A stretch of DNA of 64,000 nt from Burkholderia metallica (GTDB taxonomy: Bacteria; Pseudomonadota; Gammaproteobacteria; Burkholderiales; Burkholderiaceae), in NCBI RefSeq assembly GCF_902832845.1, contig NZ_CADFDB010000009.1:248001-312000 (forward strand), written 5' to 3'. The notes under the pieces were generated by a model, which saw only the letters and a program-made list of their open reading frames with translations, was not told the DNA's origin and searched no databases. The position numbers were made by a program, and so were the translations under genes. The first letter of the stretch is position 1. Each line of letters starts with the position of its first letter. Positions 1-64,000 of the stretch are shown in pieces.

Positions 1-755
1 GCGATCGCGTAGTCGCACGGTTCCGGATCGCCGGGGCCGTTCGACAGGAAGATGCCGTCCGGATTCAGCGCGAGCGCATCTTCCGCGCTCGCCTGGGCCG
101 GCAGCACCGTCACGTGGCAGCCGCGCTCCGCGAGCATGCGCAGGATGTTGTACTTGACGCCGAAATCGTACGCGACGACGCGGTACTTCGGCGCTTCCTG
201 CATGCCGTAGCCGCCTTCGAGGCGCCATTCGGTCTGCTTCCACTCGAACGGCTTCGTGGTCGACACGACCTTCGCGAGATCCATGCCCGCGAGGCCCGGG
301 AACGAGCGCGCGAGCTCGATCGCCTTCGCTGCGTCGTCCGAGCCCGTCAAGATGCAGCCGTTCTGCGCGCCCTTGTCGCGCAGGATGCGGGTCAGCTTGC
401 GGGTGTCGATGCCGGCGATCGCGACGACGCCTTCGTCGCGCAGGTAGTCGCCGAGCGTGCGGTCCATGCGGAAGTTCGATGCGAGCGTGGGCAGATCGCG
501 GATGATCAGGCCGGCGGCATGGACTTTCGTGGCTTCGACGTCTTCGGCGTTGACGCCGACGTTGCCGATATGCGGGTAGGTGAGCGTGACGATCTGGCGC
601 GAGTAGCTCGGATCAGTCAGGATTTCCTGATAGCCGGTGATCGCGGTATTGAACACGACTTCGCCGATCGTGTGGCCTTCGGCCCCGATCGAATAACCAC
701 GAAAGACCGTGCCGTCGGCGAGTGCAAGCAAGGCGGGAGTAAAAGACGGCAACAC
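1..755 (-). CDS. carA: Carbamoyl-phosphate synthase small subunit, 3' part outside window
   Basis: Glutamine amidotransferase subunit of carbamoyl-phosphate synthase, which supplies ammonia for carbamoyl phosphate in arginine and pyrimidine synthesis. About 251 N-terminal residues are visible. They include the N-terminal domain ([20 protein letters not shown]) and the beginning of the class I GATase domain ([15 protein letters not shown]). The catalytic Cys and His/Glu lie beyond the window edge. I place the start at a GTG because AAGGAG sits 7-8 nt upstream and the protein then begins [14 protein letters not shown], as is usual for the family. A strong promoter lies about 230 nt upstream, so the gene has a long leader. 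carB would be expected next, outside the window. Confidence 0.96.
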
Positions 756-1017
756 GGGAGGCTCCTTGGGGAACACCCTGCTGCCGACCTGTTTACCCTG
801 CCGCGCGAGCGCCGCGCTGCGTGGGCGCGCGTGGTCGCTTGCTGGACGCGGCCTGCGTTGTCGAGACGCGAAACCGGCGCGTGGCGCACGAGGCTTCGCG
901 GCATCGCCCGGCAGGCGGCGTGCGGCGGATGAACGGGATGAATGAGGTAGGCGCTAGGGTGCGAGGTTGATCAGCACAAACTTTCAAATTATAGCCTGAA
1001 AATGGCCCTATCTTCAA
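756..1017 (-). promoter_or_regulatory. carA promoter and long leader
   Basis: On the minus strand TTGAAG (1017..1012) and TATAAT (993..988) are separated by 18 bp, a near-consensus sigma-70 promoter pointing at carA. The predicted transcript has a leader of about 225 nt. This covers most of the 365-bp gap between carA and the MFS gene at 1121. carAB in many bacteria is controlled by pyrimidines and arginine, so a leader this long could carry control. I see no classical attenuator with a T-run in it. Confidence 0.6.
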
Positions 1018-1120
1018 TGGATATGGCCGCCCGATCGTGTGCGCGCCGCGCCCGGCGACGCGGCACGCGCTGCTACGGCCCCGTTTCCGCGGCCGCCCTA
1101 CCCGCCAGCGTACCGCCGGA

Positions 1121-2338
1121 TCAGTCTGTCTGGCCAGCACCGCGCGCCGGCCAGACGTACCAGACCGCACTCGCGAGCTGCAGCGCGAGCAGCACGCCCC
1201 ATGCGGTGAAGTGCGCGACGGCCGGATAGCGGCCGTCGACCGCCGGCCAGTGCGACAGCACCGCGCCGACCCCGATCTGGAACGCGAAGATCAGCAGGAA
1301 GATCACGAGCGTGAGCGTCGTGTTCGCGCGGCCGATCAGGTGCGCGGGGAAATGCCCGGCCATCACCGCGTAGGTCAGGATGCCGACGCCGCCGAACATG
1401 CCGTATGCAGCCCACAGCACGGCCGGCGGCAACGGCACGCGCGCGACGATCGCGGCCTGCGTCGCGACGAACAGCGCCATGCCGACGCCGCAGAACGCGT
1501 ACACGGACACGCCGCGCCGCTCGAGCACGCGCGCGGCGGCGCCGAAGCCGACGCAGCCGGCCATCATCGCGAAGCCGAGCACCGACACGAGGCGTGCGGC
1601 ATGCGCCGCGTCGAACCCCGCGACGTCGCGCAGGTACGGCCCGACCCACAGCGACTGCATCGCGTAGAACACGCCCTGCGTGACGACGGAAAACGACGAG
1701 ATCTTCCAGAACGCGCGGCTGCTCAGGATGTGCCACGTGCCCTTGAACTGGCTGACGAGCCCGCCCTGATGGCGCACCTGCGGCGCTTCCGGCGCGCCGA
1801 GGCCGATCGACGCCGCGACGGCCACCGTCAGCAGCGCGAGGCCGAAACAGATCGCGCGCCAGTTCGTCCAGCCGAGCAGCCAGGTCAGCGGCGAGCCGAC
1901 CATCACGCCGCCCAGGCCGCCCACGGCCATCACGAGGCCGTTGACGAGCGGCAGCCGGCCGACCGGGAAATGCTGCGCGAGCGCCTTGAACGCCGCGCCG
2001 AGACACACCGATACGCCGACGCCGATCAGCAGCCGGCCGACCATCATCGTGCCGAGGCTGTGCGCGGCGCCGAACACGGCCGCGCCGGCGGCCGCGAACA
2101 GCAGCATGCCGGCCGTCACGCGGCGCGGGCCGAAGTGGTCGAGCATCACGCCGGCCGGGATCTGCGCGCCCGCGAAGCCGAGGAAATAGAGACTGGTGAG
2201 CAGGCCGAGATCGGCGGCCGACAACCCGAGCTCGTGCGTGACGAACGGCGCGAAGCCCAGATTGACGCCGCGAAACACATACGACACGAAATACCCGACC
2301 GAAAACAGCGCGAGCACCCTCAGCTGCACCGACGACAT
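1121..2338 (-). CDS. MFS transporter
   Basis: A 405-aa integral inner-membrane protein of the major facilitator superfamily with about 12 hydrophobic segments. The loop after TM2 carries the family motif in the form DHFGPRRV (about residues 67-74), and TM4 starts with GRLLIGVGVS. The protein starts directly with a membrane segment (VLALFSVGYFVSYVFRG) and ends in a short tail. The FRGVNLGFAPF segment and overall shape recall anion:cation or sugar-phosphate type symporters and drug efflux MFS alike, so the substrate cannot be named. It is a single gene between the carA promoter region and mltD. Its own promoter is not obvious in the 156 bp upstream, which contains the mltD terminator. Confidence 0.85.
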   Translation of the reverse strand: MSSVQLRVLALFSVGYFVSYVFRGVNLGFAPFVTHELGLSAADLGLLTSLYFLGFAGAQIPAGVMLDHFGPRRVTAGMLLFAAAGAAVFGAAHSLGTMMVGRLLIGVGVSVCLGAAFKALAQHFPVGRLPLVNGLVMAVGGLGGVMVGSPLTWLLGWTNWRAICFGLALLTVAVAASIGLGAPEAPQVRHQGGLVSQFKGTWHILSSRAFWKISSFSVVTQGVFYAMQSLWVGPYLRDVAGFDAAHAARLVSVLGFAMMAGCVGFGAAARVLERRGVSVYAFCGVGMALFVATQAAIVARVPLPPAVLWAAYGMFGGVGILTYAVMAGHFPAHLIGRANTTLTLVIFLLIFAFQIGVGAVLSHWPAVDGRYPAVAHFTAWGVLLALQLASAVWYVWPARGAGQTD

Positions 2339-2390
2339 CGCTCCCCCTCGTTATTTGAAGACATGCGAAGCGGCGCCCCCGCGCCGCGCG

Positions 2391-2423
2391 CAAACAAAAA
2401 CGCCGTCACCTCGGTGACGGCGT
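2391..2423 (-). terminator. Rho-independent terminator of mltD
   Basis: A perfect 11-bp stem (ACGCCGTCACC at 2400..2410 and GGTGACGGCGT at 2413..2423) with a 2-nt gap is followed on the minus strand by a T-rich run (2391..2399). It lies about 70 bp after the mltD stop codon. Confidence 0.85.
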
Positions 2424-2494
2424 TCGTCGCATTTCGTCGGATGATAGCGCAATCGCGCGAACCGGTCCGGCCGCACGATGCGTTCGCGACCGTA

Positions 2495-4069
2495 TTACTT
2501 CTTCTTGCCCTTGTGCGCGGCGGCCTTGGCCGGTGCCGCTTTCGCGGGCGCCGCCTTCGCCGATTTGGCCGCCGGTTTCGCCGCGCCGCGCTTCGCGCCG
2601 TGCGACTTGCCGCCCACCGTCAGGCTCGCGCGCTCGATGCGCGCGCCGCCGGCCGACGTCGCGATCCGCTCCGGGCCGGGCTCCGCCGGCACCGAACGGC
2701 CGACCGGCACGTGCAGCACGAGCGCCTGGCCCGGCATCGCGAGATCGCGGTGCGTGCGGTTCCACGCCTTGAGCTGGCCGACCGACACGCCGTAGCGGCC
2801 GGCGATCGCCGCCATCGACTGCTTGCGGCGCACGCGGATCAGCATCTTGCGCGTGTCGGGGACGTCGGGTTCCATCGCGAGCGCGCCGTTTTCGGCGACG
2901 TCGGCGCTGATGTCCTCGTCGTCGTCATCGCCGCGCGGCACGACGATCGTCGAGCCCGGCTTCAGGCGCATGCCGGCCGGAATCTTGTTGATCGACATCA
3001 GCGTATCGGCGTCCACGCCGATCTTCTCGGCGATCGCGGCCGGCCGTGCGCGCTCGCTGACCGTATAGGTGGTCCACGACGACAGCTGGCCGTTGTACGC
3101 CTTCAGGTTCTTCTCGAACGCCGACGCGTTGTCGAACGGCAGCAGGATCTGCGGCTCGGTCGCGCCGAGGATCACCGGCTTCGAGAACGACGGGTTCAGC
3201 GAGCGGAATTCGTCGAGCGACAGGTTCGCGAGCTTCGCGGCGACCGCCACGTCGATGTCGCGCGACGTCGTGACCGTCACGAAATACGGGTGGTTCGGGA
3301 TGTCCGGCAGCGTCAGCCCATACTGCTGCGGGCTCGCGATGATGTTCTTCACCGCCTGCAGCTTCGGCACGTAGTTGCGCGTCTCGTTCGGCATCCGCAG
3401 GCTCTGGTAGTCGGTCGGCAGGCCGGCCGCCTGGTTGCGCGCGATCGCGCGCTGCACGTTGCCCTCGCCCCAGTTGTACGCGGCGAGCGCCAGGTACCAG
3501 TCGCCGAACATGTCATGCAGGCGCGACAGGTAGTCGAGCGCGGCGCTCGTCGACGCGAGCACGTCGCGGCGCTCGTCCTGCCACATGTTGCGCTTCAGGT
3601 TGTACGTGCGGCCCGTGCCGGGCATGAACTGCCACATGCCGGCCGCCTTCGCGACCGACAGCGCCTGCGGGTTGTACGCGGACTCGATGAACGGCAGCAG
3701 CGCGAGCTCGGTCGGCATGTGACGCGCCTCGAGCTCCTCGACGATGTGGTACAGGTACTTCTGCGAGCGCTCGGTCATGCGCTGCACGTAATCGGGCCGC
3801 TGCGTGTACCAGGTCGTCTGCATGTCGACGAGGTCGCTCTGCAGGTCGGGCATCTGGAAACCGCGGCGGATGCGCCCCCAGAGATCGGAGTCGGCACTGG
3901 TCAGGTCGCCGACGGATTGCTTGTCGACGTCGACAGTTTCTTTGGCGGTGGCTGATTTACGGAGGTAGTTGGACGTCGCCTGCGAATCGGCGGCGTTGTT
4001 GGCGACAGGCGGCTGGCTCGCACAAGCGGCGAGCAACAGCACCACCATCGCACTCAATATAAGTCGCAT
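2495..4069 (-). CDS. mltD: Membrane-bound lytic murein transglycosylase D
   Basis: Outer-membrane-anchored lipoprotein that cleaves peptidoglycan glycan strands to 1,6-anhydromuropeptides. The lipobox LLLAAC puts the lipidated Cys at residue 16. The SLT (Goose-lysozyme-like) domain spans roughly residues 110-230, with the catalytic Glu in LLPFIES (about Glu129) and the conserved AAGMWQFMPGTGR stretch. Two LysM-like peptidoglycan-binding modules follow (about residues 325-375 and 410-460). The C-terminus is an Ala/Lys-rich basic tail ending HKGKKK, which is unusual compared with E. coli MltD. It is 524 aa long and transcribed from its own promoter. Its position beside gloB matches the enterobacterial mltD-gloB neighbourhood. 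Confidence 0.95.
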   Translation of the reverse strand: MRLILSAMVVLLLAACASQPPVANNAADSQATSNYLRKSATAKETVDVDKQSVGDLTSADSDLWGRIRRGFQMPDLQSDLVDMQTTWYTQRPDYVQRMTERSQKYLYHIVEELEARHMPTELALLPFIESAYNPQALSVAKAAGMWQFMPGTGRTYNLKRNMWQDERRDVLASTSAALDYLSRLHDMFGDWYLALAAYNWGEGNVQRAIARNQAAGLPTDYQSLRMPNETRNYVPKLQAVKNIIASPQQYGLTLPDIPNHPYFVTVTTSRDIDVAVAAKLANLSLDEFRSLNPSFSKPVILGATEPQILLPFDNASAFEKNLKAYNGQLSSWTTYTVSERARPAAIAEKIGVDADTLMSINKIPAGMRLKPGSTIVVPRGDDDDEDISADVAENGALAMEPDVPDTRKMLIRVRRKQSMAAIAGRYGVSVGQLKAWNRTHRDLAMPGQALVLHVPVGRSVPAEPGPERIATSAGGARIERASLTVGGKSHGAKRGAAKPAAKSAKAAPAKAAPAKAAAHKGKKK

Positions 4070-4106
4070 GAAAATCTCGGCTTCCGACGGCTGGAAATTG
4101 CAGGCG

Positions 4107-4135
4107 ATACTACGGAAGTGCGTGCTTCACGTCAA
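4107..4135 (-). promoter_or_regulatory. mltD promoter
   Basis: On the minus strand TTGACG (4135..4130) and TAGTAT (4112..4107) are separated by 17 bp, a good sigma-70 promoter whose start site would fall about 30 nt upstream of the mltD start codon. Confidence 0.7.
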
Positions 4136-4220
4136 TAAAAACACCGAAAACTCAGCGAAATCCTACATTTGGAGCAATTTTTACAGACACCGCTTGAGCT
4201 TTGGAGTCCTCCGGAAATCA

Positions 4221-5027
4221 TCATCGGAACCGGTTTTTCCACTCGCGCATCAGCGTGAACGCCGTCAGACGATCCGGCACCGTTTCGTGCAGCTCGGCCT
4301 CGAGCGTCGCGCGGATCGCGTCGCTGTCGGCCCGCATGAACGGGTTAACGGCACGCTCATGCGCAATCGTAGTGGGCAGCGTCGGCACGCCGCGCGCGCG
4401 CAGCGCCTGCGCGTCGTCGCGCCACGCGGCGAGCGCCGCATTGCCGGGGTCGCAGGCCAGCGCGAAGCGGATGTTGGACAGCGTGTATTCGTGTGCGCAA
4501 TGCACGCGCGTGTCGCCCGGCAGCGCCGCGAGCGCGTCGAGCGACGCGAGCATCTGCGCGGGCGTGCCTTCGAACAGGCGGCCGCAGCCGCACGAGAACA
4601 GCGTATCGCCGCAGAACACGTGCGGCACCGCGTTGCGCTGGCCGGCCGCCTGGAAATAGGCGATGTGGCCGCGGGTGTGACCGGGCACGTCGAGCACGTC
4701 GAAGGCGACGTCGGGCGCGTCGAGCGTCACGCGCGCACCGCCGGCCAGCGGCTGCGTGACCACGCCGATCGCCTCGGCCGCGGGGCCGTAAACGGCGAGC
4801 GGCGCCTCGTCCGGTTGGGTATCGCGCAGTGCCGCGACACCGCCGACGTGGTCGGCGTGATGGTGCGTGAGTAAAATAGCGGTCAACCGCCAGCCGCGTT
4901 CCGCAAGAACCCGGCGCACCGGCGCGGCTTCACCCGGATCGACGGCGATCGCATCGCGGCCGTCCGAGACGAGCCAGATATAGTTGTCATCGAATGCCGG
5001 AACCGGCACGTATTCCAGCTCGTTCAT
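4221..5027 (-). CDS. gloB: Hydroxyacylglutathione hydrolase (glyoxalase II)
   Basis: Hydrolyses S-D-lactoylglutathione to D-lactate and glutathione, the second step of methylglyoxal detoxification in the cytosol. The 268-aa protein has the metallo-beta-lactamase fold with the binuclear metal motif THHHADHVGG (around residues 54-63), the second ligand site PGHTRGHIAYF, the FCGDTLFSCGCGRLFEGT stretch and CAHEYTLSN near the C-terminus, all typical of GloB. The start at MNELEYVPVPAFDDNYIW matches the family. The gene is divergent from the methyltransferase at 5046 with only 18 bp between them. A TATAAT on the minus strand (5066..5061) lies inside the first codons of that neighbour and is a plausible -10 for gloB, so the two promoters must overlap. 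Confidence 0.96.
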   Translation of the reverse strand: MNELEYVPVPAFDDNYIWLVSDGRDAIAVDPGEAAPVRRVLAERGWRLTAILLTHHHADHVGGVAALRDTQPDEAPLAVYGPAAEAIGVVTQPLAGGARVTLDAPDVAFDVLDVPGHTRGHIAYFQAAGQRNAVPHVFCGDTLFSCGCGRLFEGTPAQMLASLDALAALPGDTRVHCAHEYTLSNIRFALACDPGNAALAAWRDDAQALRARGVPTLPTTIAHERAVNPFMRADSDAIRATLEAELHETVPDRLTAFTLMREWKNRFR

Positions 5028-5045
5028 AGGCGCGCAATCATCGTT

Positions 5046-5858
5046 ATGTCTGACCGTCAAATTATAGACTGGCCCGCCTGGACCGACTCGCCGCCCGGCC
5101 GCTACGTGCTGGGCTGGGAACAGGCGCAGCTCGACCGGATCGTGTCCGACGTCTTCGGGTTCCACGCGCTGCAGCTCGGCCTGCCGCAGCTCGACGCGCT
5201 GCGCGAGAACCGCATGCCGTATCGCGGCCTCGTGCTCGATCCGGCGAGCGGCGCGAGCGCGCCGTACCAGTATCCGTGGGCGCGCGACGCGCATGCGCCC
5301 GAGCACGCGCCGGACGGCCGCAGCACGACCTGGTGCGACCTGCTCGACCTGCCGTTCGAGTCGCAGAGCGTCGACCTGATCGTGATGCCGCACACGCTCG
5401 AATTCACGTCCGATCCGCACCGCCTGCTGCGCGAGGCCGAGCGCGTGCTGATGCCGGAAGGCCAGCTCGTGATCACCGGCTTCAATTCGCTCAGCCTGTG
5501 GGGCATGCGGCAATCGTTCGGGCGCATGGCGAACCGCCCGTTCGTGCCGGCCACGCGCGACCAGATCGCGTTCATCCGGCTGAAGGACTGGATCAAGCTG
5601 CTCGGCTTCGACCTCGAACGCGGCCGTTTCGGCTGCTACCGCCCGCCGCTCGCCACCGACCAGTGGCTGGCCCGCTACGGCTTCATGGAAGCCGCCGGCG
5701 ACCGCTGGTGGCCGATCTTCGGCGCCGTCTACATGGTGACGGCCGTCAAGCGCGTGCGCGGCATGCGCCTCGTCGGCCAGATCCGGATGAAGAAGCCCGT
5801 GCTCGCTCCGGGCCTGACGCCGGCGGCCTCCCCGACCACCCATCAAGAACATTCATGA
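5046..5858 (+). CDS. Class I SAM-dependent methyltransferase, YafS-like
   Basis: A 270-aa protein of the Methyltransf_11 type. The usual nucleotide-binding glycine motif is only loosely present ([19 protein letters not shown]), but the post-I acidic and motif IV region [24 protein letters not shown] and the motif VI region [20 protein letters not shown] are clear. The acceptor is not known. It overlaps rnhA by 4 bp (ATGA), so the two are co-translated. The neighbours gloB, rnhA, dnaQ and mltD are the same set that surrounds yafS in E. coli, which supports orthology. It begins 18 bp from the divergent gloB start. Confidence 0.85.
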
Positions 5859-6298
5859 CAATCGACACCATCGACATCTATACCGACGGCGCCTGCAAGG
5901 GCAACCCCGGCCCCGGCGGCTGGGGCGCACTGATGCGCTACGGCGACAAGGAGAAGGAACTGTTCGGCGGCGAGCCGAACACCACCAACAACCGCATGGA
6001 GCTGATGGGCGTGATCGCCGCGCTCGAAGCGCTGAAGCGGCCGTGCCAGGTCGTCGTGCATACCGACTCGCAATACGTGCAGAAAGGCATCAGCGAGTGG
6101 ATCCACGGCTGGAAGAAGAAAGGCTGGGTCACCGCCGCGAAGACGCCGGTGAAGAACGCCGACCTGTGGAAGCGGCTCGACGCGCTCGTCGCGCAGCACG
6201 AGGTCGAGTGGCGCTGGGTCAAGGGCCACGCCGGCCATCCGGAAAACGAGCGCGCGGACGCGCTCGCGAATCGCGGCGTCGAATCGCTCACGGCCTGA
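5855..6298 (+). CDS. rnhA: Ribonuclease HI
   Basis: Endonuclease that degrades the RNA strand of RNA-DNA hybrids, removing R-loops and primers. The 147-aa protein has all four catalytic acidic residues: Asp11 in [16 protein letters not shown], Glu49 in NNRMEL, Asp71 in HTDSQYV and Asp135 in ADALANRG, together with the basic handle region (HGWKKKGWV). Its length equals the family norm. The ATG overlaps the upstream methyltransferase stop codon, and dnaQ follows after 38 bp, a very widely conserved pair. Confidence 0.98.
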
Positions 6299-6336
6299 AC
6301 GCGGGCCGCTCCCCTGTTTCCTACGTATTTCCCGAC

Positions 6337-7071
6337 ATGCGCCAGATCATTCTCGATACCGAAACCACCGGCCTGAACGCCCGCACGGGCGACCGCCTCA
6401 TCGAAATCGGCTGCGTCGAGCTGCTGAACCGGCGGCTCACCGGCAACAACCTGCACTTCTACGTTAACCCCGAGCGCGACAGCGATCCGGGCGCGCTGGC
6501 AGTGCACGGCCTCACGACCGAATTCCTCAGCGACAAGCCGAAATTCGCGGAAGTCGCCAACCAGATCCTCGACTTCGTGAAGGGCGCCGAGCTGATCATC
6601 CACAACGCGCCGTTCGACCTGGGCTTTCTCGACGCCGAATTCGCGCGGCTCGGCATGCCGCCGTTCACCGAACATTGCGGCGGCGTGATCGACACGCTGG
6701 TGCAGGCCAAGCAGATGTTCCCCGGCAAGCGCAACTCGCTCGACGCGCTGTGCGACCGCTTCGGCATCAGCAACGCGCACCGCACGCTGCACGGCGCACT
6801 GCTCGACTCGGAGCTGCTCGCCGAGGTGTATCTGGCGATGACGCGCGGCCAGGACAGCCTCGTGATCGACATGCTCGACGACGCGGGCGCCGACGGCGGC
6901 GCGGGGAACGGCCAGCGCGTGTCGCTCACGGCGCTCGACCTGATCGTGCTGGCCCCGAGCGACGACGAACTCGCCGCGCACCAGGCGCAGCTCGACGAGC
7001 TCGACAAGTCGGTCAAGGGCACCTGCGTGTGGCGCCAGTCGGCCGAGCAGGACGCCGCCGAAGCGGCCTGA
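6337..7071 (+). CDS. dnaQ: DNA polymerase III epsilon subunit (proofreading exonuclease)
   Basis: The 3'-5' proofreading exonuclease of the replicative polymerase. The DEDDh exonuclease motifs are visible: Exo I LDTETTG (Asp7, Glu9), Exo II NAPFDLGFLD, and Exo III HRTLHGALLDSELLAEVY carrying the His and Asp. The start at MRQIILDTETTG is the usual one. The last 60 residues are a linker and the alpha-binding tail (LDLIVLAPSDDELAAHQAQL...CVWR). It is 244 aa long, co-directional with rnhA and 38 bp downstream of it. Confidence 0.97.
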   Translation: MRQIILDTETTGLNARTGDRLIEIGCVELLNRRLTGNNLHFYVNPERDSDPGALAVHGLTTEFLSDKPKFAEVANQILDFVKGAELIIHNAPFDLGFLDAEFARLGMPPFTEHCGGVIDTLVQAKQMFPGKRNSLDALCDRFGISNAHRTLHGALLDSELLAEVYLAMTRGQDSLVIDMLDDAGADGGAGNGQRVSLTALDLIVLAPSDDELAAHQAQLDELDKSVKGTCVWRQSAEQDAAEAA

Positions 7072-7087
7072 TGCGCCGCGGCCGCGC

Positions 7088-7959
<872 letters not shown>

Positions 7960-9450
7960 ATGACCTTGACCGCAACACACGTCAGCCCGACCGCTGCCTC
8001 TTCCACCGCTTCGCCGTCCGGCAAAGCCCCGCTCGCCGCGGACGACATCACTGTCGTCGACCAGAGCCTCCTCAAGCGCGCCGTCAGCGCCATGGCCATC
8101 GGCAATGCGATGGAATGGTTCGACTTCGGCGTCTACAGCTACATCGCCGTCACGCTCGGCAAGGTGTTCTTCCCGTCCAGCAGCCCGTCCGCGCAGTTGC
8201 TCGCCACCTTCGGCACGTTCGCGGCCGCGTTCCTCGTGCGCCCGCTCGGCGGCATGGTGTTCGGCCCGCTCGGCGACCGCATCGGCCGCCAGCGCGTGCT
8301 CGCCGCCACGATGATCATGATGGCCGCCGGCACCTTTGCGATCGGCCTGATCCCGAGCTACGCGTCGATCGGCATCATGGCGCCCGTGCTGCTGCTCGTC
8401 GCCCGCCTCGTGCAGGGCTTCTCGACCGGCGGCGAATACGGCGGCGCGGCCACCTTCATCGCCGAATTCTCGACCGACAAGCGCCGCGGCTTCATGGGCA
8501 GCTTCCTCGAGTTCGGCACGCTGATCGGCTACGTGATGGGCGCAGGCGTCGTCGCGCTGCTCACCGCGTCGCTGTCGCAGGAAGCGCTGCTGTCGTGGGG
8601 CTGGCGCGTGCCGTTCCTGATCGCGGGCCCGCTCGGCCTGATCGGTCTGTACATCCGGATGAAGCTGGAAGAAACGCCCGCGTTCAAGCGCCAGGCCGAA
8701 GAGCGCGAAGCGCAGGACAAGGCCGTGCCGAAGGCGCGCTTTCGCGACACGCTGATGCGCAACTGGCGTGCGCTGCTGCTGTGCGTCGGCCTCGTGCTGA
8801 TCTTCAACGTAACCGACTACATGGTGCTGTCGTACCTGCCGAGCTTCATGTCGTCGACGCTGCACTTCGACGAATCGCACAGCCTCGTGCTCGTGCTGAT
8901 CGTGATGGTGCTGATGATGCCGCTGACGCTCGCCGCCGGCCGCCTGTCGGACAAGGTCGGCCGCAAGCCGGTGATGCTCGCGGGCTGCGTCGGCCTGCTC
9001 GTGCTGTCGATCCCGTCGCTGCTGCTGATCCATACGGGCACCACGGCCTCGGTGTTCGGCGGCCTGCTGATCCTCGGCGTGCTGCTGTCGTGCTTCACCG
9101 GCGTGATGCCGTCGGCACTGCCGGCGCTGTTCCCGACCGAAATCCGCTACGGCGCGCTAGCGATCGGCTTCAACGTGTCGGTGTCGCTGTTCGGCGGCAC
9201 GACGCCGCTCGTGACCGCGTGGCTCGTCGACGTCACGCACAACCTGATGATGCCCGCGTACTACATGATGGGCGCCGCCGTGATCGGCATCGTGTCGGTC
9301 GTCGCGCTCGCGGAAACCGCGCGCCAGCCGCTGAAGGGCTCGCCGCCGGCCGTCGCGACGCGCCGCGAAGCCCATCAGCTCGTGCGCCAGTTGCGCGAAC
9401 AGGACGACGATTCCGACGTGTACGGCGTCGCAACGCCGGCGCGCGCCTGA
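7960..9450 (+). CDS. proP: ProP-like MHS family MFS symporter
   Basis: A 496-aa inner-membrane proton symporter of the metabolite:H+ symporter family, most like the proline/glycine-betaine transporter ProP. Family signatures are AIGNAMEWFDFGVYSYIAV at the end of the N-terminal tail, RPLGGMVFGPLGDRIGRQRV in loop 2-3 and GFSTGGEYGGAATFIAEF in TM4-5. The mid loop (residues about 245-270) is charged, and the C-terminal cytoplasmic tail is short and acidic (LREQDDDSDVYG), without the long coiled coil of osmosensory E. coli ProP. The ATG follows AAGGAG by only 3 nt, so a start further upstream is possible. The substrate could also be another zwitterion or organic acid. Confidence 0.82.
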   Translation: MTLTATHVSPTAASSTASPSGKAPLAADDITVVDQSLLKRAVSAMAIGNAMEWFDFGVYSYIAVTLGKVFFPSSSPSAQLLATFGTFAAAFLVRPLGGMVFGPLGDRIGRQRVLAATMIMMAAGTFAIGLIPSYASIGIMAPVLLLVARLVQGFSTGGEYGGAATFIAEFSTDKRRGFMGSFLEFGTLIGYVMGAGVVALLTASLSQEALLSWGWRVPFLIAGPLGLIGLYIRMKLEETPAFKRQAEEREAQDKAVPKARFRDTLMRNWRALLLCVGLVLIFNVTDYMVLSYLPSFMSSTLHFDESHSLVLVLIVMVLMMPLTLAAGRLSDKVGRKPVMLAGCVGLLVLSIPSLLLIHTGTTASVFGGLLILGVLLSCFTGVMPSALPALFPTEIRYGALAIGFNVSVSLFGGTTPLVTAWLVDVTHNLMMPAYYMMGAAVIGIVSVVALAETARQPLKGSPPAVATRREAHQLVRQLREQDDDSDVYGVATPARA

Positions 9451-9467
9451 GCGTCGCCAAAGAAAAA

Positions 9468-9538
9468 GCCCCGGCCGAAGCCGGGGCCCGATCGAACCCG
9501 ATCCGCCCGACCGGCTTGCGCCGGCCGGGCATTTTTTT
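9468..9538 (+). terminator. Double terminator after the proP-like gene
   Basis: Two consecutive hairpins follow the stop codon. The first (GCCCCGGC 9468..9475 with GCCGGGGC 9480..9487, CGAA loop) is flanked by an A-run. The second (9505..9515 with 9520..9530, one mismatch, TTGC loop) is followed by seven Ts at 9532..9538 and is a standard intrinsic terminator. Confidence 0.88.
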
Positions 9539-9559
9539 ATCCATGCGCCGCGAGCCGCT

Positions 9560-9757
9560 TCATGCCTGCGCTTCGCAGTGACGGCAGAAAATCAGCGCCC
9601 GCGAGCGCGACACGGCGGCCTGCGCACCGCGCGCCGCGACGATCAGCCCGATCTGACCGAGATTGAAATCGCGCTCGACCATCAACTGCGTCAGCGCGGC
9701 AAGCGGCAACACGACGGACGGGTGGTACAGGCTCGATTCGATCAGGTCTTTCATCAT
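9560..9757 (-). CDS. Small conserved-looking protein of unknown function
   Basis: A 65-aa protein (or 64 aa from the second of two adjacent ATGs) with GGAG 3-6 nt upstream. It has an amphipathic N-terminal part (KDLIESSLYHPSVVLPLAAL), a middle resembling a short helical pair (RDFNLGQIGLIVAARGAQAA) and a C-terminal CxxC (FCRHC). I do not recognise the family. The codon usage matches its neighbours, and the gene stands alone between the proP terminator and a GST gene, both ends being free of overlaps, which supports a real gene. Confidence 0.5.
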   Translation of the reverse strand: MMKDLIESSLYHPSVVLPLAALTQLMVERDFNLGQIGLIVAARGAQAAVSRSRALIFCRHCEAQA

Positions 9758-9938
9758 CGGCTCCATCAGGCAATGCATGATTCGATGGAGTGGATTCTAG
9801 GGACCGGGCGCTTGCGGATAAACAGCGCGAATGCGAAGTCACTTGTCGGCCGCCGCGAACAATCGGCGGCGGCTTGCCGGACCACGCGCGGCGACCGACG
9901 GCGCGCGGCGCGCGGAGTGCCCTCGCCCCTGCCTGCGC

Positions 9939-10568
9939 CTAGGCGAGCGGCGTCGCGACGAACGCCGGCAGCGCTTCGGCCCGCGCCGAATGCGCGGCCA
10001 GTGCCGGATAACGGGCCGGATCGATCCGCGCGAGCACCGGGTAATCGGCCGCCATGAACTGCGTGAAGCGCCACGCGACCGCGACCGTCACGTCGGACTG
10101 CAGCAGGCGCGCCCCGCCGAGCCAGCCGTTTGCGGCCGCGACGAGCGGCTCCAGCGCGCCGTATGCGCCCTCGAGCTGGCTCAGCACGCGTTCGATCCAC
10201 GGCGCGTGCTGCTTGTCGGCCGGACGCAGCGCCTGCTCGTAGACGATCTGCACGGTCTTCTCGGCGGCCGCCAGCGCGAAGCCGACCGGCACGAGCGCGC
10301 GCAGCCGCGCATCGACGGCGTCGGGCAGCAGGCGCCGCTCGGGCGCGACCCGGTGGTCGAGATAGTCGACGATCAGCGACGAATCGATCAGCATCGCGCC
10401 GTCGTCGGTGACGAGCGTCGGCGCCTTGACGACCGGGTTGCTCGCTTTGAACTGGTCGAAATGACGAAACACCGAGATCGACTCGTGTTCGAACGGGAGG
10501 TCGAGCAGCTTCGCCGAGATGGCGACGCGGCGCACGAACGGGGAATCCAGCATGCCGATCAGTTTCAT
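9939..10568 (-). CDS. Glutathione S-transferase family protein
   Basis: A 209-aa cytosolic GST. The N-terminal thioredoxin-like domain (residues 1-80) starts MKLIGMLDSPFVRRVAISAKLLDLPFEH, where Ser9 in the DSPF segment is the likely glutathione-activating residue, and contains the cis-Pro region KAPTLV and the gamma-glutamyl-binding LIDSSLIVDYLD. The all-helical C-terminal domain follows (about 90-205) with the N-capping-like SDVTVAVAW. The substrate is unknown. The start at MKLIGML is chosen because upstream in-frame codons do not look like protein. It has no operon partner. Confidence 0.88.
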   Translation of the reverse strand: MKLIGMLDSPFVRRVAISAKLLDLPFEHESISVFRHFDQFKASNPVVKAPTLVTDDGAMLIDSSLIVDYLDHRVAPERRLLPDAVDARLRALVPVGFALAAAEKTVQIVYEQALRPADKQHAPWIERVLSQLEGAYGALEPLVAAANGWLGGARLLQSDVTVAVAWRFTQFMAADYPVLARIDPARYPALAAHSARAEALPAFVATPLA

Positions 10569-10828
10569 TGCAAACGCTCCGCTTGTGGGACTGGGACCGA
10601 CGACTGTAGCAGCGCCGCGCGGCATCGCCTAGCGCCGGCTCCCGACGGCGGCGGGCTACGGCGAATTGCGCCGGCCACGCGACCGCGTGGCGACGTGGCG
10701 GAGCGTGCGCGGCCGGCTTTCGCGACGGTGCGCGCGATGCGCATCGCGCCGGCCGCCCGCGACGCTAACGTTGTGCGGCCACAGTGACCATAATGCAAGT
10801 TCACGCCCCTTACGCCCCAAGGTCCGCC

Positions 10829-12046
10829 ATGTGGTATGCCCTCGTCGAGCAGCAGCGGCAATGGATGCGCGCGTGGCGCGCGGCGACGCGGCACGCGTTC
10901 GACGCGTGGCCCGCGGCCACGCTGCCGCGTACCGCATCGTCGTGCTACGACGACCTGTTCGAGCCGCTGCTCGGGCCTCGGAACGAGCCGCCGCGCTTCG
11001 ACATCGGCTGGCCGGACGTCGGCGAGCACGTCGTCGCGCGCACGCCGTTCTGCGACCTGCGGCGCTTCGCGCATGCCGACGCGCGGCGCACGGTGCTGCT
11101 GTGCGCGCCGCTCGCCGGGCATGCGGCCGTGATGATGCGGGAAACCGTCGAGACGCTGCTTGCGGACGGCGACGTCTGCGTGACCGACTGGCGCAATGCG
11201 CGCGACGTCCCGCTCGCGTCGGGCCGCTTCGGGCTCGACGACTACGTCGCGACGCTCGACGGCTTCATCGACGGGCTCGCGCACGACGACCGGCCGCTGC
11301 ACGTCGTCGCCGTGTGCCAGGCGACCGTGCCGGCGCTCGGTGCGCTCGCGCTGCGCGCCGCGCGCGGCCTCGCGCCGCCCGCCAGCGTCACGCTGATCGG
11401 CGGCCCGCTCGACGCGCGCCGCAATCCGAGCGCGCTCGGCACCGCCGCCGCGACGCATTCGCTCGGCTGGTGCCGCCGCCACCTGATCGACATCGTGCCG
11501 CCCGGCTTCGCGGGGCACGGCCGCTACGTGTTCCCGACCTATCTGCAGCAGGGCGAGATCGCGCTCATGTACCCGCAGCGCTTCCTGTCGCTGATCGAGG
11601 CGTACGCGCTGGCCGCGTCCCGCTTCGACACGACCGGCGTCGCCGGTGCACGGCGTGCGCTGCTCGAATACACGGCGCTGCTCGACATGCCGGCCGAATA
11701 TTTCCTCGATACGGTCGACATCGTGTTCCAGCGCACGAGCCTGCCGCTCGGCACGTGGGACGTGGGCGGCCGGCGCGTCGAGCCGGGCGCGCTGCGCGGC
11801 GCCACGCTGCTGACCGTCGAAGGCGCATGCGACGCGGTCACGGGCGCCGGCCAGACGCATGCGGCGCTCGACCTGTGCCGCGGCCTCGCCGACGACGAGC
11901 GCTACCGCTTCGACGTCGACGACTGCGATCACTACGGGTTGTTTACCGGGGCGCGCTGGCGAGGCAATGTGCATCCGATGCTGCAGCACGTGTTCGCACG
12001 GGCCGAAAGTCGACGCCCTCGCCCGCGCCGCAGCCGGCGGACGTGA
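10829..12046 (+). CDS. phaZ: Intracellular polyhydroxybutyrate depolymerase
   Basis: Mobilises stored PHB granules by hydrolysing the polyester. The 405-aa protein matches the intracellular depolymerase family: an alpha/beta hydrolase core in which the nucleophile is a Cys rather than Ser (VAVCQATVPAL, about Cys163), a conserved MYPQRFLS region, and a C-terminal catalytic His motif CDHYGLFTGARW. I chose the start MWYALVEQQRQWMRAW because family members begin that way (a short Met-Tyr/Leu-rich N-terminus) and AAGG is 6 nt upstream. An in-frame ATG at 10784 would add 15 residues. It converges with the phosphoribosyltransferase, with 7 bp between stop codons. The extreme C-terminus is Arg-rich. 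Confidence 0.9.
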   Translation: MWYALVEQQRQWMRAWRAATRHAFDAWPAATLPRTASSCYDDLFEPLLGPRNEPPRFDIGWPDVGEHVVARTPFCDLRRFAHADARRTVLLCAPLAGHAAVMMRETVETLLADGDVCVTDWRNARDVPLASGRFGLDDYVATLDGFIDGLAHDDRPLHVVAVCQATVPALGALALRAARGLAPPASVTLIGGPLDARRNPSALGTAAATHSLGWCRRHLIDIVPPGFAGHGRYVFPTYLQQGEIALMYPQRFLSLIEAYALAASRFDTTGVAGARRALLEYTALLDMPAEYFLDTVDIVFQRTSLPLGTWDVGGRRVEPGALRGATLLTVEGACDAVTGAGQTHAALDLCRGLADDERYRFDVDDCDHYGLFTGARWRGNVHPMLQHVFARAESRRPRPRRSRRT

Positions 12047-12053
12047 TCCCGCA

Positions 12054-12698
12054 TCAGGGGCGCGCTGCGTCGAGCAACGCGCGCACCTCGTCGTCGCTCG
12101 TCTGCTCGAAGTGCGCGTAGAACTGGCTGATCCCGAGAAACGGCAGCGGCAGCGACACCGTAACGAACGCGTCGGCCAGATCGTCGAACGCATGCCGCGC
12201 GCCTGCCGGCGCGACCGGCGCGGCCGCCACGATCCGCGCGGGGCGACGCTCGCGCAACGCCTGCAGCGCGACGCGCATCGACGCGCCGGTCGCGACGCCG
12301 TCGTCGACGACGATCGCGATGCGCCCGTCGACCGGCAGCGGCGGCGCGGCGCCGCGATACAGCGCTTCGCGGCGCTGCAGTTCGACCGTCTCGCGCGCGA
12401 TCACGTCGGCAAGCTGCGCATCGGTCACGTTCATCGCGCGGAGCACCGAACGCTGCAGATGCATCGCGCCGCCCGTCGCGATCGCCCCCATCGCGAGCTC
12501 GGGATCGTGCGGCACGCCGAGCTTGCGCACGACCAGCACGTCGAGCGGCGCGTGCAGCGCGCGAGCGACCGGATACGCGACGGGCACGCCGCCGCGCGGC
12601 AACGCAAGCACGACGACGTTGCCACGCCCCGCGTAGTCGCGCAACGCGCCGGCCAGCTGGCGGCCGGCATCGGCGCGATCGACGAAACACTCGAACAC
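12054..12698 (-). CDS. Phosphoribosyltransferase domain protein
   Basis: A 214-aa protein with the PRTase type I fold. The PRPP-binding loop is IVVDDGVATGAS, and the N-terminal half carries VVVLALPRGGVPVAYPVARAL and VRKLGVPHDPELAMGAI, as in the predicted phosphoribosyltransferases often found beside dienelactone-hydrolase or erythromycin-esterase-like proteins. No substrate base can be assigned. I start at a GTG because GGGAG sits 6 nt upstream. An ATG at 12767 would add 23 Arg-rich residues of doubtful nature. Confidence 0.8.
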   Translation of the reverse strand: MFECFVDRADAGRQLAGALRDYAGRGNVVVLALPRGGVPVAYPVARALHAPLDVLVVRKLGVPHDPELAMGAIATGGAMHLQRSVLRAMNVTDAQLADVIARETVELQRREALYRGAAPPLPVDGRIAIVVDDGVATGASMRVALQALRERRPARIVAAAPVAPAGARHAFDDLADAFVTVSLPLPFLGISQFYAHFEQTSDDEVRALLDAARP

Positions 12699-12823
12699 GA
12701 TCGGCTCCCTGCCGTTGCGCCGGATGCGCGAACACCGCGCCGGCGCCTGTCGACGAGCATGGTTCATCGGCCGTGCCGATGCAAGCAGGGTCACACCGGC
12801 GCGCACGGCGCCGCGGGAAAGGG

Positions 12824-13333
12824 TCAGAGGCCGGCGGCCTGCCGATACAGCCGCCAGAACGACTGCGCATAGGATTGCGCAAGCTCGGGCGCGCGCTGGA
12901 ACACGTTCACCGTTTCCGCATGCGCGGCCGCGCCGTCGGACAGCGTGGTCAGCGCGACGCTGTCGTCGACGATCACGAAGCGCCGCGCGGGATCGCCGTG
13001 CCGCGAATCGATCGCCACGTCGACACCCGACGATTTCAGATAGCCGGCGCCGCTGTAACGGCCCGCGCGCGGCGAGCGCACGAGCACGACACGCACCTCG
13101 ACCCCGCGCGCGCGGGCCGCACGCAGCGCGCTCGCGACCGCCAGCGGCAGGTGCGTATAGCCGGCCAGCAGCACGCGGCGCTGCGCGTGGTCGATCAGAT
13201 CGACGGTCGTGTCGGCCGCCGCGTTGTCATACGAAAAGTACGTTCCGACCGACGCGGCGTCGGACGGAATATGGCTGGCGTGGGCGCTCGCCGCGCAGCA
13301 GAGCGCAGCGAGAAGGAAGGCGGCGGGTCTCAT
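12824..13333 (-). CDS. Exported phospholipase D-like protein with degenerate HKD motif
   Basis: A 169-aa protein with a Sec signal peptide (MRPAAFLLAALCCAASAHA) and the fold of single-domain PLD/Nuc nucleases: FSYDNAAADTTVDLIDHAQRRVLLAGY, then VASALRAARARGVEVRVVL. Where the catalytic H-x-K-x4-D should be, the sequence reads ARRFVIVDD. So the His is Ala, the Lys is Arg and only the Asp remains, while the downstream region (ETVNVFQRAPELAQSYAQSFWRLYRQ) is as expected for the family. It may therefore be catalytically inactive, or use the His four residues upstream (SRHGDPA). It is the last gene on this strand after mdcH, 129 bp away, and probably not part of the mdc operon. Confidence 0.75.
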   Translation of the reverse strand: MRPAAFLLAALCCAASAHASHIPSDAASVGTYFSYDNAAADTTVDLIDHAQRRVLLAGYTHLPLAVASALRAARARGVEVRVVLVRSPRAGRYSGAGYLKSSGVDVAIDSRHGDPARRFVIVDDSVALTTLSDGAAAHAETVNVFQRAPELAQSYAQSFWRLYRQAAGL

Positions 13334-13462
13334 GGCGGGCGCCATTGTAGCGATGCCAATTCGCGTGACAAGCATCGGCTGCGACGCTGCTGCGCCGGCG
13401 CAACACACAGCGCAAAACCGGTGCGCGGTAAGCGGACTACAGCCCGTTTTTCACGCCGTCGA

Positions 13463-14395
13463 TCAGCCCGCCGCGACGCGCGCGAGCCAGCTCGCCACAC
13501 CGTCGACGGAACGGAAATCCGCGAGGCTGCGCGCCGGCAGCGCCGGATACGCGCCGGCGGCCATCTCGGCCAGCGCGCGGCCGGGGCCGAGTTCGAGGAA
13601 CGCGGTCGCGCCGGCCTCCACGCACGCGGCAAGACAGGCCGCCCACTCGACCGGCTCCGCGATCTGCCGCGCCAGCTTGTCGAGGCCCGCGTCGACGTCG
13701 AGCACCGACGCGCCGTCGATCCCCGAAACGAGCCGCGTGCCGGGCAGCGGTCGCCGCACGGGCGTCGCGGCGAGCGACGCGCGGAACTTCGGCACCGCCG
13801 CGGCGAGCCGGCGCGTGTGCGACGCGATCCGCACGCACACGGGCGCGACGCGCAGCGCGCCGTCGCGCGACGCGGCGTCGGCTACCGCATCGACATCGGC
13901 CTGCCGCCCGGCGACCACGAACGCGTCGCCGGGGTTCGCGATCGCGATCGCCGCATCGCGGCCGTCGCACAACCGCGCAAGCTGCGCGCGCGTCAGGCCG
14001 CGCACGAACACCATGCGCTCGTCGCCGCCGCTCGCGGCGTCCATCGCACGCGCACGCGCATCGGCGAGGTCGAGCGCGGCGCGCGGCTCGATCATCCCCG
14101 CGACGCTCCACGACGCGACTTCGCCGACGCTGTAGCCGGCCACGCAGCGCCGGCGCGGCCACACCGCATCGAGCAGCGCGGCGGCCGCGAGCGCCTGGAC
14201 CGTGCAGAGGATCTGCGCGGCGCGGTTCTCGCGCAGCGCGTCCGGGCCGGCCTGCCGGACCCACGCGCGCGGATCGTCGCCGAGCAGCCGGCCGGCATGC
14301 GCGAACAGCGCGTCGGCCTGCGGCGCGGCGCCGGTCAGATCGAACATGTCGGCGCGCTGCGCGCCTTGCCCCGAACAGAGGATGGCGAGCGTCAT
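13463..14395 (-). CDS. mdcH: Malonate decarboxylase malonyl-CoA:ACP transacylase
   Basis: Primes the decarboxylase by transferring a malonyl group from malonyl-CoA to the prosthetic group of MdcC. The 310-aa acyltransferase has the FabD-type signatures CSGQGAQRADMF, the nucleophile elbow GYSVGEVASW (Ser) and the catalytic His in IASHTRRLA. The product ends in LADFRSVDGVASWLARV. The ATG overlaps the mdcB stop codon by 4 bp, so mdcB and mdcH are coupled. It is the last mdc gene of the leftward operon. Confidence 0.92.
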   Translation of the reverse strand: MTLAILCSGQGAQRADMFDLTGAAPQADALFAHAGRLLGDDPRAWVRQAGPDALRENRAAQILCTVQALAAAALLDAVWPRRRCVAGYSVGEVASWSVAGMIEPRAALDLADARARAMDAASGGDERMVFVRGLTRAQLARLCDGRDAAIAIANPGDAFVVAGRQADVDAVADAASRDGALRVAPVCVRIASHTRRLAAAVPKFRASLAATPVRRPLPGTRLVSGIDGASVLDVDAGLDKLARQIAEPVEWAACLAACVEAGATAFLELGPGRALAEMAAGAYPALPARSLADFRSVDGVASWLARVAAG

Positions 14396-15258
14396 CGCGC
14401 GCCCTCGTCGATTTCGAGCGCATCGACGAAGACGCTCATCGCGAGCAGGTCGGCCGCGCCGCCCGGGCTCAGCCGGCGCGCGACGAACGCACGATGCGCG
14501 GCGGCCGCGCGCAGCCGCCAGTCGCGCGCACGCACGCCGCCGCGCGCGACGAACGCGCGTGCGGTCGCCTGCGCGAAGTCGAGGCCGGCCTGGCCGCCCC
14601 GGTGCAGCAGGTTCGTATCGTCGAGCGCGGCGATCAGCGCGAAGCACGCGTCGACGCGCGCGGCTTCCGGGTCGCCGGGCAGGTCGCGCCGCGCGCGACG
14701 CAGCGCGGGCAGTCCGACCGCATAAACGGTCGTGAAACCGTCGGCCGCCTCGCGCCGCGCGCCGCCGACGCCGTAGCGGCGGCTCGCGCGTTCGCCGTGG
14801 CTGTCGGGCAGGCGCGGGCCGCCGAGGATGTCGGCCCCCCAGCGGCGGGACACGAACGCGCCGAGCGTCATCCCGTCCGGCACGGCGCCCGGCACCGCGC
14901 GCCGGCCCGCGGCCGCGCACAGCAGCCCGAGCCCGAAGATCGCGCCGCGATGCGTATTGACGCCGCCCGTCGCCGCGAGCATCGCGTGCTCGGCGCGCAG
15001 GCCGATCTTGCGCAGCACGGCCATGTCCGCATCGCGCGCGCCCGCGTCGGCCAACTCGGCGAAGTAAGGGCGCAGCACCGCGGCGCTGCGGGCGAACGTC
15101 GCGGCATCCATATCCGCATGACTGCCGGTATCGACATGACTGACGAGCCCCGGCTTCGGATAGGTCTCGATTTCGAGCACGAGGCTGCGCTCGGCCAGTT
15201 CGGCGAGGCGCTCGGCTTCGAGCGGCGCCGCGACGCGGCAGGCGGCCCACGCGCTCAT
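14392..15258 (-). CDS. mdcB: Triphosphoribosyl-dephospho-CoA synthase
   Basis: Makes 2'-(5''-triphosphoribosyl)-3'-dephospho-CoA from ATP and dephospho-CoA, the precursor of the MdcC prosthetic group. The 288-aa CitG/MdcB-family protein has EIETYPKPGLVSHVDTGSHADMD near the N-terminus and GGVNTHRGAIFGLGLL in the middle, both hallmarks, then a C-terminal DTNLLHRGG stretch. It overlaps mdcG upstream and mdcH downstream by 4 bp each. In this locus mdcB is placed between mdcG and mdcH rather than near mdcA. Confidence 0.93.
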   Translation of the reverse strand: MSAWAACRVAAPLEAERLAELAERSLVLEIETYPKPGLVSHVDTGSHADMDAATFARSAAVLRPYFAELADAGARDADMAVLRKIGLRAEHAMLAATGGVNTHRGAIFGLGLLCAAAGRRAVPGAVPDGMTLGAFVSRRWGADILGGPRLPDSHGERASRRYGVGGARREAADGFTTVYAVGLPALRRARRDLPGDPEAARVDACFALIAALDDTNLLHRGGQAGLDFAQATARAFVARGGVRARDWRLRAAAAHRAFVARRLSPGGAADLLAMSVFVDALEIDEGAR

Positions 15259-15923
15259 CGCGCGCCTCCGGTGAATGCGTCGGCCCGCATCAGTTCGACG
15301 GCCATCGCGGTCTTGACCGCGACTTCCGACTGCGGCGCATGCAGTTCGCGCCAGTTCACACCCGCGCCGTCGTCGCGCAGCAGTTCGCCGTCGATGCGCA
15401 TCGGCGCGCGCGCGTCGAGCGCCGCGAGGCCGTCGAGCAGCGGTGCGATCGATCCGGCATCCGGCAGCGGAAACACGAGGTCGAGATCGGACGACTCGCT
15501 CAGGTAGCGCTCGCCCGTCAGCGCCTGCCATGCGAGGCTGCCGAACACGCGGCCCTGCACGCCGCAGCGCGCGCCGAGCGCGTCGAGTTCGCGCAGCGGC
15601 GCGCGCCACGCGTCGGGCGCGGCTGCAAGCACGTCAGGCAATGCGGGCAACGGGCGGACCGTGGCGAGCGCGTCGGCGGCCGCGTTCAATGCGATGCGCC
15701 GCTTGCCCGCCGAAGGCGGCAGCGACAGGCCGAGCGGCACGCGGCCGGCATCGACCTCGTCAGGCGATGCGCGACGCACGATCAGCGGCCAGCCGCGCCC
15801 GGCCCATGCGCGCACGAGCGGATCGCCCGCCAGCGCGGGATCGCGCGCGAATGCCGCGCCCCACCCCGCCGCCGTCAGCGTGACGAGCGTGTGGCGGCGC
15901 AGCGGCAGCTCAGCGTGCGGCAC
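15255..15923 (-). CDS. mdcG: Malonate decarboxylase holo-ACP synthase
   Basis: Phosphoribosyl-dephospho-CoA transferase that attaches the prosthetic group to the MdcC serine. The protein has an N-terminal LPLRRHTLVTLTAAGW, the RIALNAAADALATVRPLPAL region, and a nucleotidyltransferase-like acidic motif SSDLDLVF (about residues 150-157), as in the family. The start is uncertain. The GTG used here overlaps mdcE by 14 bp and has GAGG 9 nt upstream. An ATG at 15953 would add 10 residues but lacks a ribosome binding site. Confidence 0.85.
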   Translation of the reverse strand: MPHAELPLRRHTLVTLTAAGWGAAFARDPALAGDPLVRAWAGRGWPLIVRRASPDEVDAGRVPLGLSLPPSAGKRRIALNAAADALATVRPLPALPDVLAAAPDAWRAPLRELDALGARCGVQGRVFGSLAWQALTGERYLSESSDLDLVFPLPDAGSIAPLLDGLAALDARAPMRIDGELLRDDGAGVNWRELHAPQSEVAVKTAMAVELMRADAFTGGAR

Positions 15924-16617
15924 GCGCGAGCGCCTCGACGCGCCGGGCGACATCCGCGGCGACCGGCCGGCCGCGCGCGGCGCGCCGGTCGATACGGTCG
16001 ACCGGCTTGGCCAGCCATTCGCCGACCTGCGCGTCGAGCGCGCGGGCCGGATCGAGCACGGCGTCGACGGCGCCCATCTTCACGAGGTTGTCGAGCCCCG
16101 GCGCGAACACCGGCGTCGAGCGCGACATCTCCTTCAGCACGTCGATCGGCAGCTTGGTCACGCGCGACATCGACGGCAGGTCCATCACCTCCGGCTCGGC
16201 GCCCGGCACCGTGAGCAGCGTGCGCGTCGCGAGCGCGGTCGCGATGAATGCGCCCGCGGCCGTGTGGCCGTACAGCACGCCGATCGTCCGGTGCCCGGCG
16301 AGATCCGCATGCATCAGGCACTTCGCGAGATGCGACAACCCCTCGTTCAGGCCGAGCAGTTCGTCGCGCTTGCTCATCCGCTGGCTGTCGCTGTCGACGA
16401 GGACGAGGATCGGCGTGTCGCCGCCGCGCGCGACCGTGTCGAGCACGCGCGCCGCAAGCGTCAGCGCCTCGTCGATGCCGAACGGCGAACGGTCGGCCAC
16501 GCCGATCACGTCGACACGCGTGCCGGCCAGTTCCGCATGGCCCGTCAGCAGGCCGCCGGCGCGTGCGATCGAATGGCCTTTCGGAAACAGCGCGTTCAGG
16601 ATTTCATCGAGCGTCAT
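15910..16617 (-). CDS. mdcE: Malonate decarboxylase gamma subunit
   Basis: With MdcD forms the carboxy-lyase that decarboxylates malonyl-S-MdcC to acetyl-S-MdcC. It belongs to the carboxyltransferase (crotonase-like) fold. The 235-aa protein shows MTLDEILNALFPKGHSI, VDSDSQRMSKRDELLGLNEGLSHLAKCL and GVLYGHTAAGAFIATALA, typical of MdcE. It lies 133 bp downstream of mdcD, the only sizeable gap inside the operon. I see no gene or clear terminator in that gap, but it is Arg-codon and CG rich and would encode a poor leader only. Confidence 0.93.
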   Translation of the reverse strand: MTLDEILNALFPKGHSIARAGGLLTGHAELAGTRVDVIGVADRSPFGIDEALTLAARVLDTVARGGDTPILVLVDSDSQRMSKRDELLGLNEGLSHLAKCLMHADLAGHRTIGVLYGHTAAGAFIATALATRTLLTVPGAEPEVMDLPSMSRVTKLPIDVLKEMSRSTPVFAPGLDNLVKMGAVDAVLDPARALDAQVGEWLAKPVDRIDRRAARGRPVAADVARRVEALARAAR

Positions 16618-16750
16618 GCGGCCTCCTGCCGGGCTGCCGCAACGGGCGTCACGGGGAATGCGCGGCGCATCGCTGCGCACCCGCACAGCCGGCCGCAAGA
16701 GTCAGCCGCGCAGTCGACGCGTAGCGAACAACGTGAGCGTAGGGGGCGAT

Positions 16751-17677
16751 TCATTTCGGCTCCTGTAACTGGTCAGCGAGTTTCGCGAATTCATCGTCGG
16801 GCATCCCGGGAATCGCTTCCGGCTTGTCGGCCCCGAGCGCGCGCCACACGTCGAGCGCATCCTTGCATGCGCCGAACCGCTCGACACGGGCTTCGAGGCG
16901 CGCCTGTTCGGCACGCAGCATCGCCGCGTCGAACGCCGGCGCGCGGCCGATCAGGTCGAGCGCCGCCGCGCGGAACGCATCCGGGGTATCGGCGACATAT
17001 CGGTCCGCAGCGCCGATCAGCCGCCGATGCTTGCCGCCCATCGTGCGCCAGATCAGCGCGCGATCCTTCGAGTCGAATTCCTCGACGCCGCGATTCGTCT
17101 CGATCACCTCGGGGCCCGACACGCTGATGCGCCCCTGCTCCGACACCGCGAGCGCCGAACAGCACGCGGCGAGCAGCCCGCCGCCGCCGTAGCAGCCCGC
17201 GCGCCCGCCGATCAGCCCGATCACCGGCACGCCGGCCGCGCGGGCTTCGACGAGTGCGCGCATGATCTCGGCGATCGCGAGCTCGCCCGCATTCGCTTCC
17301 TGCAGCCGCACGCCGCCCGTATCGAACAGGATCAGCACCGGCGTGCCGGTTTCGCGCGCGGCACGCAGCAGCCCGGTGAGCTTCGCGCCGTGCACTTCGC
17401 CGAACGCGCCGCCCATGAAGCGGCCTTCCTGCGCGGCGACGAACACCGGCCGGCCGTCGAGCCGGCCGTGGCCGACCACCATCCCGTCGTCGAACTGCTG
17501 CGGCAGGTCGAACAGCGGCAGGTGCGGGCTCGTCACGCGCTCGGCCGGGCCGAGGAATTCGCCGAAACTGCCCGCATCGAGCAGCCCGTCGATGCGCTGC
17601 CGCGCCGATGCTTCGTACCAGCTCGCCGCATTCGCGACGAACGCCGGTGCGTCGCGACTGACGTTGACGTCGCTCAT
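16751..17677 (-). CDS. mdcD: Malonate decarboxylase beta subunit
   Basis: Carboxyltransferase-fold partner of MdcE in the decarboxylation step. The 308-aa protein has SWYEASARQRIDGLLDAGSF at the N-terminus, ARETGTPVLILFDTGGVRLQEANAGE and GGRAGCYGGGGLLAACCS in the acyl-binding core, and the GPEVIETNRGVEEFDSKDRA stretch characteristic of MdcD. Its ATG overlaps the mdcC stop codon (ATGA), consistent with coupled translation. Confidence 0.95.
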   Translation of the reverse strand: MSDVNVSRDAPAFVANAASWYEASARQRIDGLLDAGSFGEFLGPAERVTSPHLPLFDLPQQFDDGMVVGHGRLDGRPVFVAAQEGRFMGGAFGEVHGAKLTGLLRAARETGTPVLILFDTGGVRLQEANAGELAIAEIMRALVEARAAGVPVIGLIGGRAGCYGGGGLLAACCSALAVSEQGRISVSGPEVIETNRGVEEFDSKDRALIWRTMGGKHRRLIGAADRYVADTPDAFRAAALDLIGRAPAFDAAMLRAEQARLEARVERFGACKDALDVWRALGADKPEAIPGMPDDEFAKLADQLQEPK

Positions 17678-17991
17678 GCCGATTCCCCCTCGATCGCGCG
17701 CACGGCCTGCGCGAGCCGCAGCGACACCATGTCGGGCCGCGCGCCGCCGTCGTTGATCGACAGCTTCAGGCCGCCCGGCGCGCGCCGCTCGACGAAATCC
17801 GTGACGACGGCCTCCCATACCGCGCCGAAACCGACCGCCGCGGTACGGATGTCGATCTCGCATGCGTTGCCCGGCAGCACGCGCTCGACAAGCACCTCGA
17901 GATTGCCGGAGGCCACCACGCCGACGAGCGCGGCGGCCTCGTCGCCCTTCGCGCGTTCGCGCGCGGTGAAGCGATAGTTCAACTGTTCCAT
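17674..17991 (-). CDS. mdcC: Malonate decarboxylase acyl carrier protein (delta subunit)
   Basis: Small acyl carrier protein that holds the acetyl/malonyl thioester on 2'-(5''-phosphoribosyl)-3'-dephospho-CoA. At 105 aa it has the family length. The prosthetic-group serine is in VASGNLEVLVE, at about Ser28. The start MEQLNYRFTA is the usual one. It sits 10 bp after mdcA and overlaps mdcD by 4 bp. Confidence 0.95.
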   Translation of the reverse strand: MEQLNYRFTARERAKGDEAAALVGVVASGNLEVLVERVLPGNACEIDIRTAAVGFGAVWEAVVTDFVERRAPGGLKLSINDGGARPDMVSLRLAQAVRAIEGESA

Positions 17992-18001
17992 GCCCTCTTC
18001 C

Positions 18002-19648
18002 TCACCAGTTGCGGAACCGCGCCGGCGGCGCATAGAGGCCGCCCGACCAGTGCACGAGATCCTTGATCGAACGCGCGGCGAGCCAGCGGCGGTCGGCGTC
18101 GAGCGGATCGATGCCGAGATCCTCCGGGCGACGGATCACGCCGCGCTCGCGCAACCGCTCGACCATGCGGCGATCGCGGCCGCGGCCGATTTCCGTATAG
18201 CCGGCCACGCCGCGGATCGCTTGCTCGCGCTCGTCCTTGTCGCGGCACATCAGCAGGTTCGCGATCCCTTCCTCGGTGACGATGTGCGTGACGTCGTCGC
18301 CGTAGACCATGATCGGCGCGAGGTCGAGCTGCAGCTTGTCGGCGAGCTTCAGCGCGTCGAGCTTCTCGACGAACATCGGCACGTTCTTGTCGCCGAACGT
18401 CTCGCCGATCTGCACGACCAGCTTGCGGCCGCGCCGGAGCGCCGCCGGCGTGTCGGGGTCGGCCTGCGCGCCGGCCTTCAGCCACGGCTCGCTCGGATGG
18501 CGCCGGCCGCGCGCGTCGCTGCCCATGTTCGGCGCGCCGCCGAAGCCGGCGATGCGCTCGGCCGTGACCGTCGACGAATGGCCGGACAGGTCGATCTGCA
18601 GCGTCGAGCCGATGAACATGTCGCACGCATAGAGGCCGGCCGTCTGGCAGAACGCGCGGTTCGAGCGCAGCGACCCGTCGGGGCCCGTGAACCAGATGTC
18701 GGAGCGCGCGCGGATGTAGTCGTCCATCCCGACTTCCGAGCCGAAGCAGTGGATCTGCTCGACCCAGCCCGACTCGATCGCGGGGATCAGCGTCGGGTGC
18801 GGATTGAGCGCCCAGTGCGAACAGACCTTGCCCTTCAGCCCGAGCTTCTCGCCGTAGGTCGGCAGCAGCAGCTCGATCGCGGCCGTGTTGAAGCCGATCC
18901 CGTGGTTCAGGCGCTTGATCCCGTACGGCTCGTAGATGCCCTTGATCGCGAGCATCGCGGTGAGGATCTGCGTTTCGGTGATCGCGGCCGGGTCGCGCGT
19001 GAACAGCGGCTCGACGTAGAACGGCCGGCCGGCCTCGACGACGAAATGCACGCGGTCGCCCGGGATGTCGACGCGCGGTACCTTGTCGACGATGCGGTCG
19101 ACCTGCGCGATCACGATGCCGTCCTTGAACGCGGTGGCCTCGACGACGGTCGGCGTGTCTTCGGTGTTCGGGCCGGTGTACAGGTTGCCGTCTGCGTCGG
19201 CGCTGACCGCGGCGATCAGCGCGACCTGCGGCGTGAGATCGATGAAGTAGCGGGCGAACAGTTCGAGATACGTGTGCACCGCGCCGAGCGCGATCTTGCC
19301 GCCGAACAGCAGCTTCGCGATGCGCTGCGACTGCGGGCCGGAGTACGCGAAGTCCAGACGCTTCGCGATGCCGCGCTCGAACACGTCGAGATGCTCGGGC
19401 AGCACGACGCCCGACTGCACCATGTGAAGGTCGTGGATCTTCGCGCTGTCGACGTCGGCGAGCGCCGTCGCGAGCAGGTCGGCCTGCTTCTGGTTGTCGC
19501 CTTCGAGGCACACGCGGTCGCCGGGGCGCAGCACCGCTTCGAGCAACGCGACGGTGTCGCGCGCATCGACCCGCTTGCCCCGCGCGAAGGCCGCGCCGGC
19601 CGCGAGGCGTGCATCGCGCGCCTGCCGCGCGTGATTCCATCCCGTCAT
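18002..19648 (-). CDS. mdcA: Malonate decarboxylase alpha subunit
   Basis: Acetyl-S-ACP:malonate ACP transferase, which exchanges acetate for malonate on the MdcC carrier. The 548-aa CoA-transferase-like protein includes VCLEGDNQKQADLLATAL, NLYTGPNTEDTPTVVEATAF, KRLNHGIGFNTAAIELLLP and the long AGFGGAPNMGSDARGRRHPS stretch, all diagnostic of MdcA. The start is at MTGWNHARQARDARLAAG. The gap to madM upstream is 134 bp and contains a GC hairpin, so mdcA may also have some independent expression. Confidence 0.96.
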   Translation of the reverse strand: MTGWNHARQARDARLAAGAAFARGKRVDARDTVALLEAVLRPGDRVCLEGDNQKQADLLATALADVDSAKIHDLHMVQSGVVLPEHLDVFERGIAKRLDFAYSGPQSQRIAKLLFGGKIALGAVHTYLELFARYFIDLTPQVALIAAVSADADGNLYTGPNTEDTPTVVEATAFKDGIVIAQVDRIVDKVPRVDIPGDRVHFVVEAGRPFYVEPLFTRDPAAITETQILTAMLAIKGIYEPYGIKRLNHGIGFNTAAIELLLPTYGEKLGLKGKVCSHWALNPHPTLIPAIESGWVEQIHCFGSEVGMDDYIRARSDIWFTGPDGSLRSNRAFCQTAGLYACDMFIGSTLQIDLSGHSSTVTAERIAGFGGAPNMGSDARGRRHPSEPWLKAGAQADPDTPAALRRGRKLVVQIGETFGDKNVPMFVEKLDALKLADKLQLDLAPIMVYGDDVTHIVTEEGIANLLMCRDKDEREQAIRGVAGYTEIGRGRDRRMVERLRERGVIRRPEDLGIDPLDADRRWLAARSIKDLVHWSGGLYAPPARFRNW

Positions 19649-19750
19649 GAACAGTTCTCCCGCTTCGATGGTTTAGCGGCATTCTAAGCCTGGCGCCGCC
19701 GCCGATTGATGATGTTGACGAATGCGACTCAGAGGACGCCGCGATGGATG

Positions 19751-19768
19751 CGGCCCGCACGCGGGCCG
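19751..19768. repeat. Perfect GC-rich hairpin between madM and mdcA
   Basis: CGGCCCGC, two bases, GCGGGCCG: an 8-bp perfect stem in the 134-bp gap. No T-run follows on either strand, so it is not a classical terminator. It could stabilise an mRNA end or lower read-through between the transport and enzyme genes. Confidence 0.4.
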
Positions 19769-19782
19769 TACATCGTCCGGGT

Positions 19783-20550
19783 CTATGCGCCGACCAGTGC
19801 GCGCGTCGTGAAGAACAGCAGCGACGGGCCGAGCAGGCAGCCGACGCCCGTATGGAACGTCGCGACCAGCGCGCCGTACGGCACGAGCCGGCGGTCGGTC
19901 GCGGCGAGCCCCGCGCTCACGCCGCTCACGGTGCCGGCCAGGCCGCCGAAGATCATCGCGGAGCGCGGCGTCTTCAGGCCCATGAAGCCGGCCGCGACCG
20001 GCGTGCCGACCATCACGATGATCGCCTTCACGAGCCCCGTCGCGATGCTGAGCGCGATCACGTCGGAGCTCGCACCGATCGCCGCGCCCGTGACGGGCCC
20101 GACGATATAGGTGACGGCGCCCGCGCCGATCGTCGTCATGCTGACCGCGTCGGTATAGCCGAACGCGCGTGCGATGCACGCGCCGACGATGAACGGCAGC
20201 ACGGTGCCGAGCAGCAGCGACACGACGCCGACGAGCCCGGCCTTGCGCGCCTCGGCCGGCTGCACTTCGAATGCGGTCGCGACGATCGCGAAATCGCGCA
20301 GCATCGCGCCGCCCATCAGGCCGACGCCCGCGAACAGCGGCACGTCGGCGAGGCCCTTCTCGCCGCCGGTGAACGCGCCGCCGACGTAAGCCAGCGCGAG
20401 GCCGATCACGATCGCGATCGCGGAGCCGTGCACGCGGCCGAACGTGAGCTTGCGCGACGCGAGCGACGAGATCCACATGATCAGGCCGACCAGCGCGAAC
20501 GACGCGACGAGCCCGTTGTGGGCGACGGTTTTTTCGAGCATCTGCAGCAT
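19783..20550 (-). CDS. madM: Malonate transporter subunit MadM
   Basis: Large membrane subunit of the two-component sodium-malonate importer. The 255-aa protein has about 8 hydrophobic segments and family stretches HNGLVASFALVGLIMWISSL, GGEKGLADVPLFAGVGLMGG and GFMGLKTPRSAMIFGGLAGT. It starts at MLQMLEKTVAHNG, 11 bp after the madL stop codon. Its place at the head of the mdc genes fixes the substrate as malonate with good confidence. Confidence 0.92.
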   Translation of the reverse strand: MLQMLEKTVAHNGLVASFALVGLIMWISSLASRKLTFGRVHGSAIAIVIGLALAYVGGAFTGGEKGLADVPLFAGVGLMGGAMLRDFAIVATAFEVQPAEARKAGLVGVVSLLLGTVLPFIVGACIARAFGYTDAVSMTTIGAGAVTYIVGPVTGAAIGASSDVIALSIATGLVKAIIVMVGTPVAAGFMGLKTPRSAMIFGGLAGTVSGVSAGLAATDRRLVPYGALVATFHTGVGCLLGPSLLFFTTRALVGA

Positions 20551-20561
20551 GGCGGCCTCCG

Positions 20562-20957
20562 TCACTGTTCTTCGAATTGCGGCACGCCCGCGAAGGCCGT
20601 GTCGTCGCGCCCGGTGCGCACGAGTACCGCGATGCAGCATGCGCAGATCGCGACCGCGCCGACCGCGGCCAGCAGCGCGACGGGGCCGCCCTTGAGCGCG
20701 GCGACGACGTTCTGGTTCGCGGCCATCGCGACGACCACCGGGATGTACATCGCGCCCCAGAAACCGACGCCGGCCTCGGTCTCCTTCGGCAGCCAGCCGC
20801 GGCGGTGCAGCCACAGGCGCAGGCAGATCAGCAGCAGCATCGCGATGCCGACGCCGCCGACGTTGGTCTTCACGCCGATCGCGCTGCCGAGCAGGTCGCC
20901 GAGGAACAGTCCGGCCAGATGGCAGAACGCCAGCAGCGCGGTTCCGTAGATGATCAT
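20562..20957 (-). CDS. madL: Malonate transporter subunit MadL
   Basis: Small membrane subunit of the malonate importer, 131 aa with four hydrophobic segments. It begins MIIYGTALLAFCHLAGLFLG and contains GVKTNVGGVGIAMLLLI and GFWGAMYIPVVVAMAANQNV, as in MadL. It is the first gene of the leftward malonate operon, directly behind the regulatory gap shared with mdcR. Confidence 0.92.
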   Translation of the reverse strand: MIIYGTALLAFCHLAGLFLGDLLGSAIGVKTNVGGVGIAMLLLICLRLWLHRRGWLPKETEAGVGFWGAMYIPVVVAMAANQNVVAALKGGPVALLAAVGAVAICACCIAVLVRTGRDDTAFAGVPQFEEQ

Positions 20958-21285
20958 GAGTCGTCTCCAGTCTCTTCGTGACGGGCGCCGAACGCGTGCG
21001 GAAGCCGGCGCCGCACGCCGATCCGGTGCGCGGACTCGTCTCCTGCGGCGGTGCGCCGCGGCCCGGCGGCTCGTCGTGCGAGCACGTTCTCGGGGTCGAT
21101 GGGATGATGCGGTTTCGGGCCGGACGCCGGATGGCTTAGACTGACCGATACAGCCGGCGGCGCGACACGGGCTACGCGTCCGGCAGCTCCCGTTCGCAGA
21201 GGCTGCACCGGCGCGTGATCCGATACTAGCGCCGCGCCATCCGGCCATTTATGAAGTTGTCGAAACCGATTCAGTGGATTTAGCA
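20958..21285. promoter_or_regulatory. Divergent control region of the malonate operon and mdcR
   Basis: A 328-bp gap between divergent genes. A TAGTAT on the minus strand (21228..21223) is a candidate -10 for madL. Next to the mdcR start, 21252..21273 holds TGAA...TTCA separated by 14 bp, a loose inverted repeat of the kind LysR proteins bind. Both assignments are weak. No small gene is evident. Confidence 0.35.
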
Positions 21286-22134
21286 ATGCGCCCGTTACCG
21301 CCCGAGCTGCTGCGCAGCTTCGTCGCCGTCGCCCAGTCCGGCAGCTTCACCGCCGCGTCCGAGCGCGTGAGCCTGTCGCAGTCGACCGTCAGCCAGCACA
21401 TCCGCCGCCTCGAGGAGCTGCTCGACCGGCCGCTGTTCGAACGCGACACGCGCAACGTGCACCTGTCGCAGCACGGCGACGCGCTGTTCCGCTACGCGGT
21501 GCGCATCCTCGAACTGATGGACGAAGCCGTCACGTCGGTGTGCGGGCCGCCGCTGTCGGGCAAGGTGCGGCTCGCGATGTCGGAGGATTTCGCGTCCGCG
21601 CACCTGACGGCCGCGCTCGCGAGCTTCGTGCAGCGCAATCCGGATGTCGAGCTCGCGATCTCGACCGGGCTGTCGGGCGACCTGTTCGACGCGCTCGACG
21701 AAGGGCGGCACGACCTGGTGTTCGCGAAACGCATCGCCGGCAGCCGGCGCGGCCGCGTGATCCGCAGCGAGCCGCTGTACTGGTGCACCGGCCCCGATTC
21801 GCGGATCACCGGCCACGAAGCCGTGCTGCCGCTCGCGATGCATCCGGAGCCGAGCGTGTCGCGCCGCCGCGTGCTCGAATCGCTGGAGGCCATCGGGCGG
21901 CCGTACCGGATCGCCGTGGTGAGCAGCAGCGTCGCGGTGCTGCGCGCCGCCGCGAGCGCGGGGCTCGGCGTCAGCGCGTTCGCCGGCTACGTGATCCCGG
22001 CCGGGCTCGCGCGGCTCGACGCGGGGCTGCCCGAACTCGGCGAACTCGAATACGTGATCGACCGGCCGGCGGCCGCGTCGCGCTCGACGCTCGCGCTCGA
22101 AGCCACGCTGATCACGGCGGCGGCCGAGTTGTAA
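21286..22134 (+). CDS. mdcR: LysR-family regulator of malonate utilisation
   Basis: A 282-aa LysR regulator with the winged HTH at residues about 5-65 (LRSFVAVAQSGSFTAASERVSLSQSTVSQHIRRLEE) and a periplasmic-binding-protein-like effector domain after residue 90 that should sense malonate or malonyl-CoA. It is divergent from madL-madM-mdcA..., the standard arrangement for MdcR, and presumably activates that operon. The ATG at MRPLPPELLRS is preferred. A GTG 12 nt upstream is also in frame. The DUF4148 gene starts 158 bp downstream on the same strand. Confidence 0.88.
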   Translation: MRPLPPELLRSFVAVAQSGSFTAASERVSLSQSTVSQHIRRLEELLDRPLFERDTRNVHLSQHGDALFRYAVRILELMDEAVTSVCGPPLSGKVRLAMSEDFASAHLTAALASFVQRNPDVELAISTGLSGDLFDALDEGRHDLVFAKRIAGSRRGRVIRSEPLYWCTGPDSRITGHEAVLPLAMHPEPSVSRRRVLESLEAIGRPYRIAVVSSSVAVLRAAASAGLGVSAFAGYVIPAGLARLDAGLPELGELEYVIDRPAAASRSTLALEATLITAAAEL

Positions 22135-22292
22135 CGGTATCGGGCGCCCGGGCGCATCAGTCGCACCTGACAGCTTTGCCCGGAACGCGTCATCGTCCGC
22201 GCAGCGCCCGCTCGCGACAATGGGCTCCCATCGGAACGCATCGCATCTCGCTGCGTGCCTCCGATACCCCCTCCCCTTGATCGGAGCCCACC

Positions 22293-22574
22293 ATGAAGAA
22301 CATCCTGCGATTCGCCGTCGCGACCGCCGCAGCCGCCGTGCTGTCCCCCGCCTTTGCGCAGACCGACACGTCGGCCCCCGCACCGGGGCTGACGCGCGCA
22401 GAAGTCATCGACCAGCTCAAGCAGGCCTATCTCGACGGCGAACTGCCGACGAACGACGGCAACTACCCGCCGAACGCGGCGACGCGCGCGCGCAACCGCG
22501 AACTCGTGCAGGCCACGAACCCCGCGTGGCTGGCCCAGACGCCGCCCGCCCACGAGGCGATGTCGCAGCAATAG
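22293..22574 (+). CDS. DUF4148 exported protein
   Basis: A 93-aa protein with a cleavable signal peptide (MKNILRFAVATAAAAVLSPAFAQ) followed by the DUF4148 motif GLTRAEVIDQLKQAYLDGELPTNDGNYPP. The family consists of small periplasmic proteins that are very numerous in Burkholderia and relatives; their function is unknown. It converges with the dehydrogenase at 22603 with 28 bp between stop codons. It has its own upstream gap of 158 bp, in which I see no strong promoter. Confidence 0.88.
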   Translation: MKNILRFAVATAAAAVLSPAFAQTDTSAPAPGLTRAEVIDQLKQAYLDGELPTNDGNYPPNAATRARNRELVQATNPAWLAQTPPAHEAMSQQ

Positions 22575-22602
22575 CCGGCCCAGCCGCGCCGGCGGGTGCG
22601 GA

Positions 22603-23520
22603 TCACGGCAGGAAGCTGCGGCGCCGCGCGTCGATCAGTTCGACGAGCAGCCGGTCGCGCTCCGCCGCCAGTTCCTGTATCGAGCGTTCGCCCTGAATTG
22701 CGCGCAACTCGTCGTTCAGCTTGCGATCGACTGCCGGATCGAACGACGGCGTGCCGAGGTCGTCCCACCAGCTCGTGATCGGCCCCGACAGGTGCTCGAG
22801 GAAGTGCGCGATCCCGCCCGCGCCGCCGCCGAGGTGATAGGTCAGGCACTGCCCCATCAGCCCCCAGCGCAGCCCGGGGCCCCACGCGACGGCCTTGTCC
22901 GCATCGGCCACGCTCACGACGCCTTCGCCGACGAGGTGATACACCTCGCGGAACAGCGCGGCCGCGAGCCGGTTCGCGACGTGGCCGGTCATCTCCTTGT
23001 TCAGCACGATGGTCTGCTTGCCGAGCCCATCGTAGAACGCCTTCACGCGCGCGATCACGTCCGGGCCGGTCGCATCGCCGCCGACCAGCTCGACGAGCGG
23101 GATCAGGTGCGGCGGATTGAACGGGTGCGCGATCAGGCAGCGCTCCGGATGCTTCGCGCACGCGGTCTGGATTTCGGACATCTTCAGGCCCGACGAGCTC
23201 GACGCGATCGGCACGTGCGCGGGCAGCACGTCGTCCATCTGCCGGTACAGCGCACGCTTCACGTCGAGCCGCTCGGGGCCGTTCTCCTGCACGAAGTCGA
23301 CACCGTCCAGCGCACGCACGAGATCGGCGTCGAACGACAGCCGCGCCGACAGTTCGGCAGCCCGGTCGCCGAGAAACGCGGCGAGCGCGTCGCGCAGCCG
23401 CGCGTCGGCCTGCGGCGCCGGGTCGGTCGCGACGACGTCGAAACCCTGCGTCAGATAGAAGGCGGCCCAGCTCGCGCCGATCACGCCGGTGCCGACGATC
23501 GCGATACGTTGAATGTCCAT
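22603..23520 (-). CDS. 3-hydroxyacyl-CoA dehydrogenase family NAD-dependent oxidoreductase
   Basis: A 305-aa single-domain-pair enzyme. The N-terminal Rossmann fold has GTGVIGASWAAFYLTQGFDV (residues about 10-29), the middle has the FVQENGPERLDVKRALYRQ and IASSSSGLKMSEIQ motifs, and the catalytic His of the family is in IAHPFNPPHLIPLVEL. The C-terminal helical domain contains VANRLAAALFREVYHLVGEG. This short form resembles L-carnitine dehydrogenase and 3-hydroxybutyryl-CoA dehydrogenase-like enzymes. The exact substrate cannot be read from sequence, and no carnitine genes are nearby. Confidence 0.85.
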   Translation of the reverse strand: MDIQRIAIVGTGVIGASWAAFYLTQGFDVVATDPAPQADARLRDALAAFLGDRAAELSARLSFDADLVRALDGVDFVQENGPERLDVKRALYRQMDDVLPAHVPIASSSSGLKMSEIQTACAKHPERCLIAHPFNPPHLIPLVELVGGDATGPDVIARVKAFYDGLGKQTIVLNKEMTGHVANRLAAALFREVYHLVGEGVVSVADADKAVAWGPGLRWGLMGQCLTYHLGGGAGGIAHFLEHLSGPITSWWDDLGTPSFDPAVDRKLNDELRAIQGERSIQELAAERDRLLVELIDARRRSFLP

Positions 23521-23622
23521 GTGCGTCCGGTCTCCGTGGTCAGTGGATGCGCGGGGATTGTCGCATCGATTGGCATCGATTCGCAGCGTCGCGCCGCGGC
23601 GATGCGGCGTGCGATTTCCCCT

Positions 23623-23652
23623 CTTGAAATCCGTTTCGGCGACCTCTAATTA
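23623..23652 (+). promoter_or_regulatory. Promoter of the small heat-shock gene pair
   Basis: TTGAAA (23624..23629) and TAATTA (23647..23652) are 17 bp apart, a good sigma-70 match. The same bases read as CTTGAAA (23623..23629), 13 bp, CCTCTAAT (23643..23650), which resembles the heat-shock sigma-32 layout. Given the Hsp20 genes downstream, heat control is plausible, but the -10 fit to sigma-32 is only partial. Confidence 0.55.
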
Positions 23653-23757
23653 CGCGGTGCCGGGGCACCGCCCCGCTTCGATCCAGCGGAACCCCGCGCG
23701 GCACCGTGCCGTCGGCGCCCGTCGCGTATTCCGCGCTTCACGTGCAGGAGGACCATC

Positions 23758-24198
23758 ATGAGCGATCTCTATTTCGGCAACGACCTGTTCGACGAATTCG
23801 CCCGCATCCAGCGCCAGATGGCGGGCCTGTTCGGCGGACTTCCGACCGGCATCCGCGCGGGCCGGCCGAGCGCATTCCCCGCGCTGAACATCGGCGCGAC
23901 CGACGACACGATCGAGATCGTCGCGTTCGCGCCCGGCATGGCCGCGGCGGACTTCGACGTATCGATCGACAAGGATCTGCTGACGATCAGCGGCGAGCGC
24001 AAGCCCGTGCCGCAGCCAGCCGGCGACGACGTGCGCACGTATGCGCAGGAGCGCTTTCACGGCAAGTTCCGCCGCGTGGTCGAGCTGCCGCAGAACGCCG
24101 ATCCCGACAACGTCAGCGCCCGCTACGAAAACGGCTGCCTGCTGATTCGCGTCGGGCGTCGCGAAGAATCGAAGCCGCGCGCCATCACCGTCCAGTAA
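23758..24198 (+). CDS. Small heat-shock protein, Hsp20/alpha-crystallin family (first copy)
   Basis: ATP-independent holdase chaperone of the cytosol, 146 aa. The N-terminal arm (MSDLYFGNDLFDEFARIQRQMAGLFGG) precedes an alpha-crystallin domain at about residues 43-135, with VAFAPGMAAADFDVSIDKDLLTISGERK and RYENGCLLIRVGRRE. The first strand of the domain (FPALNIGATDDTIEIVAF) is typical of the bacterial class that works in pairs. It is 27 bp upstream of a second, different Hsp20 gene, with AGGAG ahead of each start. Confidence 0.94.
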   Translation: MSDLYFGNDLFDEFARIQRQMAGLFGGLPTGIRAGRPSAFPALNIGATDDTIEIVAFAPGMAAADFDVSIDKDLLTISGERKPVPQPAGDDVRTYAQERFHGKFRRVVELPQNADPDNVSARYENGCLLIRVGRREESKPRAITVQ

Positions 24199-24225
24199 CC
24201 TCGGCATCACCTTCAGGAGAACGAC

Positions 24226-24660
24226 ATGAATACGAGCCAGACCCTGACCGAACGCCAGTCCGGCACCCCGTCCGCGGCCGCTGGCGCTACCGCCACCGCC
24301 ACCGCAGACGACGCAGCGCGTCGGCCCGCGATCGTGCCGGCCGTCGACATCGTCGAAGATTCGCAGTGCGTGACGCTGCGCGCCGACCTGCCCGGCGTGC
24401 CGCGGGAAAACCTCGACGTGAAGGTGCACGACAGTACGCTGACGATCGAAGCCGAAGCGCGCATCGACACGCCGGCCGAGTTGCGCGTGCGGCATGCGGA
24501 AGTTCGCGCGCCGCGCTTCGAGCGCACGTTCGCGCTGAGCGCGGACCTCGACACGTCGCGGATCGACGCGAACCTGCGCGATGGCGTGCTCACGCTGACG
24601 ATTCCGCGTCGCGAAGAAACCCGCCCGCGCCGTATCGACGTGAAAGCCGGCGACGCATGA
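24226..24660 (+). CDS. Small heat-shock protein, Hsp20/alpha-crystallin family (second copy)
   Basis: A 144-aa Hsp20 protein with an Ala/Thr-rich N-terminal arm (QSGTPSAAAGATATATADDAA) and the alpha-crystallin domain from about residue 40 (VPAVDIVEDSQCVTLRADLPGVPRENLDV, LRDGVLTLTIPRREE). It differs enough from the upstream copy to be a paralogue rather than a recent duplication. The pair probably forms mixed oligomers or has divided roles, as in other proteobacteria with tandem sHsps. It is followed by a strong terminator. Confidence 0.93.
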   Translation: MNTSQTLTERQSGTPSAAAGATATATADDAARRPAIVPAVDIVEDSQCVTLRADLPGVPRENLDVKVHDSTLTIEAEARIDTPAELRVRHAEVRAPRFERTFALSADLDTSRIDANLRDGVLTLTIPRREETRPRRIDVKAGDA

Positions 24661-24671
24661 GCGTCTCGCTG

Positions 24672-24738
24672 CGGTACGGCCCGATGCCGTACCGACGATG
24701 AACAAGCCCCGCCAGGCAACGCCTGTGCGGGGCTTGTT
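24672..24738. terminator. Tandem hairpins ending the heat-shock operon
   Basis: A perfect 9-bp hairpin (CGGTACGGC 24672..24680 with GCCGTACCG 24686..24694) is followed by a larger one whose outer stem AACAAGCCCCGC (24701..24712) pairs with GCGGGGCTTGTT, with an inner CAGGC/GCCTG stem and one bulge. The second works in both directions for the Hsp20 pair and for the convergent zinc-ribbon gene. Confidence 0.75.
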
Positions 24739-24772
24739 TCACGACACGCGGCACGCGGCGGCGCCGGTGGCT

Positions 24773-25075
24773 TCAATCGAAATCGAACAGGTCGAACACC
24801 GACTTCTTGCGACGCCGGCCGTCGTGCCGGTAACGGTCGTCGTGCGCGCGGCCGTCGCGCCCCCAGCCGTCGTCGCGGCCGCGCTGCGCGGACGCCTCGG
24901 GCGGCGCCGGTGCGGCGTCACGACGTGCCGGCGCGTCATCGGTTTCGCGGGCGATCAGCTTGTCGAGTTCGCCGCGATCGAGCCACACGCCGCGGCAGGT
25001 CGGACAGTAGTCGATCTCGATCGACTGGCGCTCGGCCATCAGCAGGTCGGGCGTCTTGCAGACAGGGCATTTCAT
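24773..25075 (-). CDS. Zinc-ribbon (TFIIB-type) protein
   Basis: A 100-aa protein with an N-terminal zinc ribbon formed by CPVCKTP at the start and CPTCRGVWLDRGELDKL (four cysteines in two CxxC pairs), the signature of the bacterial zf-TFIIB family. The rest is a charged, low-complexity Arg/Asp/Gly-rich linker (residues about 45-90) ending in KKSVFDLFDFD. The function of these proteins is unknown; the ribbon suggests a nucleic acid or protein contact. It is co-directional with terC, 84 bp downstream of it with respect to transcription (terC stop at 25160). Confidence 0.85.
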   Translation of the reverse strand: MKCPVCKTPDLLMAERQSIEIDYCPTCRGVWLDRGELDKLIARETDDAPARRDAAPAPPEASAQRGRDDGWGRDGRAHDDRYRHDGRRRKKSVFDLFDFD

Positions 25076-25159
25076 CGCATCTCTCCTTTCCGGGCGAATG
25101 TCGTCCGGATTCCGTACGATGCGCGTGCGCCGGCCGCGGCCGACGTCACGCGCGGTAAT

Positions 25160-25915
25160 TCAGTGGCCTTGCGTGCGTGCCGCGCGCTTCGCCTTCGCAC
25201 GCCGCGCCAGCATGTTCATCCCTTCGACGAAGGCCGAGAACGCCATCGCCGCGTAGATGTAACCCTTCGGCACGTGCGAACCGAACCCTTCGGCGATCAG
25301 CGTCATCCCGATCACGACCAGGAACGACAGCGCGAGCATCACGATGGTCGGGTTGCGGTCGATGAAGCGTGCGAGCGGCTGCGCGGCGAACAGCATCACG
25401 GCGACGGCGACGATCACCGCGACGAACATGATCGGCACGTGTTCGGTCATGCCGATCGCGGTCACGATGCTGTCGATCGAGAACACGATGTCGAGCATCA
25501 CGATCTGGCCGATCGCGGCCCACATCGTCAGGCCGACCGCGCCGCCGGCACCGCCCGCGCCGTCACCGTCGTGCGACACGTGGTGATGGATCTCGGTGGT
25601 CGCCTTCCACACGAGGAACAGGCCGCCCGACAGCAGGATCATGTCGCGCCACGAGAACGCATGGTCGAACAGCGTGAACACCGGTTCGGTGAGGCTCGCG
25701 ATCCACGCGACGCTGCCGAGCAGCGCGAGGCGCATCACCAGCGCGAGCGCGATACCGAGGCGCTGCGTGCGGGCGCGCTGCGCTTCGGGCAGCTTGTTGC
25801 TGAGGATCGAGATGAAGATCAGGTTGTCGATGCCGAGCACGACTTCCATCACGACGAGCGTGAGGAGCGCGGCCCAGACGGCGGGGTCGGCGGCAAGCGT
25901 CAGCAGGTAGTCCAT
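25160..25915 (-). CDS. TerC family integral membrane protein
   Basis: A 251-aa inner-membrane protein with seven to eight hydrophobic segments. It has the family hallmarks: a paired acidic motif in membrane segments ([18 protein letters not shown] near residues 22-39 and [18 protein letters not shown] in the second half), here separated by a His/Asp/Gly-rich loop ([18 protein letters not shown]). TerC proteins are linked to metal ion (often manganese) export during protein secretion and to tellurite resistance. The loop could bind metal. No ter cluster is nearby, so a general metal homeostasis role is more likely. Confidence 0.88.
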
Positions 25916-26022
25916 GAATGGGCCGATGCGAAAGTGGAAAGCCAGATGATATGCCGCCGCGAACTTCGTAAAAATCAGCGAGAATCTGAGTTTTGGTTCG
26001 GTTTTTCCGAAATTACGATCCG

Positions 26023-26916
26023 ATGCTCAATTTCCGACATCTGTACTATTTCTGGGTCGTCGTGAAGGAAGGCGGCTTCGCGCGCGCGGCCGCGCGGCTC
26101 GACATGGCCGTGCAGACGATCAGCGCGCAGGTGCGCGAGCTCGAGAAGGCGCTCGGGCACCAGTTGCTGCGCCCCGCCGGGCGCGGCGTTACGATGACCG
26201 ACGCCGGCCAGGCCGCGTTTGCGCGCGCGGAAGCGATCTTCGAGCTCGGGCGGCTGATTCCCGACGAAGTGCGCGCGGCGGCCAGCCGGCCGACTGTCCG
26301 GCTCGCGGTCGGGCTCGCCGACGGGATCTCCAAGCTCGCCGCGCACGCGATCCTCGCGCCCGTGCTGGATACGCCGACGCTGCGGCTGCTGTGCCACGAG
26401 GGCGAGCACGATGCGCTGCTCGCGGAGCTTGCGCTGCATCACCTCGATCTGGTGCTGGCCGGCCAGGGTGCGCCGTCGGGGTCAAATCTGCGCGTGACGA
26501 GCGAGCGGCTCGTCGCGTCGCCGGTCGACTGGTATGGCCCCGCGACGCTCGTCACGCCGGCCGCGCGGCAGGAGTTTCCGCAGTGCCTCGCCGACCTGCC
26601 CGTGCTGCTGCCGACCGCCCATTCCGCGCTGCGCGCGCGCCTCGACCTGTGGCTGGAAGGCGAACGGATCGTGCCGCGCGTGGCCGGGGAATTCGAGGAC
26701 AGCGCGCTGATGGCCGTGTTCGCAGCGCGCGGCCTCGGCGTGTTTCCGCTGAGCGAACTCGGCGCGAACGACGCGTCGCTGCTGCGCGGGCTCAGGCGGC
26801 TCGGGCGCGCGGGCGACGTGACCGAGGAGATCCACGCGATCCGCTCGCGGCGCGGCGAGCACCATCCGCTGACGTCGCAATTGCTGGCCGCCGCACGCGG
26901 CGCGCCGGCCGACTGA
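26023..26916 (+). CDS. NhaR-like LysR-family regulator
   Basis: A 297-aa LysR regulator. Its N-terminus ([41 protein letters not shown]) has the HLYYFW...KEG pattern and spacing of NhaR, the sodium-responsive activator of nhaA, rather than the usual LysR start. The effector domain follows from about residue 90. The target here is unknown. The gene is divergent from terC (107 bp apart), so terC is the most likely target, which would fit a role in ion homeostasis. Confidence 0.8.
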
Positions 26917-26940
26917 AGCGAGCGCGACATCAAACGAAAC

Positions 26941-26946
26941 TATAAT
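26941..26946 (+). promoter_or_regulatory. Consensus -10 element before the DUF2242 gene
   Basis: A perfect TATAAT lies 86 bp upstream of the DUF2242 lipoprotein start codon. No good -35 is present at the right distance. It suggests a separate promoter from the nhaR-like gene. Confidence 0.4.
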
Positions 26947-27031
26947 GACGCCCCGGCCTTACGAGATTGCCGCGCGCTTCATCCACGCACCGCCGTTGCG
27001 CGCGCGCTCGCCAAGCCTTCTGAAAGACGCC

Positions 27032-28189
27032 ATGCACAACCGATTTCGCCTGTTTTCCGTTTCGTGCGCGCTCGCGGCCGCGACCGTGCTGGCGGCGTGT
27101 TCGTCGCCGCCCAAGCCGATCTATCAGCAGGAACAGTTCGACGCGACGACCAGCCCGTATGCGCACACGTTCCATTCGAAATCCGACGCGGCCTGCGAGG
27201 CCGCGCGGCGCGCGCTGCTGAGCCAGGGCTACGTGGTGTCGTCGTCGCGCAACGATGCGGTCGACGGCAGCAAGAATTTCCAGCCGAACAACGACATGCA
27301 CGTCGTGATCGAGTTTCACGTCGTGTGTGCGGACGCGACCGCGGACGGCTCGTCGAGCATCGCGTACGTGAACGCGGTGCAGGATCGCTACACACTGAAG
27401 AAGTCGAATACGTCGGCCAGCGTCGGCCTCAGCGTGTTCGGCTCGCTGTCGCTGCCGATCGGGTCGAGCGACGACGCGCTCGTGAAAACCGCCAGCGAGA
27501 CGATTCCCGCCGGCGTGTTTTACGAGCGCTTCTTCAATCTCGTCGAGCATTTCCTGAAGATCGATCCGGCCCGCCGCGACCGCGCGACCGTCAAGGCCGC
27601 CGAGAAGGAACCCGTCACGCCGCTGCCCGAGCCCGCGCCGACGCCGCAGGGTGAGCCGATGAAGATGACGACGCCGGTCGTGCCGACGCCACCCGCGGCG
27701 CCGGTGCCGCTTTCGCTGCCGGCCGTCACGCCTGAGTCGGGTGTGAACGCGGTGCCGGCCGTGGGGGCGCCCGTCGGGATGCGTGCTGTCGTACCGGCGG
27801 CCACGTCGGGTTCAGGGGCTGCTGTGCCGGCTTCGGGAGCATCGTCGGCGTCTGTGCCGGCCGTGGCACCTGCATCCGCTGGCGCGCATGCAACGACCTC
27901 GGGACCGGGATCGACACCGGCGTCGGTTCCCGCGCCGACATCGGCCTCCGGCCCGGCATCGCCGCCTGCCGTAGCGGCATCGACACCGGCCGCTTCAGCG
28001 CCGACCGCTTCAACACCGGCCGCTGTGACGCCGGCACCGGCACCCGCGCCGACCGCGCCTGCGCCCGCATCTGCCGCATCGGCCCCCGTACCGGCATCCG
28101 CACCGTCGAGCACATCGCCCGCGCCGGCTGCTGCCCATCCAGTCGCATCGTCCGCGCCGTCCGGCGCGAGCGCACCGGCCGCAAACTGA
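27032..28189 (+). CDS. DUF2242 lipoprotein with long Pro/Ala-rich tail
   Basis: A 385-aa predicted outer-membrane or periplasmic lipoprotein. The signal peptide ends in a lipobox (TVLAACSSPPKP), with Cys at about residue 21. Residues 30-190 form the DUF2242 domain (EQFDATTSPYAHTFHSKSDAACEAARRALLSQGYVVS, then IPAGVFYERFFNLVEHFL). From about residue 195 to the end the protein is almost only Pro, Ala, Ser, Thr and Val, a long flexible tail that could span part of the periplasm. The tail is encoded by degenerate GCG/CCG repeats, so its length may vary between strains. The family function is unknown. The start is placed at MHNRFRLFSVS because of the signal peptide. Confidence 0.85.
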   Translation: MHNRFRLFSVSCALAAATVLAACSSPPKPIYQQEQFDATTSPYAHTFHSKSDAACEAARRALLSQGYVVSSSRNDAVDGSKNFQPNNDMHVVIEFHVVCADATADGSSSIAYVNAVQDRYTLKKSNTSASVGLSVFGSLSLPIGSSDDALVKTASETIPAGVFYERFFNLVEHFLKIDPARRDRATVKAAEKEPVTPLPEPAPTPQGEPMKMTTPVVPTPPAAPVPLSLPAVTPESGVNAVPAVGAPVGMRAVVPAATSGSGAAVPASGASSASVPAVAPASAGAHATTSGPGSTPASVPAPTSASGPASPPAVAASTPAASAPTASTPAAVTPAPAPAPTAPAPASAASAPVPASAPSSTSPAPAAAHPVASSAPSGASAPAAN

Positions 28190-28418
28190 CCGGCCGCCCG
28201 TATCGTCGCGCCCCGGCCGCAGCCGGCATCGCGCGACGATACGCACCCTTCCCCGTCATTCGTTACCGGAAATTCCGCGCGGTCGGCTGCCTGCACGTCG
28301 TGTCGCGGACACGGCGTCGGCGCTTCGCGGCGCACCTGCGCGCCCGATTTCGCCGTTTGCGATGATCGACGGCCGCCCGGCCGTCACACCGCATGCCTGC
28401 TTGACCCGCTCGCCCCAA

Positions 28419-29339
28419 CTAGCGCAATTCGGCGCGCAGCGTCTGCATCTGCTCGACGGTCGCCGTCACGCCGCCGCAGACGATCACCGCGATATCCGCC
28501 GCCGACTCGAGCACGGGCACCGGCCGCTCGAGCGCGGCCAGCGCCGCACCGCATGCCGGCTCGACGACGATCCGGTGCTCGTCGAGGAATCGCAGCGACG
28601 CGGCCACCGCGTCGGCATCGGACACGACGACCGGATGAATCGCGTGCCGCGCGGCCCATTCGAGCGCCGCATCGCACGGCCGCTTCGCGCCGAGCGACGT
28701 CGCGATGCTCGTGATCGCCGGCAATTCGACCGCGCGCCCCTGCGCGAGCGAGCGCGCATAGCAGTCGGCGCCTTCCGTTTCGGCCGCGATTACCGGCACG
28801 TCGTGCCAGCCGTTGCGCACGAGCCCTTCGAGCACGCCGCACAGCAACCCGCCGCCGCCGACCGCGAGCACGACCGCGTCGGGCTTCGGGCCGACCGCCG
28901 CCATCTCGTCGATCATCGTCGCGTGGCCCTGCCACAGCATGCGGTCGTCGAACGGATGCACGAACGCGTCGTGCTCGCCGAGCGCCGACTGCGCGAACGC
29001 ATTCGCCTCGGCCCAGCTCGCGCCGTGCACGACGAGTTCCGCGCCCTCGACGCGAATCAGCTCGCGGGCGCGCGCCGACGCGCTTTCCGGCACGACGACG
29101 CGCACCGGCACGCCGAGTTCGCGGCCGCAATACGCGACCGCGATACCGGCATTGCCACCCGACGACGACACGAAGCGCCGCGCGCCGGCCGCATGTCGCG
29201 CTTCGCACACGGCGCCGATGCCGCGCAGCTTGAACGAGCCTGACGGCTGCAGCGCATCGAGCTTCAGCCGGATGGTCCTGCCGAGCCGGCGGGACGCGAT
29301 TTGCGAGCGGATATAAGGGGTCGGGATATGAAGCGGCAT
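28419..29339 (-). CDS. PLP-dependent serine/threonine dehydratase-like enzyme
   Basis: A 306-aa fold-type II PLP enzyme. The PLP Schiff-base lysine is Lys37 in PSGSFKLRG. SSSGGNAG binds the substrate carboxylate and cofactor, and VGGGGLLCG cradles the PLP phosphate. It lacks the C-terminal ACT regulatory domain of biosynthetic IlvA and is of the length of catabolic L-serine dehydratase (SDH-like) enzymes, so it probably deaminates serine and/or threonine to pyruvate or 2-oxobutyrate. It is divergent from a LysR regulator 165 bp away, which likely controls it. Confidence 0.85.
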   Translation of the reverse strand: MPLHIPTPYIRSQIASRRLGRTIRLKLDALQPSGSFKLRGIGAVCEARHAAGARRFVSSSGGNAGIAVAYCGRELGVPVRVVVPESASARARELIRVEGAELVVHGASWAEANAFAQSALGEHDAFVHPFDDRMLWQGHATMIDEMAAVGPKPDAVVLAVGGGGLLCGVLEGLVRNGWHDVPVIAAETEGADCYARSLAQGRAVELPAITSIATSLGAKRPCDAALEWAARHAIHPVVVSDADAVAASLRFLDEHRIVVEPACGAALAALERPVPVLESAADIAVIVCGGVTATVEQMQTLRAELR

Positions 29340-29432
29340 GGCGACGGGATCGAAAGGAATGGAGAAAACGAAGAAAGCGCGCGACTCGCCGGCGCGGGCG
29401 GTGCGTGACGGTCATCGTACGGCACGGCGCTC

Positions 29433-29474
29433 ATGCTTTCCAATACCATCGAATGGCGTTTGCTATGCTTTCCA
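29433..29474. promoter_or_regulatory. 10-bp direct repeat between dehydratase and LysR genes
   Basis: ATGCTTTCCA occurs exactly twice, at 29433..29442 and 29465..29474, 32 bp apart start to start, which is about three helical turns. The position in the divergent gap suggests binding sites for the regulator encoded at 29505. Confidence 0.5.
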
Positions 29475-29504
29475 GGTATATCAACGGACCGGAGTACATC
29501 CCGC

Positions 29505-30416
29505 ATGCGCAAGATCGAACTGCGTCACCTGCGCTACTTCGTCGCCGTCGCGCAGGCGGGCAGCGTGATGGCTGGCGCCCGTGCGGCCGGCATCGTCCAG
29601 CCCGCGCTGTCGCGACAGATTCGCGAACTCGAGGACGCGATCGGCACGCCGCTACTGGTGCGCCGCGCGACGGGCGTCACGCTCACGCCGGCCGGCACGA
29701 GCTTCCTGCAGGACGCGACCGCCCTGCTCGCGACGCTGCAGGACAGCCGCGAGCGCGCATTGCGCAGCGCGGCCGGCCAGCTGGGCGAGCTGCGGCTGGG
29801 CGCATTGCCGAACTGCCTGCCGCTGCCCGTGGTCGCGAACGTCCTCAAGGCGTTTCGCGACGCGTGCCCGGACGTGAAGCTGTCGATCGCGCCGATGCTG
29901 TCGGCCGAGCAGGCGAGCGCGCTCGTGCGCGGCCAGATCGACGGCGGCATCATGGCGTGGCGTCGCGACGAAGCGCCGCACCTGTCGGGCGTGCGGCTGC
30001 TGAGCGACCGCTTCGTGCTCGCGATGCCCGCGCCGCCGGGCGGCCGCACCGCCGCACCGCGCACGCTGGCCGACGTCGCGAACGAGCCGTTCGTCTGGTT
30101 CGACGCGCAGCGCTCCGCCGCGCACCACCGGTTCCTGATGGCGCAGTGCGAGCAGGCCGGCTTCACGCCGCGCATCGCGCAGGTCGGCAGCGACATTCCG
30201 ACGCTGATCGGCCTCGTCGCGGCCGGGATGGGCTGTGCGTTCGTGCCGGAAAGCGCGTCGCAGACCTGCCCGCGCACGGTCCGGCTCGTCGCGCTCGACG
30301 AACTCGCGAGCCGCTTCGACATCGAGTTCGTGTTCGACGGGGCGGCCGTGCCGCCGTCGCCGGTCGTCGCGCGGTTTCTCGAAGCGGTGCGCGATGCGGC
30401 CGGCGACGCGAACTGA
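29505..30416 (+). CDS. LysR-family transcriptional regulator
   Basis: A 303-aa regulator with the HTH at residues 1-62 (MRKIELRHLRYFVAVAQAGSVMAGARAAGIVQPALSRQIRELE) and a CatM/CatR-like effector domain (GELRLGALPNCLPLPVVANVLKAFR...). The start codon follows CGGAG by about 12 nt and agrees with other LysR proteins; an upstream in-frame ATG would cover the repeat region. It is divergent from the serine/threonine dehydratase gene, the probable target. Confidence 0.88.
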   Translation: MRKIELRHLRYFVAVAQAGSVMAGARAAGIVQPALSRQIRELEDAIGTPLLVRRATGVTLTPAGTSFLQDATALLATLQDSRERALRSAAGQLGELRLGALPNCLPLPVVANVLKAFRDACPDVKLSIAPMLSAEQASALVRGQIDGGIMAWRRDEAPHLSGVRLLSDRFVLAMPAPPGGRTAAPRTLADVANEPFVWFDAQRSAAHHRFLMAQCEQAGFTPRIAQVGSDIPTLIGLVAAGMGCAFVPESASQTCPRTVRLVALDELASRFDIEFVFDGAAVPPSPVVARFLEAVRDAAGDAN

Positions 30417-30639
30417 GCAGACGCACTCCATCCGGCGCATCCCGGCACCCGATCGAGCGTCGCGGTTCGCACCATCGGTCGACAGGCCGTTGCCGCCTCT
30501 CCGTCAACGCGGCGGTCTGGCTGCCCTGGCGCGCTAAACACCGGCATCGTCACCGCGCAAAATCTTTCAAAACACCGACGATCGGCGCCGCGGCGCCGGT
30601 CTCTTCAAATTGGCACCCAAAACGGCCGTTTAACGGCGA
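30417..30639. other. Gene-free spacer before the candidate small RNA
   Basis: The gap 30417..31129 holds no convincing protein gene. This left part is GC-rich with no recognisable element. The right part (30749..31129), after the candidate RNA, contains a further 7-bp hairpin (AACCCTT 30754..30760 with AAGGGTT 30768..30774) and, near the MFS gene, an AT-richer stretch around 31004..31055 that may hold that gene's promoter. Confidence 0.4.
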
Positions 30640-30748
30640 TTCGAATTGTCATGCGCCGAAATATACTTCGCGCGCATCCAACCCTCGTGCCAAAGAGAGG
30701 ATGCGTTTCCGCCCCGGTCACGGTCCCCCTGTGATCGGGGCTTTTTTT
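30640..30748 (+). ncRNA. Candidate small structured RNA with its own promoter and terminator
   Basis: A promoter-like pair TTCGAA (30640..30645), 16 bp, TATACT (30662..30667) is followed after about 6 nt by CGCATCC (30673..30679) that pairs with GGATGCG (30699..30705) around a 19-nt loop. Then GCCCCGGTCAC (30711..30721) pairs with GTGATCGGGGC (30731..30741) as an 11-bp stem with one G-U pair, directly before seven Ts (30742..30748). The predicted transcript is about 76 nt. It could be a trans-acting sRNA or a terminated leader RNA of the MFS gene 380 bp downstream. I do not recognise a known riboswitch class. Confidence 0.5.
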
Positions 30749-31129
30749 GCCCGAACCCTTGCCTGCCAAGGGTTTTCGGCGATGATGCAACGCTCGCGCG
30801 GGTCCCGCCAGTCGTCCGAACGGCCAGCCCGATACGCGACGCGGCCGCGCATCGCCGTGCGCCGGCCGGACGGAGGCCGGACGACCGGACGGGCCGACCG
30901 TCAGCCCGCCTCGATACACCCGCGCATCGCTATCTCCCGGCCAGGCGCCGTGCGTCGCTCATGACAAAAAGCTTTCGAAAAGAACCGCTTGCGCGCCCCA
31001 CCGCATTGTTGAAATGAAATCAAGATAATTTCGCCCGTACACGGCTTTTTCCGCAAAAGTCTTGCAGGCACACTTCCTCCTGTCCCGACGGCTGCATGCC
31101 GTTGCCTCTCGATTCCTGGAGCTCATCGC

Positions 31130-32335
31130 GTGAACCCCACGACTTCCTCTTCTTCCCGCGCGGGCCGCGGCGCCGCGCTGCCGCTGCTGGCGCTCGCCGC
31201 CGGTGCGTTCGGCATCGGCACGACCGAGTTCTCGCCGATGGGCCTGCTGCCCGTGATCGCCGACGGCGTGCACGTGTCGATTCCGCAAGCCGGCATGCTG
31301 ATCAGCGCGTATGCGATCGGCGTGATGGTCGGCGCGCCGCTGATGACGCTGCTGCTCGCGCGCTGGTCGCGCCGCTCGGCACTGATCGCCCTGATGTCGA
31401 TCTTCACGATCGGCAACCTGCTGTCGGCGTTCGCGCCGGGCTATACGACGCTGCTGCTCGCGCGCCTCGTGACGAGCCTCAATCATGGCGCGTTCTTCGG
31501 GCTCGGCTCGGTGGTCGCGGCCAGCCTCGTGCCGCGCGAAAAGCAGGCCAGCGCGGTGGCGACGATGTTCATGGGCCTCACGATCGCGAACGTCGGGGGC
31601 GTGCCGGCCGCGACCTGGCTCGGCCAGATCATCGGCTGGCGCATGTCGTTCGCGGCGACCGCGGGCCTCGGCCTGATCGCGATCGCCGGGCTGTTCGCCG
31701 CACTGCCGAAGGGCGCAGCCGGCAAGATGCCCGACCTGCGCGCCGAACTCTCGGTGCTGACGCGCCCCGTCGTGCTCGGCGCGCTCGGGACGACCGTGCT
31801 CGGCGCCGGCGCGATGTTCACGCTCTACACGTATGTCGCGCCGACGCTCGAACACCTGAGCGGCGCGACGCCGGGCTTCGTGACCGCGATGCTGGTGCTG
31901 ATCGGCGTCGGCTTCTCGATCGGCAACATCGCGGGCGGACGCCTGGCCGACCGCTCGCTCGACGGTACGCTGATCGGTTTCCTGCTGCTGCTGATCGCGA
32001 CGATGGCCGCGTTCCCGATCCTTGCCCGCACGCATGCCGGCGCGGCCGTCACGCTGCTCGTGTGGGGCATCGCGACGTTCGCGGTCGTGCCGCCGCTGCA
32101 GATGCGCGTGATGCGGGCGGCCCACGAAGCGCCGGGCCTCGCGTCGGCCGTCAACATCGGCGCGTTCAACCTCGGCAACGCGCTCGGCGCGGCGGCCGGC
32201 GGCGCGGCGCTCTCGGCGGGCTTCGGTTATGCGGCCGTGCCGCTCGTCGGCGGGCTGATCGCCGCGGCCGGCCTCGCGCTCGTCTTCCTGCAGGTCGCGC
32301 AGCAGCGCCGCGCACCGGCCGCCGCGAATTCGTAA
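31130..32335 (+). CDS. AraJ/YdhP-like MFS efflux transporter
   Basis: A 401-aa drug:H+ antiporter-1 type MFS protein with 12 hydrophobic segments. AGAFGIGTTEFSPMGLLPVI in TM1 and LLLARLVTSLNHGAFFGLGS in TM4 are the signatures of the AraJ/YdhP/NepI group, which exports sugars, nucleosides or drugs. The start follows a GGAG and an N-terminal Ser-rich stretch. Its physiological substrate is unknown. A terminator follows about 60 bp downstream. Confidence 0.86.
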   Translation: MNPTTSSSSRAGRGAALPLLALAAGAFGIGTTEFSPMGLLPVIADGVHVSIPQAGMLISAYAIGVMVGAPLMTLLLARWSRRSALIALMSIFTIGNLLSAFAPGYTTLLLARLVTSLNHGAFFGLGSVVAASLVPREKQASAVATMFMGLTIANVGGVPAATWLGQIIGWRMSFAATAGLGLIAIAGLFAALPKGAAGKMPDLRAELSVLTRPVVLGALGTTVLGAGAMFTLYTYVAPTLEHLSGATPGFVTAMLVLIGVGFSIGNIAGGRLADRSLDGTLIGFLLLLIATMAAFPILARTHAGAAVTLLVWGIATFAVVPPLQMRVMRAAHEAPGLASAVNIGAFNLGNALGAAAGGAALSAGFGYAAVPLVGGLIAAAGLALVFLQVAQQRRAPAAANS

Positions 32336-32395
32336 TCGCGGCGCGCGACGCGCCGGCCGGACGTACCGGCCGCCGCGCCGTACCGCCCCATGCTC

Positions 32396-32420
32396 ACGGC
32401 CGCGCAATGCGGCCGTTTTC
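32396..32420 (+). terminator. Terminator after the MFS gene
   Basis: ACGGCCGC (32396..32403) and GCGGCCGT (32409..32416) form a perfect 8-bp stem with a 5-nt loop, followed by a short T-run (TTTTC). Confidence 0.65.
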
Positions 32421-32837
32421 GCTTTCAGCCGTCGATTCCGATTCCGTGAATCCTCGCGTGGGAAATGATTCGGAATATCGGCGCGTGCCGCCGCGAATCA
32501 TATCCAATTCAATCTGGAATGATCGAAATCGATGCCTTCATTAGATACGATCCGGTTTATCCATTATGCCAATCGGAAAAATCGTGCCGCACCGTACAGT
32601 AACCGTGAAAAGATTGCCGGGACGCAGAAAAATCTTTCGACTGGGCGGTTCGGGAAAAAATCGAAAATCGCAATGTTTTCCGGGTTTATTCACGCAACGG
32701 TCAATTCAAATGTAACAAAATGAAACAGCGCGGATTTAGCAATTGAAAGACCCTTTAATTCATATCAGCATCTGGCATGCCGTGGCACGCGAAGCGCGGC
32801 ATAAATCCAATGAAAAACCGCTCGATGAGGGATCCGT
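32421..32837 (+). promoter_or_regulatory. AT-rich spacer upstream of the pilus operon
   Basis: About 400 bp that are markedly richer in A and T than the rest of the window, with many A-tracts and T-tracts (for example around 32575..32720). No protein of recognisable kind is encoded; a 63-codon frame at 32532..32723 looks like chance. Such sequence upstream of pilus operons commonly binds H-NS-like silencers. The pilus promoter should lie here, perhaps near the AT-rich 32690..32765. Confidence 0.5.
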
Positions 32838-33362
32838 GTGAAAGTCGCCATCGCTTCCACGACATTGTCACTCGCGCTGTCGATCGGCCTGTCGACACCT
32901 GCAGCCGACGCGGCCACCTATTCGAACGGCACCGCGACCGCCACCTTCAACGTCACGCTGACGCTGCAGCCGAACTGCACGATCGCCGCGAACCCGCTGG
33001 CGTTCGGCACCAACGGCGTGCTGGCCACCGCGATCAACCAGCAGACGACCGTCAGCGTCACGTGTACCAACACGACGCCGTACAACGTCGGCCTCGACGC
33101 GGGCACGGTCACGGGCTCGAGCGTCGCGAGCCGCCTGATGGCCGGCACGTCGACCGGCAACACGACGACGACCGTCGGTTTCCAGCTCTATCAGGACGCC
33201 GGGCGCACGACGATCTGGGGCAACACGCAAGGCACGAACACCGTGGCCGGCACCGGCACGGGCGCCGCGCAGGCGTTGACCGTCTACGGCCAGGTGCCCG
33301 CGCAGGCGACGCCGAAGCCGGACACCTATCAGACGACCGTCACCGCCACCGTCTACTTCTGA
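32838..33362 (+). CDS. Csu-type (SCPU domain) major pilin
   Basis: A 174-aa secreted protein with a signal peptide (MKVAIASTTLSLALSIGLSTPAADA) and one spore-coat-protein-U-like domain: TFNVTLTLQPNCTIAANPLAFGT, then TTVSVTCTNTTPYNVGLDAG, and a C-terminal donor-strand-like beta pattern ending TVTATVYF. The two Cys residues (about 47 and 76) are the usual disulphide. It is the first gene of a chaperone-usher operon, so it is the probable shaft subunit. Translation starts at a GTG with GAGGGA 5 nt upstream. No in-frame ATG is available nearby. Confidence 0.9.
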   Translation: MKVAIASTTLSLALSIGLSTPAADAATYSNGTATATFNVTLTLQPNCTIAANPLAFGTNGVLATAINQQTTVSVTCTNTTPYNVGLDAGTVTGSSVASRLMAGTSTGNTTTTVGFQLYQDAGRTTIWGNTQGTNTVAGTGTGAAQALTVYGQVPAQATPKPDTYQTTVTATVYF

Positions 33363-33377
33363 CCGGCGCCGCCACGC

Positions 33378-34097
33378 ATGACCGCATTCCGTCGAACGCT
33401 CGCCGCGCTGCTGTGCGCGGCCGGCGCCGCGCACGCCGCGTCGCTGCAGATTTCCCCCGTCACGATCGAACTCGGCGCCGACGACACGGCCACCGGCATC
33501 ACGCTGCGCAATCCGGGCGAGCGCCCGGTGTACGGCCAGGTACGCGTGTTCCGCTGGGACCAGGCCGACGGGCAGGACACGCTGACGCCCACGCAGGATC
33601 TCGTCGCGAGCCCGCCGCTGATCGAGGTCGGCACGCAATCGGAGCAACTGATCCGCGTCGTGCGCGCGGCGCGCACGCCCGCCGGCATCGAGCAGAGCTA
33701 CCGGCTGCTGATCGACGAGCTGTCGCCGCCCGGCGAGGCGCCGACCAACGGCGTGTCGATCCGGTTGCGCTATTCGATTCCGGTGTTCGTCGAACCCGCC
33801 GCCCAGGGCGCGCCGCAACTCGACTGGACGCTGCTGCGCAGCAACGGCGGCTGGATGCTGCGGGTGCGCAACGGCGGCGCGCGCCGCGCGCAACTGGCCT
33901 CGGTCGAGCTCGTGACCGGCGACGGCCATGCGTATCCGCTCACGCGCGGGCTGCTCGGCTACGCGCTCGCGGGCCGCACGGGCCAGTGGAGCGTGCCGCT
34001 GCCGGCCGGCGTCGCGCTCGGCGGCAAGGTCACGGTGCGGGCGGCCGTCAATTCGCAGCCGGCCAGCGCGGTCGTCGTGGTGGAGCCGCCGGGCTAG
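33378..34097 (+). CDS. Csu-type periplasmic pilus chaperone
   Basis: A 239-aa exported protein (signal MTAFRRTLAALLCAAGAAHA) with two immunoglobulin-like domains of the PapD type: SLQISPVTIELGADDTATGITLRNPGERPVYGQVRVFRW and RYSIPVFVEPAAQGAPQLDWTLLRSNGGWMLRVRNGG. It binds pilin subunits in the periplasm and passes them to the usher. The tail ends VVVVEPPG. It starts 15 bp after the pilin stop codon, in the same operon. Confidence 0.92.
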   Translation: MTAFRRTLAALLCAAGAAHAASLQISPVTIELGADDTATGITLRNPGERPVYGQVRVFRWDQADGQDTLTPTQDLVASPPLIEVGTQSEQLIRVVRAARTPAGIEQSYRLLIDELSPPGEAPTNGVSIRLRYSIPVFVEPAAQGAPQLDWTLLRSNGGWMLRVRNGGARRAQLASVELVTGDGHAYPLTRGLLGYALAGRTGQWSVPLPAGVALGGKVTVRAAVNSQPASAVVVVEPPG

Positions 34098-34104
34098 ACC
34101 GCCG

Positions 34105-36489
34105 GTGCGCCGCCCGGCCTCGCCCCCTTCGCCACGCGCCGGCACGGTTCCGACCGACGGACGGAGAACGTCGCGGCACGCCCGGCGCATCGTGCTCGCG
34201 GCCGTCGTGGCCGGCCGCCTGCTCGTGCACGGCGCGGCTCGCGCGGACGAACCGGCGGCGCTCGTGATGACCGACAGCGTGCACGACGTGATCCTCGAAG
34301 TGAGCATCAACGGCGAAAGCACTGCGCTGCTCGCGCACTTCCGCGAGCGCGACGGCCACCTGTCGGCAAGCGGCGCCGACCTGCGCACGATCGGCGTCGC
34401 AACCGACCGGCTCGGGATCGCCGACGCGGCGAGCGTCGACCTCGACACGATTGCCGGCCTGCGCTACCGCTACGACGCGGCGCGCCAGAGCGTCGACCTG
34501 CAGATGGCCGACCCGCTGCGCCGCCCGTACGCGGTCGACAGCCGCGCGTTGCCGGCCACGCAGGCGGCCAGCGCGTCGCGCGGCGTCGCGATCAACTACG
34601 AGGCGTACGCGCAGACGATCGGCGACCGGCAGGTCTCGCTCTACACCGACGTGCGCTACTTCGATCCGTACGGCGTGTTCAACACCACCGGCACCGCGTA
34701 TTTCTACAACGGCCAGCGCCGCTATACGCGCTTCGATACGTCGTGGAGTCGCTCGGACCCGGCGCGGCCGAGCACCACGCAGATCGGCGACGCGATCTCC
34801 GGATCGCTCGCCTGGACGCGCTCGGTGCGCTTCGGCGGCGTCCAGTGGCGCAGCAACTTCGCGCTGCGGCCCGACCTCGTGACGTTTCCGATTCCGTCGC
34901 TCTCGGGCTCCGCCGCGGTGCCGTCGGCGGTCGACCTGTACATCAACAACGTGCGCCAGTACACCGGCAACGTGCCGAGCGGACCGTTCATCATTCACGA
35001 CGTGCCGGGCATCACCGGCGCCGGCCAGGCGACCGTCATCACGCGCGACGCGCTCGGGCGCACCGTCGCGACGTCCGTGCCGCTCTACGTCGACACGCGC
35101 ATGCTGTCCGCCGGGCTGTCGAGCTATTCGTTCGAGGCCGGCTTCCTGCGCCGCAACTACGCGCTGCAGTCGTTCGACTACGACGCGCGGCCGGCCGTCA
35201 GCGGCTCGATGCGGCGCGGCGTCACGCAGGCGCTGACCGTCGAGGGGCATGCGGAGGCGACCGGCGGCGTATTCAACGCGGGCGTCGGCGCGCTGGTGCG
35301 GCTGGGCTATGCGGGCGTCGTGAGCGGCGCGGTGGCGGGCAGCGTCGGCCGCTATCCGGGCACGCAGGCGAGCGTCGGCTACCAGTTGATCGAACCGCGC
35401 TTCTCGATCAACGCGCAGACGATCCGCGCGTTCGGCCGCTACGGCGACCTGGCGTCGCGCGACGGCGCGCCGGTGCCGTCGGCGACCGACCAGGCGACGC
35501 TCGCGCTGCCGTTCATGCATCGCCAGACGCTGTCGCTCAGCTATATCGGCTTCCGGCTGCCGCAAGGCCCGAGCGCGCGGATCGGCACGGTGTCGTACAC
35601 GCTGAGCTTCGGCGATCTCGCGTCGCTGAGCGTGAGCGCGTACCGCGATTTCGCGCAGCAGGGGGCGAACGGCGCGTTCGTGTCGCTGAACATCGGGCTC
35701 GGCCGCAACACGTCGATCAATGCGACCGTGGGCCGCCAGCGCGGCCAGTCGAACTACACCGTCGATGCGAGCCGCCCGCCCGACTACGACGGCGGCTGGG
35801 GCTGGGGCGTACAGACCGGCGGCACGGGCGCTGCGCCCTACCGGCAGGCGCAACTGCGCTATCTCGGGCATGCGGGCGAAGTCATCGCGGCCGCGCAGAA
35901 CATCGACCGCCAGAGCGGCGCGTCACTCGACGTCAGCGGCGCGCTTGTGTTCATGGACCGCAGCCTGCAGGTGTCGCGCCGCATCGACGACGGCTTCGCG
36001 CTCGTGTCGACCGACGGCGTCGCGGGCATTCCGGTGCTGCACGAGAACCGCGTGATCGGCACGACCGATCGCGCAGGCCACCTGCTCGTGCCCGACCTGA
36101 ATGCGTACCAGAACAACCAGATCGCGATCGACGCGATGAAGCTGCCCGCCGATGCGCGGATCGCCCGCACGTCGATGACGGTCGTGCCGCAGGCGCAGTC
36201 GGGCGTCGTCGCGCATTTCGGCGTATCGCGCTATCGCGCGGCGTCGGTGATCCTGCGCGACGCCGCGGGGAAGCCGCTGCCGGCCGGCGCGCACGTGCAT
36301 CACGCCGAAAGCGGCGCAAACACGATCGTCGGCTACGACGGCCTCACGTTCATCGACGGGCTGAAGGACGACAACCATCTCGTGATCGACTACGGCACGC
36401 AGCGCTGCGCCGCGGAATTCGCTTTCACCGCGCCCGGCAACGGCACGCTGCCGACGGTCGGCCCGCTCACCTGCCGGGCGGCGCCATGA
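34105..36489 (+). CDS. Csu-type outer-membrane usher
   Basis: A roughly 794-aa outer-membrane usher that forms the secretion pore and assembly platform. After a hydrophobic signal-like stretch (IVLAAVVAGRLLVHGAARADE) come the periplasmic N-terminal domain (LVMTDSVHDVILEVSINGES), the beta-barrel with the plug region (LDLYINNVRQYTGNVPSGPFIIHDVPGITGAGQATV in usher style) and the C-terminal domain with GFALVSTDGVAGIPVLHENRVIGTTDRAGHLLVPDL. The start is uncertain: a GTG at 34105, 7 bp after the chaperone gene, gives a long basic leader, and GTG 34192 is an alternative at the signal peptide itself. It overlaps the next gene by 4 bp. Confidence 0.9.
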   Translation: MRRPASPPSPRAGTVPTDGRRTSRHARRIVLAAVVAGRLLVHGAARADEPAALVMTDSVHDVILEVSINGESTALLAHFRERDGHLSASGADLRTIGVATDRLGIADAASVDLDTIAGLRYRYDAARQSVDLQMADPLRRPYAVDSRALPATQAASASRGVAINYEAYAQTIGDRQVSLYTDVRYFDPYGVFNTTGTAYFYNGQRRYTRFDTSWSRSDPARPSTTQIGDAISGSLAWTRSVRFGGVQWRSNFALRPDLVTFPIPSLSGSAAVPSAVDLYINNVRQYTGNVPSGPFIIHDVPGITGAGQATVITRDALGRTVATSVPLYVDTRMLSAGLSSYSFEAGFLRRNYALQSFDYDARPAVSGSMRRGVTQALTVEGHAEATGGVFNAGVGALVRLGYAGVVSGAVAGSVGRYPGTQASVGYQLIEPRFSINAQTIRAFGRYGDLASRDGAPVPSATDQATLALPFMHRQTLSLSYIGFRLPQGPSARIGTVSYTLSFGDLASLSVSAYRDFAQQGANGAFVSLNIGLGRNTSINATVGRQRGQSNYTVDASRPPDYDGGWGWGVQTGGTGAAPYRQAQLRYLGHAGEVIAAAQNIDRQSGASLDVSGALVFMDRSLQVSRRIDDGFALVSTDGVAGIPVLHENRVIGTTDRAGHLLVPDLNAYQNNQIAIDAMKLPADARIARTSMTVVPQAQSGVVAHFGVSRYRAASVILRDAAGKPLPAGAHVHHAESGANTIVGYDGLTFIDGLKDDNHLVIDYGTQRCAAEFAFTAPGNGTLPTVGPLTCRAAP

Positions 36490-37448
36490 GGATCGTCCTG
36501 CTGCTCGTCGTTGCGCTCGTCGCGTGGTGCGGCGTGCCGCGACACGCGCAGGCCGACACGTGCTCGGCCACCGCGTCGACCGTGAGCTTCGGCTCGGTCA
36601 GCCCGATCTCGCGCGCGTCGGTCGCCACCACCGGCACCGTCAGCATCACGTGCACGTGGTCGGCCGTCACGCTGACGCCGAACGTGCTCGTGTGCCTGAA
36701 TCTCGGCGGCACGAGCCCGCGCAGCCTCGCGAACGGCCCCAACGAGATGCGGTATGACCTCTATCTCGATGCCGCGCATTCGGTCGCGTGGGGCTCCATT
36801 TCCTCCGGCACGACGCCCGCGTCGGTGACGCTCACGAAACCCGCGCTCGGCACGAGCGCGAGCGCCACGGTCACGATCTACGGACAGATCACGTCGAACC
36901 AGCCGACCGTGCCGACGAACGGCAACAACACGACGACCTACTCGCAAAACTTCGGCGGCAACATGACGTCGCTCAACGCGGGGTTCTACCTGCTCGGTGC
37001 GCCGACCTGCGCGTCGCTGACAACGTCGAACGGCGCCTTCCCGTTCAGCGCGACCGCCAATGTGGTCAACAACTGCAACATCAGTGCGACCAACGTCAGC
37101 TTCGGCACCGCGAGCGTGCTGTCGGGCGCACTCGCGGCGACCGGCTCGATCACCGCGCAGTGCACGAACGGCGACGCGTGGAAAATTGCGCTGAACGGCG
37201 GCAGCACCGGCAGCGTGACCGCGCGACAGATGCAGCGCAGCGGCGGGGGCGGCACGATCGGCTACGGGCTCTATACGGACGCCACGCACGCGGTCACGTG
37301 GGGCGACGGCACGGGCGGCAGCGCAACGGTCACGGGGGTAGGCACGGGCACGTCGCAGGTCGTGACCGTGTACGGCGCGGTGCCGGTGCAGGCGACGCCC
37401 GCGCCCGGCAACTACAGCGACACGATCACCGCGACGATCAGTTTCTAG
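36486..37448 (+). CDS. Two-domain Csu-type tip subunit (adhesin-like)
   Basis: A 320-aa exported protein (signal peptide MRIVLLLVVALVAWCGVPRHAQA) with two SCPU-like domains in tandem, about residues 24-175 and 178-320. Each has the paired Cys pattern (TCSATASTVSFGSVSP...ITCTW and NVVNNCNISATNVSFGTAS...AQCTNGD), and the second ends in a self-complementing beta strand (DTITATISF). By analogy with CsuE, the N-terminal domain would be the tip adhesin, the second the pilin domain that joins the shaft. The ATG overlaps the usher stop codon (ATGA). Confidence 0.88.
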   Translation: MRIVLLLVVALVAWCGVPRHAQADTCSATASTVSFGSVSPISRASVATTGTVSITCTWSAVTLTPNVLVCLNLGGTSPRSLANGPNEMRYDLYLDAAHSVAWGSISSGTTPASVTLTKPALGTSASATVTIYGQITSNQPTVPTNGNNTTTYSQNFGGNMTSLNAGFYLLGAPTCASLTTSNGAFPFSATANVVNNCNISATNVSFGTASVLSGALAATGSITAQCTNGDAWKIALNGGSTGSVTARQMQRSGGGGTIGYGLYTDATHAVTWGDGTGGSATVTGVGTGTSQVVTVYGAVPVQATPAPGNYSDTITATISF

Positions 37449-37513
37449 CGTTCGGTCCGGCGGCGGGCGACGGGCGGCGGGCTACGGACGCGGGCGCACG
37501 TGCCGCGCGCTGC

Positions 37514-37801
37514 TCAGAACGTGACGGTCCACGTGGGCAGCGCGCCCGCGCCGATGCTGCGCGGCGCCGACCGCGCATCGGGCGGCGGCGCGTGGCTGAC
37601 CACGAACGGCGTACCGTGCGCGCAACTGACGCTCGGCATGTCGGCATCCGCAGCCCGCGTCACGCCTACGCCGATCGCGCAGATTTCGGGAATGGTGAGA
37701 CTGACTCGCAGCGGAATCGTCGGCTCGGCCGCGCTGGCGAGCGACCCTGCGCCCAACGCCGCGAGCGCGATCGCAGCGCGTCTGATTTGGCCGGCTGTCA
37801 T
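37514..37801 (-). CDS. Short pilin-like exported protein
   Basis: A 95-aa protein with signal peptide (MTAGQIRRAAIALAALGAGSLASA) and a reduced version of the SCPU beta pattern: IPLRVSLTIPEICAIGVG, VSCAHGTPFVVSHAPP and a terminal WTVTF strand. The VSC...GTPFVV motif corresponds to VTC..TTPYNV of the pilin at 32838. A good AAGGAG is 9 nt before the ATG. It lies on the opposite strand, 65 bp from the end of the pilus operon, and looks like a shortened subunit or regulator of the pilus that has been moved or trimmed. Its assignment rests on pattern similarity. Confidence 0.65.
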   Translation of the reverse strand: MTAGQIRRAAIALAALGAGSLASAAEPTIPLRVSLTIPEICAIGVGVTRAADADMPSVSCAHGTPFVVSHAPPPDARSAPRSIGAGALPTWTVTF

Positions 37802-37908
37802 CGTTCGGCTCTCCTTCGTGCATTCATCCAGCCTATGCGCGAATTATCGGCGAGCGTGCGGAAAACTTGAACCCGCACGCACCCGATCGCCGCCCCTCGC
37901 GTCGCCGG

Positions 37909-38931
37909 TCAGCGCGCGGCGCCGAACCCGCCGAAAAATGCACGCGCGTTCGCGTCGAGGCTCGCAAGGTGATAGCCGCCTTCCTGCACGATCACCGTCG
38001 GCAATCCGAGCGCGCCGATCGCGCCGCCGAGCCGCCCGAAACCGTCGGTCGTCACGGCCACCTGCGACTGCGGATCGTCCTGGTAGATGTCGAAGCCGAG
38101 CGCGAGCACGAGCGCATCGGGCTGGAACCGCGCGAGCGCGCGCAGCGCGTCGTCGAGCCGCTCGAAGAACGTCGACTCCGGCGCGCCGTGCGGCATCGGC
38201 AGGTTGAGGTTGAAACCGTCGCCGGCGCCGCTGCCCGTCTCGTCCTCGTAGCCCGCGACGACCGGGTAAAAGTTGGTCGGATCGCCGTGGATCGACACGT
38301 ACAGCACGTCGTCGCGACCGTAGAAGATCTCCTGCACGCCCTGCCCGTGATGCATGTCGGTATCGAGGATCGCAACCCGGCGGTAGCGGCCGAGCAGCGA
38401 CTGCGCGGCGATCGCCGCATTGTTCAGGTAGCAGAAGCCGCCGGCCGCATCGCGGCGCGCGTGGTGGCCGGGCGGCCGGCACAGCGCGTAGGCATCGCGC
38501 GCGCCGTCGTTGACGTCGGCCGCGGCCGCCAGCGCGCCCTGCGCGGACCAGTACGCGGCGCGCCATGTGTTCGGCCCGACCGGGCAACTGCCGTCGGCGA
38601 GGTAGCGCGCGGCTTTCGCGAGGATGCCGCGCAGCGGGTTCGGATCGCGCACGAACACGTTCGACATCACTTCGTCGCCCCAGTCGTCGGGCATCCGCTT
38701 CCAGTCGCGGTGCGCGTCTTCCAGAAAGCGCAGGTAGTTCATGTCGTGCACGGCGGCGATCGGCGCGGTGCCGCGGTCGGCCGGCTCGCACACGTCGAAG
38801 TCGAGCGACCGGACGGCCGCGACGAGCCGCGCCGCGCGCTCGGGCACTTCCTGCGGCTCGCGCATTTGACCGCGCGACAGGTAGCTGCGCGGATGGTGCA
38901 GCAACTGCTCGGGATGGAAATAGGTCTTCAT
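37909..38931 (-). CDS. Histone deacetylase-like amidohydrolase (acetylpolyamine amidohydrolase type)
   Basis: A 340-aa zinc hydrolase of the arginase/deacetylase fold. The active-site motifs are LCRPPGHHA (His pair about 156-157), ILDTDMHHGQG (zinc ligands about Asp192 and His194), the GAGDGFNLNLPMPHG stretch and LVLALGFDIYQDD. The N-terminal FHPEQLLHHPRSYL and long EPQEVPERAARL insert are typical of acetylpolyamine amidohydrolases, which remove acetyl groups from acetylated polyamines such as acetylputrescine. It sits 57 bp downstream of an N-carbamoyl-type hydrolase gene, in the same operon as an MHS permease. Confidence 0.88.
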   Translation of the reverse strand: MKTYFHPEQLLHHPRSYLSRGQMREPQEVPERAARLVAAVRSLDFDVCEPADRGTAPIAAVHDMNYLRFLEDAHRDWKRMPDDWGDEVMSNVFVRDPNPLRGILAKAARYLADGSCPVGPNTWRAAYWSAQGALAAAADVNDGARDAYALCRPPGHHARRDAAGGFCYLNNAAIAAQSLLGRYRRVAILDTDMHHGQGVQEIFYGRDDVLYVSIHGDPTNFYPVVAGYEDETGSGAGDGFNLNLPMPHGAPESTFFERLDDALRALARFQPDALVLALGFDIYQDDPQSQVAVTTDGFGRLGGAIGALGLPTVIVQEGGYHLASLDANARAFFGGFGAAR

Positions 38932-38988
38932 CGTTCGCCCTCGTCGGTTTTTCGATTCGTCGCTTCGTCGATTCGTCGGCTCGCCGCG

Positions 38989-40260
38989 TCACGCATCCTG
39001 CGTCGCGGCCGCGACGGCGGCACGCGTCGAAACGCCGGCACGCGCGAGTACCGCATGAAGCAGCACGTTCGTGCCGCGCGTCACGTCGTCGGGCAGCGCA
39101 TCCTCGGCTTCGTTGTGCGACAGGCCGTCGACGCACGGGATGAACACCATCGCGGTCGGGACGCGGCGCGCGAGCAGGATCGCGTCGTGTCCGGCGCCGC
39201 TGACGATCCGCTCGTTCGGATAGCCGAACGCTTGCGCCGCCTGCGCGACGCGTTCGACGCAGTCGCGGTCGAACGGCGTCGCCGGGCTGCGCCAGCAGGT
39301 GTCGATCGCGACCTGCACGCCGCGTGCGGCGGCCACGCGTGCGCACGCGTCGCGCAATTCGCGCTCCATCGCATCGACCTGCGCATCGTCGTGATGGCGC
39401 AGGTCGACCGTGAACGTCACGTCGCCGGCAATGGTGTTGCGCGACGCGTTGCGGATGCCGACCTGCCCGATCGTCGCGAGCCCGCGCGGCGCATGACCGG
39501 CGACGATCCGTTCGAGTTCGAGCGCCATCTGCGCGCTCGCGAAATACGCGTCCTTGCGATACGGCATCGGCGTCGTGCCCGCGTGCGCGGCCACGCCCTT
39601 CACCGTGACGTCGAGCCAGCGGATCGCCTGGCCGCCCGTGACGACGCCGATCGTCGTGCCGTTCGCCTCGAGCACGGGGCCCTGCTCGATATGCGCTTCG
39701 AAGTACGCATCGACCGCGCCGCCCAACGCGCGCGTGCCGCGGTAGCCGCACGCGTCGAGCGCCGCGCCGAGCGTGACGCCGTCGGCATCCTGCTTCGCGA
39801 GCGCTTCGTCGAGCGGCAATGCGCCGGTGAACACGGCCGAGCCGAGCATCGCCGGCGCGAAACGCGCGCCCTCCTCGTTGGTCCACGACACGATTTCCAG
39901 CGGCTTGACGGTCGCGATGCCCGCGTCGTTCAGCGTGCGCACGAGTTCGAGCGCGGCGAGCACGCCGTAGACGCCGTCGAAGCGGCCGCCTTCGGGCTGC
40001 GTGTCGAGATGGCTGCCGATCAGCACCGGCGCGGCCTGTGCATCGGTGCCGTCGCGCCGCGCGAACAGGTTGCCGACCGCGTCGACGCTCACCGTCATGC
40101 CCGCGTCGCGGCACCACTGCGCGAACAGGTCGCGTCCGCGTCGGTCGTCGTCGGTGAGCGCGAGGCGCCGCACGCCGCCGCGCGGCGTCGCGCCGATGCG
40201 CGCCATGTCGGCGAGGCTCTGCCACAAGCGGGCGCCGTCGATTTCCAGCAGGTCTTTCAT
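38989..40260 (-). CDS. Zn-dependent hydrolase, N-carbamoyl-L-amino-acid amidohydrolase/allantoate amidohydrolase family
   Basis: A 423-aa M20/M28-family dinuclear metal hydrolase. The metal-binding motifs are LIGSHLDTQPEGGRFDGVYGVLAALE (His, Asp), IVSWTNEEGARF (Glu-Glu) and the terminal SHNEAE, with an intervening dimerisation domain and AYFEAHIEQGPVLE. The family covers beta-ureidopropionase, N-carbamoyl-L-amino-acid hydrolase and allantoate amidohydrolase. The exact substrate cannot be told. Its partners (a deacetylase-like enzyme and an MHS permease) suggest a path for a carbamoyl or acyl amine. Confidence 0.86.
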   Translation of the reverse strand: MKDLLEIDGARLWQSLADMARIGATPRGGVRRLALTDDDRRGRDLFAQWCRDAGMTVSVDAVGNLFARRDGTDAQAAPVLIGSHLDTQPEGGRFDGVYGVLAALELVRTLNDAGIATVKPLEIVSWTNEEGARFAPAMLGSAVFTGALPLDEALAKQDADGVTLGAALDACGYRGTRALGGAVDAYFEAHIEQGPVLEANGTTIGVVTGGQAIRWLDVTVKGVAAHAGTTPMPYRKDAYFASAQMALELERIVAGHAPRGLATIGQVGIRNASRNTIAGDVTFTVDLRHHDDAQVDAMERELRDACARVAAARGVQVAIDTCWRSPATPFDRDCVERVAQAAQAFGYPNERIVSGAGHDAILLARRVPTAMVFIPCVDGLSHNEAEDALPDDVTRGTNVLLHAVLARAGVSTRAAVAAATQDA

Positions 40261-40291
40261 GGGGACTCCGGATGAATGCGTATGTTGAGTT

Positions 40292-41602
40292 TCACTGCGA
40301 GCCGAGCGCTTCGGCAGCAGCCGGCCGCGCCGCTCGACGCGCGTCGAGCGCGACGATGCAAAGCAGCGAGATGCCGGCGAGACACGTGTAGAACACCGCG
40401 AGCGGCCACCACTGGCCCGCGAAACGATGCGCGAGCCACGTGCCGACGAGCGGCGTCAGCCCGCCCGCGAGCGCGCCGCAGATCTGGTACGCGAGGGAGA
40501 TCGCCGAATAGCGCACGTGCGCGGGGAACACGTCGCTCACGAAGCCCGCGATCACCGAATAGAAACCGGCCATGCAGACCACCGCGAGCGCGATGCCCGC
40601 GATCAGCGACGCGGACGTGCCGCCCTGCACGAGCATGAACATCGGATACGGCGACAGCATCGCGAGCAGCGCCGCGAGCTTCAGGAAGCGCGCGCCGCCG
40701 ATGCGCTCGGCGATCCACGCGGCGATCGGCTGCGCGACGAACTGGATGATCGCGACCGCGAACAGGCTGTCGAGGATCAGCGAGCGCGACACGCCGACGT
40801 ACTGCGTCGTGTACGCGATCATGAACGTGTTCGTGAAATAGACGCCCGCGATGCCGATCGTGTTCGCGCCGATGCAGAGCGCCACGAGCCCCGACGCGGA
40901 GCGGAACACTTCGGCGACCGGCAGCTTCACCGTGCGGTTGGTTTCCTTCACGCGCGCGAATTCCGGCGACTCGTTCACGCCGAGCCGGATCAGGATGCCG
41001 ACCACGAGCAGCACCGAACTCGCGAGAAACGGCAGGCGCCAGCCCCATGCGAGGAAGTCGGCCTTGTCCATCGACGTGACCGCGCGAAACGCGATCAGCG
41101 ACAGGATCAGCCCGGCCGGGCTGCCGAGCTGCGCGAACGACGCGAAGAACGTGCGGCGCCCCTGCGGCGCATGCTCGCCCGCCATCAGCACCGCGCCGCC
41201 CCATTCGCCGCCCACCGCGATGCCCTGCACGACGCGCAGCGCGACGAGCAGCACCGGCGCGAGCAGGCCGACCTTCGAATAGTCGGGCAGCAGCCCGACG
41301 CAGACGGTCGCGACGCCCATCATCATCAGCGTCGTCATCAGCGCCTTCTTGCGGCCGATGCGATCGCCGAGATGGCCGAAGATCACGCCGCCGAGCGGCC
41401 GCGCGAAGAAGCCGACCGCGAACGTCGCGAACGACGCCATCGTGCTGACGAAGCGGTCGTGCGACGGGAAGTAGAGTTCGCCGAACACGAGCGCGGCGGC
41501 GGTCGCGTAGATGTAGAAGTCGTACCACTCGATCATCGTGCCGATGAATGCGGCCGTCGCGGCACGCCCCGGCTGGCGGGGGGAAGGAAGGGACTGGGTC
41601 AT
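40292..41602 (-). CDS. MHS-family MFS permease
   Basis: A 436-aa metabolite:H+ symporter. It carries AFIGTMIEWYDFYIYATAA in TM1, FFARPLGGVIFGHLGDRIGRKKA in loop 2-3 and QGIAVGGEWGGAVLMAGEH in TM4-5, the family signatures. Substrates of the family are carboxylates, osmolytes and aromatic acids. As first gene of a three-gene operon with two amide-hydrolysing enzymes, and divergent from a LysR gene, it probably imports the substrate of those enzymes. Confidence 0.88.
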   Translation of the reverse strand: MTQSLPSPRQPGRAATAAFIGTMIEWYDFYIYATAAALVFGELYFPSHDRFVSTMASFATFAVGFFARPLGGVIFGHLGDRIGRKKALMTTLMMMGVATVCVGLLPDYSKVGLLAPVLLVALRVVQGIAVGGEWGGAVLMAGEHAPQGRRTFFASFAQLGSPAGLILSLIAFRAVTSMDKADFLAWGWRLPFLASSVLLVVGILIRLGVNESPEFARVKETNRTVKLPVAEVFRSASGLVALCIGANTIGIAGVYFTNTFMIAYTTQYVGVSRSLILDSLFAVAIIQFVAQPIAAWIAERIGGARFLKLAALLAMLSPYPMFMLVQGGTSASLIAGIALAVVCMAGFYSVIAGFVSDVFPAHVRYSAISLAYQICGALAGGLTPLVGTWLAHRFAGQWWPLAVFYTCLAGISLLCIVALDARRAARPAAAEALGSQ

Positions 41603-41793
41603 GCGGGCTCCTGACGCGCGCCGCTGCGACGCGACACGCCATATCGTGAAGACGGCCGTCTGACGCGACCTCGCACCGCACGCTGCGGCACCCCTCCTTT
41701 ATCGGCGACCGCAAATCATTAGTCAAATTTCAAGTTATTATTCGCCGTATAAATTCAACTAATGTCCGACTTGATCACTCGCCCGGAGACCCG
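41603..41793. promoter_or_regulatory. Control region with a 13-bp inverted repeat
   Basis: In this divergent gap ATTAGTCAAATTT (41718..41730) and AAATTCAACTAAT (41751..41763) form an inverted repeat that matches in 11 of 13 positions, with 20 bp between the arms. The region is much more AT-rich than its surroundings. It is the likely site where the LysR protein encoded at 41794 binds to control the MHS-amidohydrolase operon and itself. Confidence 0.6.
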
Positions 41794-42750
41794 ATGCGCC
41801 CCGACCTCGCGCCGTTCCTGAACGACCGTCTCGACTGGAACCTGCTGCGCACGTATCTCGTGATCATCCAGGAGCGCAGCGTGAGCCGCGCGGCCGCGCG
41901 GCTGCACGTCACGCAGCCGGCCGTGAGCCAGGCGTTGCGGCGGCTCGAGGACACGCTCGAGCGCAAGCTGATCGAGCGGCGCGGCACGCACTTCGCGCCG
42001 ACGCCGGCCGGCGAAGCCGTCTACCGGATCGCAAGCGACATCTACGGCGGCATCTCGCGCCTCGAAACCGAAATCGACGACAGCACGGCAGATCTCACCG
42101 GTTCGATCCGGCTGCTGACGGTGAGCCGCATCGAGTCGCCCGTCTACGACGAATTCCTCGCGGACTTCCATCGCGCGTATCCGCGCATCGATCTGCAGAT
42201 CGAAGTGATGCGCTCGTCGGACATTCTTTCGTCGCTGCTGCAGAAGACGGCCACGGCCGGGCTCGGCCTGTGCCGCACGCCGCACGACAAGCTGGAGATG
42301 CGCTGTTTCCTGCGCCAACGCTATGCGATCTACTGCGGCCGGCATCACCGGCTGTTCGGGCAGACGCAGTTGCGGATGGACGATCTGCTCGCGGAGAATT
42401 TCGTGTCGTTTACGAGCGACCAGATCGGCGACAGCCTGTCGCCGCTCACCGTGTTTCGCGACCAGCGGGGTTTCACCGGGCGGATCGTCGCGTCGTCGCC
42501 GAGCCTCGAGGAAGTGCGGCGGCTGATCTTCGCCGGTTACGGCATCGGCTGCCTGCCCGAGCACATCGTGCGCGACGACATCGCGCAGCAGCGGCTGTGG
42601 CGGCTGCCGCCGGACGACGGGCTCGTCGACGTCGACGTGTTCCTGCTGTGGCATCGCGACCGCAAGATGAATGCGGCCGAGCACGCGTTTCTCGACGCGA
42701 TGGAGCGCTGCATGCAGCGCTATTCGCTTGCGGAGCGGCTGGGGAAATGA
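41794..42750 (+). CDS. LysR-family transcriptional regulator
   Basis: A 318-aa regulator with HTH at residues about 12-75 (LDWNLLRTYLVIIQERSVSRAAARLHVTQPAVSQALRRLED) and an effector domain from residue 100. The start MRPDLAPFLNDR is the first good ATG after the operator-like inverted repeat. It is divergent from the MHS permease operon and its probable activator or repressor. It converges on a porin gene, 66 bp apart. Confidence 0.88.
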   Translation: MRPDLAPFLNDRLDWNLLRTYLVIIQERSVSRAAARLHVTQPAVSQALRRLEDTLERKLIERRGTHFAPTPAGEAVYRIASDIYGGISRLETEIDDSTADLTGSIRLLTVSRIESPVYDEFLADFHRAYPRIDLQIEVMRSSDILSSLLQKTATAGLGLCRTPHDKLEMRCFLRQRYAIYCGRHHRLFGQTQLRMDDLLAENFVSFTSDQIGDSLSPLTVFRDQRGFTGRIVASSPSLEEVRRLIFAGYGIGCLPEHIVRDDIAQQRLWRLPPDDGLVDVDVFLLWHRDRKMNAAEHAFLDAMERCMQRYSLAERLGK

Positions 42751-42816
42751 CGGCGCGATAGCGCGGCGGCGCCCGCGGAAAGCGCCGGGCGCACGCGGCC
42801 CGGCGCGTCGGTCTCG

Positions 42817-43887
42817 TCAGAACCGATGCACGACGCCGAGCTGCACGCCGCGCGCATTCGCGCCCGGATACGCGAGCGGCAGGCCCGGGTTCGCCGCACC
42901 GGCGAGCGTATAGCCGGCCTGGTTGCGGTTGCGCAGGTACGACAGCGCGCCGTAGAAACTCGTGCGCTTCGACAGGTCGTATTCGTACATCAGCCCGAGC
43001 TGGTCCGCATGGTTGCCCTGCGACGACTGGTCGTGCAGGTACGCGTAGCCGAGCGCCACGTAGTTCGCCGGATTGAACTGGTATTTGACCGACAGCCCGT
43101 ACACGCGCGAATCGATGCCGAGATCGGCCCACTTCACCGCGGAGAAGCCGCCGTACACGCTCGCCTTGCCGATCGCGTACGACGCGCCGGCCATGATCGT
43201 GCGATCGGTCGTGGTCGCCGTCGCGTTCTTCAGCCACTGGCCCGCGACGAACGCACCGAACGGCCCGTGTTCGTAGGTCAGATCGAACTGCTGGCTGGAG
43301 CCTGCCGAGCGCGCGCCGCCCGCATCGCCGAACCCGAAGTACAGCCCGCCCTGGAAGCCCGCGATCTCGGGGCTCTGGTACGACAGCGTATTGCTGGTGC
43401 GAAACGCGAACACGGTCAGGTTGTCCATGCCGGACGCCTGCGTGACGCCGCCGAACGCATCCTGTCCGCCCTGATCGTTGAACAGCGGCGAATTCTGGCG
43501 GCCCGCACGCAGCTTGCCCCACTGCCCCGCGACGCCGACCCACGCCTGCCGGTTGAACAGCGTGCCGGAACTTGCCAGCGAGCCGTCGTTCGGGTTGAAG
43601 CCGTTCTCCAGCGCGAACTCGATCTTCTGTCCGCCGCCGATATCCTCGCCGCCCTTCAGCCCGAACCGGCTGCCCCACTGGCCGCCCGAATTGATCGCGG
43701 CCGTATAGCCGTTGCCCGTATTCACGACCTGCGCGAATTCGTCGATCACGCCGTACAGCGTGACGCCGTCCTGCGCGAACGCTGCGCCCGAACCGGCGAC
43801 GCACACTGCCGCCACCGTCACCCGAAAGCCGGCGTGCGCGATCCGCGCCCGGCGATCGCTGCCGCGGGCCGTCATATATTTAGTCAT
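42817..43887 (-). CDS. Gram-negative porin
   Basis: A 356-aa outer-membrane beta-barrel of the trimeric OmpC/Omp32-like porin family common in Burkholderia. After the signal peptide (VTVAAVCVAGSGAAFAQ) comes the characteristic first strand DGVTLYGVIDEFAQVV, then SRFGLKGGEDIGGGQKIEFALENGF, the constriction-loop region, and a last strand ending in the aromatic RF that marks outer-membrane sorting. It starts at MTKYMTARGS. A short AT-rich segment (43865..43900) precedes it, and the NCS1 permease gene ends 162 bp upstream. Confidence 0.93.
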   Translation of the reverse strand: MTKYMTARGSDRRARIAHAGFRVTVAAVCVAGSGAAFAQDGVTLYGVIDEFAQVVNTGNGYTAAINSGGQWGSRFGLKGGEDIGGGQKIEFALENGFNPNDGSLASSGTLFNRQAWVGVAGQWGKLRAGRQNSPLFNDQGGQDAFGGVTQASGMDNLTVFAFRTSNTLSYQSPEIAGFQGGLYFGFGDAGGARSAGSSQQFDLTYEHGPFGAFVAGQWLKNATATTTDRTIMAGASYAIGKASVYGGFSAVKWADLGIDSRVYGLSVKYQFNPANYVALGYAYLHDQSSQGNHADQLGLMYEYDLSKRTSFYGALSYLRNRNQAGYTLAGAANPGLPLAYPGANARGVQLGVVHRF

Positions 43888-44048
43888 ACTATTCAATTGA
43901 TCAGGAATGAAACGACGCCGTGCGTGGCAGTCATGCCGCACCGGCATCGCTGGAAAGTAAATCTGAGAGCGCGCCCGACGCAGGCCGCGCCCGGCTCGAC
44001 GCGACACTCGGGCCGGCAGCCGGCCGGCCCGATGCGCGCGACGATTCG

Positions 44049-45479
44049 TCAGTGGTGAACTTCGCCGTGTTCGAGCGGCAGGATCAGGCGTTCGGGGATG
44101 CTGCGGCGCGACGCGCGCGCGCCGATGTAATACAGCACGGCCGGCACGACCAGGCCGAGAATCCACGAGATGTCGGTGCCGCCGAGCGCGTCGACGAGCG
44201 GCCCCGTGTAGATATGCGTCGACATGAACGGCAGCTGCACGAGAATGCCGACCACGTAGATCGCGATCGCCATCACGTTCCAGCGGCCGTAGCGGCCGTC
44301 CGGATCGGACAGCGCCGGCACGTCGTAGCGCGAGCGCGTGAAGCAGTAGTAGTCGACCAGGTTGATCGCGCTCCACGGCGTGAAGAACGCGAGCAGGAAC
44401 AGGATGAACGCGGTGAATTCCTTCAGGAACGAGTGGCGGCCTGCGAGCGCGATGAGCGTCGACACGCAGATCATCCCGAAGATGTACACGAGACGGCTCT
44501 TCGACGACACGGCCCCCTTGCCGCGAAAGCCGCTGACGATCGTCGCCATCGACATGAAGCTGCCGTACGCATTGAGCGCGGTGACCGTCACCTTGCCGAA
44601 CGCGATGCTGAAGTACAGCAACGCGGCCACGGCGCCCGTCGAGCCGAGGCCGACGATATAGGCCACCTCATGGTGCGCGAACTGGCTGCCGGCCAGCGCG
44701 GCCGCGAACACGCCGAACACCATCGCCGCCTGCGCACCGATCACCGAGCCCAGGCCGACCGCGACGAAGGTCGCGACCGACGACGTCGAACGCGGCAGGT
44801 AGCGCGAATAGTCGGCGACGTACGGGCCAAATGCTATCTGCCACGACGCGGACAGCGACATCGCGAGCAGGAAGCTCGCGACCGAGAAATGCCGGTTCGC
44901 CAGCAACGCGCCGATGTCGTGGTTCGCGAAGAGCTGCGTGAACATGTAGACGAACGCGGCGATGCCGATCACGCTCGCGATCCGGCCGACGGCATGGATC
45001 GCGCGATAGCCGAACACGGTCAGCACGACGATCACGGCCGCGAACAGCAGGATGCCGGCCGCGTCGTCGACGTGCAGCAACTGCGCGACGGCCTGGCCCG
45101 CCAGCACCGAGCCGCTTGCGGAAAAACCGATGTACATCAGGCACACGAGCACGATCGGAATCATCGCGCCGTAGACGCCGAACTGCACGCGGCTCGAGAT
45201 CATCTGCGGCAGCCCGAGCTGCGGCCCCTGCGCGCCATGCAGCGCCATCACCGCGCCGCCGATGAACTGGCCGAGCAGCAGCGCGACCAGCGACCAGAAC
45301 ACGTCGCCGCCGAGCACGACGGCCAGCGCGCCCGTGACGATGGCCGTGATCTGCATGTTGGCCGACAGCCATAGCGTGAACTGGCTCAGCAAGCCGCCGT
45401 GGCGCTCGGCGTCGGGAATGAAGTCGATCGAACGGACTTCGATCAGGCCGCCGGCTTTTCCACTGGGATTCGTTGACAC
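44049..45479 (-). CDS. NCS1-family nucleobase/purine-cytosine permease
   Basis: A 476-aa inner-membrane symporter with 12 hydrophobic segments. It has GGLIEVRSIDFIPDAERHGGLLSQFTLWLSANMQ at the N-terminus, PQMISSRVQFGVYGAMIPIV, and FGPYVADYSRYLPR, all typical of the cytosine/purine/allantoin permease family. The substrate could be cytosine, another nucleobase, hydantoin or allantoin. I place the start at a GTG because GGAG is 8 nt upstream and an ATG further upstream adds a stretch foreign to the family. The neighbouring hydrolase locus (allantoate/carbamoyl type) is not in the same operon. Confidence 0.87.
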   Translation of the reverse strand: MSTNPSGKAGGLIEVRSIDFIPDAERHGGLLSQFTLWLSANMQITAIVTGALAVVLGGDVFWSLVALLLGQFIGGAVMALHGAQGPQLGLPQMISSRVQFGVYGAMIPIVLVCLMYIGFSASGSVLAGQAVAQLLHVDDAAGILLFAAVIVVLTVFGYRAIHAVGRIASVIGIAAFVYMFTQLFANHDIGALLANRHFSVASFLLAMSLSASWQIAFGPYVADYSRYLPRSTSSVATFVAVGLGSVIGAQAAMVFGVFAAALAGSQFAHHEVAYIVGLGSTGAVAALLYFSIAFGKVTVTALNAYGSFMSMATIVSGFRGKGAVSSKSRLVYIFGMICVSTLIALAGRHSFLKEFTAFILFLLAFFTPWSAINLVDYYCFTRSRYDVPALSDPDGRYGRWNVMAIAIYVVGILVQLPFMSTHIYTGPLVDALGGTDISWILGLVVPAVLYYIGARASRRSIPERLILPLEHGEVHH

Positions 45480-45782
45480 GGGAAAATCTCCAAGATACTC
45501 AGGACCACACATGGTTTGAACGAAACGGGAAGCTGCTAGCCGCGCTTTTCGGCTCTGCGGTGCGGGGCGCCGTGGATCGCCGGCATGCGCCACGCACGCA
45601 CGGTCTGCGCACTGGCGCGCACGCGGCACGACGTGCGCCGACATAGCCAGCGGATGATCTTGTATATACAACTTGCGAGGTATCGGTGATTACCCGGAAT
45701 CGGTCAATTTTGGAAATTGTCCGAATAATCGTGACGCGCCCTCCCGGCTTGATCGCAAGTCAGCCGTCGGAAAAATGAAAGG
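45480..45782. promoter_or_regulatory. Two perfect palindromes upstream of the NCS1 gene
   Basis: In this 303-bp gap TTGTATATACAA (45660..45671) is a perfect 12-bp palindrome of the kind recognised by GntR-family regulators. CAATTT (45705..45710), three bases, AAATTG (45714..45719) is a second perfect inverted repeat. They lie 35 bp apart in an AT-rich patch. They may control the NCS1 gene (minus strand). Confidence 0.5.
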
Positions 45783-46460
45783 TCACGCGCCGGCGGGCGG
45801 TGCCTGATCGGGAGCGGCGGTCATGTCGTCGGCAGGGAGCAGGTTCAGCATGCGCCGCGCGGCCTCGATGTCGCGCACGTGCAGCCATTCGTCGTAATCG
45901 TCGCGGCGCAGGATCACGACGCCCCGCGTCTCTTCGCCGGGCCGATGCATCCGCGCGAACAGCGGATGCGCATCGGCGTTGACGGTGAGCATCGCCATGC
46001 CCACGCGTTCGCGGCCGTCGTCGTCTTCATGGCGCCGCCAGATGCCGGCGACGCAGTATGGCTGCCAGCCGTCGACGCCGATCCGGTGCCACACGTTGCG
46101 ACCGGTTTCGTAGCAGGGCTCGAAGATCCAGCGCGCCGGAATCAGGCAGCGCTGGCCGTTGCGCCATGCGTTGCCGTAGAGCCGCGACGCGCCGACCGTT
46201 TCCGCCCGCGCGTTCACCGTATCGAGCTTCCTTTTCTTGCGGCCGTGCTCGTCGATCCGCTCGGGCTGCATGAATTTCGGCCAGAAGCCGAACACGGCCG
46301 CCGCGACCTCGAGGCCGTCGCCGTCGGCGCGCGCAATCGGCGCCGCGTAGTCGGGGTACACGTCGGGCGCCCACGGGTCGCGGCGGTACAGATCGCCTAT
46401 GCCGAGCTTCAGTTCGCTGATGCCCGGATCTTCGTCAGGGGCGCGGTAGTGGGTGCACAC
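45783..46460 (-). CDS. SRAP-domain protein (YedK/HMCES type)
   Basis: A 225-aa SOS-response-associated peptidase-type protein. The family covalently captures abasic sites in single-stranded DNA through an N-terminal Cys. It has MCTHY (Cys2), the NARAETV motif, CLIPARWIFEPCYE (equivalent of the catalytic FYEW) and the His-containing MHRPGEETRGVVIL, where shorter family members have HxRMP. The His region carries an insert of a few residues. It is a single gene. Confidence 0.86.
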   Translation of the reverse strand: MCTHYRAPDEDPGISELKLGIGDLYRRDPWAPDVYPDYAAPIARADGDGLEVAAAVFGFWPKFMQPERIDEHGRKKRKLDTVNARAETVGASRLYGNAWRNGQRCLIPARWIFEPCYETGRNVWHRIGVDGWQPYCVAGIWRRHEDDDGRERVGMAMLTVNADAHPLFARMHRPGEETRGVVILRRDDYDEWLHVRDIEAARRMLNLLPADDMTAAPDQAPPAGA

Positions 46461-46583
46461 GGCTCGTCGGTCGATGGAGGGAATGCTTCCATCGTAGGTC
46501 AGCGCACGTGCCGCGACCGCACGATCATTTTGTATGGCGAAACAATCTTGCGAATCGACGACGCGCCCGCGCCGTGCATGCCG

Positions 46584-47048
46584 TCACGCGGGCGGCCCGA
46601 TCCGCAGCGTCAGGATTTCGTCGCCCGCGTCGTCGAGCGTCCCGGTGGGCGTCCAGCCAAGATGGCGGTAGAAACCGTACGAGCGCGACGCGGGATCGGT
46701 CGAACAGCCGAGAAACAGTGACGTGAAGCCGTTCGCCGCGAAATCATCGATCACGCGCCGCAGCAGCCGCTTGCCGATCCCCGCCCCCTCGTATGCCGGC
46801 AGGATCGCGAGCACGACGATCTCGCCCGAAACGGTATCGCCGAAGCAGTAGCCGACCATGCGCCCGTTAGCGCAGCAGACATGGCCCGAGAACCGGCCGT
46901 CGCGAATCCCGTCGCCCCAGCTTTCGGCGGTGATGCCGAGCGCGCGCAACTGCGCTTCGGTGAACGCGTTCTCGCGCGTGAGCGCGCGCAGCGCGATGCA
47001 CGCGGGCGCATCGTCGGGCGCGGCCTTGCGCCAGGTGAGTTCAGTCAT
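46584..47048 (-). CDS. GNAT-family N-acetyltransferase
   Basis: A 154-aa GCN5-related acetyltransferase. The acetyl-CoA pyrophosphate-binding loop is in LAILPAYEGAGIGKRLLRRVID (motif A, about residues 80-100), and the N-terminal part WRKAAPDDAPACIALRALTREN plus the C-terminal GFYRHLGWTPTGTLD are usual. The acceptor is unknown. The ATG overlaps the agmatinase stop by 8 bp, so the two are translationally coupled and may work on related amines. Confidence 0.85.
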   Translation of the reverse strand: MTELTWRKAAPDDAPACIALRALTRENAFTEAQLRALGITAESWGDGIRDGRFSGHVCCANGRMVGYCFGDTVSGEIVVLAILPAYEGAGIGKRLLRRVIDDFAANGFTSLFLGCSTDPASRSYGFYRHLGWTPTGTLDDAGDEILTLRIGPPA

Positions 47049-48009
47049 CGTTCGCTTGTTCCGTAGCCCGCCGCCTGCGCGACGCATACAGGCAGATCAG
47101 CTCCAGCGCGATCGTCGCGCCGGCGAGCGACGTGATTTCCGCGTGATCGTACGGCGGCGACACTTCGACCACGTCCATGCCGACGAGATTGATGCCTTCC
47201 AGATGGCGCAGGATCTCGAACGCCTGATGGCTCGACAGGCCGCCCGAAACCGGCGTGCCCGTGCCCGGCGCGAACGCCGGATCGAGGCAGTCGATGTCGA
47301 ACGTCAGATACACCGGATGATCGCCGACGCGCTCGCGAATGCGCGCGGCGACCGCGGCCGGCGTCGACGCATGCACGCGGCGCGCATCCTGGATGTCGAA
47401 GCCCATCGGCTCGTCGTTGGTCGTGCGGATGCCGATCTGCGCGGAACGTTCGGGCACGACCCACCCTTCGCGCGCCGCGTGATAGAACATCGTGCCGTGA
47501 TCGATGCGCTTCACGTCGCGATCGGGCCACGTGTCGGTATGCGCATCGAAATGCACGAGCGACAGCGGCCCGTGCACGTTCGCATGCGCCTTCAGCAGCG
47601 GATACGTGATGAAGTGATCGCCGCCGAGCGTGAGCATCGCGCAGCCGCGCGCGAGGATCGCGTCGGCATGCCGCTCGATCGCGCCCGGCACCGATTCCGG
47701 CTGGCCGAGATCGAATGCGCAATCGCCGTAGTCGACCGCGGCCAGCACGTCGAACGGATCGAACGGCCACGGCCACGGGCGCTCCCACGCAATCCCCGTC
47801 GACGCGATCCGCAACCCGCGCGGGCCGAAGCGGGTGCCGGGCCGGTGCGACGCGGCGGAATCGAACGGCACGCCGGTGATCGCGAGATCGACGCCGTCGA
47901 GATCGCGGCTGAAGCGGCGCCGCATGAAGCTCGTCGCACCCGCGAAGGTCGGTTCGGCCTGCGTGCCGTAGAGGCTGTCGCGCGTGAACGCGAAATCGTT
48001 CTGGCTCAT
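47041..48009 (-). CDS. speB: Agmatinase-family ureohydrolase
   Basis: A 322-aa manganese-dependent enzyme of the arginase/agmatinase fold. Metal ligands are in LTLGGDHFITYPLL, VHFDAHTDTW and TFDIDCLDPAFAPGTGTPVSGG. It most likely releases urea from agmatine to make putrescine, but guanidinobutyrase, guanidinopropionase or other guanidino hydrolases share these motifs. The start is MSQNDFAFTRDSL. It is divergent from a LysR gene and is followed with 8-bp overlap by a GNAT gene, an arrangement suited to a polyamine or guanidino-compound pathway. Confidence 0.85.
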   Translation of the reverse strand: MSQNDFAFTRDSLYGTQAEPTFAGATSFMRRRFSRDLDGVDLAITGVPFDSAASHRPGTRFGPRGLRIASTGIAWERPWPWPFDPFDVLAAVDYGDCAFDLGQPESVPGAIERHADAILARGCAMLTLGGDHFITYPLLKAHANVHGPLSLVHFDAHTDTWPDRDVKRIDHGTMFYHAAREGWVVPERSAQIGIRTTNDEPMGFDIQDARRVHASTPAAVAARIRERVGDHPVYLTFDIDCLDPAFAPGTGTPVSGGLSSHQAFEILRHLEGINLVGMDVVEVSPPYDHAEITSLAGATIALELICLYASRRRRATEQANDD

Positions 48010-48135
48010 CGTCGGATTCCTGTCTGAAGGGAACGGCCGCGCGGCTGGCGACCTCGTACCCGATTCTGCCGCTTCCGCATCCGACGAAAAATATGAACTA
48101 ACATAAGCCAACTTCACGAAACGCGATGTATTGCC

Positions 48136-49053
48136 ATGCTGACCCGCCTGAGAGACATGGATGTGCTGTTGCTGCGGCTCTTTCTGACGATCGTCGAAAG
48201 CGGCGGCTTCAGCGCCGCGCAGGGCACGCTCGGCATGGCGCCGTCGACGATCAGCACGCAGATGGCCAAGCTCGAGACGCGCCTCGGGTTCCGGCTGTGC
48301 GATCGCGGCAAGAGTGGCTTCCGGCTGACGCCGAAGGGTGAACGCGTGCTGCACTCGACGCGGCGGCTCCTGCACGCGATGGACGTGTTCACGCGCGATG
48401 CGCAGCACGTGTCGGGCACGTTGCTCGGCGAGCTGCGCATCGGGCTGTCCGAGCGGCTCGCACCGGACATCGTCGAATCGATCGCGGCGGCCGTCGGCGG
48501 CTTCCGCGAACGGGCGCCGGACGTGCTGATCGAGATGATCGCGGTGCCGCCCGACGAACTGGAGCGCCGGCTGCTCAAAGGCGAACTGCAGCTCGCGATC
48601 GGCTATTTCTCCGGCCACCAGGCCGGCCTGCACTACGCGCCGCTGTTCGTCGAAAACCAGTCGCTATATTGCGGCGCTCGCCATCCGTTGTTCGCGAAGA
48701 AAACCATGTCAGTCAACGACATCGCGCGCGCGAGCAACGTCGCGCGGCTCTACAAGACGCCCACGTCGGGCTCGGCGCTTCGCAACGCGCAGCCGACCGC
48801 GTTCTCCGAAAACGTCGACGCCGACGTGATCTTCATCCTGTCCGGCGCGCATGTCGGCTTCCTGCCCGACCACGTCGCGGCGCCATGGGTCGCCGCCGGC
48901 AAGATGCGCCGGCTGCTCGCGAGCAAGCTGAGCCATACGGTTGAATTCCAGCTCGCGACCCCGCGTAACTGCGACGGCAGCGAAGCGCTGGACGCGTTCA
49001 CGGCGGCGCTCGCCGAACGGTTCGGCGGCCTCGACGGCTTCGCCGATCGGTAG
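48136..49053 (+). CDS. LysR-family regulator next to the agmatinase gene
   Basis: A 305-aa LysR protein with HTH at residues about 7-70 (MDVLLLRLFLTIVESGGFSAAQGTLGMAPSTISTQMAKLETRLGF) and an effector domain after it. It is divergent from the agmatinase-GNAT pair with a 126-bp gap, in which no clear palindrome is seen, and is probably their regulator. It starts at MLTRLRDMDVLLL; the inner Met (MDVLLL) 7 residues later is a possible alternative. Confidence 0.86.
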   Translation: MLTRLRDMDVLLLRLFLTIVESGGFSAAQGTLGMAPSTISTQMAKLETRLGFRLCDRGKSGFRLTPKGERVLHSTRRLLHAMDVFTRDAQHVSGTLLGELRIGLSERLAPDIVESIAAAVGGFRERAPDVLIEMIAVPPDELERRLLKGELQLAIGYFSGHQAGLHYAPLFVENQSLYCGARHPLFAKKTMSVNDIARASNVARLYKTPTSGSALRNAQPTAFSENVDADVIFILSGAHVGFLPDHVAAPWVAAGKMRRLLASKLSHTVEFQLATPRNCDGSEALDAFTAALAERFGGLDGFADR

Positions 49054-49077
49054 CCGGCGCGAGCCGTCCGCTTCGCG

Positions 49078-49707
49078 TCAGACGAGCCGCTCCGACGCAA
49101 TGACCTGCACGCCCGGCCGCGCGTCGATCGCCGCGTCGAGCATCGCGCGGGCGATCCGCGACGCGGGATTCACGCGCCACTTCGCCGGCAACACGAGGCG
49201 CGCGACGTTCAGCGCGAACACCAGCAGCCGCTCGCCGAACCGGAATTCGTCGCGGCTGCCGCCGATCAGGCCGGGCCGTACATAGGTGAGCGACGCGAAC
49301 CCGACGCCGGCGAGCGCCTGCTCGACTTCGCCCTTCACGCGGTTGTAGAAGATGCGCGACGCCGGGTTCGCGCCGAGTGCGGAATTCAGCACGTAAGCCG
49401 GTGTGCCGTGGCGGTGCGCGAGCCGCGCGACCGCGAGCGGATAGTCGTGGTCGACGCGCCGGAACGCCGCCTGCGAACCGGCGGTTCGCATCGTGGTGCC
49501 GAGCGTGCAGATCACCGCATCGGCATGCCACCAGTCGGCGGCGTCGGGCAGACGATCGAAATCGACCTCGATTGCGCGCATCTTCGGGTGCGGCGACAAC
49601 GGCCGGCGCGCGAGGACGATCACCTGATCGACGCGCGCATCGGCGAGCGCGACTTCGAGGACGTATCGCCCGACGAGTCCGGTCGCGCCGACGAGCAGCA
49701 GTTTCAT
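49078..49707 (-). CDS. NAD(P)-binding atypical short-chain dehydrogenase
   Basis: A 209-aa protein with the Rossmann motif LVGATGLVGRYVLEVAL (residues about 5-21), a RRP/PKMRAIEVDFDRL stretch and the VLNSALGANPASRIFYNRVKGEVEQAL segment typical of the NAD(P)H-binding HTATIP2/YbjT-like group. No catalytic assignment is possible. The SxxYxxxK triad is in modified form (Ser, Tyr of FYNRVK, Lys). It is a single gene, converging with the LysR gene. The 290 bp on its other side (49708..49997) contains no gene or clear element. Confidence 0.83.
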   Translation of the reverse strand: MKLLLVGATGLVGRYVLEVALADARVDQVIVLARRPLSPHPKMRAIEVDFDRLPDAADWWHADAVICTLGTTMRTAGSQAAFRRVDHDYPLAVARLAHRHGTPAYVLNSALGANPASRIFYNRVKGEVEQALAGVGFASLTYVRPGLIGGSRDEFRFGERLLVFALNVARLVLPAKWRVNPASRIARAMLDAAIDARPGVQVIASERLV

Positions 49708-49997
49708 GTCCGGTTCTTCCGTGTGGAGCCTGCGTTGGCGGGCCCGAAGCGGCCCGGTTTCCGGCTATCGACATGATCGTCGGCGGACGCGGCGCCGACA
49801 ACCCTCCTCTCGTCTCGAAAAATTACGAGCCTGTCAGGTGCCGGCCCGGGCAATCGAATGCGGCCCGGCTGGCGCGGCTCCTCCACCCGTTCCCGACCCC
49901 GCGCGCGGAGACGGGCGACCGGATCAGACCGGTTGCGGGATCGGCGCGCCGCCGTGGCGTGCGCAACGCACCGACGACGCCCTGTCAGGCCCGCCCG

Positions 49998-51389
49998 TCA
50001 CACATGCAGCGCGTGTCCGAGCGCGCGCAACGCCGCTTCCTGAAGCGCTTCGCCGAGCGTCGGATGCGCATGGATCGTGCCGCCGATGTCTTCCAGACGC
50101 GCGCCCATCTCCAGCGACTGCGAGAACGCCGCGGCCAGTTCCGACACGCCGCGCCCGACCGCCTGCCAGCCGACGATCAGGTGATTGTCGCGCCGCGCGA
50201 CGACGCGCACGAAGCCGTCGGTCGCCTGCAGCGTCATCGCGCGCCCGTTCGCCGCGAACGGGAACGACGCGCTCAGACAATCGACGCCGGCCGCGTGTGC
50301 ATCGTCCGGCGACCAGCCGGCCGTCACGATCTCGGGATCGGTGAAGCACACGGCCGGAATCGACGCGGGCGTGAACGTGCGGCGCTTGCCGGCGATCAGC
50401 TCGGCCACCATCTCGCCTTGCGCCATCGCGCGATGCGCGAGCATCGGTTCGCCGGCGACGTCGCCGATCGCCCAGACGTTGCGCATCGAGGTCCGGCACG
50501 CGTCGTCGATCCGCAGCGCGCGGCCGTTGCGATCGAGCATCAGCGTCTCGAGCCCGAACCCGTCGACGCGCGGCCTGCGGCCGACGGCAACCAGCACGCG
50601 ATCGGCCGGCAGCGTCTGCTCGGCGCCATCGGCGGCCTGCACGCGCACCGCGCCGTGCTCGTCCAGCCCGAGCACCGTGTGGCCGAGCCACGACCGCACG
50701 CCGAGGCGCGCGAGAGAATCGGCGACCGGTCGCACGAGTTCGGCATCGTACGCAGGCAACACGCGCTCCGCCGCTTCCACGACGCTCACGTCGACGCCGA
50801 GCTTGCGATAGACGATCCCGAGTTCGAGCCCGATGTACCCGGCCCCGACGACGACGAGCCGCTTCGGCAGCGTCGCGGGCGACAGCGCCTCGGTGGACGA
50901 CACGACGTGCCCGCCGAACGGCATCGACGGCAGCGCGACCGGTTCGGAACCGGTCGCGAGCAACAGGTGCTCGCAGCCGATTCGCGTCGTGTGGCCGCCG
51001 GCCACGACGTCGACGGTCTTGCCGTCGACCACGTTCGCGTCGCCGTGCAGCACGCGCACGCCGTTCTTCTTGAGCAGCGCGCCGACGCCGCGCGTCAGCC
51101 GGTCGACGATACCGTCCTTCCACGCGACGCTTTTCGCGATGTCGATCTCCGGCGTGCGCACGCGAATCCCGAGCGCGCCGTCGCCCGCGTGGCCGCACGC
51201 CTGTTCGAATGCGTCGGCCACGTGGATCAGCGCCTTCGACGGAATGCAGCCGATGTTCAGGCACGTGCCGCCGAGCCGGTCGCGCTCGACGAGGACGGTC
51301 GGAATGCCGAGCTGGCCGGCGCGAATCGCGGCGACGTAGCCGCCCGGGCCGCCGCCGATCACGAGCAGCGTGGTGTGTTCGTTCTTCAT
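49998..51389 (-). CDS. lpdV: Dihydrolipoamide dehydrogenase, E3 of the branched-chain complex
   Basis: FAD-dependent enzyme that reoxidises the lipoyl groups of the branched-chain 2-oxoacid dehydrogenase with NAD+. The 463-aa protein has the FAD motif [20 protein letters not shown], the redox disulphide [15 protein letters not shown], the NAD-binding [13 protein letters not shown], the WAIGDVAG motif and the terminal catalytic His/Glu in [10 protein letters not shown]. It is encoded 5 bp after bkdB in the same operon, so it is the dedicated E3. Confidence 0.93.
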
Positions 51390-51394
51390 CGGGC

Positions 51395-52726
51395 TCACTC
51401 CACGAACAGCAGCGCCGGGCGCTCGAGCACCGCGCGCACGGCCTGGATGAATTCGGCCGCGTCCGCCCCGTCGACGACGCGATGGTCGAACGACGACGAC
51501 AGGTTCATCATCTTGCGCGCGACGACCGCGCCGTCGCGGATCATCGGCCGCTCGACGATCCGGTTCACGCCGACGATGGCGACCTCCGGATGATTGATGA
51601 CCGGCGTCGACACGATGCCGCCGAGCGCGCCGAGGCTCGAAATCGTGATCGTCGAGCCGCTCAGTTCGTCGCGCTGCGCGCGGTTCGTGCGCACCGCGTC
51701 GGCGAGCCGCGCGATCTCGGCGGAGATCGCCCACACGTCGCGCGCTTCGGCATGACGCAGCACGGGCACCGTGAGGCCGCCGTCCGTCTGCGTCGCGACG
51801 CCCATGTGCACCGCACCGTGGCGCGTGACGACACCCGCTTCGTCGTCGAAGCGCGCATTGATCTGCGGAAAGTCGCGCAGCGCGATCACCATCGCGCGGA
51901 TCAGCAGCGGCAGCGGCGTGAGCTTGCCGCGCGTGTCGCCGTAGCGGCGGTTCAGCTCCGTGCGCAGCGATTCGAGTTCGGTCACGTCGACTTCCTCGAC
52001 GTAGCTGAAGTGCGGAATGCGGCGCTTCGCTTCCTGCATCTTGCGCGCGATCGCGCGCCGCAGGCCGATCACCGGTACGTCGGTTTCATCGTGGCGTTCG
52101 TCGTAGCCGCGCGGTTGCGACCCGCGCGTCGCACCGCCGCCGGTGCGCGCATACGCATCGAGATCCGCATGCAGGATTCGCCCTGCGTCACCGGTGCCGC
52201 GCACATAGCGCAGTTCGATGCCCATGTCCCACGCGCGCTGACGCACGGCCGGCGACGCGAGCGGCCGTTCGCCCGGCGCCAGCGCCGCGCGCGGCGGCGC
52301 TGCGTGCTCCGTGTGCTCGTCGGCATGCTTCGCACGACGCGGCTGCGCCGGTGCGTGCTTCGCAGCCGGCCTGGCCGACGATTCCGCCGGCGCGTCGGCC
52401 ACCGCCTTCGACGGCGCTGCCGCGACCGGTGCGGTTTCTACCTTGGATTCCCGCACCGGTGCACCGGCCTTCAGGTTGCCGTCGCCTTCGACCTCGAGGC
52501 GAATCAGCTCGCTGCCGACCGCCATCATCTCGCCGATCCGGCCGCCGAGCTCGATGACCTTGCCCGTCACCGGCGACGGAATCTCGACCGCCGCCTTGTC
52601 CGTCATCACGTCGGCGAGCGGCTGGTCTTCGTTGATCGTCTGCCCGACTTCCACGTGCCAGGCCACCAGCTCGACCTCGGCAATCCCTTCGCCGATATCC
52701 GGCATCTTGATGACATGAATGCCCAT
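51395..52726 (-). CDS. bkdB: Branched-chain 2-oxoacid dehydrogenase E2 (lipoamide acyltransferase)
   Basis: Core acyltransferase of the complex that oxidises the 2-oxo acids of Val, Leu and Ile. It has one N-terminal lipoyl domain (lipoyl Lys44 in [13 protein letters not shown]), an Ala/Pro-rich hinge (about residues 90-140), a peripheral-subunit-binding domain ([28 protein letters not shown]) and the C-terminal catalytic domain ending in [17 protein letters not shown] with the active His. It is 443 aa long and starts 1 bp after bkdA2. Confidence 0.95.
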
Positions 52727-52727
52727 C

Positions 52728-53768
52728 TCACGCCTCCATCACGCGTCGCAACGCTTCACCGACCCGGGCCGGCCCCGGAAAATACGCCCACTCCTGCGCA
52801 TGCGGATACGGCGTGTCCCAGCCCGTCGTGCGCTCGACCGGCGCTTCGAGGTGGTAGAAGCAATGTTCCTGGACCAGCGACACCAGTTCCGCACCGAAAC
52901 CGCAGGTGCGCGTCGCCTCGTGCACCACGACGCAGCGCCCGGTCTTGCGCACCGACGCGACGATCGTGTCGAGGTCGAGCGGCCACAGCGTGCGCAGGTC
53001 GATCACTTCCGCGTCGATGCCCGTCTCCTCGGCCGCGGCGAGCGATACATGCACCGTCGTGCCGTAGGTCAGCACCGTCACGTCGTTGCCGGGACGCACG
53101 ATCGCAGCCGTATCCAGCGGCACCGTGTAGTAGCCCTCGGGCACCGCGCTCGCCGGATGCTTGAGCCACGACGTGACCGGCCGTTCGTGGTGGCCGTCGA
53201 ACGGTCCGTTGTACAGCCGTTTCGGCTCGAGGAAGATCACCGGATCGTCGTTCTCGATCGATGCGATCAACAGCCCTTTCGCGTCGTACGGATTCGACGG
53301 CATGACCGTGCGCAGCCCGCACACCTGCGTGAACATCGCCTCCGGGCTCTGGCTGTGCGTCTGGCCGCCGTAGATGCCGCCGCCGCAGGGCATGCGGATC
53401 GTCATCGGCGCGGTGAACTGGCCGGCCGAGCGATAGCGCAGCCGCGCGCCTTCCGACACGATCTGGTCGGAGGCCGGGTAGAAATAGTCGGCGAACTGGA
53501 TCTCGCACACCGGGCGCAGTCCGTACGCGCCCATCCCCACCGCCGCGCCGACGATCCCGCCTTCGGAGATCGGCGCATCGAACACGCGCGACTTGCCGTA
53601 TTTGTTCTGCAGTCCTTCGGTACAGCGGAACACGCCGCCGAAGTAGCCGACGTCCTGCCCGAACACGACCACGTCGCCGTCGCGTCCGAGCATCACGTCC
53701 ATCGCCGAGCGCAGCGCCTGGATCATCGTCATCGGCTGCGTTGCCGTGCCTGTCTCGTGTTGCGCCAT
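52728..53768 (-). CDS. bkdA2: Branched-chain 2-oxoacid dehydrogenase E1 beta
   Basis: Beta chain of the thiamine-diphosphate-dependent E1 decarboxylase. The 346-aa protein has MIQALRSAMDVMLGRDGDVVVFGQDVGYFGGVFRCTEGL, then FDAPISEGGIVGAAVGMGAYG with the conserved Glu that activates the cofactor, and TIRMPCGGGIYGGQTHSQSPE. The start is placed at MAQHETGTATQ, 2 bp from the bkdA1 stop, because GGGAG is then 7 nt away; an ATG 6 nt upstream overlaps the bkdA1 stop codon. Confidence 0.94.
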   Translation of the reverse strand: MAQHETGTATQPMTMIQALRSAMDVMLGRDGDVVVFGQDVGYFGGVFRCTEGLQNKYGKSRVFDAPISEGGIVGAAVGMGAYGLRPVCEIQFADYFYPASDQIVSEGARLRYRSAGQFTAPMTIRMPCGGGIYGGQTHSQSPEAMFTQVCGLRTVMPSNPYDAKGLLIASIENDDPVIFLEPKRLYNGPFDGHHERPVTSWLKHPASAVPEGYYTVPLDTAAIVRPGNDVTVLTYGTTVHVSLAAAEETGIDAEVIDLRTLWPLDLDTIVASVRKTGRCVVVHEATRTCGFGAELVSLVQEHCFYHLEAPVERTTGWDTPYPHAQEWAYFPGPARVGEALRRVMEA

Positions 53769-53770
53769 GA

Positions 53771-55411
<1,641 letters not shown>

Positions 55412-56038
55412 TCACGCGCCGGGACGAAAGAGGTCGAAGCGGCTGTCGGGCTTCACGTGCGCGTAGGCCGACGGGCCGCCCGCACGCAGAATGATGCCCG
55501 CGCCGAACGTGTCGAAGATGCCGTCCTTCAGCAAGTCGTGGCGGATATGGACCGCGATGACCTCCCCCAGCACCAGCGTGGCCGGCGTGTCGACGCCGCG
55601 ATGATCGCGCAGCCGGATCACGTCGGTCACCTTGCATTCGAAGTTCACGCCGCTTTCCGCCACGCGCGGCACGTTGACCAGGCGCGACGAAAGCGCGGTC
55701 AGGCCGCCGAGGTCGAACTCGTTCACGTCGTACGGAACCGCTGCGCAGGTCTGGTTCATCTTTTCGGCAAGGTCGCGCGTCGCGAGGTTCCACACGAACT
55801 CGCCCGTTTCCTGCACGTTGCGCAGGCTGTCCTTCGCGGTGGTGCTCGAAAAGCCGATGATCGGCGGATGATAGTTGAACGCGTTGAAGAAGCTGTACGG
55901 CGCGAGGTTCAGCGTGCCGTCGCTGCCGCGGGAGGAAATCCAGCCGATCGGGCGCGGGCCGATGATCGCGTTCAACGGATCGTGCGGCAGGCCGTGGCCT
56001 TGCGACGGTTCGTAATAGTGATGGGTCGAGTCGGTCAT
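55412..56038 (-). CDS. Flavin reductase-like FMN-binding protein
   Basis: A 208-aa protein of the flavin reductase-like family. It has DPLNAIIGPRPIGWISSRGSDGTLNLAPYSFFNAFNYHPPIIGFSS, the FMN-binding core (RPIGWISS..G..NLAP.S.F), and TGEFVWNLATRDL. Such proteins reduce flavin for partner monooxygenases or act as reductases themselves; no monooxygenase is nearby. Its transcript is ended by the terminator at 55320..55359. It starts at MTDSTHHYYEPSQGH. Confidence 0.87.
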   Translation of the reverse strand: MTDSTHHYYEPSQGHGLPHDPLNAIIGPRPIGWISSRGSDGTLNLAPYSFFNAFNYHPPIIGFSSTTAKDSLRNVQETGEFVWNLATRDLAEKMNQTCAAVPYDVNEFDLGGLTALSSRLVNVPRVAESGVNFECKVTDVIRLRDHRGVDTPATLVLGEVIAVHIRHDLLKDGIFDTFGAGIILRAGGPSAYAHVKPDSRFDLFRPGA

Positions 56039-56214
56039 GACGGGAGGGATTGCGAGAGGCGAACGATGAAGAAAGCGGTCGGCGGCACGCGTTGGCCGGG
56101 GGCGGCGCCGGCGTGCGGTGCAACGTGCGTGCCAGTATCACATGGCGCGGTTTTCGGCGCAGGCAAGCACATCGCGCGCCGCGCCGGCGTATCGCCGCGT
56201 GTGCGTGCGCCAAA

Positions 56215-56254
56215 TAAAAAACCCGCGAGCGCTGCATTTCTCGCGGGTTTTTTT
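56215..56254 (-). terminator. Terminator of the intron-containing tRNA
   Basis: A perfect stem of AAAAAACCCGCGAG (56215..56228) and CTCGCGGGTTTTTT (56240..56253), with an 11-nt loop and T-runs on both strands. On the minus strand it lies 31 bp after the CCA end of the tRNA-Leu gene and is its natural terminator. Confidence 0.88.
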
Positions 56255-56285
56255 CGCCTTCATCGAATCGCATCGACGCAATCGA

Positions 56286-56620
56286 TGGTGCCGGGGACCG
56301 GACTCGAACCGGCAAGCCAGTTAAGGCGGCGGATTTTCGTCACACTGCTTCTTTCGAAGCCGGCGTCGTTCGAGCGATGCCGTTCGTGCGCTGGACTATG
56401 CCTTCACCGTCGCGCGCGGGCGTGAGCTCTGCCCGTGCGCCTTAGGCGCCCCCCGTCTAGTCTCTACACCTTCCTCGCGGATGCCGCGAGGCTTGGCTCG
56501 GCGTTGCCTCGATGCGTGCATCAGGGGTTTCGCCGAATTTGAAGGGTTCTGCACCGACCGTTTCCGGCCGGGCACTCAAACTTTTAAGTCCGCTATGTTT
56601 ACCAATTTCATCACCCCGGC
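56286..56620 (-). tRNA. tRNA-Leu(UAA), interrupted by a group I intron
   Basis: The 5' exon (56620..56586, 35 nt) and the 3' exon (56337..56286, 52 nt) join to an 87-nt tRNA. The acceptor GCCGGGG pairs with CCCCGGC, followed by A73 and encoded CCA. The D arm has the ATG/CAT stem with the GG pair. The anticodon arm is GCGGA-CTTAAAA-TCCGC with anticodon UAA. A long variable arm (GCC/GGC) is typical of leucine. The T arm is GCCGG-TTCGAGT-CCGGT. A TAGAAT (56641..56636) is a possible -10 element just upstream. Without splicing the anticodon loop would be broken, so the gene is functional only if the 248-nt insert is removed from the RNA. Confidence 0.93.
56338..56585 (-). ncRNA. Self-splicing group I intron (IC3-like) in tRNA-Leu(UAA)
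   Basis: A 248-nt insert in the anticodon loop, right after U34. The 5' exon ends in U, the intron ends in G (omega-G at 56338), and the exons join as CTT|AAAA. The internal guide GAGTG pairs with GACTT across the splice site with a G-U wobble. Core elements: P2 with GAAA loop (CCGGCCG/CGGTCGG), P4 TTCGGCG (56537..56531) with CGCCGAG (56503..56497), a CCTCGCGG/CCGCGAGG hairpin, P7 GACTA (56462..56458) with TAGTC (56398..56394), and a GAAA-capped hairpin (56360..56347). P, Q, R and S elements match the Azoarcus tRNA-Ile intron type. It encodes no protein. Confidence 0.9.
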
Positions 56621-56873
56621 AACAGGGCGGACGCGATTCTACCATTGCTTGCGCATGCGCTCCCTTATTCCGCGGCGCCGCATCGCGATACCGCGCCCCA
56701 TCACACCGATTCATCTGCGGTAATCGACGCCGGCACCCCGCCGACGACGATTTCGTCCCGCGTCGCACCATCCCCGATACAATCGGGTTCGCGTCGTCCG
56801 ACGGCCCGATCCGTCAGACGTTTGTGTCGTACTTCCTGCGAAACAAGCGTCGCCTGCGTCATCGCGAGGTCAC

Positions 56874-56908
56874 AAACGTTTTCGATAATTTTCCTGCCGA
56901 AAACGTTT
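56874..56908. promoter_or_regulatory. Two identical 8-bp palindromes before the LacI-type gene
   Basis: AAACGTTT occurs at 56874..56881 and 56901..56908, 27 bp apart, and the flanks extend the pair to an inverted repeat AAACGTTTTCG/CGAAAACGTTT (56874..56884 with 56898..56908). LacI-family operators are palindromes with a central CG, so both look like binding sites of the regulator that starts 15 bp further on. This implies self-regulation. Confidence 0.6.
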
Positions 56909-56923
56909 ACATCGCATGAGTTC

Positions 56924-57949
56924 ATGACCTCGACCATCAAGGACGTCGCTGCCCTCGCGGGCTTCTCGATCGCCACCGTCTCGCGCGCGATCAACGCCCC
57001 GCATACCGTCAGCCCCGCCACGCTGCAAACGATCCGCACCGCGATCGACACGCTGCAATTCCGCCCGAGCCCGCTCGGCCGGCAATTGCGCGGCGAGCGC
57101 ACGCGGCTCGTCGGCGTCGTCGTGCCGACGCTGTCGAACCCCGTGTTCGCGGACTGCCTGCAAGGCATCGACGAGCTGGCGACCGCGGCCGGCTTCAAGC
57201 TGATCCTGATGACGACCGAATACGACGCGGCGCGCGAGCGTCATGCGATCGAGACACTGCGCGAGCAGCGCGTCGAAGGGCTGATCCTCACCGTCGCCGA
57301 CGCGGATACGCACCCGCTGCTCGACATGCTCGACCACGACGGCCCGCACTACGTGCTGATGCACAACGACACGCAGCGCCGACCGTCGGTGTCGGTCGAC
57401 AACCGCAGCGCCGCGTATGACGGCGTGCGGCTGCTGACCGCGCGCGGTCACCGCCGCGTGCTGATGCTGGCGGGTTCCCTCGCCGCGTCGGATCGGGCGC
57501 GCCAGCGCCATCTCGGCTATGCACAAGCGCTCGAGGAAAGCGGCGTGGCCACGCTGCCGCCGGTCGAAGTCGACTTCAACGCGCCCGAGTTGCCCGATGC
57601 GGTGCTCGCGCATCTCACCGCGCACGCGACGCGCCCGACCGCCCTCTTCTGCAGCAACGACCTGCTCGCGATGGTCGTGATGCGCGGCCTGCGCCGCGCG
57701 GGCTTCTCGATTCCCGACGACCTGTCGGTGCTCGGCTTCGACGGTATCGCCATCGGCGAACTGCTCGCGCCGCCGCTCGCGAGCGTCGCGACGCCGAACC
57801 GCGACATCGGCCGCCACGCATGGCGGCGTCTCGTCGAATGCATCGGCGGCGCGGCGATCGAACGCACGTCGCTGATCCTGCCGCACGCGGTGCGCGACGG
57901 CGCGACCGTCGCACTGCCCGCCGCCGACCTGCAATTGCGCAAGGCCTGA
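56924..57949 (+). CDS. LacI-family transcriptional regulator
   Basis: A 341-aa regulator with the LacI-type HTH at residues 1-55 (TIKDVAALAGFSIATVSRAINAPHTVSPATLQTIRTAI), including the hinge region, and a periplasmic-binding-protein-like ligand domain (LVGVVVPTLSNPVFADCLQGIDELATAAGF). The closest style is of regulators that sit in front of ABC importers for sugars or phospho-compounds. It is followed 67 bp downstream by an ABC importer operon that it probably controls. The start ATG is preceded by the paired AAACGTTT palindromes. Confidence 0.9.
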   Translation: MTSTIKDVAALAGFSIATVSRAINAPHTVSPATLQTIRTAIDTLQFRPSPLGRQLRGERTRLVGVVVPTLSNPVFADCLQGIDELATAAGFKLILMTTEYDAARERHAIETLREQRVEGLILTVADADTHPLLDMLDHDGPHYVLMHNDTQRRPSVSVDNRSAAYDGVRLLTARGHRRVLMLAGSLAASDRARQRHLGYAQALEESGVATLPPVEVDFNAPELPDAVLAHLTAHATRPTALFCSNDLLAMVVMRGLRRAGFSIPDDLSVLGFDGIAIGELLAPPLASVATPNRDIGRHAWRRLVECIGGAAIERTSLILPHAVRDGATVALPAADLQLRKA

Positions 57950-58016
57950 ACGCGCGCCGCCTGCCCCGCACACCCCCCACGCCACCCAGCGCCTCACACT
58001 CGCCCGGAGACCCACC

Positions 58017-59045
58017 GTGTCCTTTCGCCTGACCTCGCTGCTGCGCGCGTTCGCCGCGCCGCTCGCCTGCGCCGCGCTCGTCGCCGGCGCGCCCGCCGCC
58101 CATGCCGACGAAACGGCGATCTGCTACAACTGCCCGCCCGAATGGGCCGACTGGGCCGCGCAGATCGCCGCGATCAAGCAGAAGACCGGCATTCGCGTGC
58201 CGTTCGACAACAAGAACTCGGGCCAGTCGATCGCGCAGCTGATCGCCGAGCAGAAGAGCCCGGTGGCCGACGTCGTGTACCTCGGCGTGTCGTCCGCGTT
58301 CCAGGCGAAGGACAAGGGCGTGATCGCGCCGTACAAGCCCGCGCACTGGAACGACATCCCCGCGAACCTGAAGGACCCGCAAGGCTACTGGTTCGCGATC
58401 CACTCGGGCACGCTCGGCTTCTTCGTGAACAAGGACGCGCTCGACGGCAAGCCGGTGCCGCGCTCGTGGGCCGATCTGCTGAAGCCCGAATACAAGGGCA
58501 TGGTCGGTTATCTCGACCCGTCGAGCGCGTTCGTCGGCTATGCGGGCGCGGTCGCGGTGAACCAGGCGCTCGGCGGCAGCCTCGACAACTTCAAGCCGGC
58601 GCTCGACTGGTTCCGCAAGCTGAAGGCGAATGCGCCGATCGTGCCGAAGCAGACCGCGTACGCGCGCGTGCTGTCCGGCGAGATTCCGATCCTGCTCGAC
58701 TACGACTTCGACGCGTATCGCGCGAAGTACAAGGACAACGCGAACGTCGAATTCGTGATTCCGAAGGAAGGCACGATCGCGGTGCCGTACGTGATGAGTC
58801 TCGTGAAAGGCGCGCCGCACGACGCGAACGGCAAGAAGGTGCTGGACTTCGTGCTGTCGGACGAAGGCCAGAAGCTGTGGGCCAGCGCGTACCTGCGCCC
58901 GGTGCGCGCACAGGCGCTCGGTGCGGACATCGCCGCGAAGTTCCTGCCGGCGAGCGACTATGCGCGCGCGAAGCCGGTCGACTTCGGCAAGATGGCGGCC
59001 GGCCAGCAGGCGTTCGGCCAGCAATACCTGCAGGTCATGCAGTAA
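58017..59045 (+). CDS. ABC transporter substrate-binding protein
   Basis: A 342-aa periplasmic protein with signal peptide (LLRAFAAPLACAALVAGAPAAHA). It is of the Fe3+/thiamine/2-aminoethylphosphonate-type binding protein group (family 1-like fold): AICYNCPPEWADWAAQIAAIKQKTGIRVPFDNKNSGQSIAQLIAEQK, then GVSSAFQAKDKGVIAPYKPAHW. It starts at a GTG with GGAG 8 nt upstream. First gene of a five-gene operon (binding protein, two permeases, ATPase, phosphodiesterase). The ligand is inferred, not read, to be a phosphodiester or phosphonate. Confidence 0.88.
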   Translation: MSFRLTSLLRAFAAPLACAALVAGAPAAHADETAICYNCPPEWADWAAQIAAIKQKTGIRVPFDNKNSGQSIAQLIAEQKSPVADVVYLGVSSAFQAKDKGVIAPYKPAHWNDIPANLKDPQGYWFAIHSGTLGFFVNKDALDGKPVPRSWADLLKPEYKGMVGYLDPSSAFVGYAGAVAVNQALGGSLDNFKPALDWFRKLKANAPIVPKQTAYARVLSGEIPILLDYDFDAYRAKYKDNANVEFVIPKEGTIAVPYVMSLVKGAPHDANGKKVLDFVLSDEGQKLWASAYLRPVRAQALGADIAAKFLPASDYARAKPVDFGKMAAGQQAFGQQYLQVMQ

Positions 59046-59062
59046 GGCGCGGAACACAAGCG

Positions 59063-59887
59063 ATGCTCGACCTGACTTTCCCGCTGCGCTGGCGCGTCGC
59101 GCTCGTCGCGCCGGCGCTCGCGGTGTTCGCCGCGTTCTGGCTGCTGCCGATGGCCTCGCTCGTGCAGGTCTCCGCCGACGGCGCGTTCTTCTCGCACTAC
59201 GCGGCGCTGCTCGGCAATGCGCGTTACATGAAGAGTCTCGGCGAGACGGTCGCGCTGTCCGCGGGCGTCACGCTCGCGACACTCGCGCTGTCGACGATCT
59301 CCGGCCTGCTGCTCGCGCGCCGCGAATTCGCGGGCAAGCGCGTGCTGCTCGCGCTGCTCACGTTTCCGCTCGCGTTCCCGGGCGTCGTCGTCGGCTTCAT
59401 GGTGATCATGCTCGCCGGGCGTCAGGGGCTGATCGGGATGCTGTCGGCGAAACTCACCGGCGACAAGTGGGTATTCGCGTACTCGGTGGCGGGCCTGTTC
59501 GTCGGCTACCTGTACTTCTCGATTCCGCGCGTGATCGTCACCGTGATCGCGGCCGCGTCGAAGCTCGACGCGTCGCTCGAGGAAGCCGCGCGCTCGCTCG
59601 GCGCATCGCCGTGGCGCATCTTCGTCGACATCGTGCTGCCCGCGCTCGCGCCGGGCCTGATCGCGGCCGGCGCGATCTGCTTCGCGACCGCGATGGGCGC
59701 GTTCGGTACCGCGTTCACGCTCGCCACCGACCTGAACGTGCTGCCGATGACGATCTATACCGAGTTCACGCTGAACGCGAACATCGCAACCGCGGCCGGC
59801 CTGTCGATCGTGCTCGGCATCGTCACGTGGGTCGTGCTCGCGCTCGCGCGCCGCTTCACCGGTCACACCGCCGCCGCCGCGGCCTGA
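59063..59887 (+). CDS. ABC transporter permease, first subunit
   Basis: A 274-aa inner-membrane permease with six predicted segments and the EAA loop (EEAARSLGASPWRIFVDIVLPALAPGLIAAGAI) that contacts the ATPase. The N-terminus LRWRVALVAPALAVFAAFWLLPMASL is the first segment. It is 17 bp after the binding protein gene and 10 bp before the second permease. Confidence 0.9.
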   Translation: MLDLTFPLRWRVALVAPALAVFAAFWLLPMASLVQVSADGAFFSHYAALLGNARYMKSLGETVALSAGVTLATLALSTISGLLLARREFAGKRVLLALLTFPLAFPGVVVGFMVIMLAGRQGLIGMLSAKLTGDKWVFAYSVAGLFVGYLYFSIPRVIVTVIAAASKLDASLEEAARSLGASPWRIFVDIVLPALAPGLIAAGAICFATAMGAFGTAFTLATDLNVLPMTIYTEFTLNANIATAAGLSIVLGIVTWVVLALARRFTGHTAAAAA

Positions 59888-59897
59888 GGATTCCCGC

Positions 59898-60800
59898 ATG
59901 CCATCGCTTTCCGGTTCTTCCGCGCCGTCGCCGGCCCCCGCGCCGGCTTCCGTTCACGCCAGGCGCGCTGCCCGGCACGCGCCGCGCGTCGCGGGTGCGC
60001 GCGCGATCGCCGTGCTGCAATGGGGCATCACGCTGCTGCTGGGCGCGTTCCTGATCGTGCCCGTCGTGATGTCGGTGCTCGCAGGGCTGACCGTCAACTA
60101 TTTCCGCGGGCTGTCGAGCGGCCTCACGCTGCGCTGGCTCGAACAGGTGTGGCAGCAATATCACGGCTCGGTCGCGCTGTCGCTGTACGTCGCGTTCGCG
60201 ACGCTCGCGATCGTGCTCGCGATCGGCGTGCCGGCCGGCTATGCGCTCGCGCGCAGCCGGAGCCGGGTCGCACGCGCGATCGAGGAAGCGCTCGTGCTGC
60301 CGGTCGCGCTGCCCGGTCTCGCATCGGCGCTCGCGCTGCTGGTCGTGTACGGCGGCTTCACCGCGTTCCGGATGAGCCTGTGGTTCATCGTGGTCGGCCA
60401 CGTCGTGTTCACGCTGCCGTTCATGGTGCGCGCGGTGGCAGCCGTCGCGGCCGGCGCCGACCTGCGCACGCTCGAGGAAGGCGCGGCGAGCCTCGGCGCG
60501 TCGTTCGTCACGCGCTTCGTGACGATCGTGCTGCCGAACCTGCGGCCCGGCATCGTCGCCGGCGCGCTCGCGGTGCTCACGCTGTCGATCGGCGAATTCA
60601 ACCTCACGTGGATGCTGCATACGCCCGACACCAAGACGCTGCCGGTCGGGCTCGCCGATACGTACGCGTCGCTGCGCCTCGAAGTCGGCAGCGCGTACAC
60701 GATCCTGTTCCTGCTGATGACGCTGCCGCTGCTCGTCGCGATGCAGTGGCTCGGCGTCGATCCTTCCGGCACGCGCGCGCTCAAGCAACGCCCGCGCTGA
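59898..60800 (+). CDS. ABC transporter permease, second subunit
   Basis: A 300-aa inner-membrane permease. A Pro/Ala/Arg-rich cytoplasmic N-terminal region of about 40 residues precedes six segments. The EAA loop is LEEGAASLGASFVTRFVTIVLPNLRPGIVAGALAV. It pairs with the upstream permease to form the channel. A GAGG is 6 nt ahead of the start codon. Confidence 0.9.
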   Translation: MPSLSGSSAPSPAPAPASVHARRAARHAPRVAGARAIAVLQWGITLLLGAFLIVPVVMSVLAGLTVNYFRGLSSGLTLRWLEQVWQQYHGSVALSLYVAFATLAIVLAIGVPAGYALARSRSRVARAIEEALVLPVALPGLASALALLVVYGGFTAFRMSLWFIVVGHVVFTLPFMVRAVAAVAAGADLRTLEEGAASLGASFVTRFVTIVLPNLRPGIVAGALAVLTLSIGEFNLTWMLHTPDTKTLPVGLADTYASLRLEVGSAYTILFLLMTLPLLVAMQWLGVDPSGTRALKQRPR

Positions 60801-60832
60801 ACCTGCGCTGAACCGCTGAACCATTCGCACAC

Positions 60833-61864
60833 GTGAAACTCGATTCCACTCCCATCACCCTGACCGGCTGCGCGAAAACGTTCCGCGGCACGCGCGTGCT
60901 CGAACCGCTCGACCTGTCGATCGGCGCAGGCGAAACGCTCGTGCTGCTCGGCCCGTCGGGCTGCGGCAAGACCACGACGCTGCGCCTGATCGCCGGCCTC
61001 GACACGCCGGATGCCGGCGGCACGATCGCGTTCGGCGACGACGACGTCACCGCGCTGCCGATCGAGCGCCGGCAGGTCGGCATGGTGTTCCAGAACTACG
61101 CGCTGTTTCCGAACCTGACGGTGCGCGGCAACGTCGGCTACGGGCTGAAGATCCGCAAGACCGAGCCGCGCGCGCTGCGCGAGCGCGTCGACGAACTGCT
61201 CGCGATGATGCGGCTCGACGCGCATGCGGACAAACCGGTCGACCAGCTGTCGGGCGGCCAGCGCCAGCGGGTCGCGCTGGCACGCGCACTCGCGGTCCGC
61301 CCGCGCGTGCTGCTGCTCGACGAGCCGCTGACCGCGCTCGACGCGAAGCTGCGCGACGTGCTGCGCCGCGACATGAATGCGCTATTGCGCGAGCTCGGCG
61401 TGACGACCGTCTACGTGACGCACGACCAGGCCGAGGCGATGGAGCTCGGCGACCGGATCGTCGTGATGGGCGCGGGCCGCATCGAGCAGATCGGCACGCC
61501 GCGAGACATCTATTACCGGCCGGCGAACCGCACCGTCGCGCAGTTCATCGGCACGCTGAACCGGGTTGCGGGACAATGGCGCGACGGCGCGCTCGTGACG
61601 ACGGGCGGCTCGATCGTCACGCCGCACGCCGCCGACGAGTGGTTCTTCCGGCCGGAGGACGCGCAGCTCGCCGATCCCGCGCATGCACCGCTGCGCGGCG
61701 CGATCGGCGCGTGCGCGTTTCTCGGCGAGCGCACGCGGCTCACGATCGAGCATGCGGCGCCCGACGCGCTCGTGATCGACGTGCCGGGCCGCATCGAGCT
61801 CGCGCGCGGCACGGCGGTCGGCATCGCGATCGACGCGCAAGGACTGATCGCACTCGCCGCGTAA
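60833..61864 (+). CDS. ABC transporter ATP-binding protein
   Basis: A 343-aa ATPase of the importer. Walker A GPSGCGKTT (residues about 42-50), Q-loop FQNYALFPNLTV, signature LSGGQRQR, Walker B VLLLDEPL, and H-loop VTHDQAEA are all present. A C-terminal TOBE-like domain (about residues 240-343, FFRPEDAQLADPAHAPLRGAIGACAFLGERTRL) follows, as in MalK/PotA/FbpC-like ATPases. It starts at a GTG, 32 bp after the second permease. Confidence 0.94.
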   Translation: MKLDSTPITLTGCAKTFRGTRVLEPLDLSIGAGETLVLLGPSGCGKTTTLRLIAGLDTPDAGGTIAFGDDDVTALPIERRQVGMVFQNYALFPNLTVRGNVGYGLKIRKTEPRALRERVDELLAMMRLDAHADKPVDQLSGGQRQRVALARALAVRPRVLLLDEPLTALDAKLRDVLRRDMNALLRELGVTTVYVTHDQAEAMELGDRIVVMGAGRIEQIGTPRDIYYRPANRTVAQFIGTLNRVAGQWRDGALVTTGGSIVTPHAADEWFFRPEDAQLADPAHAPLRGAIGACAFLGERTRLTIEHAAPDALVIDVPGRIELARGTAVGIAIDAQGLIALAA

Positions 61865-61903
61865 TACCGCCCCACGATAACCAGACAATTCCGAGGAACG
61901 ACG

Positions 61904-62728
61904 ATGCTGCTTGCTCAAATCAGCGACCTTCACATCAAGCGTCCGGGCCAGCTCGCGTACCGGCGCGTCGACACGGCCGCCGCGCTCGCGCGCTGCATCG
62001 CGAAGCTGAACGCGTTGGAGCCGCGCCCTGACGCGGTGCTCGTCACGGGCGACCTGACCGATTTCGGCCACGACGACGAATACCGCCATCTGCGCGACCT
62101 GCTCGCGCCGCTCGAGATTCCGTATTACCTGATGGTCGGCAATCACGACGATCGCGCGGGACTGCGCCGCGCGTTCGCCGATCGCCCCGAGCTGCACGAC
62201 GGCGCGTTCGTGCAGTATGCGATCGACGTCGGCGCGGTGCGCGTGCTTGCGCTCGATTCGCAGGTGCCCGGCGCGAGCCACGGCGATCTGTGCGATGCGC
62301 GGCTTGCGTGGCTCGCCGCGCAACTGGACGCGGCGCGCGACCGGCCGGTGATCGTCGCGCTGCATCATCCGCCGTTCGCATCCGGGATCGGCCACATGGA
62401 CGCGCTGCGCCTCGCGCCCGCCGCCGCCGCGAAACTCGATACGCTGCTGCGCGGCTACCCGAACGTCGAGCGCGTGCTGTGCGGGCACGTGCACCGGACG
62501 ATGTTCACGCGCTTCGGCGGCACGCTCGCGTCGGCGGTGCCGGCGCCCGGGCACCAGGTGGCGTTCGACCTGCGCGCGGACGCACCGTCCGCGTTCCGGC
62601 TCGAGCCGCCCGCGTTCGCGGTGCATTTCCATGCGCCGGACGCGGGGATGACGTCCCATCACGTGTATGTGGACGAAGGCGACGGACCCTATCCGTTCTA
62701 TGAACCGAGCGGGGAACTGGTCGACTGA
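61904..62728 (+). CDS. GpdQ-like binuclear metallophosphodiesterase
   Basis: A 274-aa calcineurin-like phosphodiesterase. The metal ligands line up with GpdQ: Asp8 and His10 (ISDLHI), Asp50 (VTGDLTDFG), Asn80-His81 (VGNHDD), His155 (ALHHPPF), His195 and His197 (CGHVHR). GpdQ hydrolyses glycerophosphodiesters, while the cAMP phosphodiesterase CpdA belongs to the same family, so the exact substrate is open. It is the last gene, 39 bp after the ABC ATPase, and has no signal peptide, so it acts in the cytosol on what the importer brings in. Confidence 0.9.
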   Translation: MLLAQISDLHIKRPGQLAYRRVDTAAALARCIAKLNALEPRPDAVLVTGDLTDFGHDDEYRHLRDLLAPLEIPYYLMVGNHDDRAGLRRAFADRPELHDGAFVQYAIDVGAVRVLALDSQVPGASHGDLCDARLAWLAAQLDAARDRPVIVALHHPPFASGIGHMDALRLAPAAAAKLDTLLRGYPNVERVLCGHVHRTMFTRFGGTLASAVPAPGHQVAFDLRADAPSAFRLEPPAFAVHFHAPDAGMTSHHVYVDEGDGPYPFYEPSGELVD

Positions 62729-62834
62729 CCGTGCGCATCGGTCGCGCGTCGTGGGCGGCTCGGGCCGGGCGCGTTGCGGGACGGGTGGTCGCGACCGATA
62801 GCGGGCGCTCGCGGGCGGCGATGCCGCGAGCGCG

Positions 62835-62869
62835 GCTGTCTGCTGTCTGCTGTCTGCTGTCTGCTGTCT
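62835..62869 (+). repeat. Perfect heptanucleotide repeat, five copies
   Basis: GCTGTCT is repeated five times without a mismatch (35 bp), followed by a partial copy (GC). It lies in the 299-bp gap (62729..63027) between the phosphodiesterase and the MFS gene. Apart from a TATGAT (62934..62939) that could be a -10 element, nothing else is evident in that gap. Confidence 0.9.
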
Positions 62870-63027
62870 GCCTTCCGCCTTCCGGCCGCCCGGCTCCCTA
62901 TCCGCCCGGCCGGCAGAATTCCCGGTGCTCGGGTATGATCGGCAGCCTCGATCGGCACCCAGGCCGCCCGCGCAACCGCCGTTGCGCCGCACGCCCGCGC
63001 GCCGCCCCACTCCGTTCCGTCGCAGCC

Positions 63028-64000
63028 ATGTCCTCCGCCTCCACCGACCGCCCGACCGACGCCGTCTCGCCCCATTACTCGCGCAGCCTGCTGTTGCTGC
63101 TCGCGACGATCGCGGGGGTGTCGGTCGCGAACATCTACTACAACCAGCCGCTGCTCGACAGCTTCCGCTCGGCCTTTCCCGACGGCGCGTCCTGGATCGG
63201 CGCGGTGCCGACCGCCACGCAGCTCGGCTACGCGGCCGGGATGTTCCTGCTCGCGCCGCTCGGCGACCGCTTCGATCGGCGCGGGCTGATCCTGATGCAG
63301 ATCGCGGGCCTGTCGATCGCGCTGATCGTCGCCGCGACCGCGCCGTCGCTGACGGTGCTCGCCGTCGCGAGCCTCGCGATCGGCGTGCTCGCGACGATCG
63401 CGCAGCAGGCCGTGCCGTTCGCGGCCGAGATCGCGCCGCCGGCCGAGCGCGGCCATGCGGTCGGTACCGTGATGAGCGGCCTGCTCCTCGGGATCCTGCT
63501 GGCGCGCACCGCGGCCGGCTTCGTCGCCGAATATTTCGGCTGGCGGGCCGTGTTCGGCGCGTCCGTGGCGGCGCTCGTCGCGCTGGCCGCGGTGATCGTG
63601 CTGCGGCTGCCGCGCAGCACGCCGACATCGACGCTGTCATACGGCAAGCTGCTCGGCTCGATGTGGCATCTGGCGGTCGAACTGCGCGGGCTGCGCGAGG
63701 CGTCGCTGACGGGTGCCGCGCTGTTCGCGGCGTTCAGCGCGTTCTGGCCGGTGCTCACGCTGCTGCTGGCCGGCGCGCCGTTCCATCTCGGCCCGCAGGC
63801 CGCGGGGCTCTTCGGCATCGTCGGCGCGGCCGGCGCGCTGGCCGCCCCGTACGCAGGCCGTTTCGCCGACAAGCGCGGCCCGCGCACGATCATCTCGCTC
63901 GCGATCGCGCTGCTCGCGGCGTCGTTCGTGATTTTCGCGCTGTCGGGGACGAGCCTCGTCGGGCTCGTGATCGGCGTGATCGTGCTGGATGTCGGCGTGC
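63028..64000 (+). CDS. MFS transporter, 3' end outside window
   Basis: The first 324 residues of a major facilitator. The start (MSSASTDRPTDAVSPHYSRSL) is followed by VSVANIYYNQPLLDSFRSAF in TM1, the signature of a widespread MFS subgroup close to YfcJ/YybF-like permeases of unknown or drug-export function. The loop 2-3 motif reads PLGDRFDRRGLI. The reading frame is open to the window edge. Its promoter may lie next to the heptanucleotide repeat. Confidence 0.85.
   Translation, partial: MSSASTDRPTDAVSPHYSRSLLLLLATIAGVSVANIYYNQPLLDSFRSAFPDGASWIGAVPTATQLGYAAGMFLLAPLGDRFDRRGLILMQIAGLSIALIVAATAPSLTVLAVASLAIGVLATIAQQAVPFAAEIAPPAERGHAVGTVMSGLLLGILLARTAAGFVAEYFGWRAVFGASVAALVALAAVIVLRLPRSTPTSTLSYGKLLGSMWHLAVELRGLREASLTGAALFAAFSAFWPVLTLLLAGAPFHLGPQAAGLFGIVGAAGALAAPYAGRFADKRGPRTIISLAIALLAASFVIFALSGTSLVGLVIGVIVLDVGV

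What the first reader, a model, noticed from the sequence alone, without database searches (positions are those of the whole stretch)
56286..56620. Group I intron inside a tRNA-Leu(UAA) gene of a Burkholderia-like genome
The gene reads as a perfect leucine tRNA only after a 248-nt insert is removed from its anticodon loop after U34. The insert ends in G, guides the 5' exon by a short pairing with a G-U at the splice site, and has P4, P7, the S/R core elements and two GAAA tetraloops. Group I introns at this site are known from cyanobacteria and plastids. In proteobacteria a related intron is known in Azoarcus tRNA-Ile(CAU), whose P, Q, R and S elements resemble these. If this is the only tRNA-Leu(UAA) copy in the genome, the cell depends on a ribozyme to read UUA codons.
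Basis: partly seen in the sequence, partly recalled or inferred. Interest (0 to 1): 0.92.

Follow-up and report, generated by a model that had tools for sequence, protein, structure and literature searches.

The report
Ribozyme intron in Burkholderia leucine tRNA
The only gene found for the transfer RNA that reads the codon UUA in this Burkholderia-like bacterium is interrupted by a group I (ribozyme-type) intron, a known kind of element that sits at the same spot in every sampled genome of the genus and also in many other bacteria, some plasmids and some phages.

Summary
Confirmed. Window 56286-56620 (minus strand) is a tRNA-Leu(UAA) gene split between U34 and A35 by a 248-nt group I intron (Rfam RF00028 E 3.1e-9, 41.4 bits, below its cut-off of 50). 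P1-P9, a possible P10, two GAAA loops and the terminal G are present; helices covary. No other tRNA-Leu(UAA) was found in the assembly, and UUA is the rarest codon in a 464-kb sample (24 of 108,855). All 65 genus genomes examined carry it at this site, none above Rfam's cut-off. The site is also occupied in many Proteobacteria and some Bacteroidota, in a jumbo phage isolate and two huge phages (Rfam itself did not match these), and on plasmids. Some gammaproteobacterial relatives encode an HNH-like protein; this copy has no room for one. Precedent for this site in Beggiatoa/Thiomargarita is in print (PMC4853749, passages). New member of a known kind; splicing is inferred, not shown.

The parts
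56286..56620 (-). tRNA-Leu(UAA) gene, 335 nt with intron, 87 nt mature, CCA encoded
   Evidence: ARAGORN with introns
56586..56620 (-). 5' exon, 35 nt, ends ...GGACUU (C32 U33 U34)
   Evidence: sequence
56338..56585 (-). group I intron, 248 nt, ends in G (56338)
   Evidence: R1 149 bits over 56391-56553 (R1 was built partly from this sequence)
56286..56337 (-). 3' exon, 52 nt, begins AAAAUCC (A35 A36 A37)
56574..56577 (-). internal guide GAGU; pairs with exon ACUU (56586-56589) as P1, U34.G at the splice site
   Evidence: sequence; P1 98.6% of cells paired in A4; guide matching the exon in 162 of 165 Leu(UAA) introns, a set with some repeats
56578..56580 (-). UUU before the guide; can pair with the first AAA of the 3' exon (56335-56337) as P10
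   Evidence: sequence; TTGAG in 147 of 154 distinct Leu(UAA) introns, 2.4% of shuffles
56554..56571 (-). P2 with GAAA loop L2 (56561-56564)
   Evidence: 6 of 7 pairs change on both sides
56541..56546 (-). P3 5' strand (3' strand 56449-56454)
   Evidence: 100% paired, 4 of 6 pairs change on both sides
56531..56536 (-). P4 5' strand (3' strand 56498-56503)
   Evidence: 97.1% paired, 1 of 6 pairs changes on both sides
56507..56527 (-). P5 and P5 extension
56469..56496 (-). P6 and P6a
   Evidence: one P6 pair C-G to G-C in 2 of 23 rows
56458..56462 (-). P7 5' strand, guanosine-binding helix (3' strand 56394-56398)
   Evidence: 100% paired, GACUA/UAGUC to GAGCA/UGCUC in 3 of 23 rows
56405..56448 (-). 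P8 (56445-56448 with 56405-56408) and its loop region
   Evidence: 100% paired, 3 of 4 pairs change on both sides
56341..56390 (-). P9 domain: 56386-56390 with 56341-56345, and 56356-56360 with 56347-56351 closed by GAAA loop L9 (56352-56355)
56222..56255 (.). hairpin with U runs for both strands downstream of the tRNA, likely terminator
   Evidence: seen directly; not called by the scan, whose loop limit is 8 (loop here 10)
56645..57949 (+). divergent LacI-family regulator ORF (flank; HTH domain from about 56933)
   Evidence: Pfam LacI and Peripla_BP
55412..56038 (-). flavin reductase-like gene (flank)
   Evidence: Pfam Flavin_Reduct

Best explanation
A compact group I intron (IC3-like by its resemblance to bacterial tRNA introns; subgroup recalled) sits between U34 and A35 of the only tRNA-Leu(UAA) gene found. 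Most likely the pre-tRNA folds, the guide GAGU and the preceding UUU hold the anticodon-loop sequence CUU|AAA (P1 and P10), a free guanosine bound in P7 cuts after U34, and the freed U34 attacks after the terminal G to join the exons, giving a normal leucine tRNA that alone reads UUA. The intron has no endonuclease gene and is inherited with the chromosome within the genus. Shown: gene, site, structure, covariation, single copy in the assembly, presence in all 65 genus genomes examined. Inferred: splicing in the cell, its chemistry, vertical inheritance.
For: The exons give one well-formed tRNA-Leu(UAA). Rfam group I match E 3.1e-9. Helices P3-P8 and P1, P2, P9 hold, and most covary. Guides at some other tRNA sites fit their own exon: Ile2 GUG in 26 of 28, Arg(CCU) GGG in 4 of 4. 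No intronless UAA-Leu among the 55 tRNA places; 0 of 49 same-genus genomes show the intronless loop pattern and 49 of 49 the intron-bearing one. Site verified in 65 of 65 genus genomes: ARAGORN in 30 and 9 more, exact pattern in the remaining 26. Exons nearly invariant in 28 aligned genus genes. 27 of 30 genus loci share at least one flanking gene.
Against: No splicing data. The Rfam score is below the curated cut-off here and in all 65 genus genomes. In the tree the six genus rows form two groups (88/94 and 89/86, neither starred) that are not joined to each other with support, so strict vertical descent is not proven. The guide test fails for several ARAGORN classes (Tyr-ata 0 of 12, Phe-aaa 0 of 3, Gln 0 of 2, Phe-gaa 0 of 2 and some single cases), partly through misplaced boundaries. 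The assembly is in 37 contigs, so a missed second tRNA is possible, though completeness is given as 100.
Confidence: 0.94

Rival explanations
1. It is a group I intron, but it needs a host protein (a tRNA synthetase or RNA chaperone, say) to splice and does not self-splice efficiently.
For: Nothing tested here speaks against it; some group I introns depend on proteins (PMC3984707, passages on Cyt-18 and Cyt-19). P1 is only four pairs.
Against: It has a full P1-P9 set with GAAA loops L2 and L9. That the Azoarcus tRNA-Ile intron splices alone is recalled (Tanner and Cech 1996, seen only as a reference).
Confidence: 0.2
2. The gene is a dead copy: the insert is a decayed element and UUA is read by another, unassembled tRNA.
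For: The assembly is in 37 contigs; UUA is very rare, 24 of 108,855 codons.
Against: 65 of 65 genus genomes keep it, many of them in 2-4 contigs; exons and catalytic core nearly invariant while loops vary; intronless pattern in 0 of 49 same-genus genomes.
Confidence: 0.02
3. The intron came recently by horizontal transfer, through a phage or plasmid that carries an intron-bearing tRNA-Leu(UAA), rather than by descent in the genus.
For: Phage and plasmid copies exist; a related branch mixes family members with Pseudomonas, Achromobacter and Lysobacter (100/98); HNH-like ORFs in relatives.
Against: Present in all 65 genus genomes at one tRNA; flanking genes shared in 27 of 30 genus loci, 2 of 22 family loci, 0 of 17 farther loci; no phage record matched the window's own intron by blastn.
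Confidence: 0.08

Closest known systems
Group I introns in tRNA-Leu(UAA) of cyanobacteria and plastids
   Same: Same gene (PMC4476775, start of abstract in the listing); similar length (Anabaena 250 nt, PMC2729099 passage); same site by recall
   Different: Different phylum; no cyanobacterial intron was obtained here, so common descent was not tested
Putative group I introns in tRNA-Leu(UAA) of Beggiatoa (BOGUAY) and Candidatus Thiomargarita nelsonii
   Same: Same gene, gammaproteobacteria (PMC4853749 passages, citing MacGregor 2013)
   Different: Sequences not examined here; that paper did not determine the secondary structure
Group I introns in tRNA-Ile(CAU), Azoarcus and others
   Same: Same compact tRNA intron kind; seven Ile2 introns of unnamed relatives match model R1 at 121-136 bits, three of them used to build it
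   Different: Other tRNA and site; Ile2 introns with one Pro form their own branch (99/92). Ile2 introns in Acidovorax and Burkholderia are named in PMC8450103 (passage)
bldA tRNA-Leu(UAA) of Streptomyces (recalled)
   Same: Sole reader of the rarest codon in a GC-rich genome
   Different: No intron in bldA (recalled), and no regulatory role shown here

Membership tests
Group I intron (Rfam RF00028) | Conserved core P3-P8 with P7 | tested here: met
Group I intron (Rfam RF00028) | Score above Rfam's gathering cut-off (a curation threshold, not a biological feature) | tested here: not met
   41.4 against 50 bits; 0 of 65 genus genomes above it. E-value and covariation nevertheless support membership
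[quoted passage not shown]
   sequence
Group I intron (Rfam RF00028) | Guanosine-initiated self-splicing | not testable with these tools
   needs in vitro splicing
Bacterial IC3 tRNA introns | Subgroup-specific peripheral contacts (L2-P8, L9-P5; recalled) | tested here: inconclusive
   GAAA loops L2 and L9 present; contacts not modelled
Cyanobacterial/plastid tRNA-Leu(UAA) intron lineage | Common descent with cyanobacterial copies | not tested
   No cyanobacterial intron obtained: one search rejected the input; the one cyanobacterial locus (L220, Hyella) reads as intronless
Homing (mobile) group I intron | Endonuclease gene in the intron | tested here: not met
   Longest stop-free stretch in the intron 82 aa, against 134-158 aa for HNH-like ORFs in six ~690-nt relatives
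bldA-like regulatory tRNA | Rarest codon read by one tRNA whose supply is regulated | tested here: inconclusive
   TTA rarest, 24 of 108,855, one gene found; regulation not tested

The most novel reading that the evidence does not exclude
Reading of the rarest codon, TTA, in Burkholderia is gated by a ribozyme: because the only tRNA-Leu(UAA) must splice with a guanosine cofactor, genes with TTA codons (21 of 289 ORFs in the sample) would respond to splicing rate, temperature or guanosine nucleotide state, a ribozyme version of Streptomyces bldA control. Alongside it, intron-bearing tRNA-Leu(UAA) genes would form a mobile pool carried by phages and plasmids.
Probability: 0.08. Interest if true: 0.85.

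Novelty: new member of a known kind. Interest (0 to 1): 0.55.

Why it matters
A decoding step that a whole genus appears to need rests on a catalytic RNA that routine searches miss: default tRNA finding and the Rfam cut-off both fail on it. The spread of the same site through Proteobacteria, Bacteroidota, phages and plasmids makes the old question of whether tRNA-Leu(UAA) introns are ancient or mobile directly testable. A 2014 review states that phage introns known then were all in protein genes despite many phage tRNAs (PMC3984707, passage); the phage copies found here would be exceptions.

Tried and rejected
Cyanobacterial comparison: one search was rejected because the centre must be a G handle; not pursued, so shared ancestry with the cyanobacterial intron stays untested. 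Absence counts were not used as evidence of loss, because over about 40 genomes only 4-7 candidates per genome were scored. In the exact-pattern survey 221 of 339 family genomes matched neither pattern; that is not absence, since the patterns exclude other guide and loop sequences (for example TTGAGCCC). The first synteny script used the LacI-type gene in the wrong frame; repeated in the right frame, with the same genus counts (25 and 9 of 30). ARAGORN's three default tRNA calls in the window were set aside: none of the three places is among the 55 of Rfam's tRNA model. The codon counts used long ORFs without a coding filter and were replaced by the GC-frame-filtered set; several TTA codons there lie within 25 codons of the most upstream start and may precede the true start, so 24 is an upper guide. 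Rfam at E 0.001 matched 3 (L114, L126, L115) of 8 loci given and none of L431-L434 and L161, so the phage introns and L161 rest on ARAGORN and on model R1 alone. Papers sought and not held: Vepritskiy 2002, Paquin 1997 and one further id tried from memory; that a tRNA-Leu(UAA) intron was reported from a deep-subsurface gammaproteobacterium in 2002 is recalled.

Full report
WHAT IS THERE. The minus strand of window 56286-56620 reads as tRNA-Leu(UAA) once 248 nt are taken out between U34 and A35; ARAGORN with introns allowed gives exactly this. The mature tRNA has 87 nt with CCA encoded. Default ARAGORN and Rfam at curated cut-offs do not show it. Searched alone, the stretch matches Rfam Intron_gpI over the whole model with 41.4 bits, E 3.1e-9, below the cut-off of 50.

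STRUCTURE. In intron numbering: guide GAGU 9-12 pairs with exon ACUU, with U34.G at the cut; UUU 6-8 can pair with the first AAA of the 3' exon (P10); P2 15-21/26-32 with GAAA; P3 40-45/132-137; P4 50-55/83-88; P5 59-60/78-79; P6 90-91/116-117; P7 124-128/188-192; P8 138-141/178-181; P9 196-200/241-245 and 226-230/235-239 with GAAA; last base G. On 23 tRNA introns (18 Leu, one of them Leu(CAA); 3 Ile2; 1 Thr; 1 Arg), 94.8% of 840 cells pair, 25 of 37 pairs change on both sides (shuffles 14.9, sd 1.6; 0 of 500 as high), and sliding partners by 1-3 columns drops pairing to 32-46%. The alignment was made by MAFFT without structure, but the structure was drawn from the window's sequence, which favours it on cells paired. 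P1, P2 and P9 on 20 Leu introns: 95.4% paired, 9 of 21 pairs change on both sides (shuffles 4.8, sd 1.4; 1 of 500 as high); P1 and the outer P9 helix show no change on both sides, so their support is conservation. P7 itself changes as a pair (GACUA/UAGUC to GAGCA/UGCUC, 3 of 23 rows).

THE GUIDE FOLLOWS THE EXON. Among the intron-bearing genes collected here, a guide that fits the exon is found in 162 of 165 Leu(UAA) cases, 26 of 28 Ile2 (called Met by ARAGORN) and 4 of 4 Arg(CCU). TTGAG lies within intron bases 4-32 in 158 of 165 Leu(UAA) introns against 2.4% of shuffles, or 147 of 154 distinct sequences. The set was partly chosen with a TTGAG pattern, so this count is not independent for the 50 named loci. 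The test fails in Tyr-ata (0 of 12) and Phe-aaa (0 of 3), where ARAGORN's boundary looks shifted, and also in Gln (0 of 2), Phe-gaa (0 of 2) and several single cases.

SOLE READER OF A RARE CODON. Rfam's tRNA model finds 55 places in the genome, 54 above cut-off, and not the intron-bearing gene. ARAGORN on all 55 gives leucine anticodons CAG, CAA, UAG and GAG (two) and no intronless UAA; the one weak place gives no tRNA. In 464 kb sampled (window plus 20 stretches; about 6% of the genome), 289 GC-frame-filtered ORFs hold 108,855 codons, of which TTA is the rarest, 24 (0.022%), in 21 ORFs.

DISTRIBUTION. Genus: 65 of 65 genomes match RF00028, none above cut-off. The tRNA-Leu(UAA) site was verified in all 65: by ARAGORN in 30 and 9 more, by exact pattern in the remaining 26. 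Exact patterns in 339 family genomes: intron-bearing 112 (49 of 49 same-genus including the window's own; 13 of 25 genera), intronless 6 (2 genera), neither 221. A model built from the core (R1) matches 64 of 399 genomes of the order and 73 of 369 of the class, the window's own genome included in each; these are lower bounds. Of the 58 loci L132-L189 from these two searches, ARAGORN reads 32 as Leu(UAA) with intron, 21 as other tRNAs (some probably misread) and 5 as none under the position filter. In the named collection the pattern scan stopped at its limit (119 stretches); of the 80 listed loci 50 are Leu(UAA) with intron, 3 more are so by my reading but called Phe, 16 are intronless Leu(UAA), 1 is Leu(UAG), 10 unclassified. 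Named carriers include Burkholderia guangdongensis, Paraburkholderia, Achromobacter, Variovorax, Pseudomonas jinjuensis, Lysobacter defluvii, Sphingobium cupriresistens, Bradyrhizobium tropiciagri, Stappia and Phaeodactylibacter (Bacteroidota).

MOBILE RELATIVES. Contigs could be misclassified, so isolates matter: in Agrobacterium phage Atu_ph07 (490 kb, complete record) ARAGORN finds tRNA-Leu(UAA) with a 278-nt intron where no tRNA is annotated (R1 102.4 bits), and two uncultured huge phages have 205- and 700-nt introns there (R1 114.2 and 51.0 bits). Rfam at E 0.001 matched none of these three. The window's own intron has no match in phage records by blastn. In plasmids 1,259 records match, 1,257 of them at 60-80% identity and 9 over at least 80% of the query; I examined two: the Mycetohabitans megaplasmid pBRH01 (tRNA-Leu(UAA), 263-nt intron) and pCTX-M3, where ARAGORN calls a tRNA with a 221-nt intron and a stop-reading anticodon; I read it as tRNA-Leu(UAA) with a shifted boundary (Rfam 36.8 bits, below cut-off; R1 115.6 bits). 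It lies beside a resistance gene. Six of the named Leu(UAA) introns of about 690 nt (one of them called Phe) encode a 134-158-aa protein; the one tested matches Pfam HNH_3 weakly (E 0.00048, 20.2 bits against a cut-off of 24.8). The window's intron has no stop-free stretch over 82 aa.

DESCENT. A tree of 100 cores rests on 141 columns and is poorly resolved: 21 of 97 inner branches are starred, and the bootstrap had not settled. Firm points: seven Ile2 introns with one Pro form a branch (99/92) next to and within Leu introns, and a branch (100/98) joins family members with Achromobacter, Variovorax, Pseudomonas and Lysobacter, which suggests transfer. The six genus rows fall in two unstarred groups not joined with support. 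Flanks: the LacI-type gene is found in 25 and the flavin reductase gene in 9 of 30 genus loci, either in 27; in 2 of 22 family loci and 0 of 17 farther ones (loci reach about 1.4 kb to each side). I infer vertical descent within the genus.

LITERATURE. [quoted passage not shown] Passages of PMC8450103 report Ile2 introns in Acidovorax and Burkholderia. [quoted passage not shown] PMC3984707 (passages) reviews bacterial group I introns. In the listings of ten searches and the passages opened I saw nothing on tRNA-Leu(UAA) introns in Burkholderia or on group I introns in phage tRNAs; most subscription papers are not held, so this is weak evidence of novelty.

VERDICT. A group I intron in the sole UUA-reading tRNA gene found; a new member of a known kind, ordinary in inferred mechanism, notable for its presence in every genus genome examined and for being missed by routine searches.

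Noticed in passing
L126 592-926 (G157) and L161 550-868 (G794): tRNA-Leu(CAA) genes with a group I-like intron after C34 whose guide is still GAG, so the splice-site pair would be C-G instead of the usual U.G (R1 130 and 128 bits; L126 was used to build R1).
   Followed up: partly
L114 200-484 (G032) and L361 (viral contig): An intron that fits the same position (after U34) in tRNA-Thr(UGU), in a same-genus genome that also has the Leu intron, and in a viral contig; ARAGORN puts the boundary one base later.
   Followed up: partly
L431 1233-1594; L432 1203-1493; L433 568-1354: Intron-bearing tRNA-Leu(UAA) genes in Agrobacterium phage Atu_ph07 (no tRNA annotated there) and in two uncultured huge phages whose records have no annotation.
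   Followed up: partly
L429 1465-1763 (pCTX-M3): tRNA-like gene with group I intron, not in the PLSDB gene table, on an IncL/M plasmid beside aac(3)-IId; the search matched over a thousand plasmid records, of which only two were examined.
   Followed up: partly
L434 1190-1311: Pelagibacter phage HTVC120P: R1 match of 100 bits between two CDS both called capsid protein, so an unannotated intron may split that gene (no Rfam match at E 0.001).
   Followed up: no
L061, L062: tRNA-Gln(CUG) with a group I intron in about 0.5 Mb genomes of the same family, the best Rfam scores of the family search, 82 and 76 bits.
   Followed up: no
L206, L212, L218, L243, L260, L263, L265: Pelagibacteraceae loci match the exon-plus-guide pattern but ARAGORN finds no tRNA; R1 gives no hit in the two tested, L206 and L212.
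   Followed up: no
window 56222-56255: Hairpin with U runs on both strands just downstream of the tRNA, likely a two-way terminator; it probably accounts for the weak amino-acid leader matches.
   Followed up: partly
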